Shown here: piece after piece, positions 1 to 51,368 of the stretch
Position numbering within the stretch: position 1 is the stretch's first letter
Layout: each line of letters begins with the position of its first letter
From: Oscillospiraceae bacterium
GTDB taxonomy: Bacteria > Bacillota > Clostridia > Oscillospirales > CAG-272
NCBI GenBank assembly: GCA_015063725.1
Contig: SVTP01000014.1
Coordinates: 1 to 51,368, forward strand
DNA length: 51,368 nt
Direction of reading: 5' to 3'
Notes under the pieces: generated by a model
Seen by the model: only the letters and a program-made list of their open reading frames with translations
Told to the model about the DNA's origin: nothing
Databases searched by the model: none
Program-made: the position numbers and the translations under genes

Positions 1-19
1 TTATTGCTTTGTAATACAT
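1..19 (-). CDS. 5' end of a gene cut by the left edge
   Basis: Reading the minus strand, a strong ribosome binding site (AAAGGAGG, about positions 26-33) stands six bases before an ATG at 19-17. The frame then reads M-Y-Y-K-A-I and runs off the edge. The spacing and the strength of the site make a real translation start likely, but six residues say nothing about the product. Confidence 0.5.
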
Positions 20-108
20 AAACAACCTCCTTTGTAAGGATGCGGTGTGTTTGATTGTTGGGGTGAGGGTGACCAATGTTCTCCCCTACGGATACGTAAA
101 ATTTCATT

Positions 109-183
109 GTAGGGCGGGGGCTTGCTCCCGCCGTTTTATAGGCAAAAACTTTTTAGGACGGCGGGAGCAAGCCCCCGCCCTAC
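109..183. repeat. Long GTAGGG palindrome
   Basis: Two 25-base arms, 109-133 and 159-183, are exact reverse complements (GTAGGGCGGGGGCTTGCTCC onward) around a 25-base AT-rich centre. The same GTAGGG-ended design recurs at 4121-4254 and, less perfectly, near 4030-4100, 34585-34702 and 32727-32800. The element is non-coding. Confidence 0.85.
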
Positions 184-211
184 GATGTAAAATACAAGTT
201 TTTTCGTAAAT

Positions 212-456
212 CAACTTTCTTAGCGGATGGGGTCTTGGTGGGTCTCGCTGCGGCTCGGTCCCGTTCGCGTTCTGACAGTCCACCGGACTGTCATTCATTA
301 CGCTCACGCCGCTTCGCTACCCAGCCGCTCGCGATAGCAAGGCGCGACGCTTTGCGAGCGCCTCTACCGTCCATCCGTTTGTAACGAATTTACTTTTGAA
401 AATATGTTAGGAAAGTTTTTGGAGGTGTCGGAACCTTTTTTCAAAAAGGTTCTGAC
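212..456 (-). repeat. Composite 3'-end repeat, copy 1
   Basis: On the minus strand, 15 bases after the stop of the isomerase gene, comes a hairpin (427-456, GTCGGAACC arms with AAAAA/TTTTT). Next is the tail ACACCTCCAAAAACTTTC, then a modular half that starts ACGGATGGACGGT (378-366) and ends CCCCATCCGCTAAGAAAGTTG (232-212). The middle carries smaller hairpins such as GACAGTCC/GGACTGTC. The hairpin can act as the terminator of the isomerase gene. Nothing in the element looks coding. Confidence 0.75.
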
Positions 457-470
457 AAAAACGCGCCCCC

Positions 471-1322
471 TTATTTAACCTCAATCGGATTTGAAACCAA
501 CGTTCTATCCATAACCGCGCGCATGCGGTCGAGGGCAAAGGCGTAGTAGTCTTCCAAGGGCATAGCGGCATAGCGCTCGTGGGTGTGCCACTGAGGGGGA
601 TTGCCGCGGGTCAGCTCGCACATTAGAACGCCATCGTAGGAAGATGCATCGATGCGATCCATGACGCCTTTCCAATCTACAAGACCGTCACCCATAGTCA
701 GGTGAAAATCGTTTTCCCAAGTCATGTTGGGATCATAAACGCCAAAGTTATCATTGAAGTGCGTGTGGCAGAGCTTTTCGCCATAGAGAGCCATCATATC
801 CTTGCCACCGTTGTAGCAAAGCTCGTGGCCGGTGTCAAGGCAAAAGCCGCAGGAAGGAGCGTCCCAAAATGCTTCCATCAGGGCGGCAAGGTATTCCTCG
901 CCTTCAACGTTCTCAAAGCCAAGACGAACACCAAGACGGTCGGCAACCTCAACCACGCGAGCGTAGTTCTCAATGCCTATGCGCGTGGGGGTGTGATCCT
1001 CAAACCCGATAAAGGGGTGAATGACCATAACGGGGATGTGATTGTCGTGGCAGTCTTTTACGCAGTCGATCAGCTCGGCGGCAACTTCTTTTCCCTTGTC
1101 ACCGTTTTCCCATAGGTATCTGACCTCATAGAAAGGGGAGTGGATGGACTGATAAATGAGACCAAGACGGTCAGCCTCGCGCGCCCACTCGGTGGTCTTT
1201 GTCTTGTCCCAACCGGTAAAAAAGGCGCCCCAGCCAACACGCTTCAGCATTTGCAGCTGCTCGGGCACGGTGTAAGGCGCGCCACCCAGAATATTGATGC
1301 CGGGAATGTATTTCTTTTGCAT
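471..1322 (-). CDS. Sugar phosphate isomerase/epimerase family protein (TIM barrel)
   Basis: This 283-residue protein belongs to the xylose-isomerase-like TIM-barrel family of sugar isomerases and epimerases. Typical strand-end motifs are visible: IHPF (about residue 101), LGFENVEGE (about 134), CLDTGHE (about 161) and HTHFND (about 186), which supply the His/Glu/Asp metal ligands. These enzymes move a keto group or epimerise a sugar or polyol, but the substrate cannot be read from sequence. The start at 1322 follows AGGAGG with good spacing. The gene stands alone, ends in a terminator-like hairpin (427-456) and is divergent from rimO. A relative lies at 37531. Confidence 0.85.
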   Translation of the reverse strand: MQKKYIPGINILGGAPYTVPEQLQMLKRVGWGAFFTGWDKTKTTEWAREADRLGLIYQSIHSPFYEVRYLWENGDKGKEVAAELIDCVKDCHDNHIPVMVIHPFIGFEDHTPTRIGIENYARVVEVADRLGVRLGFENVEGEEYLAALMEAFWDAPSCGFCLDTGHELCYNGGKDMMALYGEKLCHTHFNDNFGVYDPNMTWENDFHLTMGDGLVDWKGVMDRIDASSYDGVLMCELTRGNPPQWHTHERYAAMPLEDYYAFALDRMRAVMDRTLVSNPIEVK

Positions 1323-1357
1323 ACAAAGTCCTCCTGTGCTCTGTGGGATGTACCTAT

Positions 1358-1386
1358 ATCATATCATTTTTTTATGGAAAAAGCAA
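1358..1386 (-). promoter_or_regulatory. Promoter of the isomerase gene
   Basis: On the minus strand TTGCTT (1386-1381), 17 bases and TATGAT (1363-1358), with TGA just before the -10. It lies 36 bases before the start at 1322. Confidence 0.5.
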
Positions 1387-1458
1387 TAGGTTTTTGCTTT
1401 TTCTCGGGTGAGAGGGTGAAGTTTTTTTGATGGGGCAGTGGATTTTTTGGCAAAGGTC

Positions 1459-1487
1459 TTGTAAAAATGAGCCGTCTATGATAAAAT
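1459..1487 (+). promoter_or_regulatory. Promoter of rimO-pgsA
   Basis: TTGTAA (1459-1464), 17 bases and TAAAAT (1482-1487), preceded by TGA (extended -10). It lies about 45 bases before rimO. Confidence 0.55.
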
Positions 1488-1532
1488 AGTAGGGAAGAAA
1501 AAACTCAAACAATCATACAAAGGATGAAAGAT

Positions 1533-2879
1533 ATGAAAATTGGATTTGTATCGCTCGGTTGTCCCAAAAATCAGCTTGACACCGAGGTGATGCTGCACGA
1601 AATACTGCAGGCAGGCTATGAGATCACCCCAGAGGACATTGAGGCGGACGTGATCATCGTCAATACCTGCGCGTTTATTGAGAGCGCAAAGCAAGAAGCG
1701 ATCGACAATATTCTGGACGTCGCGTGGCTCAAAAAGCATCGTAAGCTCAAGGCGATCATCGTAACGGGGTGCCTTGCAGAACGCTACGGCGAGGAGATCT
1801 TCAAGGAGCTCCCCGAGGTCGATGCCGTTCTCGGCGTTGGCAGTATCCACAACATCGTTGAGGCAATCGAAGCAGTCACTACAAAAAAGAAAAAGGGCTC
1901 CAAGCAAAAGTATTTCTCTCACGAGGATAAGGACACCGTCCGCTTGGGTGGCGAGCGTGTTTTGACCACGCCCGACTATGCCGCATACATCAAAATTGCA
2001 GAGGGATGTGACAACCGTTGCGCCTACTGTGCTATCCCGTCCATCCGCGGCAAGTTCCGCTCTCGCCCGATGGAGGACCTCATCGAAGAAGCCAAGCAGC
2101 TCGAAGCCCTTGGCGTGCGTGAATTGACCGTTGTAGCGCAGGACATCACGCGCTACGGTCTTGACCTCTATGGCAAGTACTCCTTGGCAGAGCTTTTGCA
2201 CCGCATCACAGAGGAGACGACCATCCCGTGGATCCGTCTGCTTTACTGCTACCCCGACAAGATCACAGATGAACTGATTGCAGAAATGCGTGACAACCCG
2301 CGCATCCTCAAATACATCGACCTGCCCCTGCAACACATCAGTGACCATATGCTCACCGCTATGAACCGCCATGGCGACAGCAAGACCGTGCGCGAGGTGG
2401 TTGCAAAGCTGCGCCGCGAGATCCCCGGCATCATCATTCGCACCACTTTTATTGTGGGCTTCCCGGGTGAGACCGAGGAGGATTTCGTCGAGCTTTGCGA
2501 GTTTGTAAAGAAGGCAAAATTCGACCACGCAGGCGTGTTTACCTACTCCCGCGAGGAGGACACCCCTGCTTACGATTTCCCCGACCAGATCGACGAGCAG
2601 GTCAAGCAGGACCGCATGGACATTCTGATGCGCATGCAAATGGACATCAATGAGGAGCTCAACAAAGAGAAGATCGGTACCGTCGTTGACGTGCTTTGTG
2701 AGGACTTTGATCCTGTTGCCGAGGTACACTTTGGACGCAGTTCTGCCGACGCCCCAGAAATTGACGGCAAGGTCTACTTCCGCAGTGAAGAAAGGATCGC
2801 CCCCGGCTCGTTCGTGCGCGTCAAGGTTCGTGATGTGGTAGAGTACGATCTGTACGGCAACATTGTAACAAGAAAGTGA
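1533..2879 (+). CDS. rimO: Ribosomal protein S12 methylthiotransferase RimO
   Basis: RimO is a cytoplasmic radical SAM enzyme that adds a methylthio group to a conserved aspartate of ribosomal protein S12. The 448-residue protein has the N-terminal MTTase domain with cluster cysteines in SLGCPKNQ (C10), VNTCAF (C46) and VTGCLA (C80). The radical SAM site is GCDNRCAYCAIP (C159, C163, C166), and a C-terminal TRAM domain binds substrate. SLGCPKN and the short N terminus separate it from MiaB, which is encoded at 19220. An in-frame ATG at 1524 lies inside the AAAGGA site, so 1533 with eight bases of spacing is preferred. pgsA follows directly. Confidence 0.95.
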   Translation: MKIGFVSLGCPKNQLDTEVMLHEILQAGYEITPEDIEADVIIVNTCAFIESAKQEAIDNILDVAWLKKHRKLKAIIVTGCLAERYGEEIFKELPEVDAVLGVGSIHNIVEAIEAVTTKKKKGSKQKYFSHEDKDTVRLGGERVLTTPDYAAYIKIAEGCDNRCAYCAIPSIRGKFRSRPMEDLIEEAKQLEALGVRELTVVAQDITRYGLDLYGKYSLAELLHRITEETTIPWIRLLYCYPDKITDELIAEMRDNPRILKYIDLPLQHISDHMLTAMNRHGDSKTVREVVAKLRREIPGIIIRTTFIVGFPGETEEDFVELCEFVKKAKFDHAGVFTYSREEDTPAYDFPDQIDEQVKQDRMDILMRMQMDINEELNKEKIGTVVDVLCEDFDPVAEVHFGRSSADAPEIDGKVYFRSEERIAPGSFVRVKVRDVVEYDLYGNIVTRK

Positions 2880-2887
2880 GGAACCCT

Positions 2888-3499
2888 ATGAAAATGAATT
2901 TACCCAATAAGCTCAGCGTTATTCGCTTGTGCATGGTGCCCGTGTTCGTTGTCATTATGATGGCATCCGATGCTCTGTGGGCAAACCTTGTGGGCTGTGC
3001 GCTCTTTGGCTTGGCGGCATTTACCGATATGCTTGACGGAAAGATCGCGCGCAAGTATAACCTTGTTACTGATTTTGGCAAGTTCTTGGACCCCTTGGCA
3101 GATAAGTTTATGGTTATCGGCGCATTGCTCGTTATCCTTTACAAGGTAATGGGCGACGGTGCTATCAACGGCATTTTTACCACTGTTTTCTTCTGGACGG
3201 TGATGATCGTCATCTTCCGTGAGCTTGCAGTCACATCCATCCGTTTGGTGGTTTCGGGCTCGGCAGGCATTGTGGTTGCCGCCAATATGCTGGGCAAGAT
3301 CAAGACCTGCGTGCAAATTGCCTGCGTGGTCATCTGCATTCTCGAGCGCGCCATCTACGCCGCTCTTGCAACGCCCCCCACGTTTGCAGAATACCTGCCC
3401 GCATCCCTCGTTCTCTCCGTTCTGATGCTGATCTTCACCCTGTGGTCTGGCATCAACTACATTGCTTCTTATTGGAAGTATATGGATCCGGAAAAGTGA
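2888..3499 (+). CDS. pgsA: CDP-diacylglycerol--glycerol-3-phosphate 3-phosphatidyltransferase
   Basis: PgsA makes phosphatidylglycerol phosphate, the committed step to phosphatidylglycerol and cardiolipin, in the cytoplasmic membrane. The protein (203 residues from 2888) carries the CDP-alcohol phosphatidyltransferase signature DG-x2-AR-x8-G-x3-D-x3-D in the stretch from DMLDGKIAR to DPLADK, plus several membrane helices. A GTG at 2876 overlaps the rimO stop, but ATG 2888 sits seven bases behind GTGAGG and gives the usual N terminus (MKMNLPNKLS). It is co-transcribed with rimO. Confidence 0.93.
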   Translation: MKMNLPNKLSVIRLCMVPVFVVIMMASDALWANLVGCALFGLAAFTDMLDGKIARKYNLVTDFGKFLDPLADKFMVIGALLVILYKVMGDGAINGIFTTVFFWTVMIVIFRELAVTSIRLVVSGSAGIVVAANMLGKIKTCVQIACVVICILERAIYAALATPPTFAEYLPASLVLSVLMLIFTLWSGINYIASYWKYMDPEK

Positions 3500-3522
3500 G
3501 ATACATAGGAGATTGAATAATT

Positions 3523-3984
3523 ATGGAAACAGTTTGGGAAGCAAAAGTATTTTCAACAGGGATAATCCTTTTCTTAATTGTTAGTGTGATTGTCACTTTG
3601 TATTGCATATACTTTTTGATAAAATCCCGATCAACTCCGGAATGGGGAGTAGGAAAGATTGTTTGTATTGCCCTCATAGCTGTTTTGGCACTTATCAATT
3701 TGCAAAGCATAATCGATCGATATACCGAGCTCCAATACGCCCTCCGCAATTCTACGACGGTTGAAGGTGAGGTGGAAAATTTCCAATATGATCTCAATGG
3801 CGCGGATTCTTTTTCGGTCAACGGTGTGAATTTTTCATACCCTGTTATGGAAAGCTCCATCGGATACGACATTCCCAAGCGTGAAAAAAATTCGGTTATT
3901 GAAGCCGAAGGACAGTATGTTAAGATAACGTATTACAGCAAATATGGTGTGAATATTATTATAAAAATTGAAACAATATATTAA
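3523..3984 (+). CDS. Unknown small membrane protein
   Basis: I do not recognise this 153-residue protein. Two hydrophobic helices (about residues 10-33 and 45-62) are followed by a roughly 80-residue soluble domain rich in beta-strand-like stretches (VEGEVENFQYD, YVKITYYSKYGVNIIIKIE). It begins 23 bases after pgsA behind a weak GGAG-like site and ends at a strong terminator, so it may be the last gene of the rimO-pgsA unit. The coding is AT-richer than its neighbours, which may mean recent acquisition or weak constraint. Confidence 0.7.
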   Translation: METVWEAKVFSTGIILFLIVSVIVTLYCIYFLIKSRSTPEWGVGKIVCIALIAVLALINLQSIIDRYTELQYALRNSTTVEGEVENFQYDLNGADSFSVNGVNFSYPVMESSIGYDIPKREKNSVIEAEGQYVKITYYSKYGVNIIIKIETIY

Positions 3985-3988
3985 AGAT

Positions 3989-4014
3989 AAAGCCCCGCCT
4001 CGATGCGGGGCTTT
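3989..4014 (+). terminator. Rho-independent terminator
   Basis: AAAGCCCCGC / GCGGGGCTTT stem with a six-base loop and T-rich tail, directly behind the stop at 3984. Confidence 0.85.
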
Positions 4015-4029
4015 TATATGTATTCCCAT

Positions 4030-4100
4030 CGTAGGTGCGACCATTGGCGTCCGTAAAAAAGCGAACAAATCTTCGCAGACGTGCAATGCACGCCTCTACC
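4030..4100. repeat. Dispersed GTAGG repeat (second type)
   Basis: This stretch (cgtaggtgcgaccattggcg ... gacgtgcaatgcacgcctctac) closely matches 34634-34702, down to the internal GACGTGCAATGCACGC. It is non-coding and is followed at once by another palindrome. Confidence 0.7.
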
Positions 4101-4120
4101 GTTCAAAATCTTATGTATCT

Positions 4121-4254
4121 TGTAGGGACCGGCGTCCCCGACGGTCCAAGAAGAAACAAATTTTTGATTGTTCAAAAACAAGGTGTGATAAAAGAACACG
4201 CCGCAAAATTTTTTTGGGATTCAAAATGGACCGTCGGGGACGCCGGTCCCTACA
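4121..4254. repeat. Long GTAGGG palindrome
   Basis: The 27-base arms 4121-4147 and 4228-4254 are exact reverse complements (TGTAGGGACCGGCGTCCCCG onward) around an 80-base AT-rich centre. The design is that of 109-183, but the stem sequence is different. Confidence 0.85.
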
Positions 4255-4369
4255 AGTAAAATTAAAATTCAAACATACGCCTTTACAGTTTGATAACTTT
4301 TTATTCATTTGTATAATCTTGTCACACCTTGCCATACTATTGGTAGCAATTTGCAAGGAGGAGAAGGTT

Positions 4370-4570
4370 ATGGATAAACAAATGCAAAAGATATTGATGA
4401 TTGTGCTGGGCTCTGTGGCTGGGGTAGCTCTTTTGGGTGGCGCGTTTTATATGATCTGGAACAGTAAGCAGGCAAAAGCCATGCGCGCCGTTCATCGCAC
4501 CAACACAATTTTGCGCCGCGTTGGCAATGTGCTATGCAAAATTGCATCCGCCGACGAGGCGTGTATGTAA
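4370..4570 (+). CDS. Small single-helix membrane protein
   Basis: This 66-residue protein starts behind AAGGAGGAG at good spacing. It has one clear membrane helix (about residues 8-28, ILMIVLGSVAGVALLGGAF) and a basic cytoplasmic tail ending with two cysteines. No family is recognised. The start chosen is ATG 4370; longer readings run into the upstream palindrome. It is flanked on both sides by repeats, so its conservation elsewhere would decide whether it is a real gene. Confidence 0.6.
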   Translation: MDKQMQKILMIVLGSVAGVALLGGAFYMIWNSKQAKAMRAVHRTNTILRRVGNVLCKIASADEACM

Positions 4571-4574
4571 AGCG

Positions 4575-4740
4575 AGCGTATGTTTAGCCCTCCTCCGGGA
4601 GGAGGGGGGACCGCGATAGCGGTGGGAGGAGAGCGCGGTATTTTAGAGTAGTGCTCGCCGTAAAACGAATGCTTTGCACTCATATACGCAGGCTCCTTCC
4701 GTCTCGCTACGCTCGCCACCTCCCTCTCGGAGGGAGGCCG
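4575..4740. repeat. GC-rich imperfect repeat region
   Basis: Several short inverted repeats (CCTCCTCCGGGAGGAGG; ACCGCGATAGCGGT; CCTCCCTCTCGGAGGGAGG) alternate with phrases such as CGCTACGCTCGCC. A related phrase lies at 32584-32612. No plausible coding. Confidence 0.6.
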
Positions 4741-4843
4741 ATAGTGGTTTCGTTCTCAACTCAAAACAATCTTATTACTGGTTTCGTAAGTGTTTCATGC
4801 TTTTTTAAATTGTCGTTTATGGAAGAGTTTTTATCAAAAAAAG

Positions 4844-4867
4844 AGAGGAAGCCGTTTGGCTTCCTCT
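4844..4867 (-). terminator. Terminator of serC-serA
   Basis: GAGGAAGCC / GGCTTCCTC stem. On the minus strand it is followed by CTTTTTTTGA, 13 bases past the serA stop. Confidence 0.85.
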
Positions 4868-4879
4868 GTGTTTTCAAAA

Positions 4880-6028
4880 TTAAATAACGCGAACGCGGTT
4901 GATGCCCTCAACCCCCGAAATGCGTGCAATGGCATCCTCGGAAGGAGTAGAGGAGACGTCAAGAACGGTGTAAGCGTTCTCACCCTTGGATTTGTTGGTC
5001 ATGTTCTCAATATTGAGCCCCTCGTCGGCAACTGCTGCGGTGATCTTGGTCAAAATCGAGGGAACGTTCTGGTGCAGTACGCAAATGCGTGCCGCGCCCG
5101 AACGGGGCATTTCTACGTTGGGGTAGTTGACACTGTTTTTGATGTTGCCGTTCTTGAGATAATCGTCAAGCTCGCGAGCTGCCATCACTGCACAGTTGTC
5201 CTCAGACTCCTCAGTGGAAGCACCCAGGTGGGGAATGGCTACCACGCCGGGGGTGTTGATCACTTCCTCGGTGGGGAAGTCGGTTACATACGCCGAAACC
5301 TTGCCCTCGGCAAGAGCCGCCTTGAGCTCCCCTGCATTGACGAGATCCGCGCGGGAAAGGTTGATGATCTTAACGCCGTCCTTCATTTTGGAAATGCTCT
5401 CGGCACAGATCATATTCTTGGTATCCTTGGTTGCAGGGACGTGCAGGGTAATATAATCGGATTTTTCAAATACTTCATCATAGGTAGCCGCACGGCTGAC
5501 GCGGTGATTGAGATTCCATGCACCCTCAATGGAGAGGAAGGGGTCACAACCGATAACGTTCATGCCAAGGTGAATAGCAGTGTTTGCAATCTTGCCGCCG
5601 ATAGCGCCAAGACCGATAACACCAAGCGTTTTGCCCATCAGCTCGGTTCCGGCGAATTTAGACTTGCCTTTTTCCACTTGCTTTGCAACATCCTCGGTCA
5701 GGGTATTCGCCCAAGCAATGCCGCCAACAACATCACGGGCAGCCAACAGGAGCGCGCAAATTGCCAGCTCTTTAACGCCGTTTGCGTTGGCACCGGGGGT
5801 GTTAAAAACAACAATGCCGCCGTCGGAGCAACGCTCGATCGGAATGTTGTTCACACCCGCACCCGCACGTGCAATTGCCTTGAGCGAGGGAGCAAACTCC
5901 ATTTCGTGCATCACGGCAGAGCGCACCATAATGCCATCGGGGTTTTCGATATTTTCGCCTACCTGGTAGCTGTCATCGAGCTGATCGAGACCTACGGCGG
6001 CAATTTTATTTAACAGTTGAATATTCAT
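4880..6028 (-). CDS. serA: D-3-phosphoglycerate dehydrogenase
   Basis: SerA oxidises 3-phosphoglycerate to 3-phosphohydroxypyruvate with NAD+, the first step of serine synthesis. The 382-residue protein has a NAD-binding GLGAIGG motif (about residue 142), LSRADLVNAGEL with the substrate arginine, PHLGAST with the catalytic histidine, and a C-terminal ACT domain (about 315-382) that usually binds serine for feedback control. It lacks the extra intervening domain of long SerA types. The start is ATG 6028; an upstream in-frame reading adds 17 poor residues and overlaps serC. It follows serC by 25 bases in one operon. Confidence 0.95.
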   Translation of the reverse strand: MNIQLLNKIAAVGLDQLDDSYQVGENIENPDGIMVRSAVMHEMEFAPSLKAIARAGAGVNNIPIERCSDGGIVVFNTPGANANGVKELAICALLLAARDVVGGIAWANTLTEDVAKQVEKGKSKFAGTELMGKTLGVIGLGAIGGKIANTAIHLGMNVIGCDPFLSIEGAWNLNHRVSRAATYDEVFEKSDYITLHVPATKDTKNMICAESISKMKDGVKIINLSRADLVNAGELKAALAEGKVSAYVTDFPTEEVINTPGVVAIPHLGASTEESEDNCAVMAARELDDYLKNGNIKNSVNYPNVEMPRSGAARICVLHQNVPSILTKITAAVADEGLNIENMTNKSKGENAYTVLDVSSTPSEDAIARISGVEGINRVRVI

Positions 6029-6053
6029 ATTTTTATCTCTTTTCTGTTTGGAT

Positions 6054-7145
6054 TTATGCCTTGGGATTTTCGGCGGCAAACTTTTTCATAAAGGCGACCA
6101 GTGCCTCAACACCTGCATAGGGCATTGCATTGTAGATGGATGCACGCATACCGCCAACCGAGCGGTGTCCCTTGAGGTTCTTCAGCCCTGCCTTTGCAGC
6201 CTCGCTTGCAAACTTTTTGTCAAGATCTGCATCTCCTGTAACAAAGGTGACGTTCATCAAGGAACGGCTATCCTTCTTTACGGGTGCGAAGTAGTAATCC
6301 TGACTGTCAAGGTAATCATAAAGCAGACTTGCCTTTGCTACGTTCATTTCCTTCATTTTTTCAAGACCGCCCAGTTCCAGGATCCACTCGTAAACGAGCT
6401 TTGCAATGTAAATGGGATAGCAGGGGGGCGTGTTGTACATTGAGCCGTTGTCTGCCATGGTCTTCCATTCCAGCATGGTGGGCATATCTTCTTCTGCATA
6501 ATCAAGCAGATCCTCGCGCACGATCACCAGCGTCATGCCTGCGGGTGCCATGTTCTTTTGCGCGCCTGCGTAGATCACGCCAAACTTGGAGACGTCGATG
6601 GGCTCGGAGATAATGCAGGAAGAAAGGTCGGCAACCAGCGGAATATCGCCCGTATCCGGAATGTAGCCGTACTTGGTGCCGTAGATGGTGTTGTTGAAGC
6701 AGATGTGCAGATACGCCGCATCAGGGCGGATCATATCGCGTGTGATGGTGGGAACATGGTCAAAGTTATCGTCCTTTGTGGTGGCAATGCACTTGACATC
6801 ATAGCCCATTTTTTGCGCTTCCTTGAATGCTTTTCCCGAGAACTGACCGGAAACCGCATAGTCTGCCTTACCGGTTCTCTTAATGAGGTTCATGGGAACT
6901 GCCGAGAACTGCGTGGATGCGCCACCCTGCAAAAAGAGTACCTTATAGTTGTCGGGAATGTTCATCAGCTTGCGAAGCAGAGCTTCTGCATCTTTGATGA
7001 TCGCTTCATAGTCCGGAGATCGGTGAGACATCTCCATAACGGACATTCCTGACTCGCCGTAACAAATCAGCTCACCGGCTGCTTTTTCAAGTACGGGAAG
7101 GGGAAGCATGGAAGGGCCTGCCGAAAAATTGTAAACTCTGTTCAT
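6054..7145 (-). CDS. serC: Phosphoserine aminotransferase
   Basis: SerC is a PLP enzyme that transaminates 3-phosphohydroxypyruvate with glutamate to phosphoserine. The 363-residue protein opens with the family signature NFSAGPSMLP, has QGGASTQF near residue 74 for phosphate/PLP binding, and the PLP lysine in YAGAQKNMAPAG (about residue 195). The start at 7145 follows GGAGG at nine bases. serC is first in the serC-serA operon. No serB phosphatase is in the window. Confidence 0.96.
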   Translation of the reverse strand: MNRVYNFSAGPSMLPLPVLEKAAGELICYGESGMSVMEMSHRSPDYEAIIKDAEALLRKLMNIPDNYKVLFLQGGASTQFSAVPMNLIKRTGKADYAVSGQFSGKAFKEAQKMGYDVKCIATTKDDNFDHVPTITRDMIRPDAAYLHICFNNTIYGTKYGYIPDTGDIPLVADLSSCIISEPIDVSKFGVIYAGAQKNMAPAGMTLVIVREDLLDYAEEDMPTMLEWKTMADNGSMYNTPPCYPIYIAKLVYEWILELGGLEKMKEMNVAKASLLYDYLDSQDYYFAPVKKDSRSLMNVTFVTGDADLDKKFASEAAKAGLKNLKGHRSVGGMRASIYNAMPYAGVEALVAFMKKFAAENPKA

Positions 7146-7213
7146 AATATATTCCTCCGGAAACAGTTTGTTCCGCCTTGCAGTTTAGCTTGCTAAAGTG
7201 GAACTTATCAATA

Positions 7214-7242
7214 ATTATATTACATTTTTTTGTTCTTGTCAA
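7214..7242 (-). promoter_or_regulatory. Promoter of serC-serA
   Basis: On the minus strand TTGACA (7242-7237), 17 bases and TATAAT (7219-7214): full consensus. The leader to serC is about 60 bases. Confidence 0.8.
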
Positions 7243-7288
7243 GTACTTTGCGCAATTTTATGTTATGTTTTTATCAATCGCTTTCGGG

Positions 7289-7317
7289 TTGACTTTTTTC
7301 AAAAAATATGCTATAAT
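7289..7317 (+). promoter_or_regulatory. Promoter of the YitT-family gene
   Basis: TTGACT (7289-7294), 17 bases and TATAAT (7312-7317), with TGC before the -10 (extended -10). It is back to back with the serC promoter. Confidence 0.75.
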
Positions 7318-7349
7318 AAAAATGTAAGATTTTTTATTTCGAGGGAAGT

Positions 7350-8258
7350 ATGAAATTATCAAAAAATGAAGTTTGGAACCACACGCGCAACATCCTTTTG
7401 GTTGTTGTGGGAACTTTGATATTGGCATTTGGCACGGCGGTTTTCATTCTGCCTTTTAATTTGATCGCAGGCGGAATGTCGGGCCTTGCCATTGTGATTG
7501 ACGCGCTCATCCCTGCAGAATTTTTAACGGTAGACTTGATCATTACCATTTTGACATGGGGATTGTTCTTTCTCGGTTTTATCATTTTTGGCAAGGGATT
7601 TGCAGCAAAAACGCTGATCTCTGCCATTATTTACCCCGCAGGCACGTCGCTTTTCTTAAGACTCACCGAGCCTGACGTCCTGGGCGGTCTGTTCTGTCTG
7701 AAGGAGAGCGCGTACGCAGAATTGCCGCTCATCCTTGCGGCAACCGTTGGCGGTGCTCTTGTGGGGATTGGATGCTCGCTCACCTTTTTTGGCGGCGGCT
7801 CAACAGGCGGCACCGATATTATTGCATTCATTCTGTGCAAGCTCTTCAAACGCCTCAAAAGCTCAACGGCAATGTTCCTAACCGACGTCACCATCGTTTT
7901 GCTGGGCGTGTTCTTAACAAACGATTTGATCTTATCCCTTTTGGGTGTTGTTTCGGCAATGATCATTGCGATTATGATCGACAAGATCTTTTTGGGCGGT
8001 ACCTCTGCATTTGTTGCGCAGATCGTTACCGATTACGGCGAAGAGGTCAACCGCGCTATTATTGACGAAGCAAACAGAACCACAACCATTTTTGAGGTCA
8101 GGGGCGGATATTCCGGTCAGGATAAAAAGATGCTCACCATCACCTTTAGTATGCAGCATTACACCCTTTTGATGGACATTGTTCGTCGCGTAGACCCTGC
8201 AGCATTTATCACCATCTGGCGCGCCCACGAAATTCGAGGCGAGGGCTGGACGCAATAA
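7350..8258 (+). CDS. YitT family membrane protein (DUF2179)
   Basis: This 302-residue integral membrane protein has five or six helices in the first 200 residues. They include the glycine-rich AGGMSGLAIV and FFGGGSTGGTDII segments typical of the YitT family. A cytoplasmic C-terminal DUF2179 domain (about 220-302, IFEVRGGYSGQDKKMLTITF) follows. The family's transport or signalling role is not established. A GAGGGAAGT site precedes ATG 7350. The gene is monocistronic and ends at a terminator shared with the ribosomal operon. Confidence 0.9.
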   Translation: MKLSKNEVWNHTRNILLVVVGTLILAFGTAVFILPFNLIAGGMSGLAIVIDALIPAEFLTVDLIITILTWGLFFLGFIIFGKGFAAKTLISAIIYPAGTSLFLRLTEPDVLGGLFCLKESAYAELPLILAATVGGALVGIGCSLTFFGGGSTGGTDIIAFILCKLFKRLKSSTAMFLTDVTIVLLGVFLTNDLILSLLGVVSAMIIAIMIDKIFLGGTSAFVAQIVTDYGEEVNRAIIDEANRTTTIFEVRGGYSGQDKKMLTITFSMQHYTLLMDIVRRVDPAAFITIWRAHEIRGEGWTQ

Positions 8259-8263
8259 AAAAG

Positions 8264-8290
8264 AGAGACGACTCACAAGGAGTCGTCTCT
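8264..8290. terminator. Bidirectional terminator
   Basis: AGAGACGACTC / GAGTCGTCTCT with A-run before and T-run after. It serves the YitT gene (plus) and rplA (minus). Confidence 0.88.
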
Positions 8291-8311
8291 TTCTTTATCA
8301 AGTGTGCTAAA

Positions 8312-9007
8312 TTAGCTCAACTTTGCCTGGTTGATCTTAATGCCAGGACCCATGGTGGAAGCGATTACGCAGCTCTTGATATACTGACCCTTAGCAGCAG
8401 CGGGCTTAGCCTTGATGATTGCGCCAAGCAGTGCATCAAAGTTTTCCTGGAGCTTTTCAGCGCCAAAGGAAGCCTTGCCGATGGGGCAGTGGATGATGTT
8501 GGTCTTGTCCAGACGGTACTCAATTCTACCGGCCTTTGCTTCGGTAACAGCCTTTGCAACGTCGGGAGTAACGGTACCGGCCTTGGGAGAAGGCATAAGG
8601 CCCTTAGGACCGAGAACCTTACCCAGACGACCGATAACAGCCATCATATCGGGAGAAGCGATAACAACGTCGAAATCGAACCAGTTTTCCTTGGTGATCT
8701 TTTCAACGTACTCAGCGCCGCCTGCGAATTCTGCGCCTGCGTCCAGAGCCTTTTGAACGTTGTCGCCCTTAGCGAAAACGAGAACGCGAACCTGCTTACC
8801 GGTTCCGTTGGGGAGAACGATTGCGCCACGAACCTGTTGGTCTGCTTGACGGGAGTCAACGCCCAGACGAACGTGAACTTCTACGGTCTCATCAAATTTA
8901 GCCTTAGCGGTTTGGCAAACAAGTGCCATAGCCTCGGTTACTTCATAAGCCTTATTCTTTTCAATCAGCTTAGTGCTGTCGATATACTTTTTACCCATTT
9001 TTGCCAT
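8312..9007 (-). CDS. rplA: Ribosomal protein L1
   Basis: L1 binds 23S rRNA at the L1 stalk, helps release deacylated tRNA and in many bacteria represses its own mRNA. The length (231 residues) is normal, with the family stretches [16 protein letters not shown] and [19 protein letters not shown]. It starts 14 bases after rplK behind a G-rich site and is the last gene of the operon. Confidence 0.97.
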
Positions 9008-9021
9008 TGTTCAGTACCCCC

Positions 9022-9447
9022 TTACTCCTCAACGGTAACGCCCATGGAGCGTGCGGTACCGGCGATCATGCTCATAGCTGCTTCAACGCTTGCCGCATTC
9101 AGGTCGGGCATTTTGGTTTCAGCAATCTTCTTAACCTGCTCTTTGGTGAGCTTTGCAACCTTGGTCTTGTTGGGGGCTGCGGAACCGGACTCGATGCCAG
9201 CTGCCTTCTTAATGAGAACGGGAGCGGGAGGAGTCTTGGTGATGAATGTGAAGGAACGGTCTGCGTAAACAGTGATAACAACGGGAATGATGAGTCCGAT
9301 GTCGTTCTTCGTTCTTTCATTAAATTCCTTGGTGAAAACAGGAATTGCCACGCCGTACTGACCGAGAGCGGGACCTACGGGAGGCTGGGGAGTTGCTTTA
9401 CCTGCAGGAAGCTGCAGTTTGATATAACCTAAAACTTTCTTTGCCAT
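9022..9447 (-). CDS. rplK: Ribosomal protein L11
   Basis: L11 forms the GTPase-associated centre with 23S rRNA and is needed for stringent-response activation. The 141 residues include [20 protein letters not shown]-like signature sequence and a C-terminal rRNA-binding domain ending in [22 protein letters not shown] precedes the start. It lies between nusG and rplA. Confidence 0.97.
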
Positions 9448-9543
9448 AATAAATTACCTCCAAATGTGGTTTTTTGCGGAAGAATGTAATAAAATAAAAA
9501 TTTTCTTCCTCCCACGTGCAACGCCGTGCGTTGCCGAAAGCGT

Positions 9544-10089
9544 TTAGTTTGCCGTTGCCTTTACTTCGCTCGATTCGAGCTCAACAGGCATATCACGGCT
9601 GCCGCGCTTAATAAGCACGGTAATGTTTTTGAGATCCTCGGAGATTGCCTGAACGGTTCCGCTGTAACCCTCAAACAAACCGCTGATAACCTCAACGGTG
9701 TCACCAACCGCAAAGGAGAGCTTCACTTGCTGTACCTGTTCAATATCTAGGGCAGCGACCTCTTCATCGGTCAGGGGGGTGGGGCGGGATCCGGGACCTA
9801 CAAATCCTGTCACGCCGGTAATGTTTCTTACTGCGTGCCAGCTTTCCTCGTTCATGATCATTTTGATATAAACGTAGCAAGAGAAGATCTTATTCTCCAC
9901 TTCCTTTTCAACGTCACCGTTTTTTTCAATGACGATCTCTGTAGGAATGCTGATATCAAAGATCAGGTGACCGAGGCCACGGTTTTCGATGATTTTTTCA
10001 AGACTTGCTTTTACTTTGTTTTCGTATCCGGAATAAGTGTGTGCCACGTACCATCTCGGACCGACGTTCATTTCATTGATATCACTCAT
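9544..10089 (-). CDS. nusG: Transcription termination/antitermination factor NusG
   Basis: NusG binds RNA polymerase and tunes pausing, and couples transcription to translation. The 181 residues contain the N-terminal NGN domain (WYVAHTYSGYENKV, then GFVGPGSRPTPL) and a C-terminal KOW domain (VGDTVEVISGLFEGYSGTV). The annotated start at 10089 has only a weak upstream site. A second ATG at 10071 is possible but has no better one. It follows secE by 13 bases. Confidence 0.95.
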   Translation of the reverse strand: MSDINEMNVGPRWYVAHTYSGYENKVKASLEKIIENRGLGHLIFDISIPTEIVIEKNGDVEKEVENKIFSCYVYIKMIMNEESWHAVRNITGVTGFVGPGSRPTPLTDEEVAALDIEQVQQVKLSFAVGDTVEVISGLFEGYSGTVQAISEDLKNITVLIKRGSRDMPVELESSEVKATAN

Positions 10090-10102
10090 TGCAATTTTCT
10101 AA

Positions 10103-10591
10103 TCAGAACAGACCACTGAGCTTATTAATCAGGAAAACAAATCCTTCATACAAGCCAAGGTCCAACAGACAAATTACCAATGCACATGCAGCCAGCATGC
10201 CAAGAACGACCAAAGAACTCTTCTTTGTTTCCTTCCAAGAGAGCCAAGAAACCTTCTTGAACTCGCTCTTGTAAACGCGAAGACCTTTAGCGATCTTTTC
10301 AGGGCACTTGATCAAAAGAACCACAACACCAACTACAACAACACCGCCCAGAACGATCCAGCAGATCGTTTTGATGAGTCTTGTTCTTTCTGCATCTTTT
10401 TGAGCTTGCGTAAGTGTATCGCTTTGCTCAGTAGTGGTTTGCTCGGTAGTGGTTTGCTCGGTAGTGGTTTCTCCGTGATTGTGACCTTCATGTCCGTCCT
10501 CTGCAAATGCAGGAAGCGCAAAGAGGGAAATCATCATCAGAACTACGCAAATGAGTGCGAGAGCTCTGTTCAACAGATTTTTCATATTCAT
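10103..10591 (-). CDS. secE: Preprotein translocase subunit SecE with exported N-terminal extension
   Basis: SecE clamps SecY in the protein-export channel. The last 60 or so residues are ordinary SecE: amphipathic helix VYKSEFKKVSWLSWKET, then the membrane helix near 133-155. Most Bacillota SecE proteins consist of little more, but this one has 162 residues. It begins with a signal-peptide-like stretch (residues 1-30, ending LPAFA-ED, a good signal peptidase I site), a His-rich DGHEGHNHGE segment, three TTTEQ repeats and an extra helix (about 75-97). The predicted topology is consistent, with the conserved helix in the cytoplasm. The operon position between rpmG and nusG confirms identity. 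An alternative start is ATG 10585. Confidence 0.92.
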   Translation of the reverse strand: MNMKNLLNRALALICVVLMMISLFALPAFAEDGHEGHNHGETTTEQTTTEQTTTEQSDTLTQAQKDAERTRLIKTICWIVLGGVVVVGVVVLLIKCPEKIAKGLRVYKSEFKKVSWLSWKETKKSSLVVLGMLAACALVICLLDLGLYEGFVFLINKLSGLF

Positions 10592-10612
10592 TATTTCCTT
10601 TCTTAACCCAAA

Positions 10613-10780
10613 TTACTTGGTCTCTTTGTGCATCGTGTGCTTGCGGCAGAACTTGCAGAATTTCTTGAGCTCCAGTCTGTCGGGGTCATTCTTCTTGTTC
10701 TTTTTGGTATCATAATTTCTTTGCTTGCACTCTGTGCATGCCAAAGTAATTCTGATTCTTGCTTCATTTTTAGCAGCCAT
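10613..10780 (-). CDS. rpmG: Ribosomal protein L33
   Basis: A 55-residue L33 read directly from the minus strand: [17 protein letters not shown], then [12 protein letters not shown], ending [14 protein letters not shown]. The four cysteines (CTEC and CKFC) make the zinc-binding form. GGGAGGTG precedes ATG 10780 by eight bases. A 64-residue frame over the same bases has no ribosomal similarity. It is the first gene of the rpmG-secE-nusG-rplK-rplA operon, a usual Bacillota order. Confidence 0.95.
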
Positions 10781-10949
10781 TTAGCGGCACCTCCCATATA
10801 AAAATTTATTTGACGTCCACAGAGTGAACGTCTGTGTACCTCCCTCTGAAAAAGGTGAAGCAGTCAACCCCGTTTTGGGTGGCACGATGACTGCTCTGTT
10901 GCACGAAAAAATGCGCACAACAAAAAAGCCCTTAGGCAGAGGTACGGAC
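10781..10949 (-). promoter_or_regulatory. Long leader of the rpmG operon
   Basis: About 165 transcribed bases precede rpmG. They contain a possible hairpin CAGTCAACCC...GGGT...TGACTG (about 10860-10892) and a purine-rich AGGGAGGTAC that resembles a ribosome site but has no good open frame behind it. A regulatory leader is possible; no known motif is recognised. Confidence 0.35.
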
Positions 10950-10978
10950 ATTATATCACAAACGTCCCCACTTGTCAA
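10950..10978 (-). promoter_or_regulatory. Promoter of the rpmG-secE-nusG-rplK-rplA operon
   Basis: On the minus strand TTGACA (10978-10973), exactly 17 bases and TATAAT (10955-10950), with TGTGA before the -10. Full consensus plus extended -10 fits a very strong promoter. Confidence 0.85.
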
Positions 10979-11068
10979 GGGCTTTTTCGCATTTTTTTGT
11001 ATTTTTTTGAAAGTTTTTTGCAAATTTTCAACCTTATATATATACGCGCGCGTGAGGATGGCTTTTGC

Positions 11069-11518
11069 TCATTTAGCAATACGGTTTTCGATGTCGGTTA
11101 TCGCGTTATCTTCATCTTTGAGACTTGAGAAGAGAAAGATAAATGCAATCGCTAAGAGAAGGCCTAGTGCCAAAAAATCCTTGGCAAAAATCATGCTTAT
11201 AGCGCCACTCAAAATTGCTAACAGGATAATTGGATTTGAATATGTATATCCTTTTACGGTCACCTTGCCGTTTTTTTCTTTAATTTTGACTTTTATCCAA
11301 ATTTTTATTCTTTGCAGAGAGTGCTGTCTATTGCGTTCTCCTGATTCAAAATATCCGACAAAATCCTCGTCTGTTTGATATAGATGCAAGCCTCGTCTCG
11401 CAGAGGTATATTCTTTGAATATGTTCCACGGAGAATGCTCTTCGGTTTCCAGAAGATACAGACAACGGTGCTTGATTTCTTCCGAGCTCAATGTGCTGTC
11501 AAAAGAGAAGAACCTCAT
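11069..11518 (-). CDS. Unknown small membrane protein
   Basis: This 149-residue protein is not recognised. A soluble N-terminal half (about 1-88) with basic KIWIKVKIKEKNGKVTVKGY is followed by two membrane helices (about 95-133) and a short acidic tail. It could be distantly related to PH-like membrane proteins, but no motif proves this. The coding is AT-rich. It has its own promoter at 11542-11570 and no clear terminator. Confidence 0.6.
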   Translation of the reverse strand: MRFFSFDSTLSSEEIKHRCLYLLETEEHSPWNIFKEYTSARRGLHLYQTDEDFVGYFESGERNRQHSLQRIKIWIKVKIKEKNGKVTVKGYTYSNPIILLAILSGAISMIFAKDFLALGLLLAIAFIFLFSSLKDEDNAITDIENRIAK

Positions 11519-11541
11519 ACATTCGTCTCACTTTCAAGAGT

Positions 11542-11570
11542 ATTATAGTACAAAATCGGTTTCTTGCTAA
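11542..11570 (-). promoter_or_regulatory. Promoter of the 11069-11518 gene
   Basis: On the minus strand TTAGCA (11570-11565), 17 bases and TATAAT (11547-11542), about 24 bases before the start. Confidence 0.6.
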
Positions 11571-11598
11571 ACGGTAGGGGGATATTATTGGGGTGAAA

Positions 11599-12627
11599 TT
11601 ACATCAACCCCATCAGCCAAATGACGCCAAGAGCGGTCAGCGTGACAAGCGTATCAATGGTAACGCCGTAGAACATCGGGGCAAGTCCTGCTTTTTTGAA
11701 GTCTGTGATGCTCGTTCCAAGACCGATAGCCGCCAATGCCGATACCATCAAGAATTTACTTGTTGTTTTCATCACGCCCGAAACCGATGCGGGGATCCAA
11801 CCGATGCTATTGATGATGGCGAGAGCCAAAAATCCGCAAATGAACCAAGGAATGATCTTTACGATGTTGACCTTTTTGCCCTCACCGCCTGCTGCCTGCA
11901 GCTCTTTTTGCTTCATACGTGTACCAACAAAGGCAAAAACCAGGACGGTGGGAATGATAGCGATGGTACGGGTGAGCTTTACCATGGTGGCAAAGTCGCC
12001 TGCAATCTCGGAGAAGGCATATCCCGAAGCCACCACGCTTGCGGTGTCGTTAACAGACGTTCCCGCCCAAATGCCGTAGGCGATGTCGCTCATTCCAAGC
12101 GCTTTGCCCATCAAGGGATAGAGCGCGATCATGACCATATCAAAAAGGAAGGTAGAGGACATTGCAAAGGCGATATCCTTGTCGTCGGCGTCAATTACGG
12201 GAGCGATCGCCGCTACCGCCGAGCCGCCGCAAATGCCTGTACCTGCGGAGATCAGGTTGCCAAGCTTCCAATTGAGCTTGAAGATCTTGCGCACAAAATA
12301 GCCGCCGCCAAAGCACATAAGGAAGGTGAAGATCATCACGAAGAAGGTCATTTTGCCAACCGACATAATGGTGCCGATCGAAAGGGAAGCCCCCAACAGA
12401 ATGATGGCGACTTTTAAAATTTTCTTCGATACGAATTTGAGCGCAGGCTTTATCCATGAGGGATGGAAAAAGCTGTTGATGATGGTTCCCATAAACAGCG
12501 CGATAATGGATGCGCCAAGGAGCCCACCGGGAATGAGATGTTCAAGAAAAACAGATAGTGCCGCAACGCCTGCGCAAATGGCAACGCCAAGAGCAAACAG
12601 ACCGCGTTCCTTTGTTTTGGTATTCAT
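11599..12627 (-). CDS. YeiH/YadS-type putative sulfate exporter family transporter
   Basis: This 342-residue integral membrane protein has about ten hydrophobic helices. Family stretches include LGASLSIG, AGTGICGGSAVAAIAPVI (about residue 130), WAGTSVNDTASVVA and AIGLGTSI. The family (PF03601) is annotated as putative sulfate exporters, and its true substrates are poorly known. The start is ATG 12627 behind GGAGG at five bases; ATG 12639 would place the ribosome site inside the gene. It stands alone with its own strong promoter. Confidence 0.88.
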   Translation of the reverse strand: MNTKTKERGLFALGVAICAGVAALSVFLEHLIPGGLLGASIIALFMGTIINSFFHPSWIKPALKFVSKKILKVAIILLGASLSIGTIMSVGKMTFFVMIFTFLMCFGGGYFVRKIFKLNWKLGNLISAGTGICGGSAVAAIAPVIDADDKDIAFAMSSTFLFDMVMIALYPLMGKALGMSDIAYGIWAGTSVNDTASVVASGYAFSEIAGDFATMVKLTRTIAIIPTVLVFAFVGTRMKQKELQAAGGEGKKVNIVKIIPWFICGFLALAIINSIGWIPASVSGVMKTTSKFLMVSALAAIGLGTSITDFKKAGLAPMFYGVTIDTLVTLTALGVIWLMGLM

Positions 12628-12659
12628 AAAGACCTCCAAGGATGTTTTTGTCGTAAGGT

Positions 12660-12688
12660 ATTATAGCATAGGATAGCGGGATTGTCAA
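12660..12688 (-). promoter_or_regulatory. Promoter of the YeiH-type gene
   Basis: On the minus strand TTGACA (12688-12683), 17 bases and TATAAT (12665-12660), with TGC before the -10. Confidence 0.8.
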
Positions 12689-12749
12689 GCAGCAATATTG
12701 GTGAAAAAAGGAAAAGAAAAAAGAAATAAAAATATTTTTCAAAAAAGGC

Positions 12750-12778
12750 TTGACAAAAGCAAACTCCTGTGATATAAT
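12750..12778 (+). promoter_or_regulatory. Promoter of the tRNA-Thr/tRNA-Tyr unit
   Basis: TTGACA (12750-12755), 17 bases and TATAAT (12773-12778), with TGTGA before the -10. Full consensus, 43 bases before the first tRNA. Confidence 0.85.
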
Positions 12779-12821
12779 ATTCCCGTTGCGAAAGCGAATA
12801 CAGTTCGCAAACGAACAATTC

Positions 12822-12896
12822 GCTGGTGTGGCTCAATGGCAGAGCAGCTGATTTGTAATCAGCAGGTTGTTGGTTCGACTCCGATCACCAGCTCCA
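12822..12896 (+). tRNA. tRNA-Thr (TGT)
   Basis: The cloverleaf was folded by eye: acceptor GCTGGTG/CACCAGC, anticodon stem GCTGA/TCAGC with loop TTTGTAA (anticodon TGT), and T-arm GTTGG TTCGACT CCGAT. The CCA end is encoded at 12894-12896. Confidence 0.95.
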
Positions 12897-12923
12897 AAGG
12901 GTCACAAACGTGACCCACAATAT

Positions 12924-13009
12924 GGGGGATTTCCCGAGCGGCCAAAGGGGGCAGACTGTAAATCTGTTGTGCATTCACTTCGGTGGTCCGAATCCACCAT
13001 CCCCCACCA
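12924..13009 (+). tRNA. tRNA-Tyr (GTA)
   Basis: Class II tRNA with a long variable arm: acceptor GGGGGAT/ATCCCCC, anticodon stem GCAGA/TCTGT around CTGTAAA (anticodon GTA), T-loop TCCGAAT. The CCA end is encoded at 13007-13009. It is 27 bases behind tRNA-Thr, in the same transcript. Confidence 0.95.
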
Positions 13010-13010
13010 G

Positions 13011-13040
13011 AAAAAAGCACTGCGAAAGCAGTGCTTTTTT
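13011..13040 (+). terminator. Terminator of the tRNA pair
   Basis: AAAAAAGCACTGC GAAA GCAGTGCTTTTTT: a 13-base-pair stem with a GAAA loop directly behind tRNA-Tyr. Confidence 0.92.
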
Positions 13041-13042
13041 CT

Positions 13043-13175
13043 ATGATGTTTGCCTTCGGCAAATGATGCAGGGCTTCGCCACATTTTGGGGCAAACAGCG
13101 CATCATTGCGAAACGAAGTGGAGCAACATCGTATTTGCGAAGCAAATGCATCATATCGCCGCAGGCGATGCGTCA
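13043..13175. repeat. String of mini-hairpins with TGATG/GCATCAT spacers
   Basis: Short hairpins (TTTGCCTTCGGCAAA, ATTTGCGAAGCAAAT, ATCGCCGCAGGCGAT) are each joined to TGATG or GCATCAT/GCGTCAT. They form a modular non-coding array related in design to 21057-21165. Confidence 0.65.
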
Positions 13176-13179
13176 TTTA

Positions 13180-13345
13180 TTCTTATCCTCGGCAGTATTA
13201 TGCAATTACCATTGGAGGATATATTGTACTATTTATCGTAGCAGAAATTATTGCACACTTTGTTTTCAAAGCATTGGACAAAAAATATACTCCTCTCATT
13301 GAGAGAAAGCTTGAAAAGTATCTTAACAAGTTTTCAAATAAAGGT
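13180..13345 (+). pseudogene. Remnant of a membrane-protein gene
   Basis: The plus frame here reads like the real tail of a protein: a hydrophobic helix (YIVLFIVAEIIAHFVFKAL) followed by a charged stretch (DKKYTPLIERKLEKYLNK). Upstream it runs into a repeat, and no start with a ribosome site is present. It is probably a decayed gene fragment of unknown family. Confidence 0.35.
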
Positions 13346-13354
13346 TGGTTTTTT

Positions 13355-13398
13355 ATTAGACACCTTTTGTTCACAATTACCCTTGTTAGACACCTTTT
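13355..13398. repeat. Direct repeat TTAGACACCTTTT
   Basis: The 13-mer TTAGACACCTTTT occurs twice, 31 bases apart, between the gene remnant and the following hairpin. It could be a scar of an insertion. No transposase is near. Confidence 0.5.
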
Positions 13399-13410
13399 AT
13401 CACGTTTAAG

Positions 13411-13450
13411 GCAACACAAAAAGCACCCCAACGGGTGCTTTTTGTGTTGC
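13411..13450. terminator. Strong symmetrical terminator hairpin
   Basis: GCAACACAAAAAGCACCC / GGGTGCTTTTTGTGTTGC, an 18-base-pair stem with a four-base loop, able to act both ways. Confidence 0.8.
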
Positions 13451-13494
13451 ATAGATGCCACTTCCAAAAGAAATGACACATTGGTTGTTTTTGC

Positions 13495-13523
13495 TTGACA
13501 ATTCCATGCTTGTATGATATACT
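13495..13523 (+). promoter_or_regulatory. Promoter of the M48 protease gene
   Basis: TTGACA (13495-13500), 17 bases and TATACT (13518-13523), with ATGA before the -10. A 135-base leader follows. Confidence 0.75.
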
Positions 13524-13659
13524 ATTCTTAATTGTTGCGTTATCAAACCTAAAATAAATAATCAAGAAAAAAATGAAATTGTGTGATGCACGCATCACGC
13601 TTTCCGTTTATTATTTTATAGGACGGTTTGCATAACAAGAATCTTCAGAGGAGGACTGT

Positions 13660-15696
13660 ATGAACAAATATTTGCGTTACATTGCCGCGTTTGGCTCGGC
13701 GTTTCTCGTCTCTCTTGCGGGCGTTGTGTGGAATATGCTCGCTCCAAGCACGACAATCGCCATTTTGTTTGGCGTCTTGGCGCTTGTCCCCGCGCTTTTG
13801 CTGGCAGGCAACTTGATTGCGGCAAAGGTATACATGGATGGTATCAACCGCGCCAAGGTTGCCGATATACAAAACACGATGCTCCGCCAGCGTCAGTTGG
13901 CGCAAGAGGCATCAGGCGCGTTGCTGTTCAAGCTGCAAAGCATTCGTCGCGCCACTGTCGTCTACGCCGTTTTTGTCTGGCTTCTCGGTGCTTGTGCCGC
14001 GCTCTTTGCAGGCATGATGTATTCTGTTTCCACGGGAATTTTCTACCCGTGTCTCTTTTACGCGGGCTTGGTTTTTTATGCTGCGTATAGCAGAATCTAC
14101 AAGCCTGTCCCCCCCGAGATCAACCCAAACATCCCCGTTCTTAACCGTGCTGACTATCCTCAAATTTACGATGCCGTAGATCGCGCCGCAAGTGCTTTGA
14201 ACTGCCGCGGCGACATCATTATCCTGCTTTCCATGGATTGCAACGCAAGCATTTTGAAGACAGGAAACACATACTATCTCCAAATCGGCATCGTGCTTCT
14301 TAATATTCTTTCCAAAGAGGAACTGTACTCCATCTGTTTGCACGAATTCTCACACGTGGCTGATAAAAACCGCGCAAATGACTTTGAAATGAGATATGGC
14401 GCATGGGTCAGCGAGGGCAAGCCGCACTCCAAATTGATGCTGTTTGTTACCAACGTATTCACGTTTTTTGACGTTTACTATCTCTTCAACCACATGATTT
14501 ACTCCTATGCCACGTCAGTTGTGCGCGAGAGCGAGGCAGACCGCGACATGCTGGTGCACGGAGATGCCAAAGCCGCCGCATCGGCTCTGCTTAAATTGAG
14601 CTATGATGATAAATTCCAATGGGAAAACGGCATTGATGATGACGAGCCTATGTTTGCAAGTGAAACCCCCGATCCTCACTTTTTGTCGGGACGTATTGCC
14701 GTATTTAAAGCAGCGATCGAGGCACGTCACGCCGATTGGGATGCCATGATCGACTTGGAGATCCTTCCCAATAACGCATCTCACCCCACCAAAAAGATGC
14801 GCTTTGAAATTCTCGGCATTGAGAAGCCCGAACTGATCGAGGATACAAGCTCCCCCGAGTACCGCGCGGAGCTGCAAAAAGCACTTGATTTTGCCGACCA
14901 AAAATTTGCCGAGGGCTGGGTAAACTATGAGCAATCCCGCAAAGAGGCATACCTCGAGCCGCTTGCTCGCGTAACCGCTTGGCAAGAAGCGGGATGTCCC
15001 GTTACCGCCGAGGGCTTTGGCGATATCCTCTCCGACCTTCGTCAACTGTGCCGCCAGACCGAGGCAGACGAGCTTTGCGAGCGTGCCATTGCCGAGCTTG
15101 ACGAAAATTCCTCGCCTCTTGCTTATTATCAAAAGGGCTGCAAGCTGCTTTACCGTTACGATCCCGCAGGCGTTGACCTGATCTATCATGCAATGGAGAC
15201 CAACCACAATTTTATGGAAGAGGGCTTGCAGATGATCGGTCAGTTCTACTGCATGACGGGCAGAGAAAAGGAATTGCTCGAATATCGCGCACGTGCGCAG
15301 CAAATGGCGCAAAAGGATAAGGATGAGTACAGTCAGGCAGACGTGCTTTCCAAGCGTGATAAGCTTAGTGCCGATCAAATGCCGGACGGTATGCTCGAAA
15401 ACATTTTGACGTTTATCCACTCCATAGATGAGGGCATTATCAAAAATATTTACCGAGTTCGCAAAACCGTTAACGAAAACTTCTTCATTAGCGTGTTCGT
15501 AATTCATTTTTGGGGAGGCACCGACGAGCAGCGAGGCGAGATCATGCACAAGATCTTCCGCTATCTCGATACCTACCCCGTTGATTGGCAGTTCTCTCTG
15601 TTCGATTATGCCGATCATACCGATATCCCATTTGACAAAATTGAAGGCAGTCTTGTCTGGACAAAAAACAATGATAAAGGAGACCAAAAACAATGA
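13660..15696 (+). CDS. M48-family zinc metalloprotease, membrane bound
   Basis: This 678-residue protein has N-terminal helices (about 5-30, 33-55, 100-120, 125-143) and then an M48 peptidase domain. The zinc site is HEFSH at 228-232, and the third ligand is E290 of ESEAD. It is therefore probably an HtpX/Ste24-like protease. About 330 residues follow the protease part. They have a helical, repeat-like character (QKGCKLLYRYDPAGVDLI, EGLQMIGQFYCMTGREKELLEYRARAQ), possibly TPR-like, and could recruit substrate. GGAGG lies nine bases before ATG 13660. The stop overlaps the next start by four bases (ATGA). Confidence 0.85.
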   Translation: MNKYLRYIAAFGSAFLVSLAGVVWNMLAPSTTIAILFGVLALVPALLLAGNLIAAKVYMDGINRAKVADIQNTMLRQRQLAQEASGALLFKLQSIRRATVVYAVFVWLLGACAALFAGMMYSVSTGIFYPCLFYAGLVFYAAYSRIYKPVPPEINPNIPVLNRADYPQIYDAVDRAASALNCRGDIIILLSMDCNASILKTGNTYYLQIGIVLLNILSKEELYSICLHEFSHVADKNRANDFEMRYGAWVSEGKPHSKLMLFVTNVFTFFDVYYLFNHMIYSYATSVVRESEADRDMLVHGDAKAAASALLKLSYDDKFQWENGIDDDEPMFASETPDPHFLSGRIAVFKAAIEARHADWDAMIDLEILPNNASHPTKKMRFEILGIEKPELIEDTSSPEYRAELQKALDFADQKFAEGWVNYEQSRKEAYLEPLARVTAWQEAGCPVTAEGFGDILSDLRQLCRQTEADELCERAIAELDENSSPLAYYQKGCKLLYRYDPAGVDLIYHAMETNHNFMEEGLQMIGQFYCMTGREKELLEYRARAQQMAQKDKDEYSQADVLSKRDKLSADQMPDGMLENILTFIHSIDEGIIKNIYRVRKTVNENFFISVFVIHFWGGTDEQRGEIMHKIFRYLDTYPVDWQFSLFDYADHTDIPFDKIEGSLVWTKNNDKGDQKQ

Positions 15697-16103
15697 TGAC
15701 TTTTAAAAAATACTGTGAAGAAAACAACCTCGACCAAAACAAGGCGCTTGAAATCGTTGTCAGCAGTGACGAGGGCGTTCTTGCTACACGCGGTGCCTTT
15801 ACCGGCTATTTTGCTGAGATCACCGATACATCTATGATTTGCACCAATGACAAATTAGGCATCAGAAAGGAGTTACCGTTTGCCGATTTTAATGCTGCCG
15901 AATTTGCTATCAGCAACGGCTACCTCTGGATCAAATGCGTTGTCAATGGCAAGTTCTTTGCGTTCAACACTACCCGCAAGGCTTGGGGAGCTCCCGCCGG
16001 AAAATTGCTGATCCAAAAGATCAGCGAAAAGATCACCATTGAGAATATGAAGGATCACGAGCATTACATGGGTAAGTGGTTTTTCATTTACATGTGGAAG
16101 TAA
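15693..16103 (+). CDS. Unknown protein coupled to the M48 protease
   Basis: A 136-residue soluble protein without signal peptide or membrane helix, family not recognised. Its ATG overlaps the stop of the protease gene and has its own AAAGGAG site, so the two are likely translated together and may act together. Aromatic-rich strands (GYLWIKCVVNGKFFAFNTTRKAW) suggest a small beta domain. A terminator follows directly. Confidence 0.75.
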   Translation: MMTFKKYCEENNLDQNKALEIVVSSDEGVLATRGAFTGYFAEITDTSMICTNDKLGIRKELPFADFNAAEFAISNGYLWIKCVVNGKFFAFNTTRKAWGAPAGKLLIQKISEKITIENMKDHEHYMGKWFFIYMWK

Positions 16104-16110
16104 AATTTTC

Positions 16111-16146
16111 AAAAAGATGTTGAGCGTTACCGCCCAACATCTTTTT
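16111..16146 (+). terminator. Rho-independent terminator
   Basis: AAAAAGATGTTG / CAACATCTTTTT stem with T-run, eight bases past the stop. Confidence 0.88.
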
Positions 16147-16204
16147 TATGTGTTCATAATTTCCCCGAAATTGGAAACAGTAAACAAAAAGGGGGAATAA
16201 AAAA

Positions 16205-17176
16205 ATGTGTACCGCTATCACCTACAAAACGGCGGACGCCTACTTTGGGCGCACGCTGGATATTGAATGCTCTTATGGCGAGGAGGTCATCGTTACGCCG
16301 CGTGGCTTTGATTTTTCCTTTCGTCACGCCAAGGGGGAGGGGAGCCACTACGCTATTATTGGGATGGGAACGGTCAGAGATGGTTACCCGCTCTATTACG
16401 AGGCGGCAAACGAGTGCGGTCTTGGTGTGGCGGGGTTGAATTTTCCCACCAATGCCTGCTATTTTTCCCTGCAAGAGGGCAAGGAAAACGTCGCTCCCTT
16501 TGAGCTGATCCCGTGTCTCTTGGGGCGCTGCAAAAATGTAAAAGAGGCGCGCGAGTACCTTTGCTGTCTGCATCTGTGCAACACGCCGTTCAGTGAGAAT
16601 TTGCCGCTCTCCCCCCTGCATTGGATGGTGGCGGACAAGGATGCTTGCCTGGTTGTAGAAAGCCTTGCCGATGGGCTTCACGTCTATGAAAATCCCGTGG
16701 GGGTGCTGACCAACAATCCGCCGTTTTCTTACCACGTTACGCATCTTTGCGACTATATGACGCTCTCAAAAGAGCCGCCTGTAGCGCATTTGGGCAAGAA
16801 TTTTCTCACACCCTACAGTCGGGGAATGGGGGCTATGGGGCTGCCCGGGGATCTTTCCTCGGCATCCCGTTTTGTGCGTGCCGCGTTTGTGCGTGAGAAT
16901 GCGGTATGCGAGTGTGACGAGGCGGCGAGCGTGTCGCAGTTTTTTCACATTTTGGGAGCAGTAGAGCAGGTGCGCGGATGTGTTCGCCTTGAGGATGGGC
17001 GACAGGAGCTGACGGCGTATACGTCCTGCATCAACCTTGATCGCGGAATTTATTACTACACCACCTATGATAACCGCGCCATCTCGGCGGTCGATCTTCA
17101 TAAGTGCGATCTTGATGGGGGAGCGCTTTATCGGTTCTCTTTGCAAACCGAACAGAGGATAACATGGCAGAATTAA
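16205..17176 (+). CDS. bsh: Bile salt hydrolase / choloylglycine hydrolase family
   Basis: This 323-residue Ntn hydrolase begins with Met-Cys, where Cys2 becomes the catalytic N-terminal nucleophile. All key family positions are present: R16 and D19 (FGRTLDIE), N79 (GLNFP), N170 (VLTN) and R222 (SASRF). The stretches GMGT, ENLPLSPLHWM, GLPGD, QFFHIL and YTSC-x-YYYTTYD closely follow clostridial conjugated bile acid hydrolases, as recalled, rather than penicillin V acylases. It cleaves the amide of glycine- or taurine-conjugated bile acids, most likely in the cytoplasm because no signal peptide is present. AGGGGG precedes the ATG. No bile transporter lies next to it. Confidence 0.88.
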   Translation: MCTAITYKTADAYFGRTLDIECSYGEEVIVTPRGFDFSFRHAKGEGSHYAIIGMGTVRDGYPLYYEAANECGLGVAGLNFPTNACYFSLQEGKENVAPFELIPCLLGRCKNVKEAREYLCCLHLCNTPFSENLPLSPLHWMVADKDACLVVESLADGLHVYENPVGVLTNNPPFSYHVTHLCDYMTLSKEPPVAHLGKNFLTPYSRGMGAMGLPGDLSSASRFVRAAFVRENAVCECDEAASVSQFFHILGAVEQVRGCVRLEDGRQELTAYTSCINLDRGIYYYTTYDNRAISAVDLHKCDLDGGALYRFSLQTEQRITWQN

Positions 17177-17267
17177 AAGCCCTGCATCATTGCGGCAAAT
17201 GCGCACAACGGTTCCTGTTGCTTTCTAACTGTGCAAATAGCTCAAAGACAGAAAAAGGCTAAATGGG

Positions 17268-17296
17268 TTGACAAATATGGTATTTTGTGTTATACT
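17268..17296 (+). promoter_or_regulatory. Promoter of the 17354 lipoprotein
   Basis: TTGACA (17268-17273), 17 bases and TATACT (17291-17296), with TGTGT before the -10. The leader starts with a hairpin CGACAAG...CTTGTCG (17304-17327). Confidence 0.8.
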
Positions 17297-17353
17297 ACGG
17301 TATCGACAAGTCTAAGTTGCTTGTCGAAAATATAACATTTGGAGGACAAACAA

Positions 17354-19048
17354 ATGAAGAGAAAACTGTTGGCACTTGCCGCAATGATGATCTGTGTTGC
17401 TATGATGCTGTCATCCTGCGCGCTGTTCACCTCGGACATGAAGTTCAAAAAGGTTGTTCAAAAGGACTTTGAACCCGAAACGAATCCCACGCCTACCGGA
17501 GTAACCAAGCTGGACATCAAGGGCGAACTCCAAGACGATTATCATTATTACAGCGATGACCTGATTATTTTTATTGACACAAATGAATCAGACGGTCTTA
17601 AGACCACCACCGTGTACAACGTTGCAACCAATGAAACCATTTGGACCGGTGCCGATTCCGAAAGTAAATCCGGCGGCAAAAATGTAGAGATCACATACTC
17701 GGTTGAACTTGAGAGCATGCATATCGGTGAAGAAACCGTTGAGCTTGCATACATCACCAAAGAAACCGCTACCGTAGGGGATGGCGATGTTGATCTCGAA
17801 TATGACATCACCGTTATCACCGAGGCGAAAGATGAAATCGTTACGTTAGAGGACGTTGACGAGGATGAAATCGATAACTCTTGGCAAAAAGCGGACCTTC
17901 TCTGCATAGGCGATAAGGTTTATCGCATTTCTGAGGATGGCAAGGCAAGCTTTGCATTTGATTGGAACGATTTGAGAGAGGTACCGAATAGCTTGGAAAA
18001 GGCAGGCGACTACTATGTTTACTATGAAGATCGTGAAGTGTACATCTATGACGCCAATCTGAATATGACTGCTGCTTACAGCGCACCTCTTTACAGCCCG
18101 GAATTTGGCAGCGACGGTATGGACGAATTTTCCATTGACGGGTGGTGCAACATGAGTCTTCTTTCCAACGGCAACGTGCTCGTGCAGTACGTTGTTCGTC
18201 AGGATGATTACGCAAAGAAATACACATTCCTCTTGGAAGGTCAAAAGTACAATCTCTACTCCGTATTGGTGCAAGCCAAAAACGGCAAGACAAAGGATCT
18301 CTCTTTGGATTATCTCATTCAAATCACTGCACCTGGATATATTGTTTCCGATCTTGGATTGAGTGAAAAAATTGAGAACCTCGGTATCGGTTTTGCAATC
18401 GAAGATCAACGCATCAACATGGATGAAAACGCGGTCAAAATGCTCTCCATTAACAACAAGGGCAAGGTTGTCGGTGTAGTACAGGATCCTGTCCCTAATG
18501 CATATTTGGGTGAGGGTTTTGAGGCGGTTGCTAAAAACCGTTGGGAAGTTTATACCGTTGACGGTCGTTCTTTCCTTTTGAATGAAAAGGGTGACGTGAT
18601 CGGTGAAATCTCCGGTTCCACAGGGCAAAACAATTCTGTTCTCTTAGCAGGCAAGAAGGTTTATGACTGGAGCCTGAACCTGAAGGTAGACCTGGCAGAC
18701 GAAGATGCCGAGAGAATTGAAATTATGCAGAACAGTGTTGTATTCCACACCGACAAGGATGAAGTAAAGCTTTTTGTCAAGGGCGAAATGAAAACACTGA
18801 TCAGCCAAAACCAAGCCGATAGCGGTAAGTATGCCTTTGCAAAGCTTTCCGACGGTGTATATATGATCACCGATAAGAGCGGTACGGATCCTCAGTACAA
18901 GATCTACAACGAGGAGGGCACACTCCTTTCCACCATTACCGATAAGGTTTATGCGCCTATGGTTACAGTGGTTGCTTCCAACGGTGCATTGTTGCTCGTT
19001 GCAGAAAACACCGATGGCAGTGGCGTTGTTTACTACCGCGTTGGTTGA
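17354..19048 (+). CDS. Large predicted lipoprotein of unknown function
   Basis: A 564-residue surface lipoprotein: basic start MKRK, hydrophobic core and lipobox LSSC with the lipidated Cys at residue 22. The mature part is rich in short beta-strand phrases (TTTVYNVATNETIWTG, VYIYDANLNMTAAY, WEVYTVDGRSFLLNE, YKIYNEEGTLLSTI). These resemble the blades of a beta-propeller, but no named family is recognised. GGAGG lies eight bases before ATG 17354; the TTG at 17339 would lie ahead of that site. Single gene with its own promoter and terminator. Confidence 0.8.
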   Translation: MKRKLLALAAMMICVAMMLSSCALFTSDMKFKKVVQKDFEPETNPTPTGVTKLDIKGELQDDYHYYSDDLIIFIDTNESDGLKTTTVYNVATNETIWTGADSESKSGGKNVEITYSVELESMHIGEETVELAYITKETATVGDGDVDLEYDITVITEAKDEIVTLEDVDEDEIDNSWQKADLLCIGDKVYRISEDGKASFAFDWNDLREVPNSLEKAGDYYVYYEDREVYIYDANLNMTAAYSAPLYSPEFGSDGMDEFSIDGWCNMSLLSNGNVLVQYVVRQDDYAKKYTFLLEGQKYNLYSVLVQAKNGKTKDLSLDYLIQITAPGYIVSDLGLSEKIENLGIGFAIEDQRINMDENAVKMLSINNKGKVVGVVQDPVPNAYLGEGFEAVAKNRWEVYTVDGRSFLLNEKGDVIGEISGSTGQNNSVLLAGKKVYDWSLNLKVDLADEDAERIEIMQNSVVFHTDKDEVKLFVKGEMKTLISQNQADSGKYAFAKLSDGVYMITDKSGTDPQYKIYNEEGTLLSTITDKVYAPMVTVVASNGALLLVAENTDGSGVVYYRVG

Positions 19049-19080
19049 TTTTAAAAGAACCGAATTATGCGGATTACACA

Positions 19081-19116
19081 ATCCCCCCTCGCGCAAAAGC
19101 GCGAGGGGGATTTTTG
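19081..19116 (+). terminator. Terminator behind the lipoprotein
   Basis: TCCCCCCTCGCGC AAAA GCGCGAGGGGGA with one bulged C, followed by TTTTTG. Confidence 0.88.
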
Positions 19117-19147
19117 TTTGCAAAGGCGAAAATTTACGCAAAATATC

Positions 19148-19175
19148 TTGACTTTTTCTTTATAAACAGTATAAT
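19148..19175 (+). promoter_or_regulatory. Promoter of the miaB-mutS unit
   Basis: TTGACT (19148-19153), 16 bases and TATAAT (19170-19175). A second TATAAT overlaps at 19175-19180 with poorer spacing. Confidence 0.65.
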
Positions 19176-19219
19176 ATAATAGAGTTATTATGCTCAAATT
19201 ATATCCAAAGGAATTATCA

Positions 19220-20638
19220 ATGAAGAAGAACACTCCCTTGCCGCCCCTTGATGCGGCAGAGCAAAAACGATATATTGAGGTCATGCGCGCCGAAAACGAC
19301 CGTGTTTTTGAATCAACCGGAAAGAGACGCGGTGCATTTATTGAGACCTTTGGCTGTCAGCAAAACGTGGCGGACAGCGAAAAGTTTGCAGGAATGTGCG
19401 TATCAATGGGATATGCCATTGTCAAGGAAGCTGCCGATGCCGATTTTATTGTGGTCAACACCTGCGCCATTCGCGAGCACGCCGAAAAAAGAACACTCTC
19501 CATCATAGGGCAGTACAAGCATCTCAAGGAGAAAAATCCCGCGCTTGTCATTGCCGTGTGTGGTTGCATGATGGCGCAAGAGCACCGTCAGGACGATATC
19601 AAATTCCGCTATCCCTACGTCGATTTCGTCATGGGACCCTCGTCTTTGCACCGTTTGCCGCAATTGCTTTGCCAAAAACTGAAAACAGGCAAGCGCATCT
19701 ATTGCCCCGAGGAAGCCGAATACACAGTGGTTGAGGATCTTCCCATCCGCCGCGAGAGCGACTACCGCGCGTGGGTTTCAGTCATGTATGGGTGCAACAA
19801 CTTCTGCTCCTATTGCATCGTTCCTTACGTGCGCGGACGCGAGCGCAGCCGCGAGAAGGACAAGATCATCGCAGAGGTGCAGGAGCTGGTTGCCGCAGGC
19901 TACAAGGATATCACCCTCTTGGGGCAGAATGTCAACTCCTACGCCAAGGACCGCGCCGACGGATACGATTTTGCCGATCTGCTCGCAGAGCTTGATGCCA
20001 TCGATGGCGACTTTGTTCTCCGCTTTATGACAAGCCACCCCAAGGATGCCAGCCGCAAGCTCATCGACGTGATGGCATCCTCCAAGCATATTGCGCATCA
20101 GTTTCATCTGCCCATGCAATCGGGCAGCGACCGCATCCTGTCCGCAATGAATCGCCACTATGACACCGCGCGCTATCTTGACATTGTGGACTATATGAAA
20201 GAGAAGATGCCCGACGTTACCATTACGTCGGATATTATCGTGGGCTTCCCGGGCGAGACCGAGGAAGATTTTGAGGGCACGATGCAAATGCTCTCCCACG
20301 TGCAATTTGATATGCTTTACTCCTTCATCTACTCGCCGCGCAAGGGCACTCCCGCCGCCCTGATGGAGCAGGTGCCGCGCGAGGTCACAGCTGTTCGCTT
20401 TGACCGCTTGCTTGCTCTACAAAAGGAAATCGGACAAGCACGCAACGAGGAGCTTGTTGGCAAAACACTCCGCGTCTTGTGCGACGGTGTTAGCAAGGGG
20501 AACGAAGCGCTTTACTCGGGCAGAACCGAGGGGAATAAGATCGCCTTTTTTGAGGGAACATCCGCCGACACAGGCAAATTTATCAACGTCACCGTAGAGC
20601 GCGCCGACGCCTTTGCGCTCTGGGGCAAAAAACAGTAA
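19220..20638 (+). CDS. miaB: tRNA-2-methylthio-N6-dimethylallyladenosine synthase MiaB
   Basis: MiaB adds the methylthio group to i6A37 of tRNAs reading UNN codons. The 472-residue protein has the cluster cysteines C46 (TFGCQQNV), C82 (NTCAIRE) and C116 (CGCMMAQ). The radical SAM motif GCNNFCSYCIVPYVRGRERSR has C192, C196 and C199, and a TRAM domain lies at the end. The longer N terminus and the NTCAIRE and YVRGRERSR motifs set it apart from RimO at 1533. AAAGGA precedes ATG 19220; an upstream ATG at 19190 precedes that site. miaB, ylbF-like gene and mutS are in the Bacillota order. Confidence 0.96.
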   Translation: MKKNTPLPPLDAAEQKRYIEVMRAENDRVFESTGKRRGAFIETFGCQQNVADSEKFAGMCVSMGYAIVKEAADADFIVVNTCAIREHAEKRTLSIIGQYKHLKEKNPALVIAVCGCMMAQEHRQDDIKFRYPYVDFVMGPSSLHRLPQLLCQKLKTGKRIYCPEEAEYTVVEDLPIRRESDYRAWVSVMYGCNNFCSYCIVPYVRGRERSREKDKIIAEVQELVAAGYKDITLLGQNVNSYAKDRADGYDFADLLAELDAIDGDFVLRFMTSHPKDASRKLIDVMASSKHIAHQFHLPMQSGSDRILSAMNRHYDTARYLDIVDYMKEKMPDVTITSDIIVGFPGETEEDFEGTMQMLSHVQFDMLYSFIYSPRKGTPAALMEQVPREVTAVRFDRLLALQKEIGQARNEELVGKTLRVLCDGVSKGNEALYSGRTEGNKIAFFEGTSADTGKFINVTVERADAFALWGKKQ

Positions 20639-20668
20639 AACAGTAACAAAAGAAAAGAGGATATAACC

Positions 20669-21055
20669 ATGGAAATTTTTGAACTTGCAGCCGCTCTTGG
20701 CCAAAAACTGAAGGATGATGCTCGTCTGGTAGCACTCGATGCCGCCAAGACTGCTTACGAAGAAAACAAGGAACTGCAAACCTATCTTGTTGAATATGAC
20801 GTGCAACAAAGAGCTATGCAAAAGGCGGTTACACAGGATGACCGCGATCTGGAGCTGATCCAAAGCATCCAACGCCGCATCGACGAGCTCTACGAGCTGA
20901 TCGTCAAGAACCCTGCATTTGAAGAGCTCAACCGCGCACAAGCCGTTGTTAACGAGCTGATGAACAGTGTTAACCAAACCATTATGACGCAGATCACGGG
21001 CGAGGAGCCCTCGGGCTGCACCCACAACTGCAGCACCTGCTCGGGCTGCCACTAA
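20669..21055 (+). CDS. YlbF/YmcA (RicF/RicA) family protein with Cys tail
   Basis: This 128-residue helical protein belongs to the Com_YlbF family. In Bacillus subtilis, members of this family form the Ric (Y) complex, which binds iron-sulfur clusters and directs RNase Y-dependent mRNA maturation. Residues 1-108 are coiled-coil-like helices. The end CTHNCSTCSGCH has four cysteines spaced C-x3-C-x2-C-x2-C, plausible cluster ligands. It sits between miaB, itself an Fe-S enzyme, and mutS. The assignment to RicA or RicF is open. Confidence 0.85.
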   Translation: MEIFELAAALGQKLKDDARLVALDAAKTAYEENKELQTYLVEYDVQQRAMQKAVTQDDRDLELIQSIQRRIDELYELIVKNPAFEELNRAQAVVNELMNSVNQTIMTQITGEEPSGCTHNCSTCSGCH

Positions 21056-21056
21056 G

Positions 21057-21225
21057 CAAAACGCGATCTCGCGTTTTGCAGTGATATTCGCCCATGGCGA
21101 GTGAAATAATCGCAAGCGATTGTGAAATGAAACTACGTTGCATGAAATGTGCCTTTGGCACGTGAAAAATTGTGCAGATACGTTGAAAAAGGCTCCCTTT
21201 ACACAAGGGAGGCTGAAGGTTGTTA
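21057..21225. repeat. String of mini-hairpins with GTGAAAT spacers
   Basis: Successive perfect hairpins (AAAACGCGATCTCGCGTTTT, TCGCCCATGGCGA, AATCGCAAGCGATT, GTGCCTTTGGCAC) are separated by GTGATAT, GTGAAAT, GTGAAAT and GTGAAAA. The array ends with a GGCTCCCTT/AAGGGAGGCT-type hairpin at 21191-21214. It fills the miaB/ylbF-mutS gap and is non-coding. Confidence 0.75.
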
Positions 21226-21278
21226 TGCAATTACAAAAAAGCAACATCTACTAAAACCAATAAAAAGGAGATACTGCC

Positions 21279-23888
21279 ATGACTCCGATGATGGAGCAAT
21301 ATTGGGAAATTAAAAATCAGTACAAGGATTATATCGTTTTTTACCGTCTCGGAGACTTCTATGAGATGTTCTTTGACGACGCCATCATTGCGTCTCGCGA
21401 GCTTGAGCTGACACTCACAGGCAGAGATTGCGGTGAGGCAGAGCGCGCACCCATGTGCGGTGTTCCGTTCCACTCTTATGAGGGGTACGTCGGCAAGCTG
21501 ATCGAAAAGAATTATAAGGTCGCCATCTGTGAGCAGGTAGAGGATCCCGCTCTTGCAAAGGGACTCGTGCGCCGCGAGGTCATCCGCATGATCACGCCGG
21601 GCACGCTGCTTGAGTCGAGCCTGCTCTCCGAGCAGAGCAATAACTATCTGTGTGCTATTTGCATGAGTGAATTTTCCTATGGTGTCTGCTTTGCCGATGC
21701 TTCAACCGGTGAGGTGCACGCCACCAGCTTTTCGGGCGAGAATGCCGATGCGCGCCTGCGCGCCGAGATCGGTACCTACTCTCCCCGCGAGGTCATTGTC
21801 AACGTTGCTCGCACCAATATGGGCGAGGTCGGAAAATTCTTGGCAGACCGCCCGGATCTTGCCCTTGGCGACAACCAATATGCCCGTTTTGAGTATGCAT
21901 CCGCGCGTGAGCGCGTTCTGTCTCAGTTTGGTGAGCAGGTCAAGGACGAGTATCTTGAGGACCGCGCCATGACCTCTGCTGTCGGCGCGCTTCTTTCCTA
22001 CATCGAAGAGGCAGAAAAGGGAGATATCTCCTACATTCGTGAATGGAACGTTTACAGCGACGGTCAGTATATGGAAATGGACGTCAACACACGTCGCAAT
22101 CTGGAGCTTACCTCGTCTATGAGGACAAAAGACGAAAAAGGTTCGCTTTATTGGGTGCTGAACAAAGCCGAAACCGCGGCAGGCAAGCGTATGCTGCGCA
22201 AGTGGGTGGAAAAGCCGCTGCTCAGCGTTGCCGCCATCGAGCGCCGTCAGAGCGCCGTTGAGGAGCTTTGCAACACCTTTATGATGCGTGCCGAGCTTGG
22301 CGAGGAGCTCTCCCACGTGCTTGATCTGGAGCGCCTCATTACCCGCATCGTTTACGGCAACGCAAACGCAAAGGATCTGCGTGCCGTATGTAATACGGCA
22401 ATGGTGCTGCCCGAAATCAAGAGACTGTTGTCGAGTGCCAAGAGCGAGGGACTTTCTCGCATCTACCGTGAGCTCGACACGCTGGATGACGTTTGCCAAA
22501 AGATCGGTGCCGCCATTGTCGAGGCGCCGCCCTTTACCGTGCGCGAGGGAAAAATGATCGCCGACGGTTACAGCAAGGAGCTTGATTCCTTGCGCGAGAT
22601 CATGAACGACGGCGACTCCTGGTTGGAAAAGATTGCCGAGGAAGAACGCGAAAAAACAGGTATTCGCACACTCCGCATCGGCTATAACCGCGTGTTCGGC
22701 TACTACATTGAGGTTTCCAAATCCTTTATGGATCAAGTACCCGAGCATTACATCCGCAAGCAAACGCTTACGAATGGTGAGCGTTACATCACCCCCGAGC
22801 TCAAGGATATGGAGTCTACCATTCTCGGTGCCAAGGATCGTTCTGTGGCACTTGAATATGAGCTCTTCCAACAAGTCCGCACCTTTGTTGCCGAACAGAG
22901 CGTGCGTATTCAAAAAACGGCGGCACTGCTTGCCGAGCTTGACGTCTACCGCTCCCTCGCGGTCGTGGCTACCAAGAACAAGTACGTGCGCCCCGAAATG
23001 ACACAAAGCGACGAGATCATCATCAAGGACGGTCGTCACCCCGTTGTCGAGCAATTCGTCAAGGATACCTATTTTGTGCCCAACGACGTGCATCTCGACA
23101 CCGACAAAAACCGCCTGATGCTCATTACGGGCCCCAACATGGCAGGTAAGTCGACGTATATGCGCCAAGTGGCTCTCATTACGGTCATGGCGCAAATCGG
23201 TTCTTTCGTGCCCGCATCCGAGGCAAGCATTGGTGTTGTAGACAAGGTCTTTACGCGCGTGGGTGCTTCGGACGACCTCGCATCGGGACAGTCGACCTTT
23301 ATGCTGGAGATGAACGAGGTCTCCTACATTCTCAAGAACGCAACGAAGAAGAGCCTGATCATTTATGACGAAGTTGGTCGCGGCACCTCTACCTTTGACG
23401 GTATGAGCATTGCGCGCGCCATTGTCGAATACACCAACAGCCGCAAGATCGGAGCCAAGACGCTCTTTGCCACCCACTACCACGAGCTGACGGTGATGGA
23501 AGAGGAGTTTGACGGTATCGTCAACTACAACATCGCCGCCAAAAAGAGAGGGGATAGCATCACCTTCTTGCGCAAGATCGTGCGCGGCTCCACCGACGAT
23601 AGCTACGGCATTGAGGTTGCAAAGCTGGCAGGACTGCCGAACGAGGTCATCAAGCGTGCACGCGAGGTGCTTGCCGCCGTTGAGGAGACCTCTCGCGCCG
23701 TATCCGACGCCGACACAGGCGCCAAGGGCAAAAAGAAGCCCACCACAATCAAGGATGATACCCTCATTTCCTTTGAGGACGTTGCCAACGAGCAGGTCAT
23801 CGCCGAGCTCAAAGCCGCCGACCTCAACACCCTCTCCCCGTTTGAGTGTATGTCCTTCCTCTTCGATTTGAAGAAGAGATTGCAGTAA
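21279..23888 (+). CDS. mutS: DNA mismatch repair protein MutS
   Basis: MutS recognises mismatches and recruits MutL. The 869-residue length is typical. Domain I has the mismatch-contacting F-x-E (GDFYEMF, about residues 27-33). The ATPase domain has Walker A GPNMAGKST (about 617-625), Walker B-like LIIYDEVGRGTSTFDG and the ATHYHEL switch motif. The C terminus (about 800-869) holds the usual tetramer/linker region. AAAGGAGA precedes the start. Confidence 0.97.
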   Translation: MTPMMEQYWEIKNQYKDYIVFYRLGDFYEMFFDDAIIASRELELTLTGRDCGEAERAPMCGVPFHSYEGYVGKLIEKNYKVAICEQVEDPALAKGLVRREVIRMITPGTLLESSLLSEQSNNYLCAICMSEFSYGVCFADASTGEVHATSFSGENADARLRAEIGTYSPREVIVNVARTNMGEVGKFLADRPDLALGDNQYARFEYASARERVLSQFGEQVKDEYLEDRAMTSAVGALLSYIEEAEKGDISYIREWNVYSDGQYMEMDVNTRRNLELTSSMRTKDEKGSLYWVLNKAETAAGKRMLRKWVEKPLLSVAAIERRQSAVEELCNTFMMRAELGEELSHVLDLERLITRIVYGNANAKDLRAVCNTAMVLPEIKRLLSSAKSEGLSRIYRELDTLDDVCQKIGAAIVEAPPFTVREGKMIADGYSKELDSLREIMNDGDSWLEKIAEEEREKTGIRTLRIGYNRVFGYYIEVSKSFMDQVPEHYIRKQTLTNGERYITPELKDMESTILGAKDRSVALEYELFQQVRTFVAEQSVRIQKTAALLAELDVYRSLAVVATKNKYVRPEMTQSDEIIIKDGRHPVVEQFVKDTYFVPNDVHLDTDKNRLMLITGPNMAGKSTYMRQVALITVMAQIGSFVPASEASIGVVDKVFTRVGASDDLASGQSTFMLEMNEVSYILKNATKKSLIIYDEVGRGTSTFDGMSIARAIVEYTNSRKIGAKTLFATHYHELTVMEEEFDGIVNYNIAAKKRGDSITFLRKIVRGSTDDSYGIEVAKLAGLPNEVIKRAREVLAAVEETSRAVSDADTGAKGKKKPTTIKDDTLISFEDVANEQVIAELKAADLNTLSPFECMSFLFDLKKRLQ

Positions 23889-23912
23889 TTTCAACCAAAA
23901 GGAGCAATCAAT

Positions 23913-24413
23913 ATGAATTTTGATGCCATTCAAATTGTCCCAATGATGACCGATGCCGAAATCGACGGAAAAGCGTACGTGCATTGGAAATCGTGGCAAG
24001 AGACTTATACGGGATTGATAGACCAAACCTATTTGGACGGTATCACGCTTGAAAAATGCATTCAAATAGCACATCGCTGGAAGGATAATATCCTTGTAGC
24101 CAAGGATGGCGAGCACGTGGTTGGGTTTGTTGCATACGGTGCATACCGCGATTCAGCTTTGCCCAATGTGGGGGAAGTATTTGCTATTTACGTTTTGCAA
24201 GAATATCAAGGCAAAAAGGTAGGGTATCGGTTGATGCAAAGCGCTATCCAAAAACTTGCTGCATATCCTCAAATTGCCGTGTGGGTGCTCAAAGATAACC
24301 AAAAAGCCATCGACTTTTACAAGAAATACGGCTTCCGCTTCGATGGTGCCGAGATGGATGTGTTGATGGGAACCCCCAACACGGAATTGCGTATGATTTT
24401 GAACAAAGGATAA
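23913..24413 (+). CDS. GNAT-family N-acetyltransferase
   Basis: A 166-residue acetyltransferase: VGFVAYGAYRD, then VFAIYVLQEYQGKKVGYRLM, which is the acetyl-CoA pyrophosphate loop (Q/R-x2-G-x-G-like), and WVLKDNQKAIDFYKKYGFRFDG, the typical GNAT end. The substrate is unknown. It is 25 bases after mutS behind AAAGGAG. Together with the next gene it separates mutS from mutL, and its coding is slightly AT-richer than mutS, so insertion is possible. Confidence 0.88.
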   Translation: MNFDAIQIVPMMTDAEIDGKAYVHWKSWQETYTGLIDQTYLDGITLEKCIQIAHRWKDNILVAKDGEHVVGFVAYGAYRDSALPNVGEVFAIYVLQEYQGKKVGYRLMQSAIQKLAAYPQIAVWVLKDNQKAIDFYKKYGFRFDGAEMDVLMGTPNTELRMILNKG

Positions 24414-24419
24414 TGCAAA

Positions 24420-24998
24420 ATGAAACTGATTTTATCTTCTTGCGATTTTCGAAATGAAAGGTCGCAGAATGTAATACTGACCAACTTACCAAAGCCGATA
24501 GGGGAGTGTCGCTTACTGTTTATTCCAAACGAAAAGGCGACTGCCGAAGCCATACAGAGCGAAAAGTTTTATCGTCGTATGCAGGAATTCGGCTTTGCGC
24601 GGGAAAATACAATCGTTTTTGACTATTACAACCCAAGTCCGTATTTTAGCTTGGATATTGACGTGCTTTACATCAGCGGTGGAAACACCCTAAAAACCCT
24701 TGAACGCATACGAAAAAGCGGATTTGACAAAGAAATCGTCCGATACATTCAATCGGGCGTGACCTATATCGGTGGAAGCGCAGGCGCGCACATTGTAACA
24801 AAAGATGTTTCTCACGTCACGCGCTACGACGACGCACCCGAAGATATGACCGACATGAGCGGTCTTGGTCTGTTTGACGGTATTTTGATTTGTCATTTTA
24901 CCCCCGAACGGCAAGCACACTACGAGCAACTTTTGCAAGAGAGTCAATGCAAGGTGTACACCTTATCTGATGAGGATTCGATAGTGATAACAGAGTAA
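24420..24998 (+). CDS. Peptidase S51 / dipeptidase E-like protein
   Basis: A 192-residue member of the class I glutamine-amidotransferase-like S51 family. YISGGNTLKTL and the nucleophile elbow IGGSAGAHI (Ser about residue 119) are clear, and a His lies in ICHFTPERQ. Known members are Asp-specific dipeptidases (PepE) or cyanophycinase-like; which one cannot be told here. It starts six bases after the acetyltransferase stop, so the two are translated together. Confidence 0.85.
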   Translation: MKLILSSCDFRNERSQNVILTNLPKPIGECRLLFIPNEKATAEAIQSEKFYRRMQEFGFARENTIVFDYYNPSPYFSLDIDVLYISGGNTLKTLERIRKSGFDKEIVRYIQSGVTYIGGSAGAHIVTKDVSHVTRYDDAPEDMTDMSGLGLFDGILICHFTPERQAHYEQLLQESQCKVYTLSDEDSIVITE

Positions 24999-25021
24999 AA
25001 ATAAGAAAACTGTTTGAAAAA

Positions 25022-25246
25022 CAACTTTCGTGGAGCAGGCAGGGTTAGTGGGTCTCGCTGAGGCTCGGTCACGCTCGCGTTCTGATAGCCCACTGGGCTA
25101 TCATTCATTGCGCTCGCGCCGCTTCGCTACCCTGACTGCTACCGATAGTACCTAACAAACAGCACACAAACATTCCCAATCAATTTGGAAAAAATGTTTT
25201 GAAAGTTTTTGAGGGGTGTGGGGAACTTTTTCCAAAAAGTTCCCCA
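25022..25246 (-). repeat. Composite repeat, copy 2, inverted before mutL
   Basis: Read on the minus strand: hairpin GTGGGGAACTTTTTGG/...AGTTCCCCAC (25246-25218), tail ACACCCCTCAAAAACTTTC, then the modular half with GATAGCCC/GGGCTATC and GAGACCCACTAACCCTGCCTGCTCCACGAAAGTTG. This is the same order of parts as the other copies, but it points against mutL and has no minus-strand gene to terminate. It ends 28 bases before the mutL start. Confidence 0.7.
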
Positions 25247-25274
25247 CGGAAAAATCCCCAAGAAAGGATTTTTT

Positions 25275-27326
25275 ATGGGAAAGATCAATGTTCTGCCCTT
25301 TGCGGTAGCCAATTTAATAGCGGCGGGAGAGGTTGTAGACCGTCCTGCATCTGTCATCAAGGAGTTGATGGAGAACGCGATCGACGCGGGAGCGGATCGC
25401 ATCACTGTTGAAATTCAAAACGGTGGTGTGACTTTTATGCGCGTCACCGACAACGGCTGCGGAATGACGCCCGAGGATCTTCCCGTAGCCATCCGTCGTC
25501 ACGCCACCAGTAAGATCAAGGTGGCAGAGGACCTTGACGGCATCCTCACACTCGGCTTCCGCGGTGAGGCGCTTGCCGCCATCGCATCGGTCTCCGACGT
25601 GCGCATCATTTCCAAGACAGCGGACGCGCAATTTGGCGCGGTGCTTGAGGCACACGGCGGCAACATCGCATCCATCAGAGAGCAGGGCTGCTCCACGGGT
25701 ACGTCCGTCATTGTTGAAAATCTCTTTGCCAACGTTCCCGCGCGTCGCAAGTTCCTCAAAAAGGACGTCACCGAGGCAATGGCAGTGACCGCAAACGTCG
25801 AAAAGGTCGCGCTTTCCAATCCCAAAATCGCGTTCCGCCTCATTGTTGACGGCAATCTTAAACTCGAGACCGCAGGCGACGGAAACCTGCAAAACACTAT
25901 CTACGCCGTATTCGGCAAGGAGTTTGCCTCTCGTTTGATCGAGGTCAACAGCGACCACGACGGCATTACCGTTCGGGGCTTTATCGGCAGAACCGATAAC
26001 TTTAAAGCCAACCGTAACTACCAAAACTTCTTTATCAACGGGCGTTTTGTCAAAAGCAAGACCGCAATGGCGGCACTCGAGCAGGCTTATACCTCGTATA
26101 TGCCGCCCGAAAAGTTCCCCTGTTGCGTGCTTTACATCGATATCAACCCGGCAAAGGTGGACGTCAACGTGCACCCTGCAAAGTTAGAGGTCAAATTCTC
26201 CAACGAAAAAGCGGTGTTCGAAGCCGTCTACTACACCACGCGCACAGCGCTCGAGGGCAACGTTACGCGCCCCTCGATGCAACTCAATTTTGGCACACGC
26301 ACCGCCAAAAGTGCGTTTGCGCCCAAGGTTTCCGAGGCGATTGCCCCCGTCAAGGACGGCAAAATGGAAAGTCTCGCCTCGCGCCAACTTTCCTACGACC
26401 TTGAAAACCGCACCCAACCCCAACCGCAGGCGCGCATGACCGCCGAGGAATACCGCAACCTGTATAGCAACAACAAAGAGAGCACCCCTGCGGCTTCTAA
26501 CTCGGCACTTTCCACGCTGCACTCCGAGCTTTCCTCGCGTCCTGCATCACAACCGCCGGTTCTCCCCAAAGAAGTGCCTGAGGTTGTCAAAAACGAGAAC
26601 CGCGTCCCCACAGTCGAGGAGCCTCAAGCCGCATCTGCGCCTGCTCCCGTTCCTCAAAAAGCAGAGGAAAAAGCAGAAGCAAAAACAGAAGAAAAAGCAG
26701 CACCTACTCCGCAACCCCTCGAAGCAGCCGCACCTGTTGTGCCGTTTTATCGCATCGTTGGCGAGGTGTTCAATTCCTATGTCATCGTTCAGGTTGAGGA
26801 GAAGATGCTCATCATCGACAAGCACGCCGCGCACGAGCGCATCCTGTTTGAACAACTCAAAGCAGGACTTGCCAAGGTCGAGGTCGTATCGCAAATGCTG
26901 ATGCTACCCATCGACGTAATGATGACGAGCGGTGAAGTAGAAGCGCTGAAGCAATATAACGAAGAGCTCGAAAAGATCGGATTTTCTCTGCGCTATGCGC
27001 GCAATACCGTCTCGGTGGATGCCATTCCCGAAGAGGTCGACAGTGCCGCCGTGCCCGATATGCTGGGCAGCATGGCAGGTCGCATTCTTGATAACACAGG
27101 CAGCGTTAAGCTGACGCGCGACATCATTTTTGAAAAAGCGCTCTATCAGGCAGCCTGCAAAGCAGCCATTAAGGCGGGCAGGGCATATGCCGACGAGCAC
27201 GTAAAATGGATCGTGGATAAGCTGATGACCATTCCCGATATTACATTCTGTCCTCACGGACGCCCCGTCGCGCTTGAAATGTCGCACCATACGCTCGATA
27301 AGCAGTTCGACAGAACAGGGTTCTAA
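25275..27326 (+). CDS. mutL: DNA mismatch repair protein MutL (endonuclease type)
   Basis: MutL links MutS to strand excision. The 683-residue protein has the GHKL ATPase domain (KELMENAIDAGA with Glu30, DNGCGM, TLGFRGEALA), the transducer domain and an Ala/Pro/Glu/Lys-rich linker (about 400-495). Its C-terminal domain has the metal-binding endonuclease motif DKHAAHERILFE (about 514-525) plus ACKAAIKAG and CPHGRPV. This nicking type fits an organism without MutH. AAAGGA precedes ATG 25275; an upstream reading from 25209 runs through the repeat. Confidence 0.96.
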   Translation: MGKINVLPFAVANLIAAGEVVDRPASVIKELMENAIDAGADRITVEIQNGGVTFMRVTDNGCGMTPEDLPVAIRRHATSKIKVAEDLDGILTLGFRGEALAAIASVSDVRIISKTADAQFGAVLEAHGGNIASIREQGCSTGTSVIVENLFANVPARRKFLKKDVTEAMAVTANVEKVALSNPKIAFRLIVDGNLKLETAGDGNLQNTIYAVFGKEFASRLIEVNSDHDGITVRGFIGRTDNFKANRNYQNFFINGRFVKSKTAMAALEQAYTSYMPPEKFPCCVLYIDINPAKVDVNVHPAKLEVKFSNEKAVFEAVYYTTRTALEGNVTRPSMQLNFGTRTAKSAFAPKVSEAIAPVKDGKMESLASRQLSYDLENRTQPQPQARMTAEEYRNLYSNNKESTPAASNSALSTLHSELSSRPASQPPVLPKEVPEVVKNENRVPTVEEPQAASAPAPVPQKAEEKAEAKTEEKAAPTPQPLEAAAPVVPFYRIVGEVFNSYVIVQVEEKMLIIDKHAAHERILFEQLKAGLAKVEVVSQMLMLPIDVMMTSGEVEALKQYNEELEKIGFSLRYARNTVSVDAIPEEVDSAAVPDMLGSMAGRILDNTGSVKLTRDIIFEKALYQAACKAAIKAGRAYADEHVKWIVDKLMTIPDITFCPHGRPVALEMSHHTLDKQFDRTGF

Positions 27327-27350
27327 AATTTGCAAAAGGAGATTATTCGT

Positions 27351-27572
27351 ATGAGAAAATGTTTGAGATGCCAAACCGAAATGGTTGAGGATTTGAACGT
27401 AATGGTTACCAACGGCGGATATGGTGTAGACGTACGCGAAAAAGGAATGTTCAAAGGCTCTTTGGGCAAGGTAAAATGCGCTGTTTGCCCCGCGTGCGGA
27501 TATATCGAAACATACATCGACAAAACAGAAGCCATTCAAGAGCTTGCTCAAAAGACGAATAAACAAAACTGA
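27351..27572 (+). CDS. Small zinc-ribbon protein
   Basis: A 73-residue protein with two Cys pairs, CLRC (residues 4-7) and CPAC near 50, forming a zinc ribbon around a beta-rich middle. Such proteins are widespread in Clostridia, with no known role. AAAGGAG precedes ATG 27351. It follows mutL by 24 bases and may share its transcript. Confidence 0.75.
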   Translation: MRKCLRCQTEMVEDLNVMVTNGGYGVDVREKGMFKGSLGKVKCAVCPACGYIETYIDKTEAIQELAQKTNKQN

Positions 27573-27682
27573 AAAACACTTAACGAGTCAACCGCAGACG
27601 GGTACACCTGAACTGTGTGCTACGTCTCCAAATCATCATTTTTTAGGTGCAAGCTGAACTCTTGCATACGGAAAGGATCAAT

Positions 27683-28831
27683 ATGTCAATCAACAAATTT
27701 GAGGTTCTCAAAACCGAAGGCCGCGCGCGCCGCGGTGTGTTGCACACCGTGCACGGCGACATTCAAACGCCCGTATTTATGAACGTAGGTACCTGCGGTG
27801 CCATCAAGGGCGGCATCAACACCATGGAGCTCAAAAAGGTCGACTGCCAAGTCGAACTCTCCAACACTTACCATTTGCACGTCCGTCCGGGTGACGGGCT
27901 CATCCGCCAAATGGGAGGACTTCGCAAGTTTATGAACTGGGAAGGCCCTGTGCTCACCGATAGCGGCGGATTTCAGGTTTTCTCCCTTGCCAAGCTGCGC
28001 AAGATTACCGAGGAGGGCGTAGAGTTCCGCTCTCACCTCGACGGTGCCCGTATTTTTATGGGACCCGAAGAAAGCATGCAAATTCAATCCAACCTTGCTT
28101 CCACCATCGCGATGGCGTTTGACGAGTGCGTCGAAAACCCCGCACCGCACGAATACTGCAAGCAGAGCATGGAGCGCACCTACCGTTGGCTGGTTCGCTG
28201 CCGCGAGGAGATGGACCGTCTCAACTCTCTCCCTGACACCATCAACCGCCACCAAATGCTCTTTGGCATCAACCAAGGCGGCACCTATGAGGATCTGCGC
28301 ATTGAACACATGAAGATGATCTCCGAGGTTCCCTGTGAAGGGTATGCCATTGGCGGTCTTGCCGTAGGCGAGGAGACCGAGGATATGTATCGCATTATTG
28401 ATGCGGTTGAGCCGCACATGCCCAAGGACAAGCCCCGATATCTCATGGGCGTTGGCACGCCTTGCAACATTCTCGAAGCTATCCACTACGGTGTGGACTT
28501 CTTTGATTGCGTCATGCCCACCCGCAACGCGCGCCATGGCAACGTCTTCACTTGGCACGGCAAAATGAACCTCACCAACGAAAAATACGCGCTCGACGAC
28601 CGCCCGATCGATTCGGGATGCGAGTGCACCGCTTGCAAAAATTACAGCCGTTCTTACATTCGCCACCTGCTCAAAGCCAAAGAGACGGTTGGCATGACCT
28701 TGGCGGTTACGCATAATCTCTATTTCTATAACAACCTTACCCGCAAGATCCGCGAAGCCCTCGACGGCGGCTATTTTGAAAGCTTTTATCAAAAATACCG
28801 CAACATCTTGGGCGAGAGAGTGGAGGACTAA
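27683..28831 (+). CDS. tgt: Queuine tRNA-ribosyltransferase
   Basis: Tgt exchanges guanine-34 of GUN-anticodon tRNAs for the queuosine precursor preQ1. The 382-residue protein has TPVFMNVGT, LTDSGGFQVFSL with the catalytic Asp, FGINQGG, GGLAVGE and DCVMPTRNARHG with the nucleophile Asp. The zinc site CECTAC...H is near residues 312-345. The start is ATG 27683 behind GAAAGGA. A composite repeat with terminator hairpin begins nine bases past the stop. No queuosine synthesis gene or preQ1 riboswitch is seen nearby. Confidence 0.96.
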   Translation: MSINKFEVLKTEGRARRGVLHTVHGDIQTPVFMNVGTCGAIKGGINTMELKKVDCQVELSNTYHLHVRPGDGLIRQMGGLRKFMNWEGPVLTDSGGFQVFSLAKLRKITEEGVEFRSHLDGARIFMGPEESMQIQSNLASTIAMAFDECVENPAPHEYCKQSMERTYRWLVRCREEMDRLNSLPDTINRHQMLFGINQGGTYEDLRIEHMKMISEVPCEGYAIGGLAVGEETEDMYRIIDAVEPHMPKDKPRYLMGVGTPCNILEAIHYGVDFFDCVMPTRNARHGNVFTWHGKMNLTNEKYALDDRPIDSGCECTACKNYSRSYIRHLLKAKETVGMTLAVTHNLYFYNNLTRKIREALDGGYFESFYQKYRNILGERVED

Positions 28832-28839
28832 AAGGAAAC

Positions 28840-29011
28840 GCAGGGGGAACTTTTTGAAAAAAGTTCCCCCTGCACCCCCTCAAAAAATTTTGCACAAAAC
28901 CATCAAAAGAAAACTTCAAAGAAACGGATAGACGGTCGGCGCAAGCATCCGCTTGCTTTGGCTACCGCGAGCGGCTGGGCACCACCGAGACCCCATCCGC
29001 TAAGAGAGTTG
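28840..29011 (+). repeat. Composite 3'-end repeat, copy 3 (behind tgt)
   Basis: Hairpin GCAGGGGGAAC/GTTCCCCCTGC with A/T core (28840-28873), tail ACCCCCTCAAAAAATTTTGCAC, spacer, then ACGGATAGACGGTCGGCGCAAGCATCCGCTTGC... ending CCCCATCCGCTAAGAGAGTTG. At 172 bases it is the shortest clear copy and a good reference for the boundaries. Confidence 0.8.
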
Positions 29012-29057
29012 ATAACCGACAGGAAACAACATTCACCCGAAAGGCAGGCAAGACAGT

Positions 29058-29972
29058 ATGAAAAATCCAAAAATGAATCACGTGCGGCAAATTTGTTCGC
29101 TTACTCGCTACACCGCTGTGGACGGTGAAGAGAAGGGCTTGACCTTTATCGACTGTCACAACGGCAAATTGCGTTTTCTCATCAATGAGAGCCGCGCCCT
29201 TGATATCACGCAGCTATATTTTGAGGGAGAGAATATCTCTTTCCTTTCCAAAAACGGTGTTACAAATAAAAACGTTCCGTTTGCCAACCGCTTTGAGGGC
29301 GGCATGCTTTACACCTGCGGTCTTGACTGTGTAGGAGAGATGGAAGGTCGCGAAACACACGGCACGTTGCATCTCACGCCTGCCATCGTCACGCGCGCAG
29401 AGTGCGACGAGAACGGCATTTTGATCGAGGGCTTTTTGCGCAACAGTGCCTTGTTTGGCAAGCACCTTGTCGTCAAGCGCAAAATCCATTCTGCCGCCGG
29501 CAGCAACTGTGTTGAGGTTGAGGACACGCTCATCAACGAGGGCACAAAAGCGGAAGACTACGCACTTTTGTATCACGTCAACCTCGGCTATCCCTTCCTT
29601 AACGAGGGCGGCAAAATCGAGGTCAATGCAAGGTCTGTGACCCCGCGCACGCCTTGGGCAAAAGAAAATCTTGCAGGATGGGAAACCGTCTCTGCCCCTG
29701 AGGACAACCGCGAGGAGACCTGCTACTTTTTGGAGATGAGTGAGGGATGCGCTGCGTATACCAACCCCACTCTGGGCAAGCGCTTTACCCTTACGTATAG
29801 CCGCCAAACGCTTGGCGAGTTTATTGTTTGGAAGAGCATGGCAAGCGGCGACTACGCCCTCGGACTCGAGCCCACCACCACAAAATTGGATGGCGGATTC
29901 CGCTTTTTAACACTTGGTGCGGGAGAGGAAAAACACTTTAGCTTAAAGCTTTCTATGGAGAACGTACAATGA
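29058..29972 (+). CDS. Aldose epimerase-like protein (DUF4432 type)
   Basis: This 304-residue protein is of the galactose-mutarotase-like beta-sandwich superfamily, closest in feel to DUF4432 proteins (RALDITQLYFEGENISFLS, FEGGMLYTCGLDCVG, THGTLHLTPA, LLYHVNLGYPFL, LGLEPTTTKLDG). The His and Glu residues in THGTLH, YHVNLGYP and LEP match positions used for sugar C1 chemistry in the superfamily. It likely interconverts anomers or binds the sugar handled by the following genes. It is the first gene of a four-gene operon and overlaps the kinase gene by four bases. Confidence 0.8.
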   Translation: MKNPKMNHVRQICSLTRYTAVDGEEKGLTFIDCHNGKLRFLINESRALDITQLYFEGENISFLSKNGVTNKNVPFANRFEGGMLYTCGLDCVGEMEGRETHGTLHLTPAIVTRAECDENGILIEGFLRNSALFGKHLVVKRKIHSAAGSNCVEVEDTLINEGTKAEDYALLYHVNLGYPFLNEGGKIEVNARSVTPRTPWAKENLAGWETVSAPEDNREETCYFLEMSEGCAAYTNPTLGKRFTLTYSRQTLGEFIVWKSMASGDYALGLEPTTTKLDGGFRFLTLGAGEEKHFSLKLSMENVQ

Positions 29973-30985
29973 AAAAACAGGTTGCCATTGCGGGCAACAT
30001 TCTGTTGGATGTTGTCAAACGAATTGATGCGTGGCCCGAGGAGGGCATGCTTGTCAATATTTCCAAAGAGACACGCGCCGTTGGCGGATGCGTGTGCAAC
30101 ACGGGCATCGACCTCAAGGTGCTCGATCCTCAAACAGAGGTCATAGCCTACGGCAAGGTAGGCATGGACGAGTACGGCGAGTGGGTGCTGGGGCAAATGC
30201 AAGAGAGAGGAATCGACGTCAGTCGCGTTGCAAAATCCGCATCGCACCCCACCTCTTACACCGACGTCATGACCGTACAAACCACAGGGCAGCGCACGTT
30301 TTTCCACGCACGCGGTGCCAATGCGGCATTTTTCCCCGAGGATATTGACGTTGAAAAACTGAATTGTGATCTGTTCCATCTGGGCTACTTGCTCCTTTTG
30401 GATGAAATGGATGCCGAGGATGCCGACTACGGTACAAAAGCCGCAAGACTGTTGCACGACGTGCAAGCAAAGGGCATCAAGACCTGCATCGACCTTATCA
30501 GCGACCAGAGCGGAAAGTTCCAAAAGCTCGTTCCGCCCGCACTCAAATATTGCAACTATATTGTTATTAACGAGGTAGAGGGCGGCATGCTGACAGGCAT
30601 TGATGCGCGCCGCGCAGACGGCACACCAAATTGCGAGCATCTCAAAGAAATTTGTAAAAAGATCTTGCAAATGGGTGTCAAGGATGCCGTGGTCATCCAC
30701 TGTCCCGAGCTGGGCTGCGCGTTTGAGGTGAGCGGCAACTTTACCGTTGTGCCGTCTCTGAACGTTCCCCGCGAGGATGTCGTTGGCACCGTTGGTGCGG
30801 GCGATGCCTTTTGTGCGGGAATGCTGTACGCATTTATCAACGATATGAATATGACCGAGGGTATGCGCTTGGCGTCCTGTGTGGCGGCTTGCAATCTCGC
30901 ATCTGCCGACTCGGTCAGCGGAGCGAAGCCCTTGAAAGAAGTGCTTGCATTGGAAAAGAAATATCAAAGGAGAACGGTTTTATGA
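29969..30985 (+). CDS. PfkB-family carbohydrate kinase
   Basis: This 338-residue ribokinase-fold kinase has an N-terminal VGGCVCNTGIDL substrate motif (about residue 38), GKVGMDEYG and the C-terminal signature GTVGAGDAFCAG (about 271-282) with the catalytic Asp. The substrate is a sugar, probably the ketose made by the isomerase encoded next. The first gene's stop and this start share ATGA, and this gene's stop and the isomerase start also share ATGA. The operon is thus strongly coupled. Confidence 0.9.
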   Translation: MKKQVAIAGNILLDVVKRIDAWPEEGMLVNISKETRAVGGCVCNTGIDLKVLDPQTEVIAYGKVGMDEYGEWVLGQMQERGIDVSRVAKSASHPTSYTDVMTVQTTGQRTFFHARGANAAFFPEDIDVEKLNCDLFHLGYLLLLDEMDAEDADYGTKAARLLHDVQAKGIKTCIDLISDQSGKFQKLVPPALKYCNYIVINEVEGGMLTGIDARRADGTPNCEHLKEICKKILQMGVKDAVVIHCPELGCAFEVSGNFTVVPSLNVPREDVVGTVGAGDAFCAGMLYAFINDMNMTEGMRLASCVAACNLASADSVSGAKPLKEVLALEKKYQRRTVL

Positions 30986-31533
30986 TTACCAAACAACAGT
31001 ATGAGTCAGGCGTTGCATACGTTCTGGAAGAGTTCAAAAAAGCAAACATCATCATTACCGAAGAAGAAGCAAACAAAATCGAGGTTGCCGACTTTGGACT
31101 TGGCATGGTCGAAGAGGTCGGCTTGCAGATTTTAACATACGTCAACACCGAAAAATGCTGCGCCAAGGAGATGGTGCTGCGCCCCTATCAGACCTGCCCC
31201 GAGCACACGCACTGCGACGGGGTCGAGAATGGCGTTCCGTACTCCGGCAAGGAGGAGACCTTCCGCTGCAGACGCGGCGAGGTCTATCTCTACGTTTCGG
31301 GGGAAGGGAAGAAAGAGGACATCAAAGCCATTCTGCCCCCCACAACGGTTACTGTGTTCCACGAAATTTGTCTGCGTGAGGGTGAGCAGTACACCATGTA
31401 CCCCAACACTAAGCACTGGTTCCAAGCAGGCAAGGACGGCGCCATCATCAGCGAGTTTTCCACCAAGAGCCGCGACGAGAGCGACGTTTTTGAGGACGTG
31501 CGCATCAAACGAATTCCGGAGGTTGAACAGTAA
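30982..31533 (+). CDS. D-lyxose isomerase-type cupin
   Basis: This 183-residue cupin matches the D-lyxose ketol-isomerase family: RPYQTCPEHTH (metal His pair), GKEETFRC (metal Glu), NTKHWFQAG (fourth ligand His) and EFSTKSRDESDVF. Known enzymes convert D-lyxose to D-xylulose or D-mannose to D-fructose with a divalent metal. AAAGGAG precedes ATG 30982. A longer open reading into the kinase gene has no support. It should supply the ketose to the kinase and aldolase. Confidence 0.88.
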   Translation: MITKQQYESGVAYVLEEFKKANIIITEEEANKIEVADFGLGMVEEVGLQILTYVNTEKCCAKEMVLRPYQTCPEHTHCDGVENGVPYSGKEETFRCRRGEVYLYVSGEGKKEDIKAILPPTTVTVFHEICLREGEQYTMYPNTKHWFQAGKDGAIISEFSTKSRDESDVFEDVRIKRIPEVEQ

Positions 31534-32378
31534 TGCTTGTCAATTTAAAACAGATACTTGAAATTGCCGAGCAGGAAAAAAGCGCCATTGGTATGTTCAA
31601 TGCCACGGGCTTTGATAGCTTGCAGGCAGTCATTTCGGCGGCAGAGGAGCTGAACCGCCCCGTTATTATTGCACACGCCGAGGTGCACAACGTTTACAAC
31701 GATATTTCTATGGTTGGCCCTGCCATGGTGGCGGTCGCGCAGGCGGCAAAGGTGCCCGTTTGCGTACATCTCGATCACGGCACGTCCCTTGATATGATCT
31801 ACAAGGCGTTGCGCCTTGGATTTACGTCTGTAATGATGGATGCATCCGCGCTCCCGTATGAGGAGAACCTTCGCTTGACCAAGCAGATCACCGATGCAGC
31901 ACACGCCATGAACGTCAGTGTGGAAGCCGAGCTTGGCAGACTGATCACCGGCGAGGCAGGCAGCGGCGAGGGATTGGTCGGTGCTCGCCCCGAGGACTTT
32001 TACACACGCCCCGACGAGGCAGAGGCATTCTGCAAGGCAACCGGCATCGATGCGCTTGCCATCGCCTTTGGAACGGCGCACGGATTTTACACCTCGCAGC
32101 CCAAGCTCGACTTTGACGTCATCAAAAACTGCGCCAAAGCCACCGGCTTGCCCCTGGTTATGCACGGCGGCAGCGGTGTCTCCGAGGAGGGCTTCCGCAA
32201 GGCGATCGAGAGCGGCATCCGCAAAATCAATTATTATTCCTATATGTCCAAAGCAGGCTACGCTGCCGCACGTGAGGTCATCAACAGCGGCACCACCAAC
32301 TACCTGCACGACGTCGAATACGCCGCTATGCAAGCTATGCGCGAGGACGTCAAAAAGGCTATAAAAATGTTTTCGTAA
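31533..32378 (+). CDS. Class II ketose-bisphosphate aldolase family
   Basis: A 281-residue class II (zinc) aldolase of the Fba/GatY/KbaY type: HLDHGTS (about residue 79, catalytic Asp and zinc His), VEAELGRL (Glu), FGTAHGFY (His), MHGGSGVS (His) and INYYSYM. It splits a ketose phosphate into dihydroxyacetone phosphate and an aldehyde. The start overlaps the isomerase stop (TAATG), and GGAGG lies in the preceding gene. The exact sugar is unknown; the operon suggests a ketose 1-phosphate or bisphosphate from D-lyxose, D-mannose or an analogue. Confidence 0.9.
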   Translation: MLVNLKQILEIAEQEKSAIGMFNATGFDSLQAVISAAEELNRPVIIAHAEVHNVYNDISMVGPAMVAVAQAAKVPVCVHLDHGTSLDMIYKALRLGFTSVMMDASALPYEENLRLTKQITDAAHAMNVSVEAELGRLITGEAGSGEGLVGARPEDFYTRPDEAEAFCKATGIDALAIAFGTAHGFYTSQPKLDFDVIKNCAKATGLPLVMHGGSGVSEEGFRKAIESGIRKINYYSYMSKAGYAAAREVINSGTTNYLHDVEYAAMQAMREDVKKAIKMFS

Positions 32379-32387
32379 GGGGATAAA

Positions 32388-32703
32388 TGTGGGGGAACTT
32401 TTTGAAAAAAGTTCCCCCACACCCCTTCAAAAACTTTCGCACAAAAATTTCTTAAAGTGATTTCTAACACACGGATAGACAGTCGACGCAAGCATCCGCT
32501 TGCTTTTGCTGTCGCTATTTTGTAGGGACCACCGAGACCCTACAAAATAAGAGAGTTGTTTTGCCGAGGCAAATAATGAAAAGCCTTCCCCTTGAGGTAG
32601 CGTAGCGGCGCGAGTGCAATGAATAACAGTCCTGTGGACTGTTAAAACACGAGCGTGACCGAGCCGCAGCGAGACCCACCAACCCTATCCGCTAAGAGAG
32701 TTG
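32388..32703 (+). repeat. Composite 3'-end repeat, copy 4 (behind aldolase)
   Basis: Hairpin TGTGGGGGAAC/GTTCCCCCACA (32388-32421), tail CACCCCTTCAAAAACTTTCGCAC, then ACGGATAGACAGTCGACGCAAGCATCCGCTTGC. A first ending AAGAGAGTTG comes at 32549-32558, then a second modular block with CAGTCC/GGACTG and the full ending CCCTATCCGCTAAGAGAGTTG at 32683-32703. It looks like two second halves in tandem. Confidence 0.8.
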
Positions 32704-32815
32704 TTTGGCGGTAAAGCGGGAGCACCAAGGCGCTCCCCTACCTAAGAATGATTAGTCACATCGTAGGGGAGGGGCTTGCTCCTCCCGAAAAAATATAGAA
32801 ATTTTTTCAAAATCC
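32704..32815. repeat. GTAGGG-type repeat
   Basis: GCGGGAGCACCAAGGCGCTCCCCTAC and GTAGGGGAGGGGCTTGCTCCTCCC face each other around an AT-rich centre. It is related to the palindromes at 109 and 4121. No coding seen. Confidence 0.55.
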
Positions 32816-32866
32816 ATGCAACCGAATTCCAAAATGCCACACTATATGAGTGAAGGAGGTGAGAAG

Positions 32867-34504
32867 ATGCAACAAGCGAACGAGCTGCGTGAACGAATGA
32901 TTCAAGAATTTGCCGAGAACTATATGGAAAAGCTTTTCTATTTCTGTCTCAAAAAGACGGGAAACACGAACGAGGCAGAGGACTTGACACAAGAGATCGC
33001 GCTTCAAATCATCGGTTCTTTGAACAAAGGAACGATCCCCACAAGCTTCTCGGGTTGGGTATGGCAGATCGCGCGCAACTGCTATGCCGGGTGGGCAACC
33101 GCAAAGCACCGCCGCCAAGAGGCGATAAGCGGCTCCGACATTGGCGATTATGAAATTGAGGACACAAGTGAGAGCATCCTTGATGAAATGATACATACAG
33201 AGCAAATGTCTCTGCTTCGGCGAGAGCTGGCGTTCATCAAAAGCGATTATCGCAACATCGTCGTCGCCTATTACATCGAAAATAAGAGCATTCGCCAAAT
33301 TGCATTAGCCCTCACACTCCCCGAAAACACGGTCAAGTCCAGACTTTTCCGTGCAAGAGAAATTTTGAAAGAAGGTATGGATATGGCAAGAGGATTTGGA
33401 AAAAGAAGTTATAAGCCGGAAGAGATTGCATTCACCAACAGCTGCAGTGCTTTTGGAGATTGCGGTCAGCCTTGGAATATTCTTCAACACGCAATGTATA
33501 AAAATATTTTTCTGGAAGCCTATGGAAACCCATCAACTGCAGAAGAACTTTCTATAGAGCTTGGCATTGCGCTTCCTTATATGGAAGATGAGTTGGAATA
33601 TTTAACAAAGCAAACGTTTTTGGTTAAGCGTGAAAACAAATATGAAACATCCTTTCCCATCATTGGTAAAGATGTGCAAGAAAAAATTTGGTACTATAAT
33701 AGTGGGGTTGCCGAAAGACTTACCACTCTCTTTGAGCAATTTATCGATCAGTTTTCAAAGGCGTGCGAGGGAAGCGGAATTTCCTATTACGGTAAGTACA
33801 CAACATACGAGGATGCGAAATGGGCTCTTTTAATGGCGGTATTTGATACATTCGCTCGTACAGAATATGACGGAAAATTTGAATACACCAAACGTCCGGA
33901 TAACGGAAGATGGGATATTGTCGGGTATCAGGGCGCAGATATTCCGTATCTTCCTTGGGTGGGACTGCATGGTGCTATGCGTTCTTCTGTCCCTTTTAGC
34001 CAATATAAGTTCAATTACAAAAACATTGAAAGTAATACACCTTCCCATCTTAGCCCCGAGGAAGCAAACACCTTGAAATCAGTGGCAGAGGGTAAATGGG
34101 AACAGTGCAGTCAAGCTTTGCTCGATAAGCTTTTGAAGTATGGATATATTCGAAAGAAAGATGAAAGATACGAGCCTGCAATCGTGGTATTCAACATGGA
34201 AGAGATCAAGGGTGTAAATAAGTTCTCCGAGTTGGAAGTTGATGCGGTTGCTTGTGCCTTTAAGGAGGTTGCTCAAATTGCAAAGGAAATCAAGCGTATT
34301 ATCTCTGATGCCAAGAATTTTGCATTTAAGCTTACTGCCGATTCGCTTCCGCCTTTGTTCAAAAACGATGAACGGATGTGCTATTTTGCCTGCAGGAACA
34401 GTATGCTGGGAAGAGATCTTGTGTTAGATCAAGCGATTAAGCACGGCTGGATCAAATATGACGAAAACACCAGCAAAGTAATAGGAGCATATATCTGTAT
34501 TTAA
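32867..34504 (+). CDS. ECF-like sigma factor with very long C-terminal extension
   Basis: The 545-residue protein begins as a sigma-70/ECF factor. Region 2 (about 1-80) has EAEDLTQEIALQI, SFSGWVWQIARN. Region 4 (about 120-175) has the helix-turn-helix SIRQIALALTLPENTVKSRLFRAREIL. About 365 more residues follow. These hold a predicted winged helix (PSTAEELSIELGIALPYMEDELEYL, about 220-245) and a large unrecognised domain, with Cys in TNSCSAFGDCG. ECF factors are normally about 180-200 residues, so the tail may be a built-in sensor or regulator. GAAGGAGGTG before ATG 32867 decides the start. No anti-sigma gene is adjacent. Confidence 0.85.
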   Translation: MQQANELRERMIQEFAENYMEKLFYFCLKKTGNTNEAEDLTQEIALQIIGSLNKGTIPTSFSGWVWQIARNCYAGWATAKHRRQEAISGSDIGDYEIEDTSESILDEMIHTEQMSLLRRELAFIKSDYRNIVVAYYIENKSIRQIALALTLPENTVKSRLFRAREILKEGMDMARGFGKRSYKPEEIAFTNSCSAFGDCGQPWNILQHAMYKNIFLEAYGNPSTAEELSIELGIALPYMEDELEYLTKQTFLVKRENKYETSFPIIGKDVQEKIWYYNSGVAERLTTLFEQFIDQFSKACEGSGISYYGKYTTYEDAKWALLMAVFDTFARTEYDGKFEYTKRPDNGRWDIVGYQGADIPYLPWVGLHGAMRSSVPFSQYKFNYKNIESNTPSHLSPEEANTLKSVAEGKWEQCSQALLDKLLKYGYIRKKDERYEPAIVVFNMEEIKGVNKFSELEVDAVACAFKEVAQIAKEIKRIISDAKNFAFKLTADSLPPLFKNDERMCYFACRNSMLGRDLVLDQAIKHGWIKYDENTSKVIGAYICI

Positions 34505-34519
34505 TCAAAACACAAAACA

Positions 34520-34557
34520 CACCGCCGAGAGTTACCGTTTGGTCACTCTCGGCGGTG
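34520..34557 (+). terminator. Terminator of the sigma factor gene
   Basis: CACCGCCGAGAGT / ACTCTCGGCGGTG, 13-base-pair stem followed by TTTTC. Confidence 0.88.
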
Positions 34558-34584
34558 TTTTCGCTTTGCTCAAATTCGTTAAAG

Positions 34585-34702
34585 CGGGGCGTCGAGGACG
34601 TCGCCCCCTACAAAGAATTATGTTTTTCAATGTAGGGGCGACCATCGGTCGTCCGTCTAAAAAATGATAAATCATCGCGGACGTGCAATGCACGCCCCTA
34701 CA
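34585..34702. repeat. GTAGGGGCG repeats
   Basis: GCGGGGCGTCGAGGACGTCGCCCC hairpin, then TGTAGGGGCGACCATCGGTCGTCCG ... GACGTGCAATGCACGCCCCTAC. The second part matches 4030-4100. Non-coding. Confidence 0.7.
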
Positions 34703-34714
34703 TTTGTCTCTATT

Positions 34715-34889
34715 CAACTTTCTTAGCGAGTAGGGTCTCGGTGGTCCCTAATCGCTTGCGATAGCAAAAGCGCGCCAAGTGGCGCGCGCCGACTGTCTGT
34801 TCGTAAACCAACGACTTTGTTTAGATAATGATTGTGCGAAAGTTTTTGAGGGGGTGCAGGGGGAACTTTTTGAAAAAAGTTCCCCCTGC
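34715..34889 (-). repeat. Composite 3'-end repeat, copy 5 (behind alpha-mannosidase)
   Basis: On the minus strand, eight bases after the GH38 stop: hairpin GCAGGGGGAAC/GTTCCCCCTGC (34889-34856), tail ACCCCCTCAAAAACTTTCGCAC, then the modular half with GGCGCGCGCCACTTGGCGCGC, ending ACCCTACTCGCTAAGAAAGTTG (34736-34715). Confidence 0.8.
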
Positions 34890-34896
34890 GTCTCTT

Positions 34897-37272
34897 TTAG
34901 ATATCTATGATTTTCAACTCATACCGTCCAAACTCCAAGGTCTCGTCATAGCCGAGGGTGGGGATGGAAACGTGTACGGTTTCGGGTTTGATGGTTGTGT
35001 TATAAAGGGTAATTTGATAACCGTTTTCGGTTTGGCGCATCGAGGAGAGCAGAACTCTCTCGTTGTCAAGGGTGACGGCGGGGGCGGGGCGTTGTCCTTC
35101 TCCAGACGGGAAGAAAGAAAGCGCGAAAGGCTCCTCGTTAAAGGCTTGCGCCATGCGATCGACGTGCTTATCTGCCGTAATGCGGAAGGAGAATCGGCGC
35201 TCGCCCATATCCATGTGGTCGCACCAACGGTCGTGCGGTGCAAGCTGACGGGGGCCGATGGTGTGTGCCGAATAGATGGGGGTGCGGAGTAGGGAGATCT
35301 TCATCGAGTGTCCCGTAAAGCTGCCGCCGTGCGTGCCGCGATTGATGATATATACGCGATCCTCGGCATTGTGAATGCCGCACCACTTGTGGCAAACCGC
35401 TTCTCTTTCATCGTGGAAGAGCTCCTCGCGACCAAACGCGGTCTCACCTACGGGAACGCCCTCAAAGGCGGTGTCGACGTGATATTTGAGCATCTTGTTG
35501 GGCTCGCCCGAAAAGATGAGAATATCCACGTCCATATAGTTGCTGTTCTTGGGCATGGTGTACTCTACCATCGCGGTGGAGCGGTTGTATTTGAAGAACG
35601 CCTGCACCTTGGTGCGAACGTCGCCGTCCTCAACTACGCGCACGTTGGGCGTTTTGTCGTCGGGGTAGCCAACAAAGTCGCAAGCCTCGGCATCGCTCAT
35701 CAGCTCAAAGGATGCAAGGTGCTGACGGAAGTTGTCGGTGGTCATTGCCCAGGCGTCCTCGCAGTCGCGGTAGTATTCCAGAGCGCCGCCGTTCTCGATG
35801 AGCGTCTTGCCGTTTGCTGCGAAGGTAAAGAGACCTGTTTTGCGGTCAACAGACATCGCGATTTGATCGTTTGCAACCTCAATTTTGTCATCGGGGTATT
35901 GCAAAACGGGAAGATCTGCCTTGTTTTTGACTTCCAGATGGCAGTCAAAACGGCTGATGGATGCAGGTGCGAGAGTGGCGTGGAAGCTGACCTTTTGCGG
36001 CCAGTCGAGGTTAAAGGTGCAGTTGGGTTTTTCGTTTTGCGAGGGCAGGGCATTGCCTTTCTCGTCATAAACGGTGGCAACCGTCTTTTGTCCCTCGTTC
36101 CAGTTCTGGTCCTCGAGCATAAAGCTCATTTCAAAGTCGCCCTCAACAGGGTAGGGGTGCGGATTGAAGATCATAACGGGAATCTCTTGTCTGTTGCCCT
36201 TTCTCTGCCCTTGGCAGAGCTTGAAGAAGGCTTTGGTAAAGAGCTTGTCGCAAATTTCCGAGCCGTAGGCAAGGGTACGCAGACCGTCCTCTTCTACCAT
36301 CTTAATGCCCGAGCCGGGCAGAACGTCATGGAACTGACAGAACGCGATCGCCTTTTTGGCTTTGAGCAGCTCGTCGGCGTTGTAGTCGGCATTGGTTGCG
36401 AGAGCGGCATAGCTCATGATTTTTTCGGTCATGGCAATCTGGTTCTCCAGCTTGGTGTGCGCTTGCTTCATGCGTACCATCGAGGTGTAGCAGCCAACCA
36501 TCGAGGAGATCAAAGATTCGCTCACTGTGCGCAGCTTGGTGCGGTCCAGTGTTGCAAAAAATGCCTCGGGGGTGGAGTGGAACATTTCAATATCGCCTAC
36601 CTTCATACGCTCGGCAATCGCCGCCAAGTCCTCGCGTGAAGCACCGCCGCCGTGGTTGCCAATGCCCCACATGCACATCGATTCCTCGCGCTCGGGGCCG
36701 TGAGAGAAGTGCTCGTTGATCTTTTTCACGGCTTCCCCCTTGAGGGAGCCGTAGCCGTCATAAAGACTGTGGACGGGGATGGTGCTGGCATCAAAGCCGC
36801 GCCACAAAAAGCTGCCCGCAAGCCACTCGGGGCGCTTGGAAAGATACGCCTCAAAGCCTGTTTTGTTAAGAATTTGTACAAGACCGCGTGTGTGACCAAA
36901 AGAGTCCACGTTCATGGCGATCTTGGGTTCAACGCCGAATTTTTCTTTGAAATATTTGCGCCCCATTGCAATTTGGGAGAGCAGACTCTCGCCCGAGGTC
37001 ATTACGCAGTCGGGCTGCAGATACCAACCGCCAATAATGTTCCATTTACCCTCTTTTACAAGGCGTTGGATGCGCGCAAAAAGGGCAGGCTCGTGCTCCT
37101 CTACCCATTCGTAAAGGAGAGCCTCGTTGTGGTTAAAAATATATCCGTCATATTCCTCGCAAAAGTCTGCCGCTACGCGGAAGGTAGAAATTGCCTCGGC
37201 AAGTCCCTCGTTCCAGCGCCACAGCCATGCGGGGTCAAGATGTGCGTTTGATACCAGATGCAGTTTTTTCAT
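34897..37272 (-). CDS. Glycoside hydrolase family 38 alpha-mannosidase
   Basis: This 791-residue GH38 enzyme hydrolyses alpha-mannosides. The catalytic domain opens with SNAHLDPAWLWRW (zinc His/Asp), and the nucleophile Asp is in NVDSFGHTRG (about residue 130). EDGWAMT-like and HDVLPGSG zinc/His sites follow, then the middle helical and C-terminal beta domains. No signal peptide is present, so it acts in the cytoplasm on imported oligosaccharides. GGAG precedes ATG 37272. The next gene upstream is divergent. Released mannose could feed the D-lyxose/mannose-type isomerase operon, but this is inference. Confidence 0.92.
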   Translation of the reverse strand: MKKLHLVSNAHLDPAWLWRWNEGLAEAISTFRVAADFCEEYDGYIFNHNEALLYEWVEEHEPALFARIQRLVKEGKWNIIGGWYLQPDCVMTSGESLLSQIAMGRKYFKEKFGVEPKIAMNVDSFGHTRGLVQILNKTGFEAYLSKRPEWLAGSFLWRGFDASTIPVHSLYDGYGSLKGEAVKKINEHFSHGPEREESMCMWGIGNHGGGASREDLAAIAERMKVGDIEMFHSTPEAFFATLDRTKLRTVSESLISSMVGCYTSMVRMKQAHTKLENQIAMTEKIMSYAALATNADYNADELLKAKKAIAFCQFHDVLPGSGIKMVEEDGLRTLAYGSEICDKLFTKAFFKLCQGQRKGNRQEIPVMIFNPHPYPVEGDFEMSFMLEDQNWNEGQKTVATVYDEKGNALPSQNEKPNCTFNLDWPQKVSFHATLAPASISRFDCHLEVKNKADLPVLQYPDDKIEVANDQIAMSVDRKTGLFTFAANGKTLIENGGALEYYRDCEDAWAMTTDNFRQHLASFELMSDAEACDFVGYPDDKTPNVRVVEDGDVRTKVQAFFKYNRSTAMVEYTMPKNSNYMDVDILIFSGEPNKMLKYHVDTAFEGVPVGETAFGREELFHDEREAVCHKWCGIHNAEDRVYIINRGTHGGSFTGHSMKISLLRTPIYSAHTIGPRQLAPHDRWCDHMDMGERRFSFRITADKHVDRMAQAFNEEPFALSFFPSGEGQRPAPAVTLDNERVLLSSMRQTENGYQITLYNTTIKPETVHVSIPTLGYDETLEFGRYELKIIDI

Positions 37273-37396
37273 AACAGTGTCTCCGTTCTGCGGAATTTCG
37301 GGGCGCTTTGTCAAAAAGCGACAGATGGGATGCGTTGCCCCATTTAGTTATATCATAAATTAACAGTATTTGCAACACTTTTTATCAAAAAAGCGA

Positions 37397-37425
37397 TTGA
37401 CATTTGTAAATAAAGTTGTTATAAT
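37397..37425 (+). promoter_or_regulatory. Promoter of the uronate operon
   Basis: TTGACA (37397-37402), 17 bases and TATAAT (37420-37425), full consensus. The leader is about 100 bases; no clear operator was found. Confidence 0.8.
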
Positions 37426-37530
37426 ATAATAAAGTTAAAATGAAAAAGTGTTGCCAAAAATCGATTTGAACGGTCTTTGGGCAACACGACCTACATCTGT
37501 CACAGACGGACAAACAGAAAGGACAATACT

Positions 37531-38403
37531 ATGGCAAAATTTTTGATCTCCGCTTTTGCAGACGAAGCACACAACGGCATTAACGGACAGGTAGAAGCAC
37601 TGAAGAGAAACGGACTGTTTTGCATTGAGCCCCGTGCAATGAATTTTGGCGCGGTGCTTGCAAAGACCGACGAGGAGCTTGCCGCCATCAAAAAGCGTTT
37701 TGATGACGAGGGCATCATCGTTCCTTCCTTTGGTTCTCCCATTGGCAAATATAAAATCACCGACGATTTCGAGCCGCATCTGGCATCCTTCCGCCGCGCG
37801 CTCCAGGTTTGCAAGGCGCTTGACACCAAGCGTATGCGCATCTTCAGCTTCTTTGTTCCGCAGGACAAGCTCGACGAGTACCGCGACGAGGTCATCAGAA
37901 GAATGAAGATCATGGTAGCCGAGGCTACCGAGGCAGGCATCACCCTTTGCCATGAGAACGAGAGCGAGATCTACGGTCAGGAGCCCGAGAGAGTTGCCGA
38001 TCTGCTCGCATCCGTTCCCGGTCTGCGCGCCATCTATGACCCCGCAAACTACGTTTACTACGAAAGCGACCCTGTTAAGGGACTTGAGGCAACACTGCCT
38101 TACTTCGAATATATGCACGTTAAGGATTGCCTTTATGAAGGTCACACGCTCGTTCCCGCAGGCGCGGGTGAGGGACGCCTGAAGGAAGCGCTCCAAAAGA
38201 TCGACGCCACTATCGACGGCGAGGTCGTACTCACCGTTGAGCCTCACCTGTTTGTTTCCGAGTCCTACAAGCAATTTGATGGCAAGGAGCTCAAAAACAA
38301 GTTTGTATTTGCAACCGCTGATGAGGCATTTGACTGTGCAGTCAATGCGCTCAAGGATATGCTGGCTGAAATCGGTCACCCCGTTGTAGACGGCAGAGCA
38401 TAA
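37531..38403 (+). CDS. Sugar phosphate isomerase/epimerase family protein (TIM barrel)
   Basis: This 290-residue AP-endonuclease-2-like TIM barrel has metal-site motifs CHENESEI (Glu, about residue 140), YDPANYVY (Asp, about 170), MHVKDC (His) and LTVEPHL (Glu, about 235). It is the first gene of the operon. In known gene sets, such proteins next to Gfo/Idh/MocA oxidoreductases act as epimerases or as lyases on 3-keto-sugars, but the substrate here is unknown. AGAAAGGA precedes ATG 37531. Its stop overlaps the next start (TAATG). Confidence 0.85.
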   Translation: MAKFLISAFADEAHNGINGQVEALKRNGLFCIEPRAMNFGAVLAKTDEELAAIKKRFDDEGIIVPSFGSPIGKYKITDDFEPHLASFRRALQVCKALDTKRMRIFSFFVPQDKLDEYRDEVIRRMKIMVAEATEAGITLCHENESEIYGQEPERVADLLASVPGLRAIYDPANYVYYESDPVKGLEATLPYFEYMHVKDCLYEGHTLVPAGAGEGRLKEALQKIDATIDGEVVLTVEPHLFVSESYKQFDGKELKNKFVFATADEAFDCAVNALKDMLAEIGHPVVDGRA

Positions 38404-39578
38404 TGCAAAAGGTCAGATTTGGCATTGTTGGCATCGGCAACATGGGCACAGCGCATTGCAAATCCTTTTTGGAAGGCAAGATCGCAAACGGTGTACTGAC
38501 TGCCATTTGCAACAAGCGTACGTCCAAAATGGATGCGATATTGGCGCTTGACGGAGCCGAGGATGTTGTAGCCTTTACCGATTACAAGGAGCTGCTGCAC
38601 AGCGGTCTTTGCGATGCCATCATCGTTGCCGTTCCGCCGTATGACCACGCAACCATGGTCACCGAAGCACTCGAGGCAGGGCTTCACGTCATTTGCGAAA
38701 AGCCCGCGGGTGTTTACACCAAGCAGGTGAAAGAAATGAATGCGGTAGCCGCGCGGTCGGATAAGCTTTTTGGCATGATGTTCAATCAGCGATCCAACCC
38801 CATCTACCGCCAAATGCAACAGATGGTGGCAGACGGCGATCTTGGCGAGATCAAGCGCGTCAACTGGATCATTACAAATTGGTATCGCTCGCAAAACTAC
38901 TTTGACATCGGTGGCTGGAGAGCCACTTGGAAGGGCGAGGGCGGCGGCGTGCTGTTTAACCAATGTCCGCACCAAATTGACTTGCTTCAATGGATCGTGG
39001 GAATGCTGCCCACAAAAATACATGCCCATTGCCACTTTGGCAAATGGCACGATATCGAGGTCGAGGATGACGTCACCGCCTATATGGAATTTCCAAACGG
39101 CGCTACGGGCGTGTTTGTCACTTCTACGGCAGATGCCCCCGGCACAAACCGCTTTGAGATCACGGGTACGCGCGGACGCCTTGTTTGTGAGAACGATCGA
39201 TTGATGTTTGACCGACTGAAGGTTGATGAGCGCGAATTCTGCCGCACGGCACGCGCATTTGTTAACCCCGAATATCGAACCTGTGAAATCGTCACCCTCG
39301 GCAGCAACGACCAACATGTAGGAATTATCAACAATTTCGCCAATGCAATTTTGGGAATTGAGCCTTTGTTCGTCAAAGGCGAGGAGGGCATCAGGAGCGT
39401 GCAAATGATGAACGCGATGCTGCTTTCTACCTGGCTTGACAGAGCCGTAGAGCTTCCCATCGACGATGAACTTTATTTAGAGGAGCTTGACCGTCGCATT
39501 GCGGCAAGCACCGCAACCGTAAAAGAAAGCGCCGACGTGGTTCTGGATATTTCAGGATCCTACGGCGGTGTTAAATAA
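38403..39578 (+). CDS. Gfo/Idh/MocA family oxidoreductase
   Basis: This 391-residue NAD(P)-dependent sugar dehydrogenase has the Rossmann motif GIVGIGNMG (about residue 7), the catalytic EKPAG (about 99) and the second-domain WRATWKGEGGGVLFNQCPHQIDLLQW, which carries the usual His/Asp pair. It has no own strong ribosome site, so translation is probably coupled to the preceding gene. It probably oxidises a sugar or uronate hydroxyl. Confidence 0.9.
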   Translation: MQKVRFGIVGIGNMGTAHCKSFLEGKIANGVLTAICNKRTSKMDAILALDGAEDVVAFTDYKELLHSGLCDAIIVAVPPYDHATMVTEALEAGLHVICEKPAGVYTKQVKEMNAVAARSDKLFGMMFNQRSNPIYRQMQQMVADGDLGEIKRVNWIITNWYRSQNYFDIGGWRATWKGEGGGVLFNQCPHQIDLLQWIVGMLPTKIHAHCHFGKWHDIEVEDDVTAYMEFPNGATGVFVTSTADAPGTNRFEITGTRGRLVCENDRLMFDRLKVDEREFCRTARAFVNPEYRTCEIVTLGSNDQHVGIINNFANAILGIEPLFVKGEEGIRSVQMMNAMLLSTWLDRAVELPIDDELYLEELDRRIAASTATVKESADVVLDISGSYGGVK

Positions 39579-39616
39579 AGAAAAACAACCACCCAACCAA
39601 CTAAGAGGAACATATT

Positions 39617-40627
39617 ATGAGTACTTTCCGCATTGCCATTATCGGTTGTGGCGCCATCTGTGGCAACCACATCAACGGCATTCTCGCCGCAGGGCACAAG
39701 GTCTCTGCCTTGTGCGACATCCTTCCCGAGCGAGCACATGAAAAGATTGAAAAATTCGAGCTTTCCGACGTTTCAGTCTACACCGATTACGTAGAGCTGT
39801 TAGACAAAGAAAAGCCCGATGCCATCCACATCTGCACACCGCACTATCTGCACGCCCAAATGGCGATCGCGGCACTGGAGCGCGGCATTCACGTTCTGTG
39901 CGAAAAGCCCCTGGCTACCACTATGGAGCAGCTGCACGCAGTTCTTGCGGCAGAGGAGGCGAGCACCGCACAGCTTGGCGTATGTCAGCAAAACCGCTAT
40001 GAGCCCCGTATGCTCTGGCTGATGGATTACATCAAGGAGCACGGTGTAAAATCGGGACTTGGCATTGTGAGCTGGAAGAGAGATGCAAAATACTACGCTT
40101 CGGGCCCTTGGAGAGGCAAAATTCTTGAGGAAGGCGGCGGCGTAATGATCAACCAAGCGTTGCACACGCTTGACCTTCTCCAACACCTGTGCGGAATGCC
40201 CACCCACGTTACCGCGCATACAAGCAATGACTATCACAAGGATTGTATCGAGGTAGAGGATACTGCAACGGCGCATTTTGAGCTGCCCGACGGTATGATG
40301 TGCCACTTCTACGGCACGACTGCCGCAACTGCGGATCTGCCCGTTCAGCTGCAATTCGTCACTATGGATAAGGTTCGCGTTATCGCAGGCAATGACTTCG
40401 TTCTTCTGAACGGCAAGCCCGTTGAGATCGAGGACACGCGCGACCACGCAAACCTCGTTGGCAAAACCGTTTGGGGTACGGGGCACGCCATCCTCATCAA
40501 GGATTTTTACACCTGCATCGCAGAGGGACGTCCCTTCCGCGTGTCGGGCAAGGAGGCGGCAAAGGTCGTTCGCCTCATTCTTTCCATGTATCAATCAAAC
40601 GGCCAAAGAATTGAGATCCTGTCCTGA
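39617..40627 (+). CDS. Gfo/Idh/MocA family oxidoreductase
   Basis: A second, 336-residue member: IIGCGAICG nucleotide motif, CEKPLA (about residue 96), GPWRGKILEEGGGVMINQALHTLDLL. It is shorter than the first and not a near copy, so the two probably act on different positions or in opposite directions. AGAGGAA precedes the start. Confidence 0.9.
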   Translation: MSTFRIAIIGCGAICGNHINGILAAGHKVSALCDILPERAHEKIEKFELSDVSVYTDYVELLDKEKPDAIHICTPHYLHAQMAIAALERGIHVLCEKPLATTMEQLHAVLAAEEASTAQLGVCQQNRYEPRMLWLMDYIKEHGVKSGLGIVSWKRDAKYYASGPWRGKILEEGGGVMINQALHTLDLLQHLCGMPTHVTAHTSNDYHKDCIEVEDTATAHFELPDGMMCHFYGTTAATADLPVQLQFVTMDKVRVIAGNDFVLLNGKPVEIEDTRDHANLVGKTVWGTGHAILIKDFYTCIAEGRPFRVSGKEAAKVVRLILSMYQSNGQRIEILS

Positions 40628-40650
40628 TGGGATAGGGAAGGGAGAAACCG

Positions 40651-41982
40651 ATGAAAGAATTTTTTGGGGATGCACTCCTCTTAAACACCCCCGCGGCAGA
40701 AGCGCTTTATGCCGAGGTAAAGGATCTGCCTATTGTGGATTACCACTGTCACCTGAACGAGGCGGAGCTGCAAAACGATCGCAAGTTTGAGTCTTTGGGT
40801 GAATTGTGGCTTGCCGCCGACCACTACAAGTGGAGAGCGATGCGCCTTTGCGGTGTGGATGAAAAGTATATCACGGGGGATGCAAGCTTCTGGGAAAAGT
40901 ATCTCAAATACGCCGAGATCTTTCCGCTCCTTTGCGGCGGTCCGCTCTACTACTGGACGCAGCTGGAGCTGAAGCTGCTCTTTGATATTCGTGAGCCGCT
41001 GAGCTCCGAGAGTGCAGAGCGTATTTGGAACAAAGCAAACAAGGCACTCGAAACCCTGACCGCAAAGCAAATTCTCAAAAAGTTCCGTGTAGAATACGTT
41101 GCCACCACCGATGATCCTGCATCTCCTCTTTCGATGCACGGTGTGTGCGGCGATACCAACGTGCGCCCCACCTATCGCCCCGACTTCGCCCTGAATATGG
41201 ACGCGGCGGCGCTGGAGAGACTTGAGGGCGCTGTGGGGAAAAAGCTTGACACGCTTGCAGACCTGAAAAATGCACTTGAGGAAAGATTGGATTACTTCCT
41301 TTCCAAGGGCTGCAAAATTGCCGACCACGGCATGGACTTTTTGCCCATGTCTGATATCGGTGAGGAGAGAGCCGCCGCGCTTTATGCAAAGCGCACGACC
41401 TTGACCGAGGGCGAGCGTCAGGAGCTTTTCTCGCACCTGATGTATTTTATGGCAGCGCTTTATGCAAAGAACAACATTGTTATGCAGCTGCACTTTGCAA
41501 CCTTCCGCAACGTCAACACCACACTCGCAGGCGCCATTGGCCGCGACTCCGGTTTTGACATCATGCGCGGTCACGTCGACGTAGACGCGCTCGTTTACTT
41601 CTTCGATACTCTCGTCAAGAGAGGCGCACTTCCCAAAACGGTCATTTATACCCTCAACCCCGCCTGCGTTCCCGCAATGGCAACTCTCACAGGCGCGTTC
41701 CCGAATGTTCGCGTCGGTGCGGCTTGGTGGTTCAACGATACCGTCGAGGGCATTCGCGAGCAGCTCAAAAACGTCTCCGAGTACGCAGTGCTCGGAACCA
41801 ACCTTGGCATGCTGACCGACAGTCGCTCCTTGGCAAGCTACGCACGCTTTGACTTCTTCCGCCGCATCCTTGCCGACTTCGTTGGCGGCTACGTTGAGCG
41901 CGGAGAATACGATATGGCTGCCGCAAAACGCCTGATGGTGGGTGTTTGCTACAGCAACGTCAAAGCGTTTCTGAACCTGTAA
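40651..41982 (+). CDS. uxaC: Glucuronate/galacturonate isomerase
   Basis: UxaC converts D-glucuronate to D-fructuronate and D-galacturonate to D-tagaturonate. This 443-residue TIM-barrel amidohydrolase-superfamily enzyme shows VDYHCHL (metal His pair, about residue 31), ATTDDPASPL and QLHFATFRN. WWFNDTVEGI and LGTNLGMLTDSRSLASYARFDFF are family-specific. The length is slightly short but complete. It is followed 50 bases later by uxuA. Confidence 0.95.
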   Translation: MKEFFGDALLLNTPAAEALYAEVKDLPIVDYHCHLNEAELQNDRKFESLGELWLAADHYKWRAMRLCGVDEKYITGDASFWEKYLKYAEIFPLLCGGPLYYWTQLELKLLFDIREPLSSESAERIWNKANKALETLTAKQILKKFRVEYVATTDDPASPLSMHGVCGDTNVRPTYRPDFALNMDAAALERLEGAVGKKLDTLADLKNALEERLDYFLSKGCKIADHGMDFLPMSDIGEERAAALYAKRTTLTEGERQELFSHLMYFMAALYAKNNIVMQLHFATFRNVNTTLAGAIGRDSGFDIMRGHVDVDALVYFFDTLVKRGALPKTVIYTLNPACVPAMATLTGAFPNVRVGAAWWFNDTVEGIREQLKNVSEYAVLGTNLGMLTDSRSLASYARFDFFRRILADFVGGYVERGEYDMAAAKRLMVGVCYSNVKAFLNL

Positions 41983-42031
41983 TTGATAAAACACGACTAT
42001 AAAACACGAAATAAAGAAAGGACAAACGAAA

Positions 42032-43066
42032 ATGAAAATGACATTTCGTTGGTACGGAGAAAAGGATAGCATTCCGCTTTCCTATATCCGTCAGATCCCC
42101 GGCATGAGCGGTGTTGTTACCGCTGTTTACGACGTCCCCGTTGGCGAGGTTTGGGAAATGGACAAGATCCTGCGCCTCAAGTCTCTCTGTGATGAAAAGG
42201 GACTGGAGATGGAGGTTATCGAGAGCGTTCCCGTACACGAGGACATCAAGCTCGGTCTCCCCACCCGCGACCGCTACATTGCAAACTATGCAACCACCAT
42301 TCGCAACCTTGGCAAGGCGGGCGTTAAGTGCATCTGCTACAACTTCATGCCCGTATTCGACTGGCTCCGCACCAATCTGCACACCGAGGCAGAGGACGGC
42401 TCCAACGCGCTTTCCTACAACCACGAGGAGCTGATGAGCCTCGATCCTCACAACCTGCACCTTCCCGGCTGGGATGAGAGCTACACCTCTGAGGAGCTCA
42501 ACTCTTTGTTGGATGCTTATAGCGGCATGAGCCACGAGCAGCTCTTTGAAAATCTCGTATACTTCCTCAATGGCATTATGCCTGCTTGCGACGAGACCGG
42601 CATCAACATGGCGATCCACCCGGATGACCCGCCGTGGGATATGTTTGGTCTGCCCCGTATCATCACGGGCATGAACAGCTATGACAAGCTCTTTGCGGCT
42701 GTTCCAAACGTACACAACGGCATCACCCTTTGCACAGGTTCTCTCGGTGCAGGACGTGACAACGATATGGTAGCAATGGCTTCCAAGCTAGCGGCTCGCT
42801 CCTACTTTGTACACCTGCGTCAGATCACCCACTCCGGCGCTCTCGACTTCTGCGAGAGCGGACACCTGACCGAGATGGGCAGTCTTGATATGTACGGCAT
42901 CGTTAAGGCACTTGTTGAAGCAGGATTTGACGGCTACGTACGTCCCGACCACGGACGCAACATCTGGGGCGAAGATGGCAAGCCCGGCTACGGTCTCTTT
43001 GACCGCGCACTGGGCGCAACCTATCTCTACGGTCTCTTTGAGGCTGTTGAGAAGGGCTTGAAATAA
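42032..43066 (+). CDS. uxuA: D-mannonate dehydratase
   Basis: UxuA removes water from D-mannonate to give 2-keto-3-deoxygluconate. The 344 residues carry FRWYGEKDSIPLSYIRQIPG at the N terminus, the core CYNFMPVFDWLRT, MAIHPDDPPW with metal ligands, HLRQITH and YVRPDHGRNIWGE. AAAGGA precedes the start. The partner SDR gene follows 18 bases later. Confidence 0.95.
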   Translation: MKMTFRWYGEKDSIPLSYIRQIPGMSGVVTAVYDVPVGEVWEMDKILRLKSLCDEKGLEMEVIESVPVHEDIKLGLPTRDRYIANYATTIRNLGKAGVKCICYNFMPVFDWLRTNLHTEAEDGSNALSYNHEELMSLDPHNLHLPGWDESYTSEELNSLLDAYSGMSHEQLFENLVYFLNGIMPACDETGINMAIHPDDPPWDMFGLPRIITGMNSYDKLFAAVPNVHNGITLCTGSLGAGRDNDMVAMASKLAARSYFVHLRQITHSGALDFCESGHLTEMGSLDMYGIVKALVEAGFDGYVRPDHGRNIWGEDGKPGYGLFDRALGATYLYGLFEAVEKGLK

Positions 43067-43083
43067 GAAAGGATATAAAGATT

Positions 43084-43914
43084 ATGAAGCTTCCTTACAG
43101 AATTGATCTTTCCGATAAAGTTGTTGTTGTTACCGGTGGTGGCGGTGTTCTGATGGCTGAATTCGGCCGTGCTTTGGCAGAATGCGGCGCAAAGGTAGCG
43201 CTCCTTGACATCAACGAAAAGGCTGCACAAGAGGTTGCAGCGTCCATTGGCGAAAACGCCATCGGCATTGGCACCAACTGCCTTGTAAAAGAGAGCATCC
43301 TCGCTGCACGCGAGGTTATTCACCAGAAGTGGGGAAAGGTCAACTTCCTCATCAACGGTGCAGGCGGAAACAACCCCCGCGCCTCCAGCGATAACGAATA
43401 TATGACTCCCGACCTTGAGGGCTGCAAGACCTTCTTCGACCTCGAGGAGAGCGGACTGAAGTTTGTATTTGACCTTAACATCACCTCTGCGTTCCTCGTA
43501 ACGCAGGTATTTGCCGAGGATATGATCAAGACCGGCGGTAACATCATCAACATCTCGTCGATGAACGCTTTCCGTCCTCTTACCAAGATCCCCGCATACA
43601 GTGCAGCAAAGGCTGGTATTTCCAACTTTACACAATGGCTTGCAGTGCACTTTGCACCCTGCAACATCCGTGTAAACGGCATTGCTCCCGGCTTCTTTGT
43701 AACCAACCAGAACCGCGCACTCCTCTTCAACGAGGATGGCACGCCCACGGCTCGCACAGGCAAGATCCTTGCCGCAACACCGCAAAAGAAGTTTGGTGAA
43801 ACATCCGACCTCATCGGCACACTTCTCTGGCTCGCCAGCGACGATGCATCCGGCTTTGTAACCGGTGTTATCATTCCCGTTGACGGCGGCTTTAACGCTT
43901 ACAGTGGTGTATAA
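43084..43914 (+). CDS. SDR oxidoreductase, probable D-fructuronate reductase
   Basis: This 276-residue short-chain dehydrogenase has the nucleotide motif TGGGGVL (about residue 18), NGAGGN (about 91), catalytic Ser in NISSMNAF, YSAAKAG with Tyr and Lys, and a PGFF end loop. Next to uxaC and uxuA the natural role is reduction of D-fructuronate to D-mannonate, as done by the SDR-type UxuB (YjmF) of Bacillus. The function is inferred from context, with the fold certain. Last gene of the operon. Confidence 0.88.
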   Translation: MKLPYRIDLSDKVVVVTGGGGVLMAEFGRALAECGAKVALLDINEKAAQEVAASIGENAIGIGTNCLVKESILAAREVIHQKWGKVNFLINGAGGNNPRASSDNEYMTPDLEGCKTFFDLEESGLKFVFDLNITSAFLVTQVFAEDMIKTGGNIINISSMNAFRPLTKIPAYSAAKAGISNFTQWLAVHFAPCNIRVNGIAPGFFVTNQNRALLFNEDGTPTARTGKILAATPQKKFGETSDLIGTLLWLASDDASGFVTGVIIPVDGGFNAYSGV

Positions 43915-43931
43915 TTGTTAGGATAAGTGAA

Positions 43932-44000
43932 TTTGGAGAGGGGGACTTCTTAAGTAAGAAGTCCCCCTCTCCAAACCTCTCCCCCCAAGAACTTTCTCAC
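43932..44000 (+). repeat. Partial composite repeat (hairpin and tail only)
   Basis: Hairpin TTTGGAGAGGGGGACTTCTT/AAGAAGTCCCCCTCTCCAAA (43932-43975), then CCTCTCCCCCCAAGAACTTTCTCAC. This tail resembles CACCCCCTCAAAAACTTTCGCAC of the other copies. The second modular half is missing. It acts as a terminator for the uronate operon. Confidence 0.65.
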
Positions 44001-44002
44001 AG

Positions 44003-44049
44003 CAAGGAAGGGGGCGTGTGTCTAAATAAGACACACGCCCCCTTCCTTG
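44003..44049 (+). terminator. Very stable hairpin
   Basis: CAAGGAAGGGGGCGTGTGTC / GACACACGCCCCCTTCCTTG, 20-base-pair perfect stem. It is the second hairpin in a row behind the operon and has no T-run of its own. Confidence 0.65.
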
Positions 44050-44156
44050 TGCGCTAAAGCGCAGGGGGAGATTTCTTTTTTATTTACCGATAGAAGATGT
44101 GCTCTTGATATTCTACAATTATTTTAAAAAAATTCTAAAAAAATTTTGCAATTATA

Positions 44157-44186
44157 TTGCAAATGGGATGTGTTTTTTGGTATAAT
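44157..44186 (+). promoter_or_regulatory. Promoter of the lactate dehydrogenase gene
   Basis: TTGCAA (44157-44162), 18 bases and TATAAT (44181-44186), TGG before the -10, with an A/T-rich stretch upstream (44110-44150) that could be an UP element. Confidence 0.6.
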
Positions 44187-44229
44187 ATAGTTGTACGCAT
44201 CCAATGAATAAGGAGAACCCCTAAAAAGA

Positions 44230-45264
44230 ATGAAATTCGCTTTTTTTGACACCAAGCCTTACGATAGGCAATCCTTTGAGGCGATTGCTCAAAACTCGGG
44301 TATTCGCTTTAAATACTATGAAACCAAGCTCAACGAGGACACCGTTGATCTTGCTCACGGTTGCGATGGTGTTTGCGTGTTTGTCAACGACACCGTCAAC
44401 GCTGCCGTCATCGACCGTCTTTGCGAAATGGGCGTCAGTATGATCGCCCTGCGCTGCGCGGGCTTCAACAACGTTGACGTGCGCTATGCCTTTGGCAAGA
44501 TCCATGTTTTCCGCGTCCCCGCCTACTCGCCCTATGCGGTCGCCGAGCACGCCATGGCAATGCTGCTCACCTCTATCCGCCGCATCCACAAGGCGTATAT
44601 CCGCACGCGCGACTTTAACTTCAGTCTCAACAACATGACAGGCTTTGACCTGCACGGCAAGACCGTTGGCATCATTGGCACGGGCAAGATCGGCCGCGTG
44701 TTTATCGACATCTGCCGCGGCTTTGGCATGAAGGTGTTGGCATACGATAAATTCCCCGCAAAGGACCTTGACAACGGCGACACCATCCGCTACGTCGAGC
44801 TTGACGAGCTCTTTGCGTGCAGCGATATTATTTCTCTGCACTGTCCTCTCACCGAGGAGACCTACCACATTATCAACGAGGAGACGATTGCGCAGTGCCG
44901 TCGCGGCGTGGTGCTTATCAACACCTCGCGCGGTGCGCTGGTCGATGCCGAGGCATTGCTTGCCGCCATCAAATCCCGTCACGTGGGGGCGGCTTGCCTT
45001 GACGTTTACGAGGAAGAATCCGACTTCTTCTTTGAGGACTTCTCGGGACACATCCTCGAGGATGACATTCTGGCAAGATTGATCTCTATGCCCAACGTTA
45101 TCGTGACGTCTCACCAGGCGTTCCTGACCAACGAGGCGCTCGCAAACATTGCAGAGACAACCATAGATAATATTCTTCGCTTTTCGCAAACAGGGCAGTG
45201 TCCCAATGAAATTTGCTATCGCGGCGGCGTAACCGAGGATTGTCGCAGCGGCAAATGCTTTTAA
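44230..45264 (+). CDS. ldhA: D-lactate dehydrogenase-type 2-hydroxyacid dehydrogenase
   Basis: A 344-residue NAD-dependent D-2-hydroxyacid dehydrogenase. The NAD motif is GIIGTGKIG (about residue 149), the substrate arginine is in NTSRGALVD, the Glu in CLDVYEEES, and the catalytic His in TSHQAFLT. The EESDFFFEDFSG insertion is characteristic of fermentative D-lactate dehydrogenases that regenerate NAD+ from pyruvate. The AAGGAG site is 14 bases before ATG 44230, which is long; no better start exists. Confidence 0.88.
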   Translation: MKFAFFDTKPYDRQSFEAIAQNSGIRFKYYETKLNEDTVDLAHGCDGVCVFVNDTVNAAVIDRLCEMGVSMIALRCAGFNNVDVRYAFGKIHVFRVPAYSPYAVAEHAMAMLLTSIRRIHKAYIRTRDFNFSLNNMTGFDLHGKTVGIIGTGKIGRVFIDICRGFGMKVLAYDKFPAKDLDNGDTIRYVELDELFACSDIISLHCPLTEETYHIINEETIAQCRRGVVLINTSRGALVDAEALLAAIKSRHVGAACLDVYEEESDFFFEDFSGHILEDDILARLISMPNVIVTSHQAFLTNEALANIAETTIDNILRFSQTGQCPNEICYRGGVTEDCRSGKCF

Positions 45265-45295
45265 AAACGATTGCATAAAACACAAGAGGTGTAAA

Positions 45296-47089
45296 ATGAA
45301 CATTACAAAAGACATCAAGTATATTGGCGTAAACGATCATAATATCGACCTTTTCGAGGGGCAGTATATCGTTCCCAATGGCATGGCGTATAACTCCTAT
45401 GCCATCATCGACGAAAAGATCGCTATTATGGATACGGTAGATGCCGCATTCACACACGAGTGGCTCGATAACATTCAAAACGCGCTTGGCGCACGCAAGC
45501 CCGACTACCTTGTTGTGCAGCACATGGAGCCTGACCACTCGGCAAACATTGCAAACTTCTTGGCAGCCTATCCCGAGGCAACCGTTGTTTCCTCGGCAAA
45601 GGCGTTTGTTATGATGAACAACTTTTTTGGCACTGACTACGCCGACCGCCGCATTGTGGTAGGCGAGGGCGACGTACTCGACCTTGGCAAGCACAAGCTG
45701 ACCTTTGTCACCGCTCCCATGGTGCACTGGCCTGAGGTCATCGTCACCTACGATAGCACCGACAAGGTGCTCTTCTCGGCAGACGGCTTTGGTAAGTTTG
45801 GCGCCCTTGACGTTGAGGAAGAATGGGCTTGTGAAGCACGCCGCTACTACATTGGCATCGTTGGCAAATACGGCATGCAGGTGCAGGCACTCCTTAAAAA
45901 GGCGGCAGGGCTGGATATCTCCATCATTTGCCCCCTGCACGGCCCCGTGCTCACCGAAAATCTTGGATACTATCTCAACCTTTACAACACATGGTCAAGC
46001 TATCAACCCGAGGACGAGGGTATTGTGATTGCCTACACCTCGGTTTACGGCAACACCAAAAAGGCAGTGCTCGCACTTGCCGACAAGCTTCGCGCAAAGG
46101 GATGCCCCAAGGTCGTTGTCAATGACCTTGCGCGTTGCGATATGGCAGAGGCGGTTGAGGATGCCTTCCGTTACAGCAAGCTCGTGCTTGCCACAACCAC
46201 CTACAACGCCGATATTTTCCCCTTCATGCGTACATTCATCGACCACCTCACCGAGCGCAACTACAGCAATCGCGAGGTCGCATTCATTGAGAACGGCAGC
46301 TGGGCGCCCATGGCGACCAAGACCATGAAGGGCATGCTTGAAAAATCCAAAAATCTTACCTATGCCGAAAACACCGTCAAAATTCTGTCGGCTCTCAATG
46401 AGGAAAGCTCCGCACAGCTCGAAGCACTTGCAAACGAGCTCTGCCGCGAGTATCTTGCTATGCAAGACGATGACAGTGTTAACAAAAATGATGTAAAGGC
46501 GCTGTTCCGCATCGGCTACGGTCTTTACGTTGTCACCTGCAACGACGGCAAAAAGGATAACGGACTCATCGTTAACACCGTTACCCAGCTCACCGACACC
46601 CCCACGCGTGTTGCGGTCACCATCAACAAAAAGAACTACTCTCACCACGTTATCAAACAAACAGGCAAAATGAACATCAACTGCCTGACTACCGATGCGC
46701 CCTTTAAGGTGTTTGAGTCCTTCGGCTTTGTCAGCGGCAGAACCGTTGATAAGTTTGCCGATTGCACCCCCAACCGATCCGAAAACGGACTTGTGGTTCT
46801 TCCGCGCTATATCAACGCATTCATCTCTCTCGAGGTTGAAAACTACGTGGATATGGACACCCACGGAATGTTCATCTGCAAGGTGACAGAGGCGCGTGTG
46901 CTTTCGGATAAGGAAACCATGACCTACACCTACTACCAAGAAAACGTCAAGCCCAAGCCCGAGACCGAGGGCAAGACAGGCTACGTTTGCAAGATCTGCG
47001 GCTACGTCTACGAGGGAGAAGAACTGCCCGAAGATTTCGTTTGCCCGCTCTGCAAGCACGGCCCCGCCGATTTTGAGAAAATCCAATAA
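45296..47089 (+). CDS. Flavodiiron protein fused to flavin reductase and rubredoxin domains
   Basis: The 597-residue protein reduces O2 (or NO) to water in the cytoplasm. The metallo-beta-lactamase domain holds the diiron ligands H76, E78, D80, H81, H144, D163 and H215. A flavodoxin domain (about 240-385) follows with FMN loop TSVYGNTK. Then comes a flavin-reductase-like domain (about 398-535, GLYVVTCNDG, VNTVTQLTDTPTRVAVTINK) and a C-terminal rubredoxin (CKIC and CPLC, about 550-597). One chain thus carries most of an electron route to the diiron site. It is followed by superoxide reductase and rubredoxin. Confidence 0.95.
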   Translation: MNITKDIKYIGVNDHNIDLFEGQYIVPNGMAYNSYAIIDEKIAIMDTVDAAFTHEWLDNIQNALGARKPDYLVVQHMEPDHSANIANFLAAYPEATVVSSAKAFVMMNNFFGTDYADRRIVVGEGDVLDLGKHKLTFVTAPMVHWPEVIVTYDSTDKVLFSADGFGKFGALDVEEEWACEARRYYIGIVGKYGMQVQALLKKAAGLDISIICPLHGPVLTENLGYYLNLYNTWSSYQPEDEGIVIAYTSVYGNTKKAVLALADKLRAKGCPKVVVNDLARCDMAEAVEDAFRYSKLVLATTTYNADIFPFMRTFIDHLTERNYSNREVAFIENGSWAPMATKTMKGMLEKSKNLTYAENTVKILSALNEESSAQLEALANELCREYLAMQDDDSVNKNDVKALFRIGYGLYVVTCNDGKKDNGLIVNTVTQLTDTPTRVAVTINKKNYSHHVIKQTGKMNINCLTTDAPFKVFESFGFVSGRTVDKFADCTPNRSENGLVVLPRYINAFISLEVENYVDMDTHGMFICKVTEARVLSDKETMTYTYYQENVKPKPETEGKTGYVCKICGYVYEGEELPEDFVCPLCKHGPADFEKIQ

Positions 47090-47117
47090 CAATATTATAT
47101 AACAGGAGGACACTACT

Positions 47118-47498
47118 ATGTGTGAAAACAGATTTTACATTTGCGAACATTGCGGCAATATCGTTGGCTTGATCCACGATGCCGGCGTACCCATGATGTG
47201 CTGCGGCCAAAAGATGAAAAAGCTCGAGGCAGGTGTTGTTGAAGCCAGCCTTGAAAAGCACATTCCCGTTGTTACGGTTGAAGGTAACACCGTACGTGTT
47301 GTCGTCGGCTCCATAACGCACCCCATGAGCGAGGAACACCACATTGCGTGGGTTTATTTGCAAACCGACCGCGGCGGACAAAGAAAGTGCCTGTGCACCA
47401 CCGGCGCCCCCGAGGTAACATTTGCACTGTGTGATGAAACCCCCGTTGCCGTTTACGCTTACTGCAACCTGCACGGCTTGTGGAAGGCAGAGATCTGA
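47118..47498 (+). CDS. Desulfoferrodoxin-type superoxide reductase
   Basis: This 126-residue two-iron superoxide reductase converts superoxide to peroxide without making O2. The N-terminal rubredoxin-like site is C9, C12, C28 and C29. The catalytic Fe site is H48 (EKHIP), H68, H74 or H75, C116 and H119, with the nearby EK pair. ACAGGAGGA precedes the start. It works with the neighbouring rubredoxin as electron donor. Confidence 0.95.
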   Translation: MCENRFYICEHCGNIVGLIHDAGVPMMCCGQKMKKLEAGVVEASLEKHIPVVTVEGNTVRVVVGSITHPMSEEHHIAWVYLQTDRGGQRKCLCTTGAPEVTFALCDETPVAVYAYCNLHGLWKAEI

Positions 47499-47534
47499 TT
47501 TTAATTAAAATTTAAATAACAGGAGGAAAACAAA

Positions 47535-47696
47535 ATGAAAAAGTACGTATGTGACGCTTGCGGATGGGAATATGATGAGGCGCTTGGCGATCCCGATAAC
47601 GGCATCGCTCCCGGCACCAAGTTTGAGGACCTTCCCGACGATTTCGAATGCCCCCTCTGCGGAGTAGGCAAGGATATGTTCAGCGAGGTTGAATAA
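47535..47696 (+). CDS. Rubredoxin
   Basis: A 53-residue rubredoxin read directly: [19 protein letters not shown], then [18 protein letters not shown], ending [13 protein letters not shown]. The four iron cysteines lie in CDAC and CPLC. AACAGGAGGA precedes ATG 47535. It is the soluble electron donor for superoxide reductase and possibly the flavodiiron protein. Confidence 0.96.
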
Positions 47697-47701
47697 TTCA
47701 G

Positions 47702-47744
47702 ATAATGAGAAAAGCCACCCGAGAGGGTGGCTTTTCTCATTATT
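47702..47744. terminator. Bidirectional terminator
   Basis: AATGAGAAAAGCCACCC GAGA GGGTGGCTTTTCTCATT: symmetrical, serving rubredoxin (plus) and the 47746-48192 gene (minus). Confidence 0.9.
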
Positions 47745-47745
47745 C

Positions 47746-48192
47746 TTATGTGATTTCAAATCCCCATTCCGTAAAATAGGCTCTTATTTCGGGAAGGTCA
47801 TACGTTTTGAACAAGGTTTTGTTTTCTTGATTTTTGAATACAAGGTAACCTAGAGGTAGTTGTCCACCGGAACGCCATTTGATTTTATGAATATCTTTTA
47901 CAGATACAACCTTTTTGCGTTCTTTGAAAAAAGGGTAATCGGTGATGTAAATAGTGTCGTTATCAATTTCCATATAGGCTCGGCGCCAATTATAAGCCAT
48001 TACAATGAATCCAAAGTAACAAGAAAAAAGCGTTGCAAAAACAAGAAAACCGAAAGCAAGATCTTCTATTGCCAGTACAATGATCATAAGAGCAAAGATT
48101 GTAGTAAAGAAAACAGAAAGAACAATCAGCAAGATTTTTGCCAATTTAGGCGTTGTACCCTTTGGCGTTCTTTCGTACATATTCAATTTCAT
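47746..48192 (-). CDS. Small membrane protein with PH-like soluble domain
   Basis: A 148-residue protein with two membrane helices (about 17-40 and 45-67) and then a beta-rich domain (AYMEIDNDTIYITDYPFF, KKVVSVKDIHKIKWR) of the bacterial PH/YcxB-like kind. The function is unknown. GGAAGGTGGTG precedes ATG 48192; the GTG at 48204 lies inside that site. It is a single gene. Confidence 0.65.
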   Translation of the reverse strand: MKLNMYERTPKGTTPKLAKILLIVLSVFFTTIFALMIIVLAIEDLAFGFLVFATLFSCYFGFIVMAYNWRRAYMEIDNDTIYITDYPFFKERKKVVSVKDIHKIKWRSGGQLPLGYLVFKNQENKTLFKTYDLPEIRAYFTEWGFEIT

Positions 48193-48269
48193 TGAAGTCA
48201 CCACCTTCCAATTTTATTATAGCATATTTTGGAGAAAAGTCAAGGGAATTGAACTGTTTGTTGATATGC

Positions 48270-48400
48270 TAGGATATTCGCACTACGTGCGAAAATTCCC
48301 ACCGCTTGCCGCTTACGAGCGAGCTCGACGCGCTCTGCGCGGGGGAAACCGAACCTAATTCTGCGTCGCTTCGCTCGCAGAGCGAGCTTCTAAGCGACGA
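48270..48400. repeat. GC-rich mosaic of small inverted repeats
   Basis: TTCGCACTACGTGCGAA, CGCGCTCTGCGCG-like and GCTTCGCTCGCAGAGCGAGC inverted repeats with no coding, similar in style to the other mini-hairpin arrays. Confidence 0.5.
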
Positions 48401-48463
48401 GCGCTGCAGCCAAACAGATAAGGGAGCACATTTGTGCTCCCTTATCTGTTTGGCTGCGGCGCT
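48400..48463 (-). terminator. Long inverted repeat overlapping the tRNA-Gln 3' end
   Basis: The 24-base arms 48406-48429 and 48434-48457 are exact reverse complements, and pairing extends to 48400/48463 with one T-G. The inner part AAGGGAGCAC/GTGCTCCCTT followed by TTATCTGTTT works as a terminator. The outer part copies, inverted, the last bases of the tRNA acceptor arm and its CCA. Confidence 0.85.
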
Positions 48464-48526
48464 AGGATTCGAACCTAGGTAATGACGGAGTCAGAGTCCG
48501 TTGCCTTACCGCTTGGCGACGCCGCA
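48451..48526 (-). tRNA. tRNA-Gln (CTG)
   Basis: Read on the minus strand: acceptor TGCGGCG/CGCCGCA, D-arm GCCA...AGGC, anticodon stem ACGGA/TCCGT around CTCTGAC (anticodon CTG), T-arm CTAGG TTCGAAT CCTAG, discriminator G. CCA is encoded at 48453-48451. Confidence 0.93.
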
Positions 48527-48542
48527 ATTATTCACAACGCAT

Positions 48543-48571
48543 ATTATATCACAACGAATTGCGTTTGTCAA
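48543..48571 (-). promoter_or_regulatory. Promoter of tRNA-Gln
   Basis: On the minus strand TTGACA (48571-48566), 17 bases and TATAAT (48548-48543), TGTGA before the -10; full consensus. Confidence 0.85.
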
Positions 48572-48621
48572 TATCTTTTTCAAAATTTCTCCTTTTCTTT
48601 TTGCCAACAAACCCATCGCAC

Positions 48622-48650
48622 TTGACAGTTTTTTTATTTTGTGATACAAT
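48622..48650 (+). promoter_or_regulatory. Promoter of the phosphopantetheinyl transferase gene
   Basis: TTGACA (48622-48627), 17 bases and TACAAT (48645-48650), TGTGA before the -10. Confidence 0.8.
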
Positions 48651-48684
48651 AAACACACACCCATAAAGAAAGGAGAGAGAAACG

Positions 48685-49296
48685 ATGATAAGACTGTTTG
48701 GCGCGGCGTGCGGCGCGGATATCGAAGCTTTGCGTGCACAAATTCCCGCGCAGTGGCGTTCTGCTTGGGATGCCTGTCACAAGGTGGGCAAGAACGAAAA
48801 AGCCGCTCTCCTGAGCCTTTCCGCGCTCTCTCTTTTGCACCGCGCAGGGGCGGTTGGAACGCTCTGTTACGGTGAGAACGGCAGACCGTTTTTTGAGGAA
48901 CGCACCTGCGATTTCAGCATCACGCACACGCAAAACCACGTCTTTTGCGCCCTCGCAGATGGGGAAGACGCCGCCTTTGGCATCGGCATTGATGCAGAGG
49001 ATCTCGACCGTCCCGATTTTTCTGATTTTGATGCTATGGCTTCCAGATGGTTCACAGAGAACGAGCAAAAAGTCTTTTTCGCGTCTCCCACAAAGGAGAC
49101 CTTTTTGCGCATCTGGACGCGCAAAGAAGCGTATGCCAAACACACGGGCGAGGGCTTGCGCGCGCTCTCCAAAATCGATACGGTCGCCCTTGCAAACGAG
49201 GTGCATATCCGCTTTTTCGATTATCGGGAGGGTAGTATTCTTATCTCAGTTTCTGCGCCGAGTGGTGCCGAGGTCAAGCAAGAACTTTGTTTCTAA
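48685..49296 (+). CDS. 4'-phosphopantetheinyl transferase (Sfp type)
   Basis: This 203-residue enzyme transfers phosphopantetheine from CoA to acyl or peptidyl carrier proteins. The two family motifs are GIGIDAEDL (about residue 96, magnesium Asp/Glu) and WTRKEAYAKHTGEGL (about 143-157, catalytic Glu and Lys). ENGRPFF and DFSITHTQNHV precede them, as usual. No carrier protein or NRPS/PKS gene is near. AAAGGAG precedes the start. Confidence 0.92.
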   Translation: MIRLFGAACGADIEALRAQIPAQWRSAWDACHKVGKNEKAALLSLSALSLLHRAGAVGTLCYGENGRPFFEERTCDFSITHTQNHVFCALADGEDAAFGIGIDAEDLDRPDFSDFDAMASRWFTENEQKVFFASPTKETFLRIWTRKEAYAKHTGEGLRALSKIDTVALANEVHIRFFDYREGSILISVSAPSGAEVKQELCF

Positions 49297-49308
49297 TTTA
49301 ATAAAAAG

Positions 49309-49334
49309 AGAGCAGACACAGGTGTGTCTGCTCT
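49309..49334. terminator. Bidirectional terminator
   Basis: AGAGCAGACACA / TGTGTCTGCTCT flanked by A-run and T-run, between convergent genes. Confidence 0.9.
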
Positions 49335-49351
49335 TTTTTGTTTATGGGGAG

Positions 49352-51106
49352 TTACCAACCAATTTGGTATTCACATTCCCAAATGGCTTCTTTAAAAGCT
49401 TGTTTTATGTCATTCATGGTGGTGCAAGAGGGATCTACCATGCAGAATTGCAACAGGTAGCCAACTTCGTCACGAGCCGTGGAAGAACCATAGAAGGCGG
49501 GTGAGGTAAAGTAAGCATCTGCTTGCTCAAGTGCTACCTTGGCAGTAAGCAGGGGCAAGTTCTCATAACCGTTTGCGGCATTCAGCTCAGATTCGTAAAC
49601 GGGATGGTTCATAACGCTTTCCAGCACAGGCATATAGCCGGAGGCCATTGCAAACTCGGCTTGGAAGTCAACGTTGGTGGTCAGGAACTTGACAAACAAC
49701 CAGGATGCCAAAGCCTCATCGGGATTGCTATCCCTGAAAACGCAAAGGGAAGGACCTTGCGAGATGGCTTTGGGAGCCGAGGGATCAACCTGCGGAATAG
49801 AAGCAACGCCAACTTCAAATTTGAAGGAGCCGTCATAATTTTTGGGCATTTGATGGTTTGCACCTGCGGAAGAACCGATGCACATGTAGCTGTTAGCGCT
49901 TTCATCGGGATCCTTAGTGAACAGAGCAGAGGTGTAACCGCCGGAGAGCTCTCGGGTGGTCACGTAGCCCTTTTGGTACCAGTCGCGGAATCTTGCAACG
50001 AAGTCGTAATTGGTTTGGTTGTCGAACAGGAAGTGCTCACCAGTTGCGCTGGTGTAAGGAGAGTTGTATTGCTCGCACATGGTGATGAACCAGTTATCCT
50101 CGAAGTCGTAGCCGAGAGGAATGCAGTCGGGGTCGATTGCATTAATGGTTGCGCAGAGAGCTTCCATTTCATCCCAAGTGGTGGGAACTGTGAGATTGTG
50201 CTCTTCAAAGAAGGTCTTGTTATAGTAAAGAACCTCGGTGGATTTGGACATAGGCATTGTGTACATCAAGCCATCGCCAAACGCGCGGCCCTCTTCATAA
50301 AAGCCGTCAATAAAGTCATCGAGCTGCTCTTGCGTAAGTCCAATGATTTCGGTGCTGCCGTCTGCACGGGTAATAATCTCTTGAGAGTTGATGTACTCAT
50401 CCAGGGGTTGAACAGCGTAAACGGTGTTGTAGACCGCTACGTGGTCGGGATAGCAGTACGCGATGTTGGGTTGGTCACCAACGGTGATCTCTGTGGAAAT
50501 TTGCGTAAAAATGTCATCATAGCTGCCAACTTGCTTGTGGTCGATTACGATGTCGGGATAGAGCTTGTTGAACTCTACGATGTACTTATTAAGTACACCG
50601 CGCAGGGATTCGCCCATGGTGTGATAGAAAGTGATGTGAATTTTATCCGTGGGCTCGGGCGGTACGGGATACTCCTTGGCGATGAAGACTACGGTGCTAC
50701 CGTTAAAAACCTTGGTATCTGCATCAGCAGGTGCGTCATCTACATACCACATGACGTCTGCGAGCGTTTCCTCATAGGTGATATTACCAAAGAGAGAGGG
50801 AGCGAGGACTTCATTAAAGAAGCTTTCCATATCTATGTAAGCGTCTTTGTGCTCCGCGTTGATGATTGCACAAAAGGTGTAGCTATTTTGCGCTGTGGAA
50901 AGAATGCGAAATTCAACCGACTCGGGTTCAACAGGTGTTTCTACTTCACCCGGCGTAGTCACCTCGGGGGTAGTGGTGTTAGGCGTTGTTTGCTGGTCTG
51001 CGAGTGTGGTCTCAGCGGTTGTGCTGTCCCAAGGGTTGGGCACATTGCAGGAGCACACAGAAAAAGTGAGGATCAACAAAAGCAATACAGAAATCAGTCT
51101 TTTCAT
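49352..51106 (-). CDS. Sugar-type ABC transporter substrate-binding lipoprotein, with N-terminal extension
   Basis: This 584-residue surface lipoprotein has a signal peptide with lipobox VCSC (lipidated Cys20), a Thr/Pro-rich stretch (about 27-60) and an unrecognised segment of about 90 residues. An extracellular solute-binding family 1 domain follows (from about residue 150: KIHITFYHTMGES, LNKYIVEFNKLYPDI, YNKTFFEEHNLTVPTTWDEM, FVKFLTTNVDFQAEFAMASGYMPV). It binds an oligosaccharide or similar. AAAAGGAGA precedes ATG 51106. No permease or ATPase gene is adjacent on either side within the window. Confidence 0.9.
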   Translation of the reverse strand: MKRLISVLLLLILTFSVCSCNVPNPWDSTTAETTLADQQTTPNTTTPEVTTPGEVETPVEPESVEFRILSTAQNSYTFCAIINAEHKDAYIDMESFFNEVLAPSLFGNITYEETLADVMWYVDDAPADADTKVFNGSTVVFIAKEYPVPPEPTDKIHITFYHTMGESLRGVLNKYIVEFNKLYPDIVIDHKQVGSYDDIFTQISTEITVGDQPNIAYCYPDHVAVYNTVYAVQPLDEYINSQEIITRADGSTEIIGLTQEQLDDFIDGFYEEGRAFGDGLMYTMPMSKSTEVLYYNKTFFEEHNLTVPTTWDEMEALCATINAIDPDCIPLGYDFEDNWFITMCEQYNSPYTSATGEHFLFDNQTNYDFVARFRDWYQKGYVTTRELSGGYTSALFTKDPDESANSYMCIGSSAGANHQMPKNYDGSFKFEVGVASIPQVDPSAPKAISQGPSLCVFRDSNPDEALASWLFVKFLTTNVDFQAEFAMASGYMPVLESVMNHPVYESELNAANGYENLPLLTAKVALEQADAYFTSPAFYGSSTARDEVGYLLQFCMVDPSCTTMNDIKQAFKEAIWECEYQIGW

Positions 51107-51139
51107 TCTCTTTTCTCCTTTTTGGGTTTTCGTGGTTTT

Positions 51140-51168
51140 ATTGTACCATACTTGGCAGGGTTTGTAAA
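51140..51168 (-). promoter_or_regulatory. Promoter of the substrate-binding lipoprotein
   Basis: On the minus strand TTTACA (51168-51163), 17 bases and TACAAT (51145-51140), with TGG before the -10. Confidence 0.65.
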
Positions 51169-51255
51169 CCCTTTTTGCAAAAAATAATGAGCTATTGAAA
51201 ACATCCCCCCCCTTTTCTCTTTACGCAGTCCTGTTTTTCGGCGAAATAATAAAAA

Positions 51256-51276
51256 TCCCCCCGTAAAACGGGGGGT
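51256..51276 (-). terminator. Terminator for a minus-strand gene from the right
   Basis: CCCCCCG TTTTA CGGGGGG on the minus strand, followed by ATTTTTATT. Confidence 0.8.
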
Positions 51277-51297
51277 ATTTCATTTTCGGGCATAGCC

Positions 51298-51368
51298 CTA
51301 ATAATACTGGCTGCGCACAAGTGCGCTTGAGATTGGCCTGCCAGCCATGCAATTGTTACTTACTACCC
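51298..51368 (-). CDS. Possible 3' end of a gene cut by the right edge
   Basis: One minus-strand frame is open from the edge for 22 codons (…NNCMAGRPISSALVRSQYY) to TAG at 51300-51298, just before the terminator. It could be a protein tail. It could equally be the end of an RNA gene: GGCTGGCAGG / GCGCACTTGTGCGC-type pairings are present. Not recognised. Confidence 0.25.
   Translation of the reverse strand, partial: VVSNNCMAGRPISSALVRSQYY

Follow-up and report, generated by a model that had tools for sequence, protein, structure and literature searches.

In a group of uncultured gut bacteria, many genes carry shortly past their stop codon a dispersed repeat built of a hairpin, a tail and, in part of the copies, a second half, and the tail follows the 5′ arm of its own hairpin position by position, in parallel. 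Judged from sequence, this arm–tail covariation is what an intramolecular triplex with a single strand switch would be expected to leave, and the strand that appears to satisfy the triplex rules best is template-strand DNA. We consider the chances about even that the repeat is a genus-wide, DNA-structural mark of gene 3′ ends, a template-strand triplex that has spread and been swapped between gene ends.

Copies of the repeat in the window

The window, i.e., the whole stretch of 51,368 nucleotides that was analysed, is contig C11 of a 1.85 Mb genome in 38 contigs with about 80% completeness. It contains six copies of the hairpin–tail repeat (c1–c6), and all six places named in the initial annotation exist: four full composites, a fifth at 43932 with hairpin and tail only, and an inverted copy before mutL. 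In copy c3 (28840-29011, plus strand), the hairpin (28840..28873) begins 8 nt past the stop of a 394-aa gene (27647-28831), which we take from its sequence to be tgt; the tail, the putative third-strand segment (28874..28896), reads CAAAAAATTTTGCAC, and the second half (28923..29011) has covarying stems and the terminus CTAAGAGAGTTG. Copy c4 (32388-32703, plus strand) lies downstream of a class-II aldolase gene (31533-32378) and is composed of hairpin (32388..32421), tail (32422..32443), second half (32470..32558) and an extra long-loop module (32596..32703) that resembles the module of c1 and c2. Downstream of a GH38 gene (34897-37314, minus strand), copy c5 (34715-34889, minus strand) has its hairpin at 34856..34889, its tail at 34833..34855 and its second half at 34715..34805. 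Copy c1 (212-457, minus strand) has a degenerate hairpin of the TGTCAGAACC-TTTTT type (426..457), a tail that is its putative third-strand segment (406..425) and a long-loop variant of the second half (212..358) with the terminus GAAAGTTG. The inverted copy c2 (25022-25247, minus strand) consists of a hairpin (25218..25247), a tail (25196..25217), and a spacer with a long-loop variant of the second half (25022..25195). Copy c6 (43932-44001, plus strand), downstream of a short-chain dehydrogenase gene, is a hairpin (43932..43975) with the arm GGAGAGGGGGACTTCTT and a tail (43976..44001), CCTCTCCCCCCAAGAAC, that is the parallel complement of this arm.

Other structured sequences occur in the window. 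A second perfect hairpin of 21 bp lies behind c6 (44003-44049); the sequence behind c6 in the relative G024 differs, with pairing still possible by eye. A second hairpin-repeat family (GTAGGGGCGACC..., GGACCGGCGTCC..., GGGCGGGGGCTTGCTCCCGCC) is found at 34562-34702, 102-190, 4048-4274 and 32758-32787. Its stretch at 34562-34702 is absent from the orthologous place on two G024 contigs, so an empty site exists for this second family. An Rfam scan of the window at gathering thresholds gave no match at the repeat, only two tRNAs and a Gut-1 RNA (RF01706; 21099-21173, plus strand; 56.2 bits, above the gathering score).

Genome-wide architecture of the composite

Two sequence models were built from copies in the same genome: R1 for hairpin and tail (60 positions, 28 seeds) and R2 for the second half (90 positions, 18 seeds). 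R1 gave 150 matches, which were reduced to 97 sites after opposite-strand matches to the same palindrome had been dropped, and R2 gave 65. The initial annotation had let the composite stand or fall with the genome-wide co-occurrence of its parts, and by this measure it is confirmed: of the 65 second halves, 62 follow a hairpin–tail on the same strand, with a spacing of 25-28 nt in 59 cases and of 42, 47 and 124 nt in the remaining three. The R2 seeds had themselves been chosen for following a hairpin–tail, but with these seeds left out 44 of 47 second halves still do so. Conversely, a second half accompanies 61 of the 97 R1 sites, and the hairpin–tail is also found alone. Nine of the 17 base pairs predicted for the second half are changed on both sides in at least one of 18 copies, i.e., show compensated changes. 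Likeness between non-orthologous copies begins at the hairpin base and stops shortly past GAAAGTTGTTT, at about GTTGTTT; among the 62 copies with a recognisable end, the median length is 176 and the longest 327. The density of R1 sites is uneven, with two on the 176-kb contig C8 and six on the 51-kb window.

Position at gene ends

Positions were assessed for the 96 of 97 R1 sites with enough flanking sequence, using open frames of at least 100 codons. A sense frame ends within 40 nt upstream at 75 of the 96 sites (median 12 nt), against 5 of 96 in the antisense control and 27 of 358 random positions in the same loci. In the window, the four full copies noted earlier as lying past sense stop codons (c1, c3, c4 and c5) do so at 7 to 13 nt in re-measured coordinates; the exception is c2, which stands before mutL and not behind a gene. 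An antisense frame of at least 100 codons ends within 300 nt of 48 of the 96 sites, so that about half of them face a convergent gene.

Like an intrinsic terminator, the repeat places a G/C-rich hairpin immediately past the stop codon, and the initial annotation had labelled it a terminator hairpin. This label does not hold, since a T-run directly behind the stem is present in only 1 of 95 copies and missing in the other 94. That the copies are plain intrinsic terminators with a chance tail is, in our estimate, next to inconceivable: the idea accounts for a hairpin behind stop codons, but not for a stem that lacks the T-run, a tail that covaries with the arm or a second half at fixed spacing. 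An ordinary terminator does occur in the 330 nt that follow 27 of the 95 copies, compared with 18 of 291 random windows, and in relative G006 the repeat block itself contains a T-run terminator (by eye); the element thus need not be the terminator.

A Rho-dependent 3′ end, an idea suggested by the C-rich tail, was also rejected. A search for the RNA-binding domain of Rho, this one domain only, found no match in 35 genomes of the genus, i.e., the analysed genome and 34 others. Extended to relatives up to the order, 60 genomes in all, it gave a single positive genome. Only 30 of the 60 combine a completeness of at least 90% with contamination no higher than 5% (1 of these 30 positive), whereas the same search was positive in 9 of 14 control genomes. 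These bacteria seem to lack Rho.

Covariation of arm and tail

In the stems, a purine run is followed by a switch, mostly one to three C long, and then by a pyrimidine run. Across the 97 copies, the tail complements the 5′ arm in parallel, read in the same direction. The tail described earlier as conserved is a consensus and not an invariant sequence; it tracks its own hairpin. Arms of GGGGGAAC-TTTTT go with CCCCTC-AAAAA, TTCTT with AAGAA, CC with CC and GGAGAG with CCTCTC; an arm of G5A2-C-T5 pairs with a tail of C4-5 T1-2-C-A5, A3 with T2-3, CCC with CCC, T4 with A4, T6 with A6 and TTTTTC with AAAAAG. Among the 86 of 97 own copies that could be parsed (11 were dropped), the central C count is equal in arm and tail in 83, and for the associations of C count, of T/A class and of A/T run length none of 5000 shuffles reached the observed value. 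Covariation is equally strict for the A/G and the C/T halves of the tail. When all 97 own copies were scored unparsed, parallel complementarity gave z = 14.0, compared with 6.3 for antiparallel, 2.8 for mirror and -0.4 for identity.

The same relation is seen in relatives, where 490 hairpins from 220 loci were scored. A score of at least 10 was reached by 69 hairpins when set in parallel against their own tail, by 18 when this tail was exchanged for that of a different hairpin, by 13 in antiparallel and by 1 with the upstream flank. The most telling cases are mixed arms, in which GGAGGGGAGAGGGACTTTT goes with CCACCCCTCTCCCCAAAA, GGGGGAAAGAAACCTTTCTT with CCCCTTTTCTTTCAAAGAA and GGGGAGGAACTTTTTT with CCCCTCTTCAAAAAA. 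Among hairpins with a C-run tail, G-A-G arms have a C-T-C tail in 36 of 60 cases and plain arms in 29 of 146. Many of these loci were chosen for R1 or R2 matches, and loci L280-L357 were retrieved by a pattern that predetermines the T5/A5 class of one hit in each.

To remove shared ancestry, arms of the own and other genomes were collapsed into families. For 24 families more than three edits apart, the parallel relation keeps z = 6.1 (0 of 3000 shuffles), with antiparallel at 1.3 (333 of 3000), identity at -1.8 and mirror at -0.2. A parallel score of at least 8 is attained by only 10 of these families, partly because palindromes entered from both sides; in both this test and the hairpin test in relatives, palindromes were read on both strands and many entries represent the wrong side. 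The collapse also bears on the possibility that ordinary antiparallel pairing links tail and arm, as in an alternative hairpin or anti-terminator. Antiparallel scores exceed shuffles in the uncollapsed set and under finer splitting (z = 4.8, 3.4 and 1.8 at 139, 70 and 35 families), an excess that arises because runs such as TTCTT read the same both ways, yet it is lost at 24 families, and asymmetric arms match in parallel (the GGAGAG and TTTTTC arms above, and TTTCTT with AAAGAA). Such pairing of tail and 5′ arm is therefore unsupported after family collapse, and we hold it to be highly improbable. Pairing of the tail with the GAAAGTTG end was also considered; AACTTTC and GAAAGTT look complementary, but no covariation between them was seen in the alignment by eye.

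Orthologous sites in relatives

Hairpin and tail are kept at the orthologous sites of c2, c3, c5 and c6 in G024, which were found through synteny, and at c2, c3 and c5 all three strands differ together. For c2, G024 has GGGAAAC/GTTTCCC with the tail CCCTTC, and the window GGGGAAC/GTTCCCC with CCCCTC; the spacer and second half of c2 are missing there. At c3, GCAGGGGAAAAC with the tail CCCCTTTC in G024 corresponds to GCAGGGGGAAC with CCCCCTC in the window, and at c5, TGTGGGGAAAACTTCTT with CCCCTTTCAAGAA corresponds to GCAGGGGGAACTTTTT with CCCCCTCAAAAA. For c3 and c5, these differences sit inside otherwise alignable elements. The joint changes could have arisen either step-wise or by copying from another locus. 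The arm and third-strand segment of c6 are identical in G024, while in G009 c6 shows a G-to-T change together with its partner and the old tail is kept, a change of two strands only.

The gene before c3 was followed in 17 relatives of the genus. Hairpin and tail stand behind it in sense in G006 and G008 and in the opposite sense in G016 (locus L196), and the contigs of G003 and G018 end inside a hairpin; no hairpin–tail was seen at this gene in the other 12. The two most similar of the 17, G011 and G014, have other hairpins there, without such a tail. In G024, which lies beyond these 17, the composite is present at this gene. On contig C178 of G024 (locus L391), a single element takes the place of a stretch that in the window comprises c3, c4 and the roughly 3.7 kb of genes between them (28840-32703); its left side is c3-like and its right side c4-like, which would fit recombination between two direct repeats, or the opposite event. 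Orthologues of the aldolase gene before c4 are at most 44% identical.

A broader comparison paired own sites with relative loci, with orthology resting on blastn flanks and with pairs below 76% identity or with short stretches dropped. The resulting 62 rows are site–locus pairs and not 62 gene ends: 37 carry a tail of the triplex type, 13 have a different hairpin, 9 lack a strong hairpin and 3 show a T-run. Since most of these loci were fetched for holding the element, 37 of 62 is no measure of retention.

Distribution across genomes

At E-values up to 0.001, R1 matched in all 35 genomes of the genus that were searched, with 2 to 98 matches each, of which not every one was inspected; outside the genus, 5 of 25 genomes gave 1 to 6 matches. 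R2, run over 40 genomes, 25 of them from the genus, matched strongly in three genus genomes, the analysed one (61), G024 (59) and G009 (11), and weakly in G001 (4) and G017 (1). In other species the tail is followed by different sequences, and in some of these a hairpin similar in its AGGGACCAC..CCCT form can be recognised (by eye); G006 shows a block of hairpin–tail, T-run terminator and inverted hairpin at three gene ends (by eye). In G025 (L358, L359), R1 matches number in the dozens and their scores are equal or almost so, with several pairs about 350 bp apart; this looks like a recent amplification of another member of the repeat. A pattern for one hairpin–tail type retrieved 78 stretches with named genomes, nearly all from MAGs of Oscillospiraceae, Clostridiales or Clostridia and one labelled Verrucomicrobia; the hosts, where given, were sheep, goat, deer, horse and rabbit (Lapin).

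Strand preference and proposed mechanism

The strands were compared under the triad rules as we know them. In the 91 of 97 own copies that reached the alignment cut-off, 1180 of 1189 aligned positions would form standard triads on the template strand and 1053 on the sense strand, in an alignment that favours the rule under test; protonated C would be needed 49 times on the template strand and 398 times on the sense strand. For the 213 of 490 relatives' hairpins above the alignment cut-off, 2657 of 2711 positions are standard on the template strand and 2439 on the sense strand, with 57 and 941 protonated C, respectively. With nearly all template-strand triads standard, we suggest that the functional form is an intramolecular DNA triplex of the template strand.

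We propose that the tail would lie in the major groove, parallel to the 5′ arm, as a third strand with one strand switch. By the same rules, the lower part of the template triplex would consist of G.GC and A.AT triads and the upper part of T.AT, with G.GC in parallel orientation at the switch. The triplex of the template strand may form once the duplex is opened, or under-wound in the wake of RNA polymerase. Lying a dozen bases past the stop codon, the element would mark the 3′ end of the transcription unit and could hinder following or opposing polymerases in bacteria apparently without Rho, with copies that probably spread and replace one another between gene ends and acquire lineage-specific second halves. 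Duplex DNA competes with any triplex, which counts against this proposal, as do the tail-less other hairpins of G011 and G014, the two-strand change at c6 in G009, the position of c2 before mutL and the modest number of families with a high parallel score. A stronger version, in which a Rho-less genus punctuates its gene 3′ ends with alternate-strand template DNA triplexes that replace terminators, block polymerase and are maintained by selection acting on base triads at three positions simultaneously, is more speculative, and we advance it only tentatively.

Alternative explanations

The repeat could instead act in RNA, the hairpin of the sense transcript and the C/U part of the tail forming a short major-groove triple helix that protects the mRNA 3′ end from exonucleases. 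The strict sense position past stop codons fits such a role, a point that also counts against the DNA reading, and where a terminator follows a copy (partly judged by eye) the hairpin would be transcribed. Stem mismatches, which are few, point both ways: G.T exceeds A.C by 16 to 7 in 94 of the 97 own copies, counting against the DNA reading, but relatives have 12 and 14 (171 of 175 copies), i.e., no clear wobble bias, and G.U is thus not clearly preferred. In addition, the C.CG triad at the switch would be nonstandard on the sense strand under the rules we used. Holder et al. 2015 (PMC4666352) report that RNA can adopt triplexes of the pyrimidine motif but not of the purine motif. The first point is favourable to an RNA element, but the second disfavours RNA for the upper half, since the A/G half of the tail covaries equally. 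Since no known RNA triple helix accommodates this half of the covariation and G.U is not clearly favoured over A.C in the stems, a DNA structure is preferred over a 3′ RNA structure, although not conclusively, and we regard the RNA element as rather unlikely.

A mobile element without gene-end function, MITE- or REP-like, is also doubtful as a full explanation, if slightly less so; here the triplex would serve transposition and the position would reflect target choice. The sharp left end at the hairpin base and the right end near GTTGTTT, common to non-orthologous copies, favour it, as do the lineage-specific second half, the many near-identical scores in G025 and the c3/c4-like recombinant in G024. 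Six-base flank repeats at 15 of 62 copies (shuffle mean 5.3, maximum 12 in 300) are suggestive of target-site duplication, but they have no fixed offset, are partly of low complexity and lie within the shuffle range at 4, 5, 7 and 8 bases; no excess of pairing between the flanks around the element was found. Against a mobile element, standard copies lack a terminal inverted repeat, their ends being the hairpin and GAAAGTTGTTT, and hairpin and tail are retained at the four synteny-found sites in G024. Since the 37 triplex-type tails among 62 pairs are biased by the choice of loci, we weight this explanation slightly higher. The initial annotation had offered either a mobile or amplified element or a family of 3′ RNA structures. 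Both have some support: amplification and turnover from the sharp ends in non-orthologous copies, the lineage-specific second half and the recombinant in a relative, and likewise a structured family at transcript ends, although its RNA form seems the less likely one. The template-strand DNA triplex remains our preferred reading.

Relation to known systems

The nearest kin are the known bacterial intrastrand triplexes. Holder et al. 2015 (PMC4666352) describe TMECO/BoxC/PIT as dispersed intergenic repeats of which one strand can fold into a hairpin with a third strand, and cite Hoyne and Maher for the PIT elements. Like these, the present repeat has a purine motif on one strand and a pyrimidine motif on the other, and varies between relatives. 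TMECO is a single uninterrupted class II motif of high identity, without strand bias and more often upstream of genes, whereas the third strand here would change its partner strand midway, going from class III to class II on the sense strand, and the copies differ in sequence, with covariation of all three strands, and lie in sense past stop codons; the TMECO/BoxC sequence, CCCTCNCCC..GGGNGAGGG..GGGNGAGGG, differs from that of this repeat, which has a strong sense bias. The same source defines an ITxF as a duplex arm plus a third strand obeying triplex rules on one strand, which the present sequences would allow, but also requires 6-15 triads of a single class (I-IV), without interruption, and loops of 1-6 nt. 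Each half of the present repeat has one separation of about 14 nt or more, with the strand switch within the stem, so an ITxF search would probably miss it.

With H-DNA the repeat shares a 3′ arm and tail that are nearly a mirror repeat and could give three strands, but H-DNA needs one homopurine run, and here purine and pyrimidine runs alternate in a near-perfect palindrome. BOX, BIME/REP and similar elements are likewise modular, dispersed and hairpin-rich small intergenic units; we know of no third-strand tail and no strict sense position past stop codons among them. A search of open-licence literature by title and opening of the abstract found no description of this repeat.

For the E. coli intrastrand triplex motif, PMC4666352 reports that double-stranded DNA stayed duplex in vitro, that in vivo footprints gave no support for the triplex, and that promoter and terminator activity were lacking; our functional claim is tempered accordingly. 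In contrast to that system, where triplex formation in cells could not be supported, the sequence variation of the present repeat lets the putative third strand be followed base by base, including joint three-strand differences at orthologous gene ends. A role of triplexes in cells thereby becomes directly testable, in bacteria where Rho seems to be missing.
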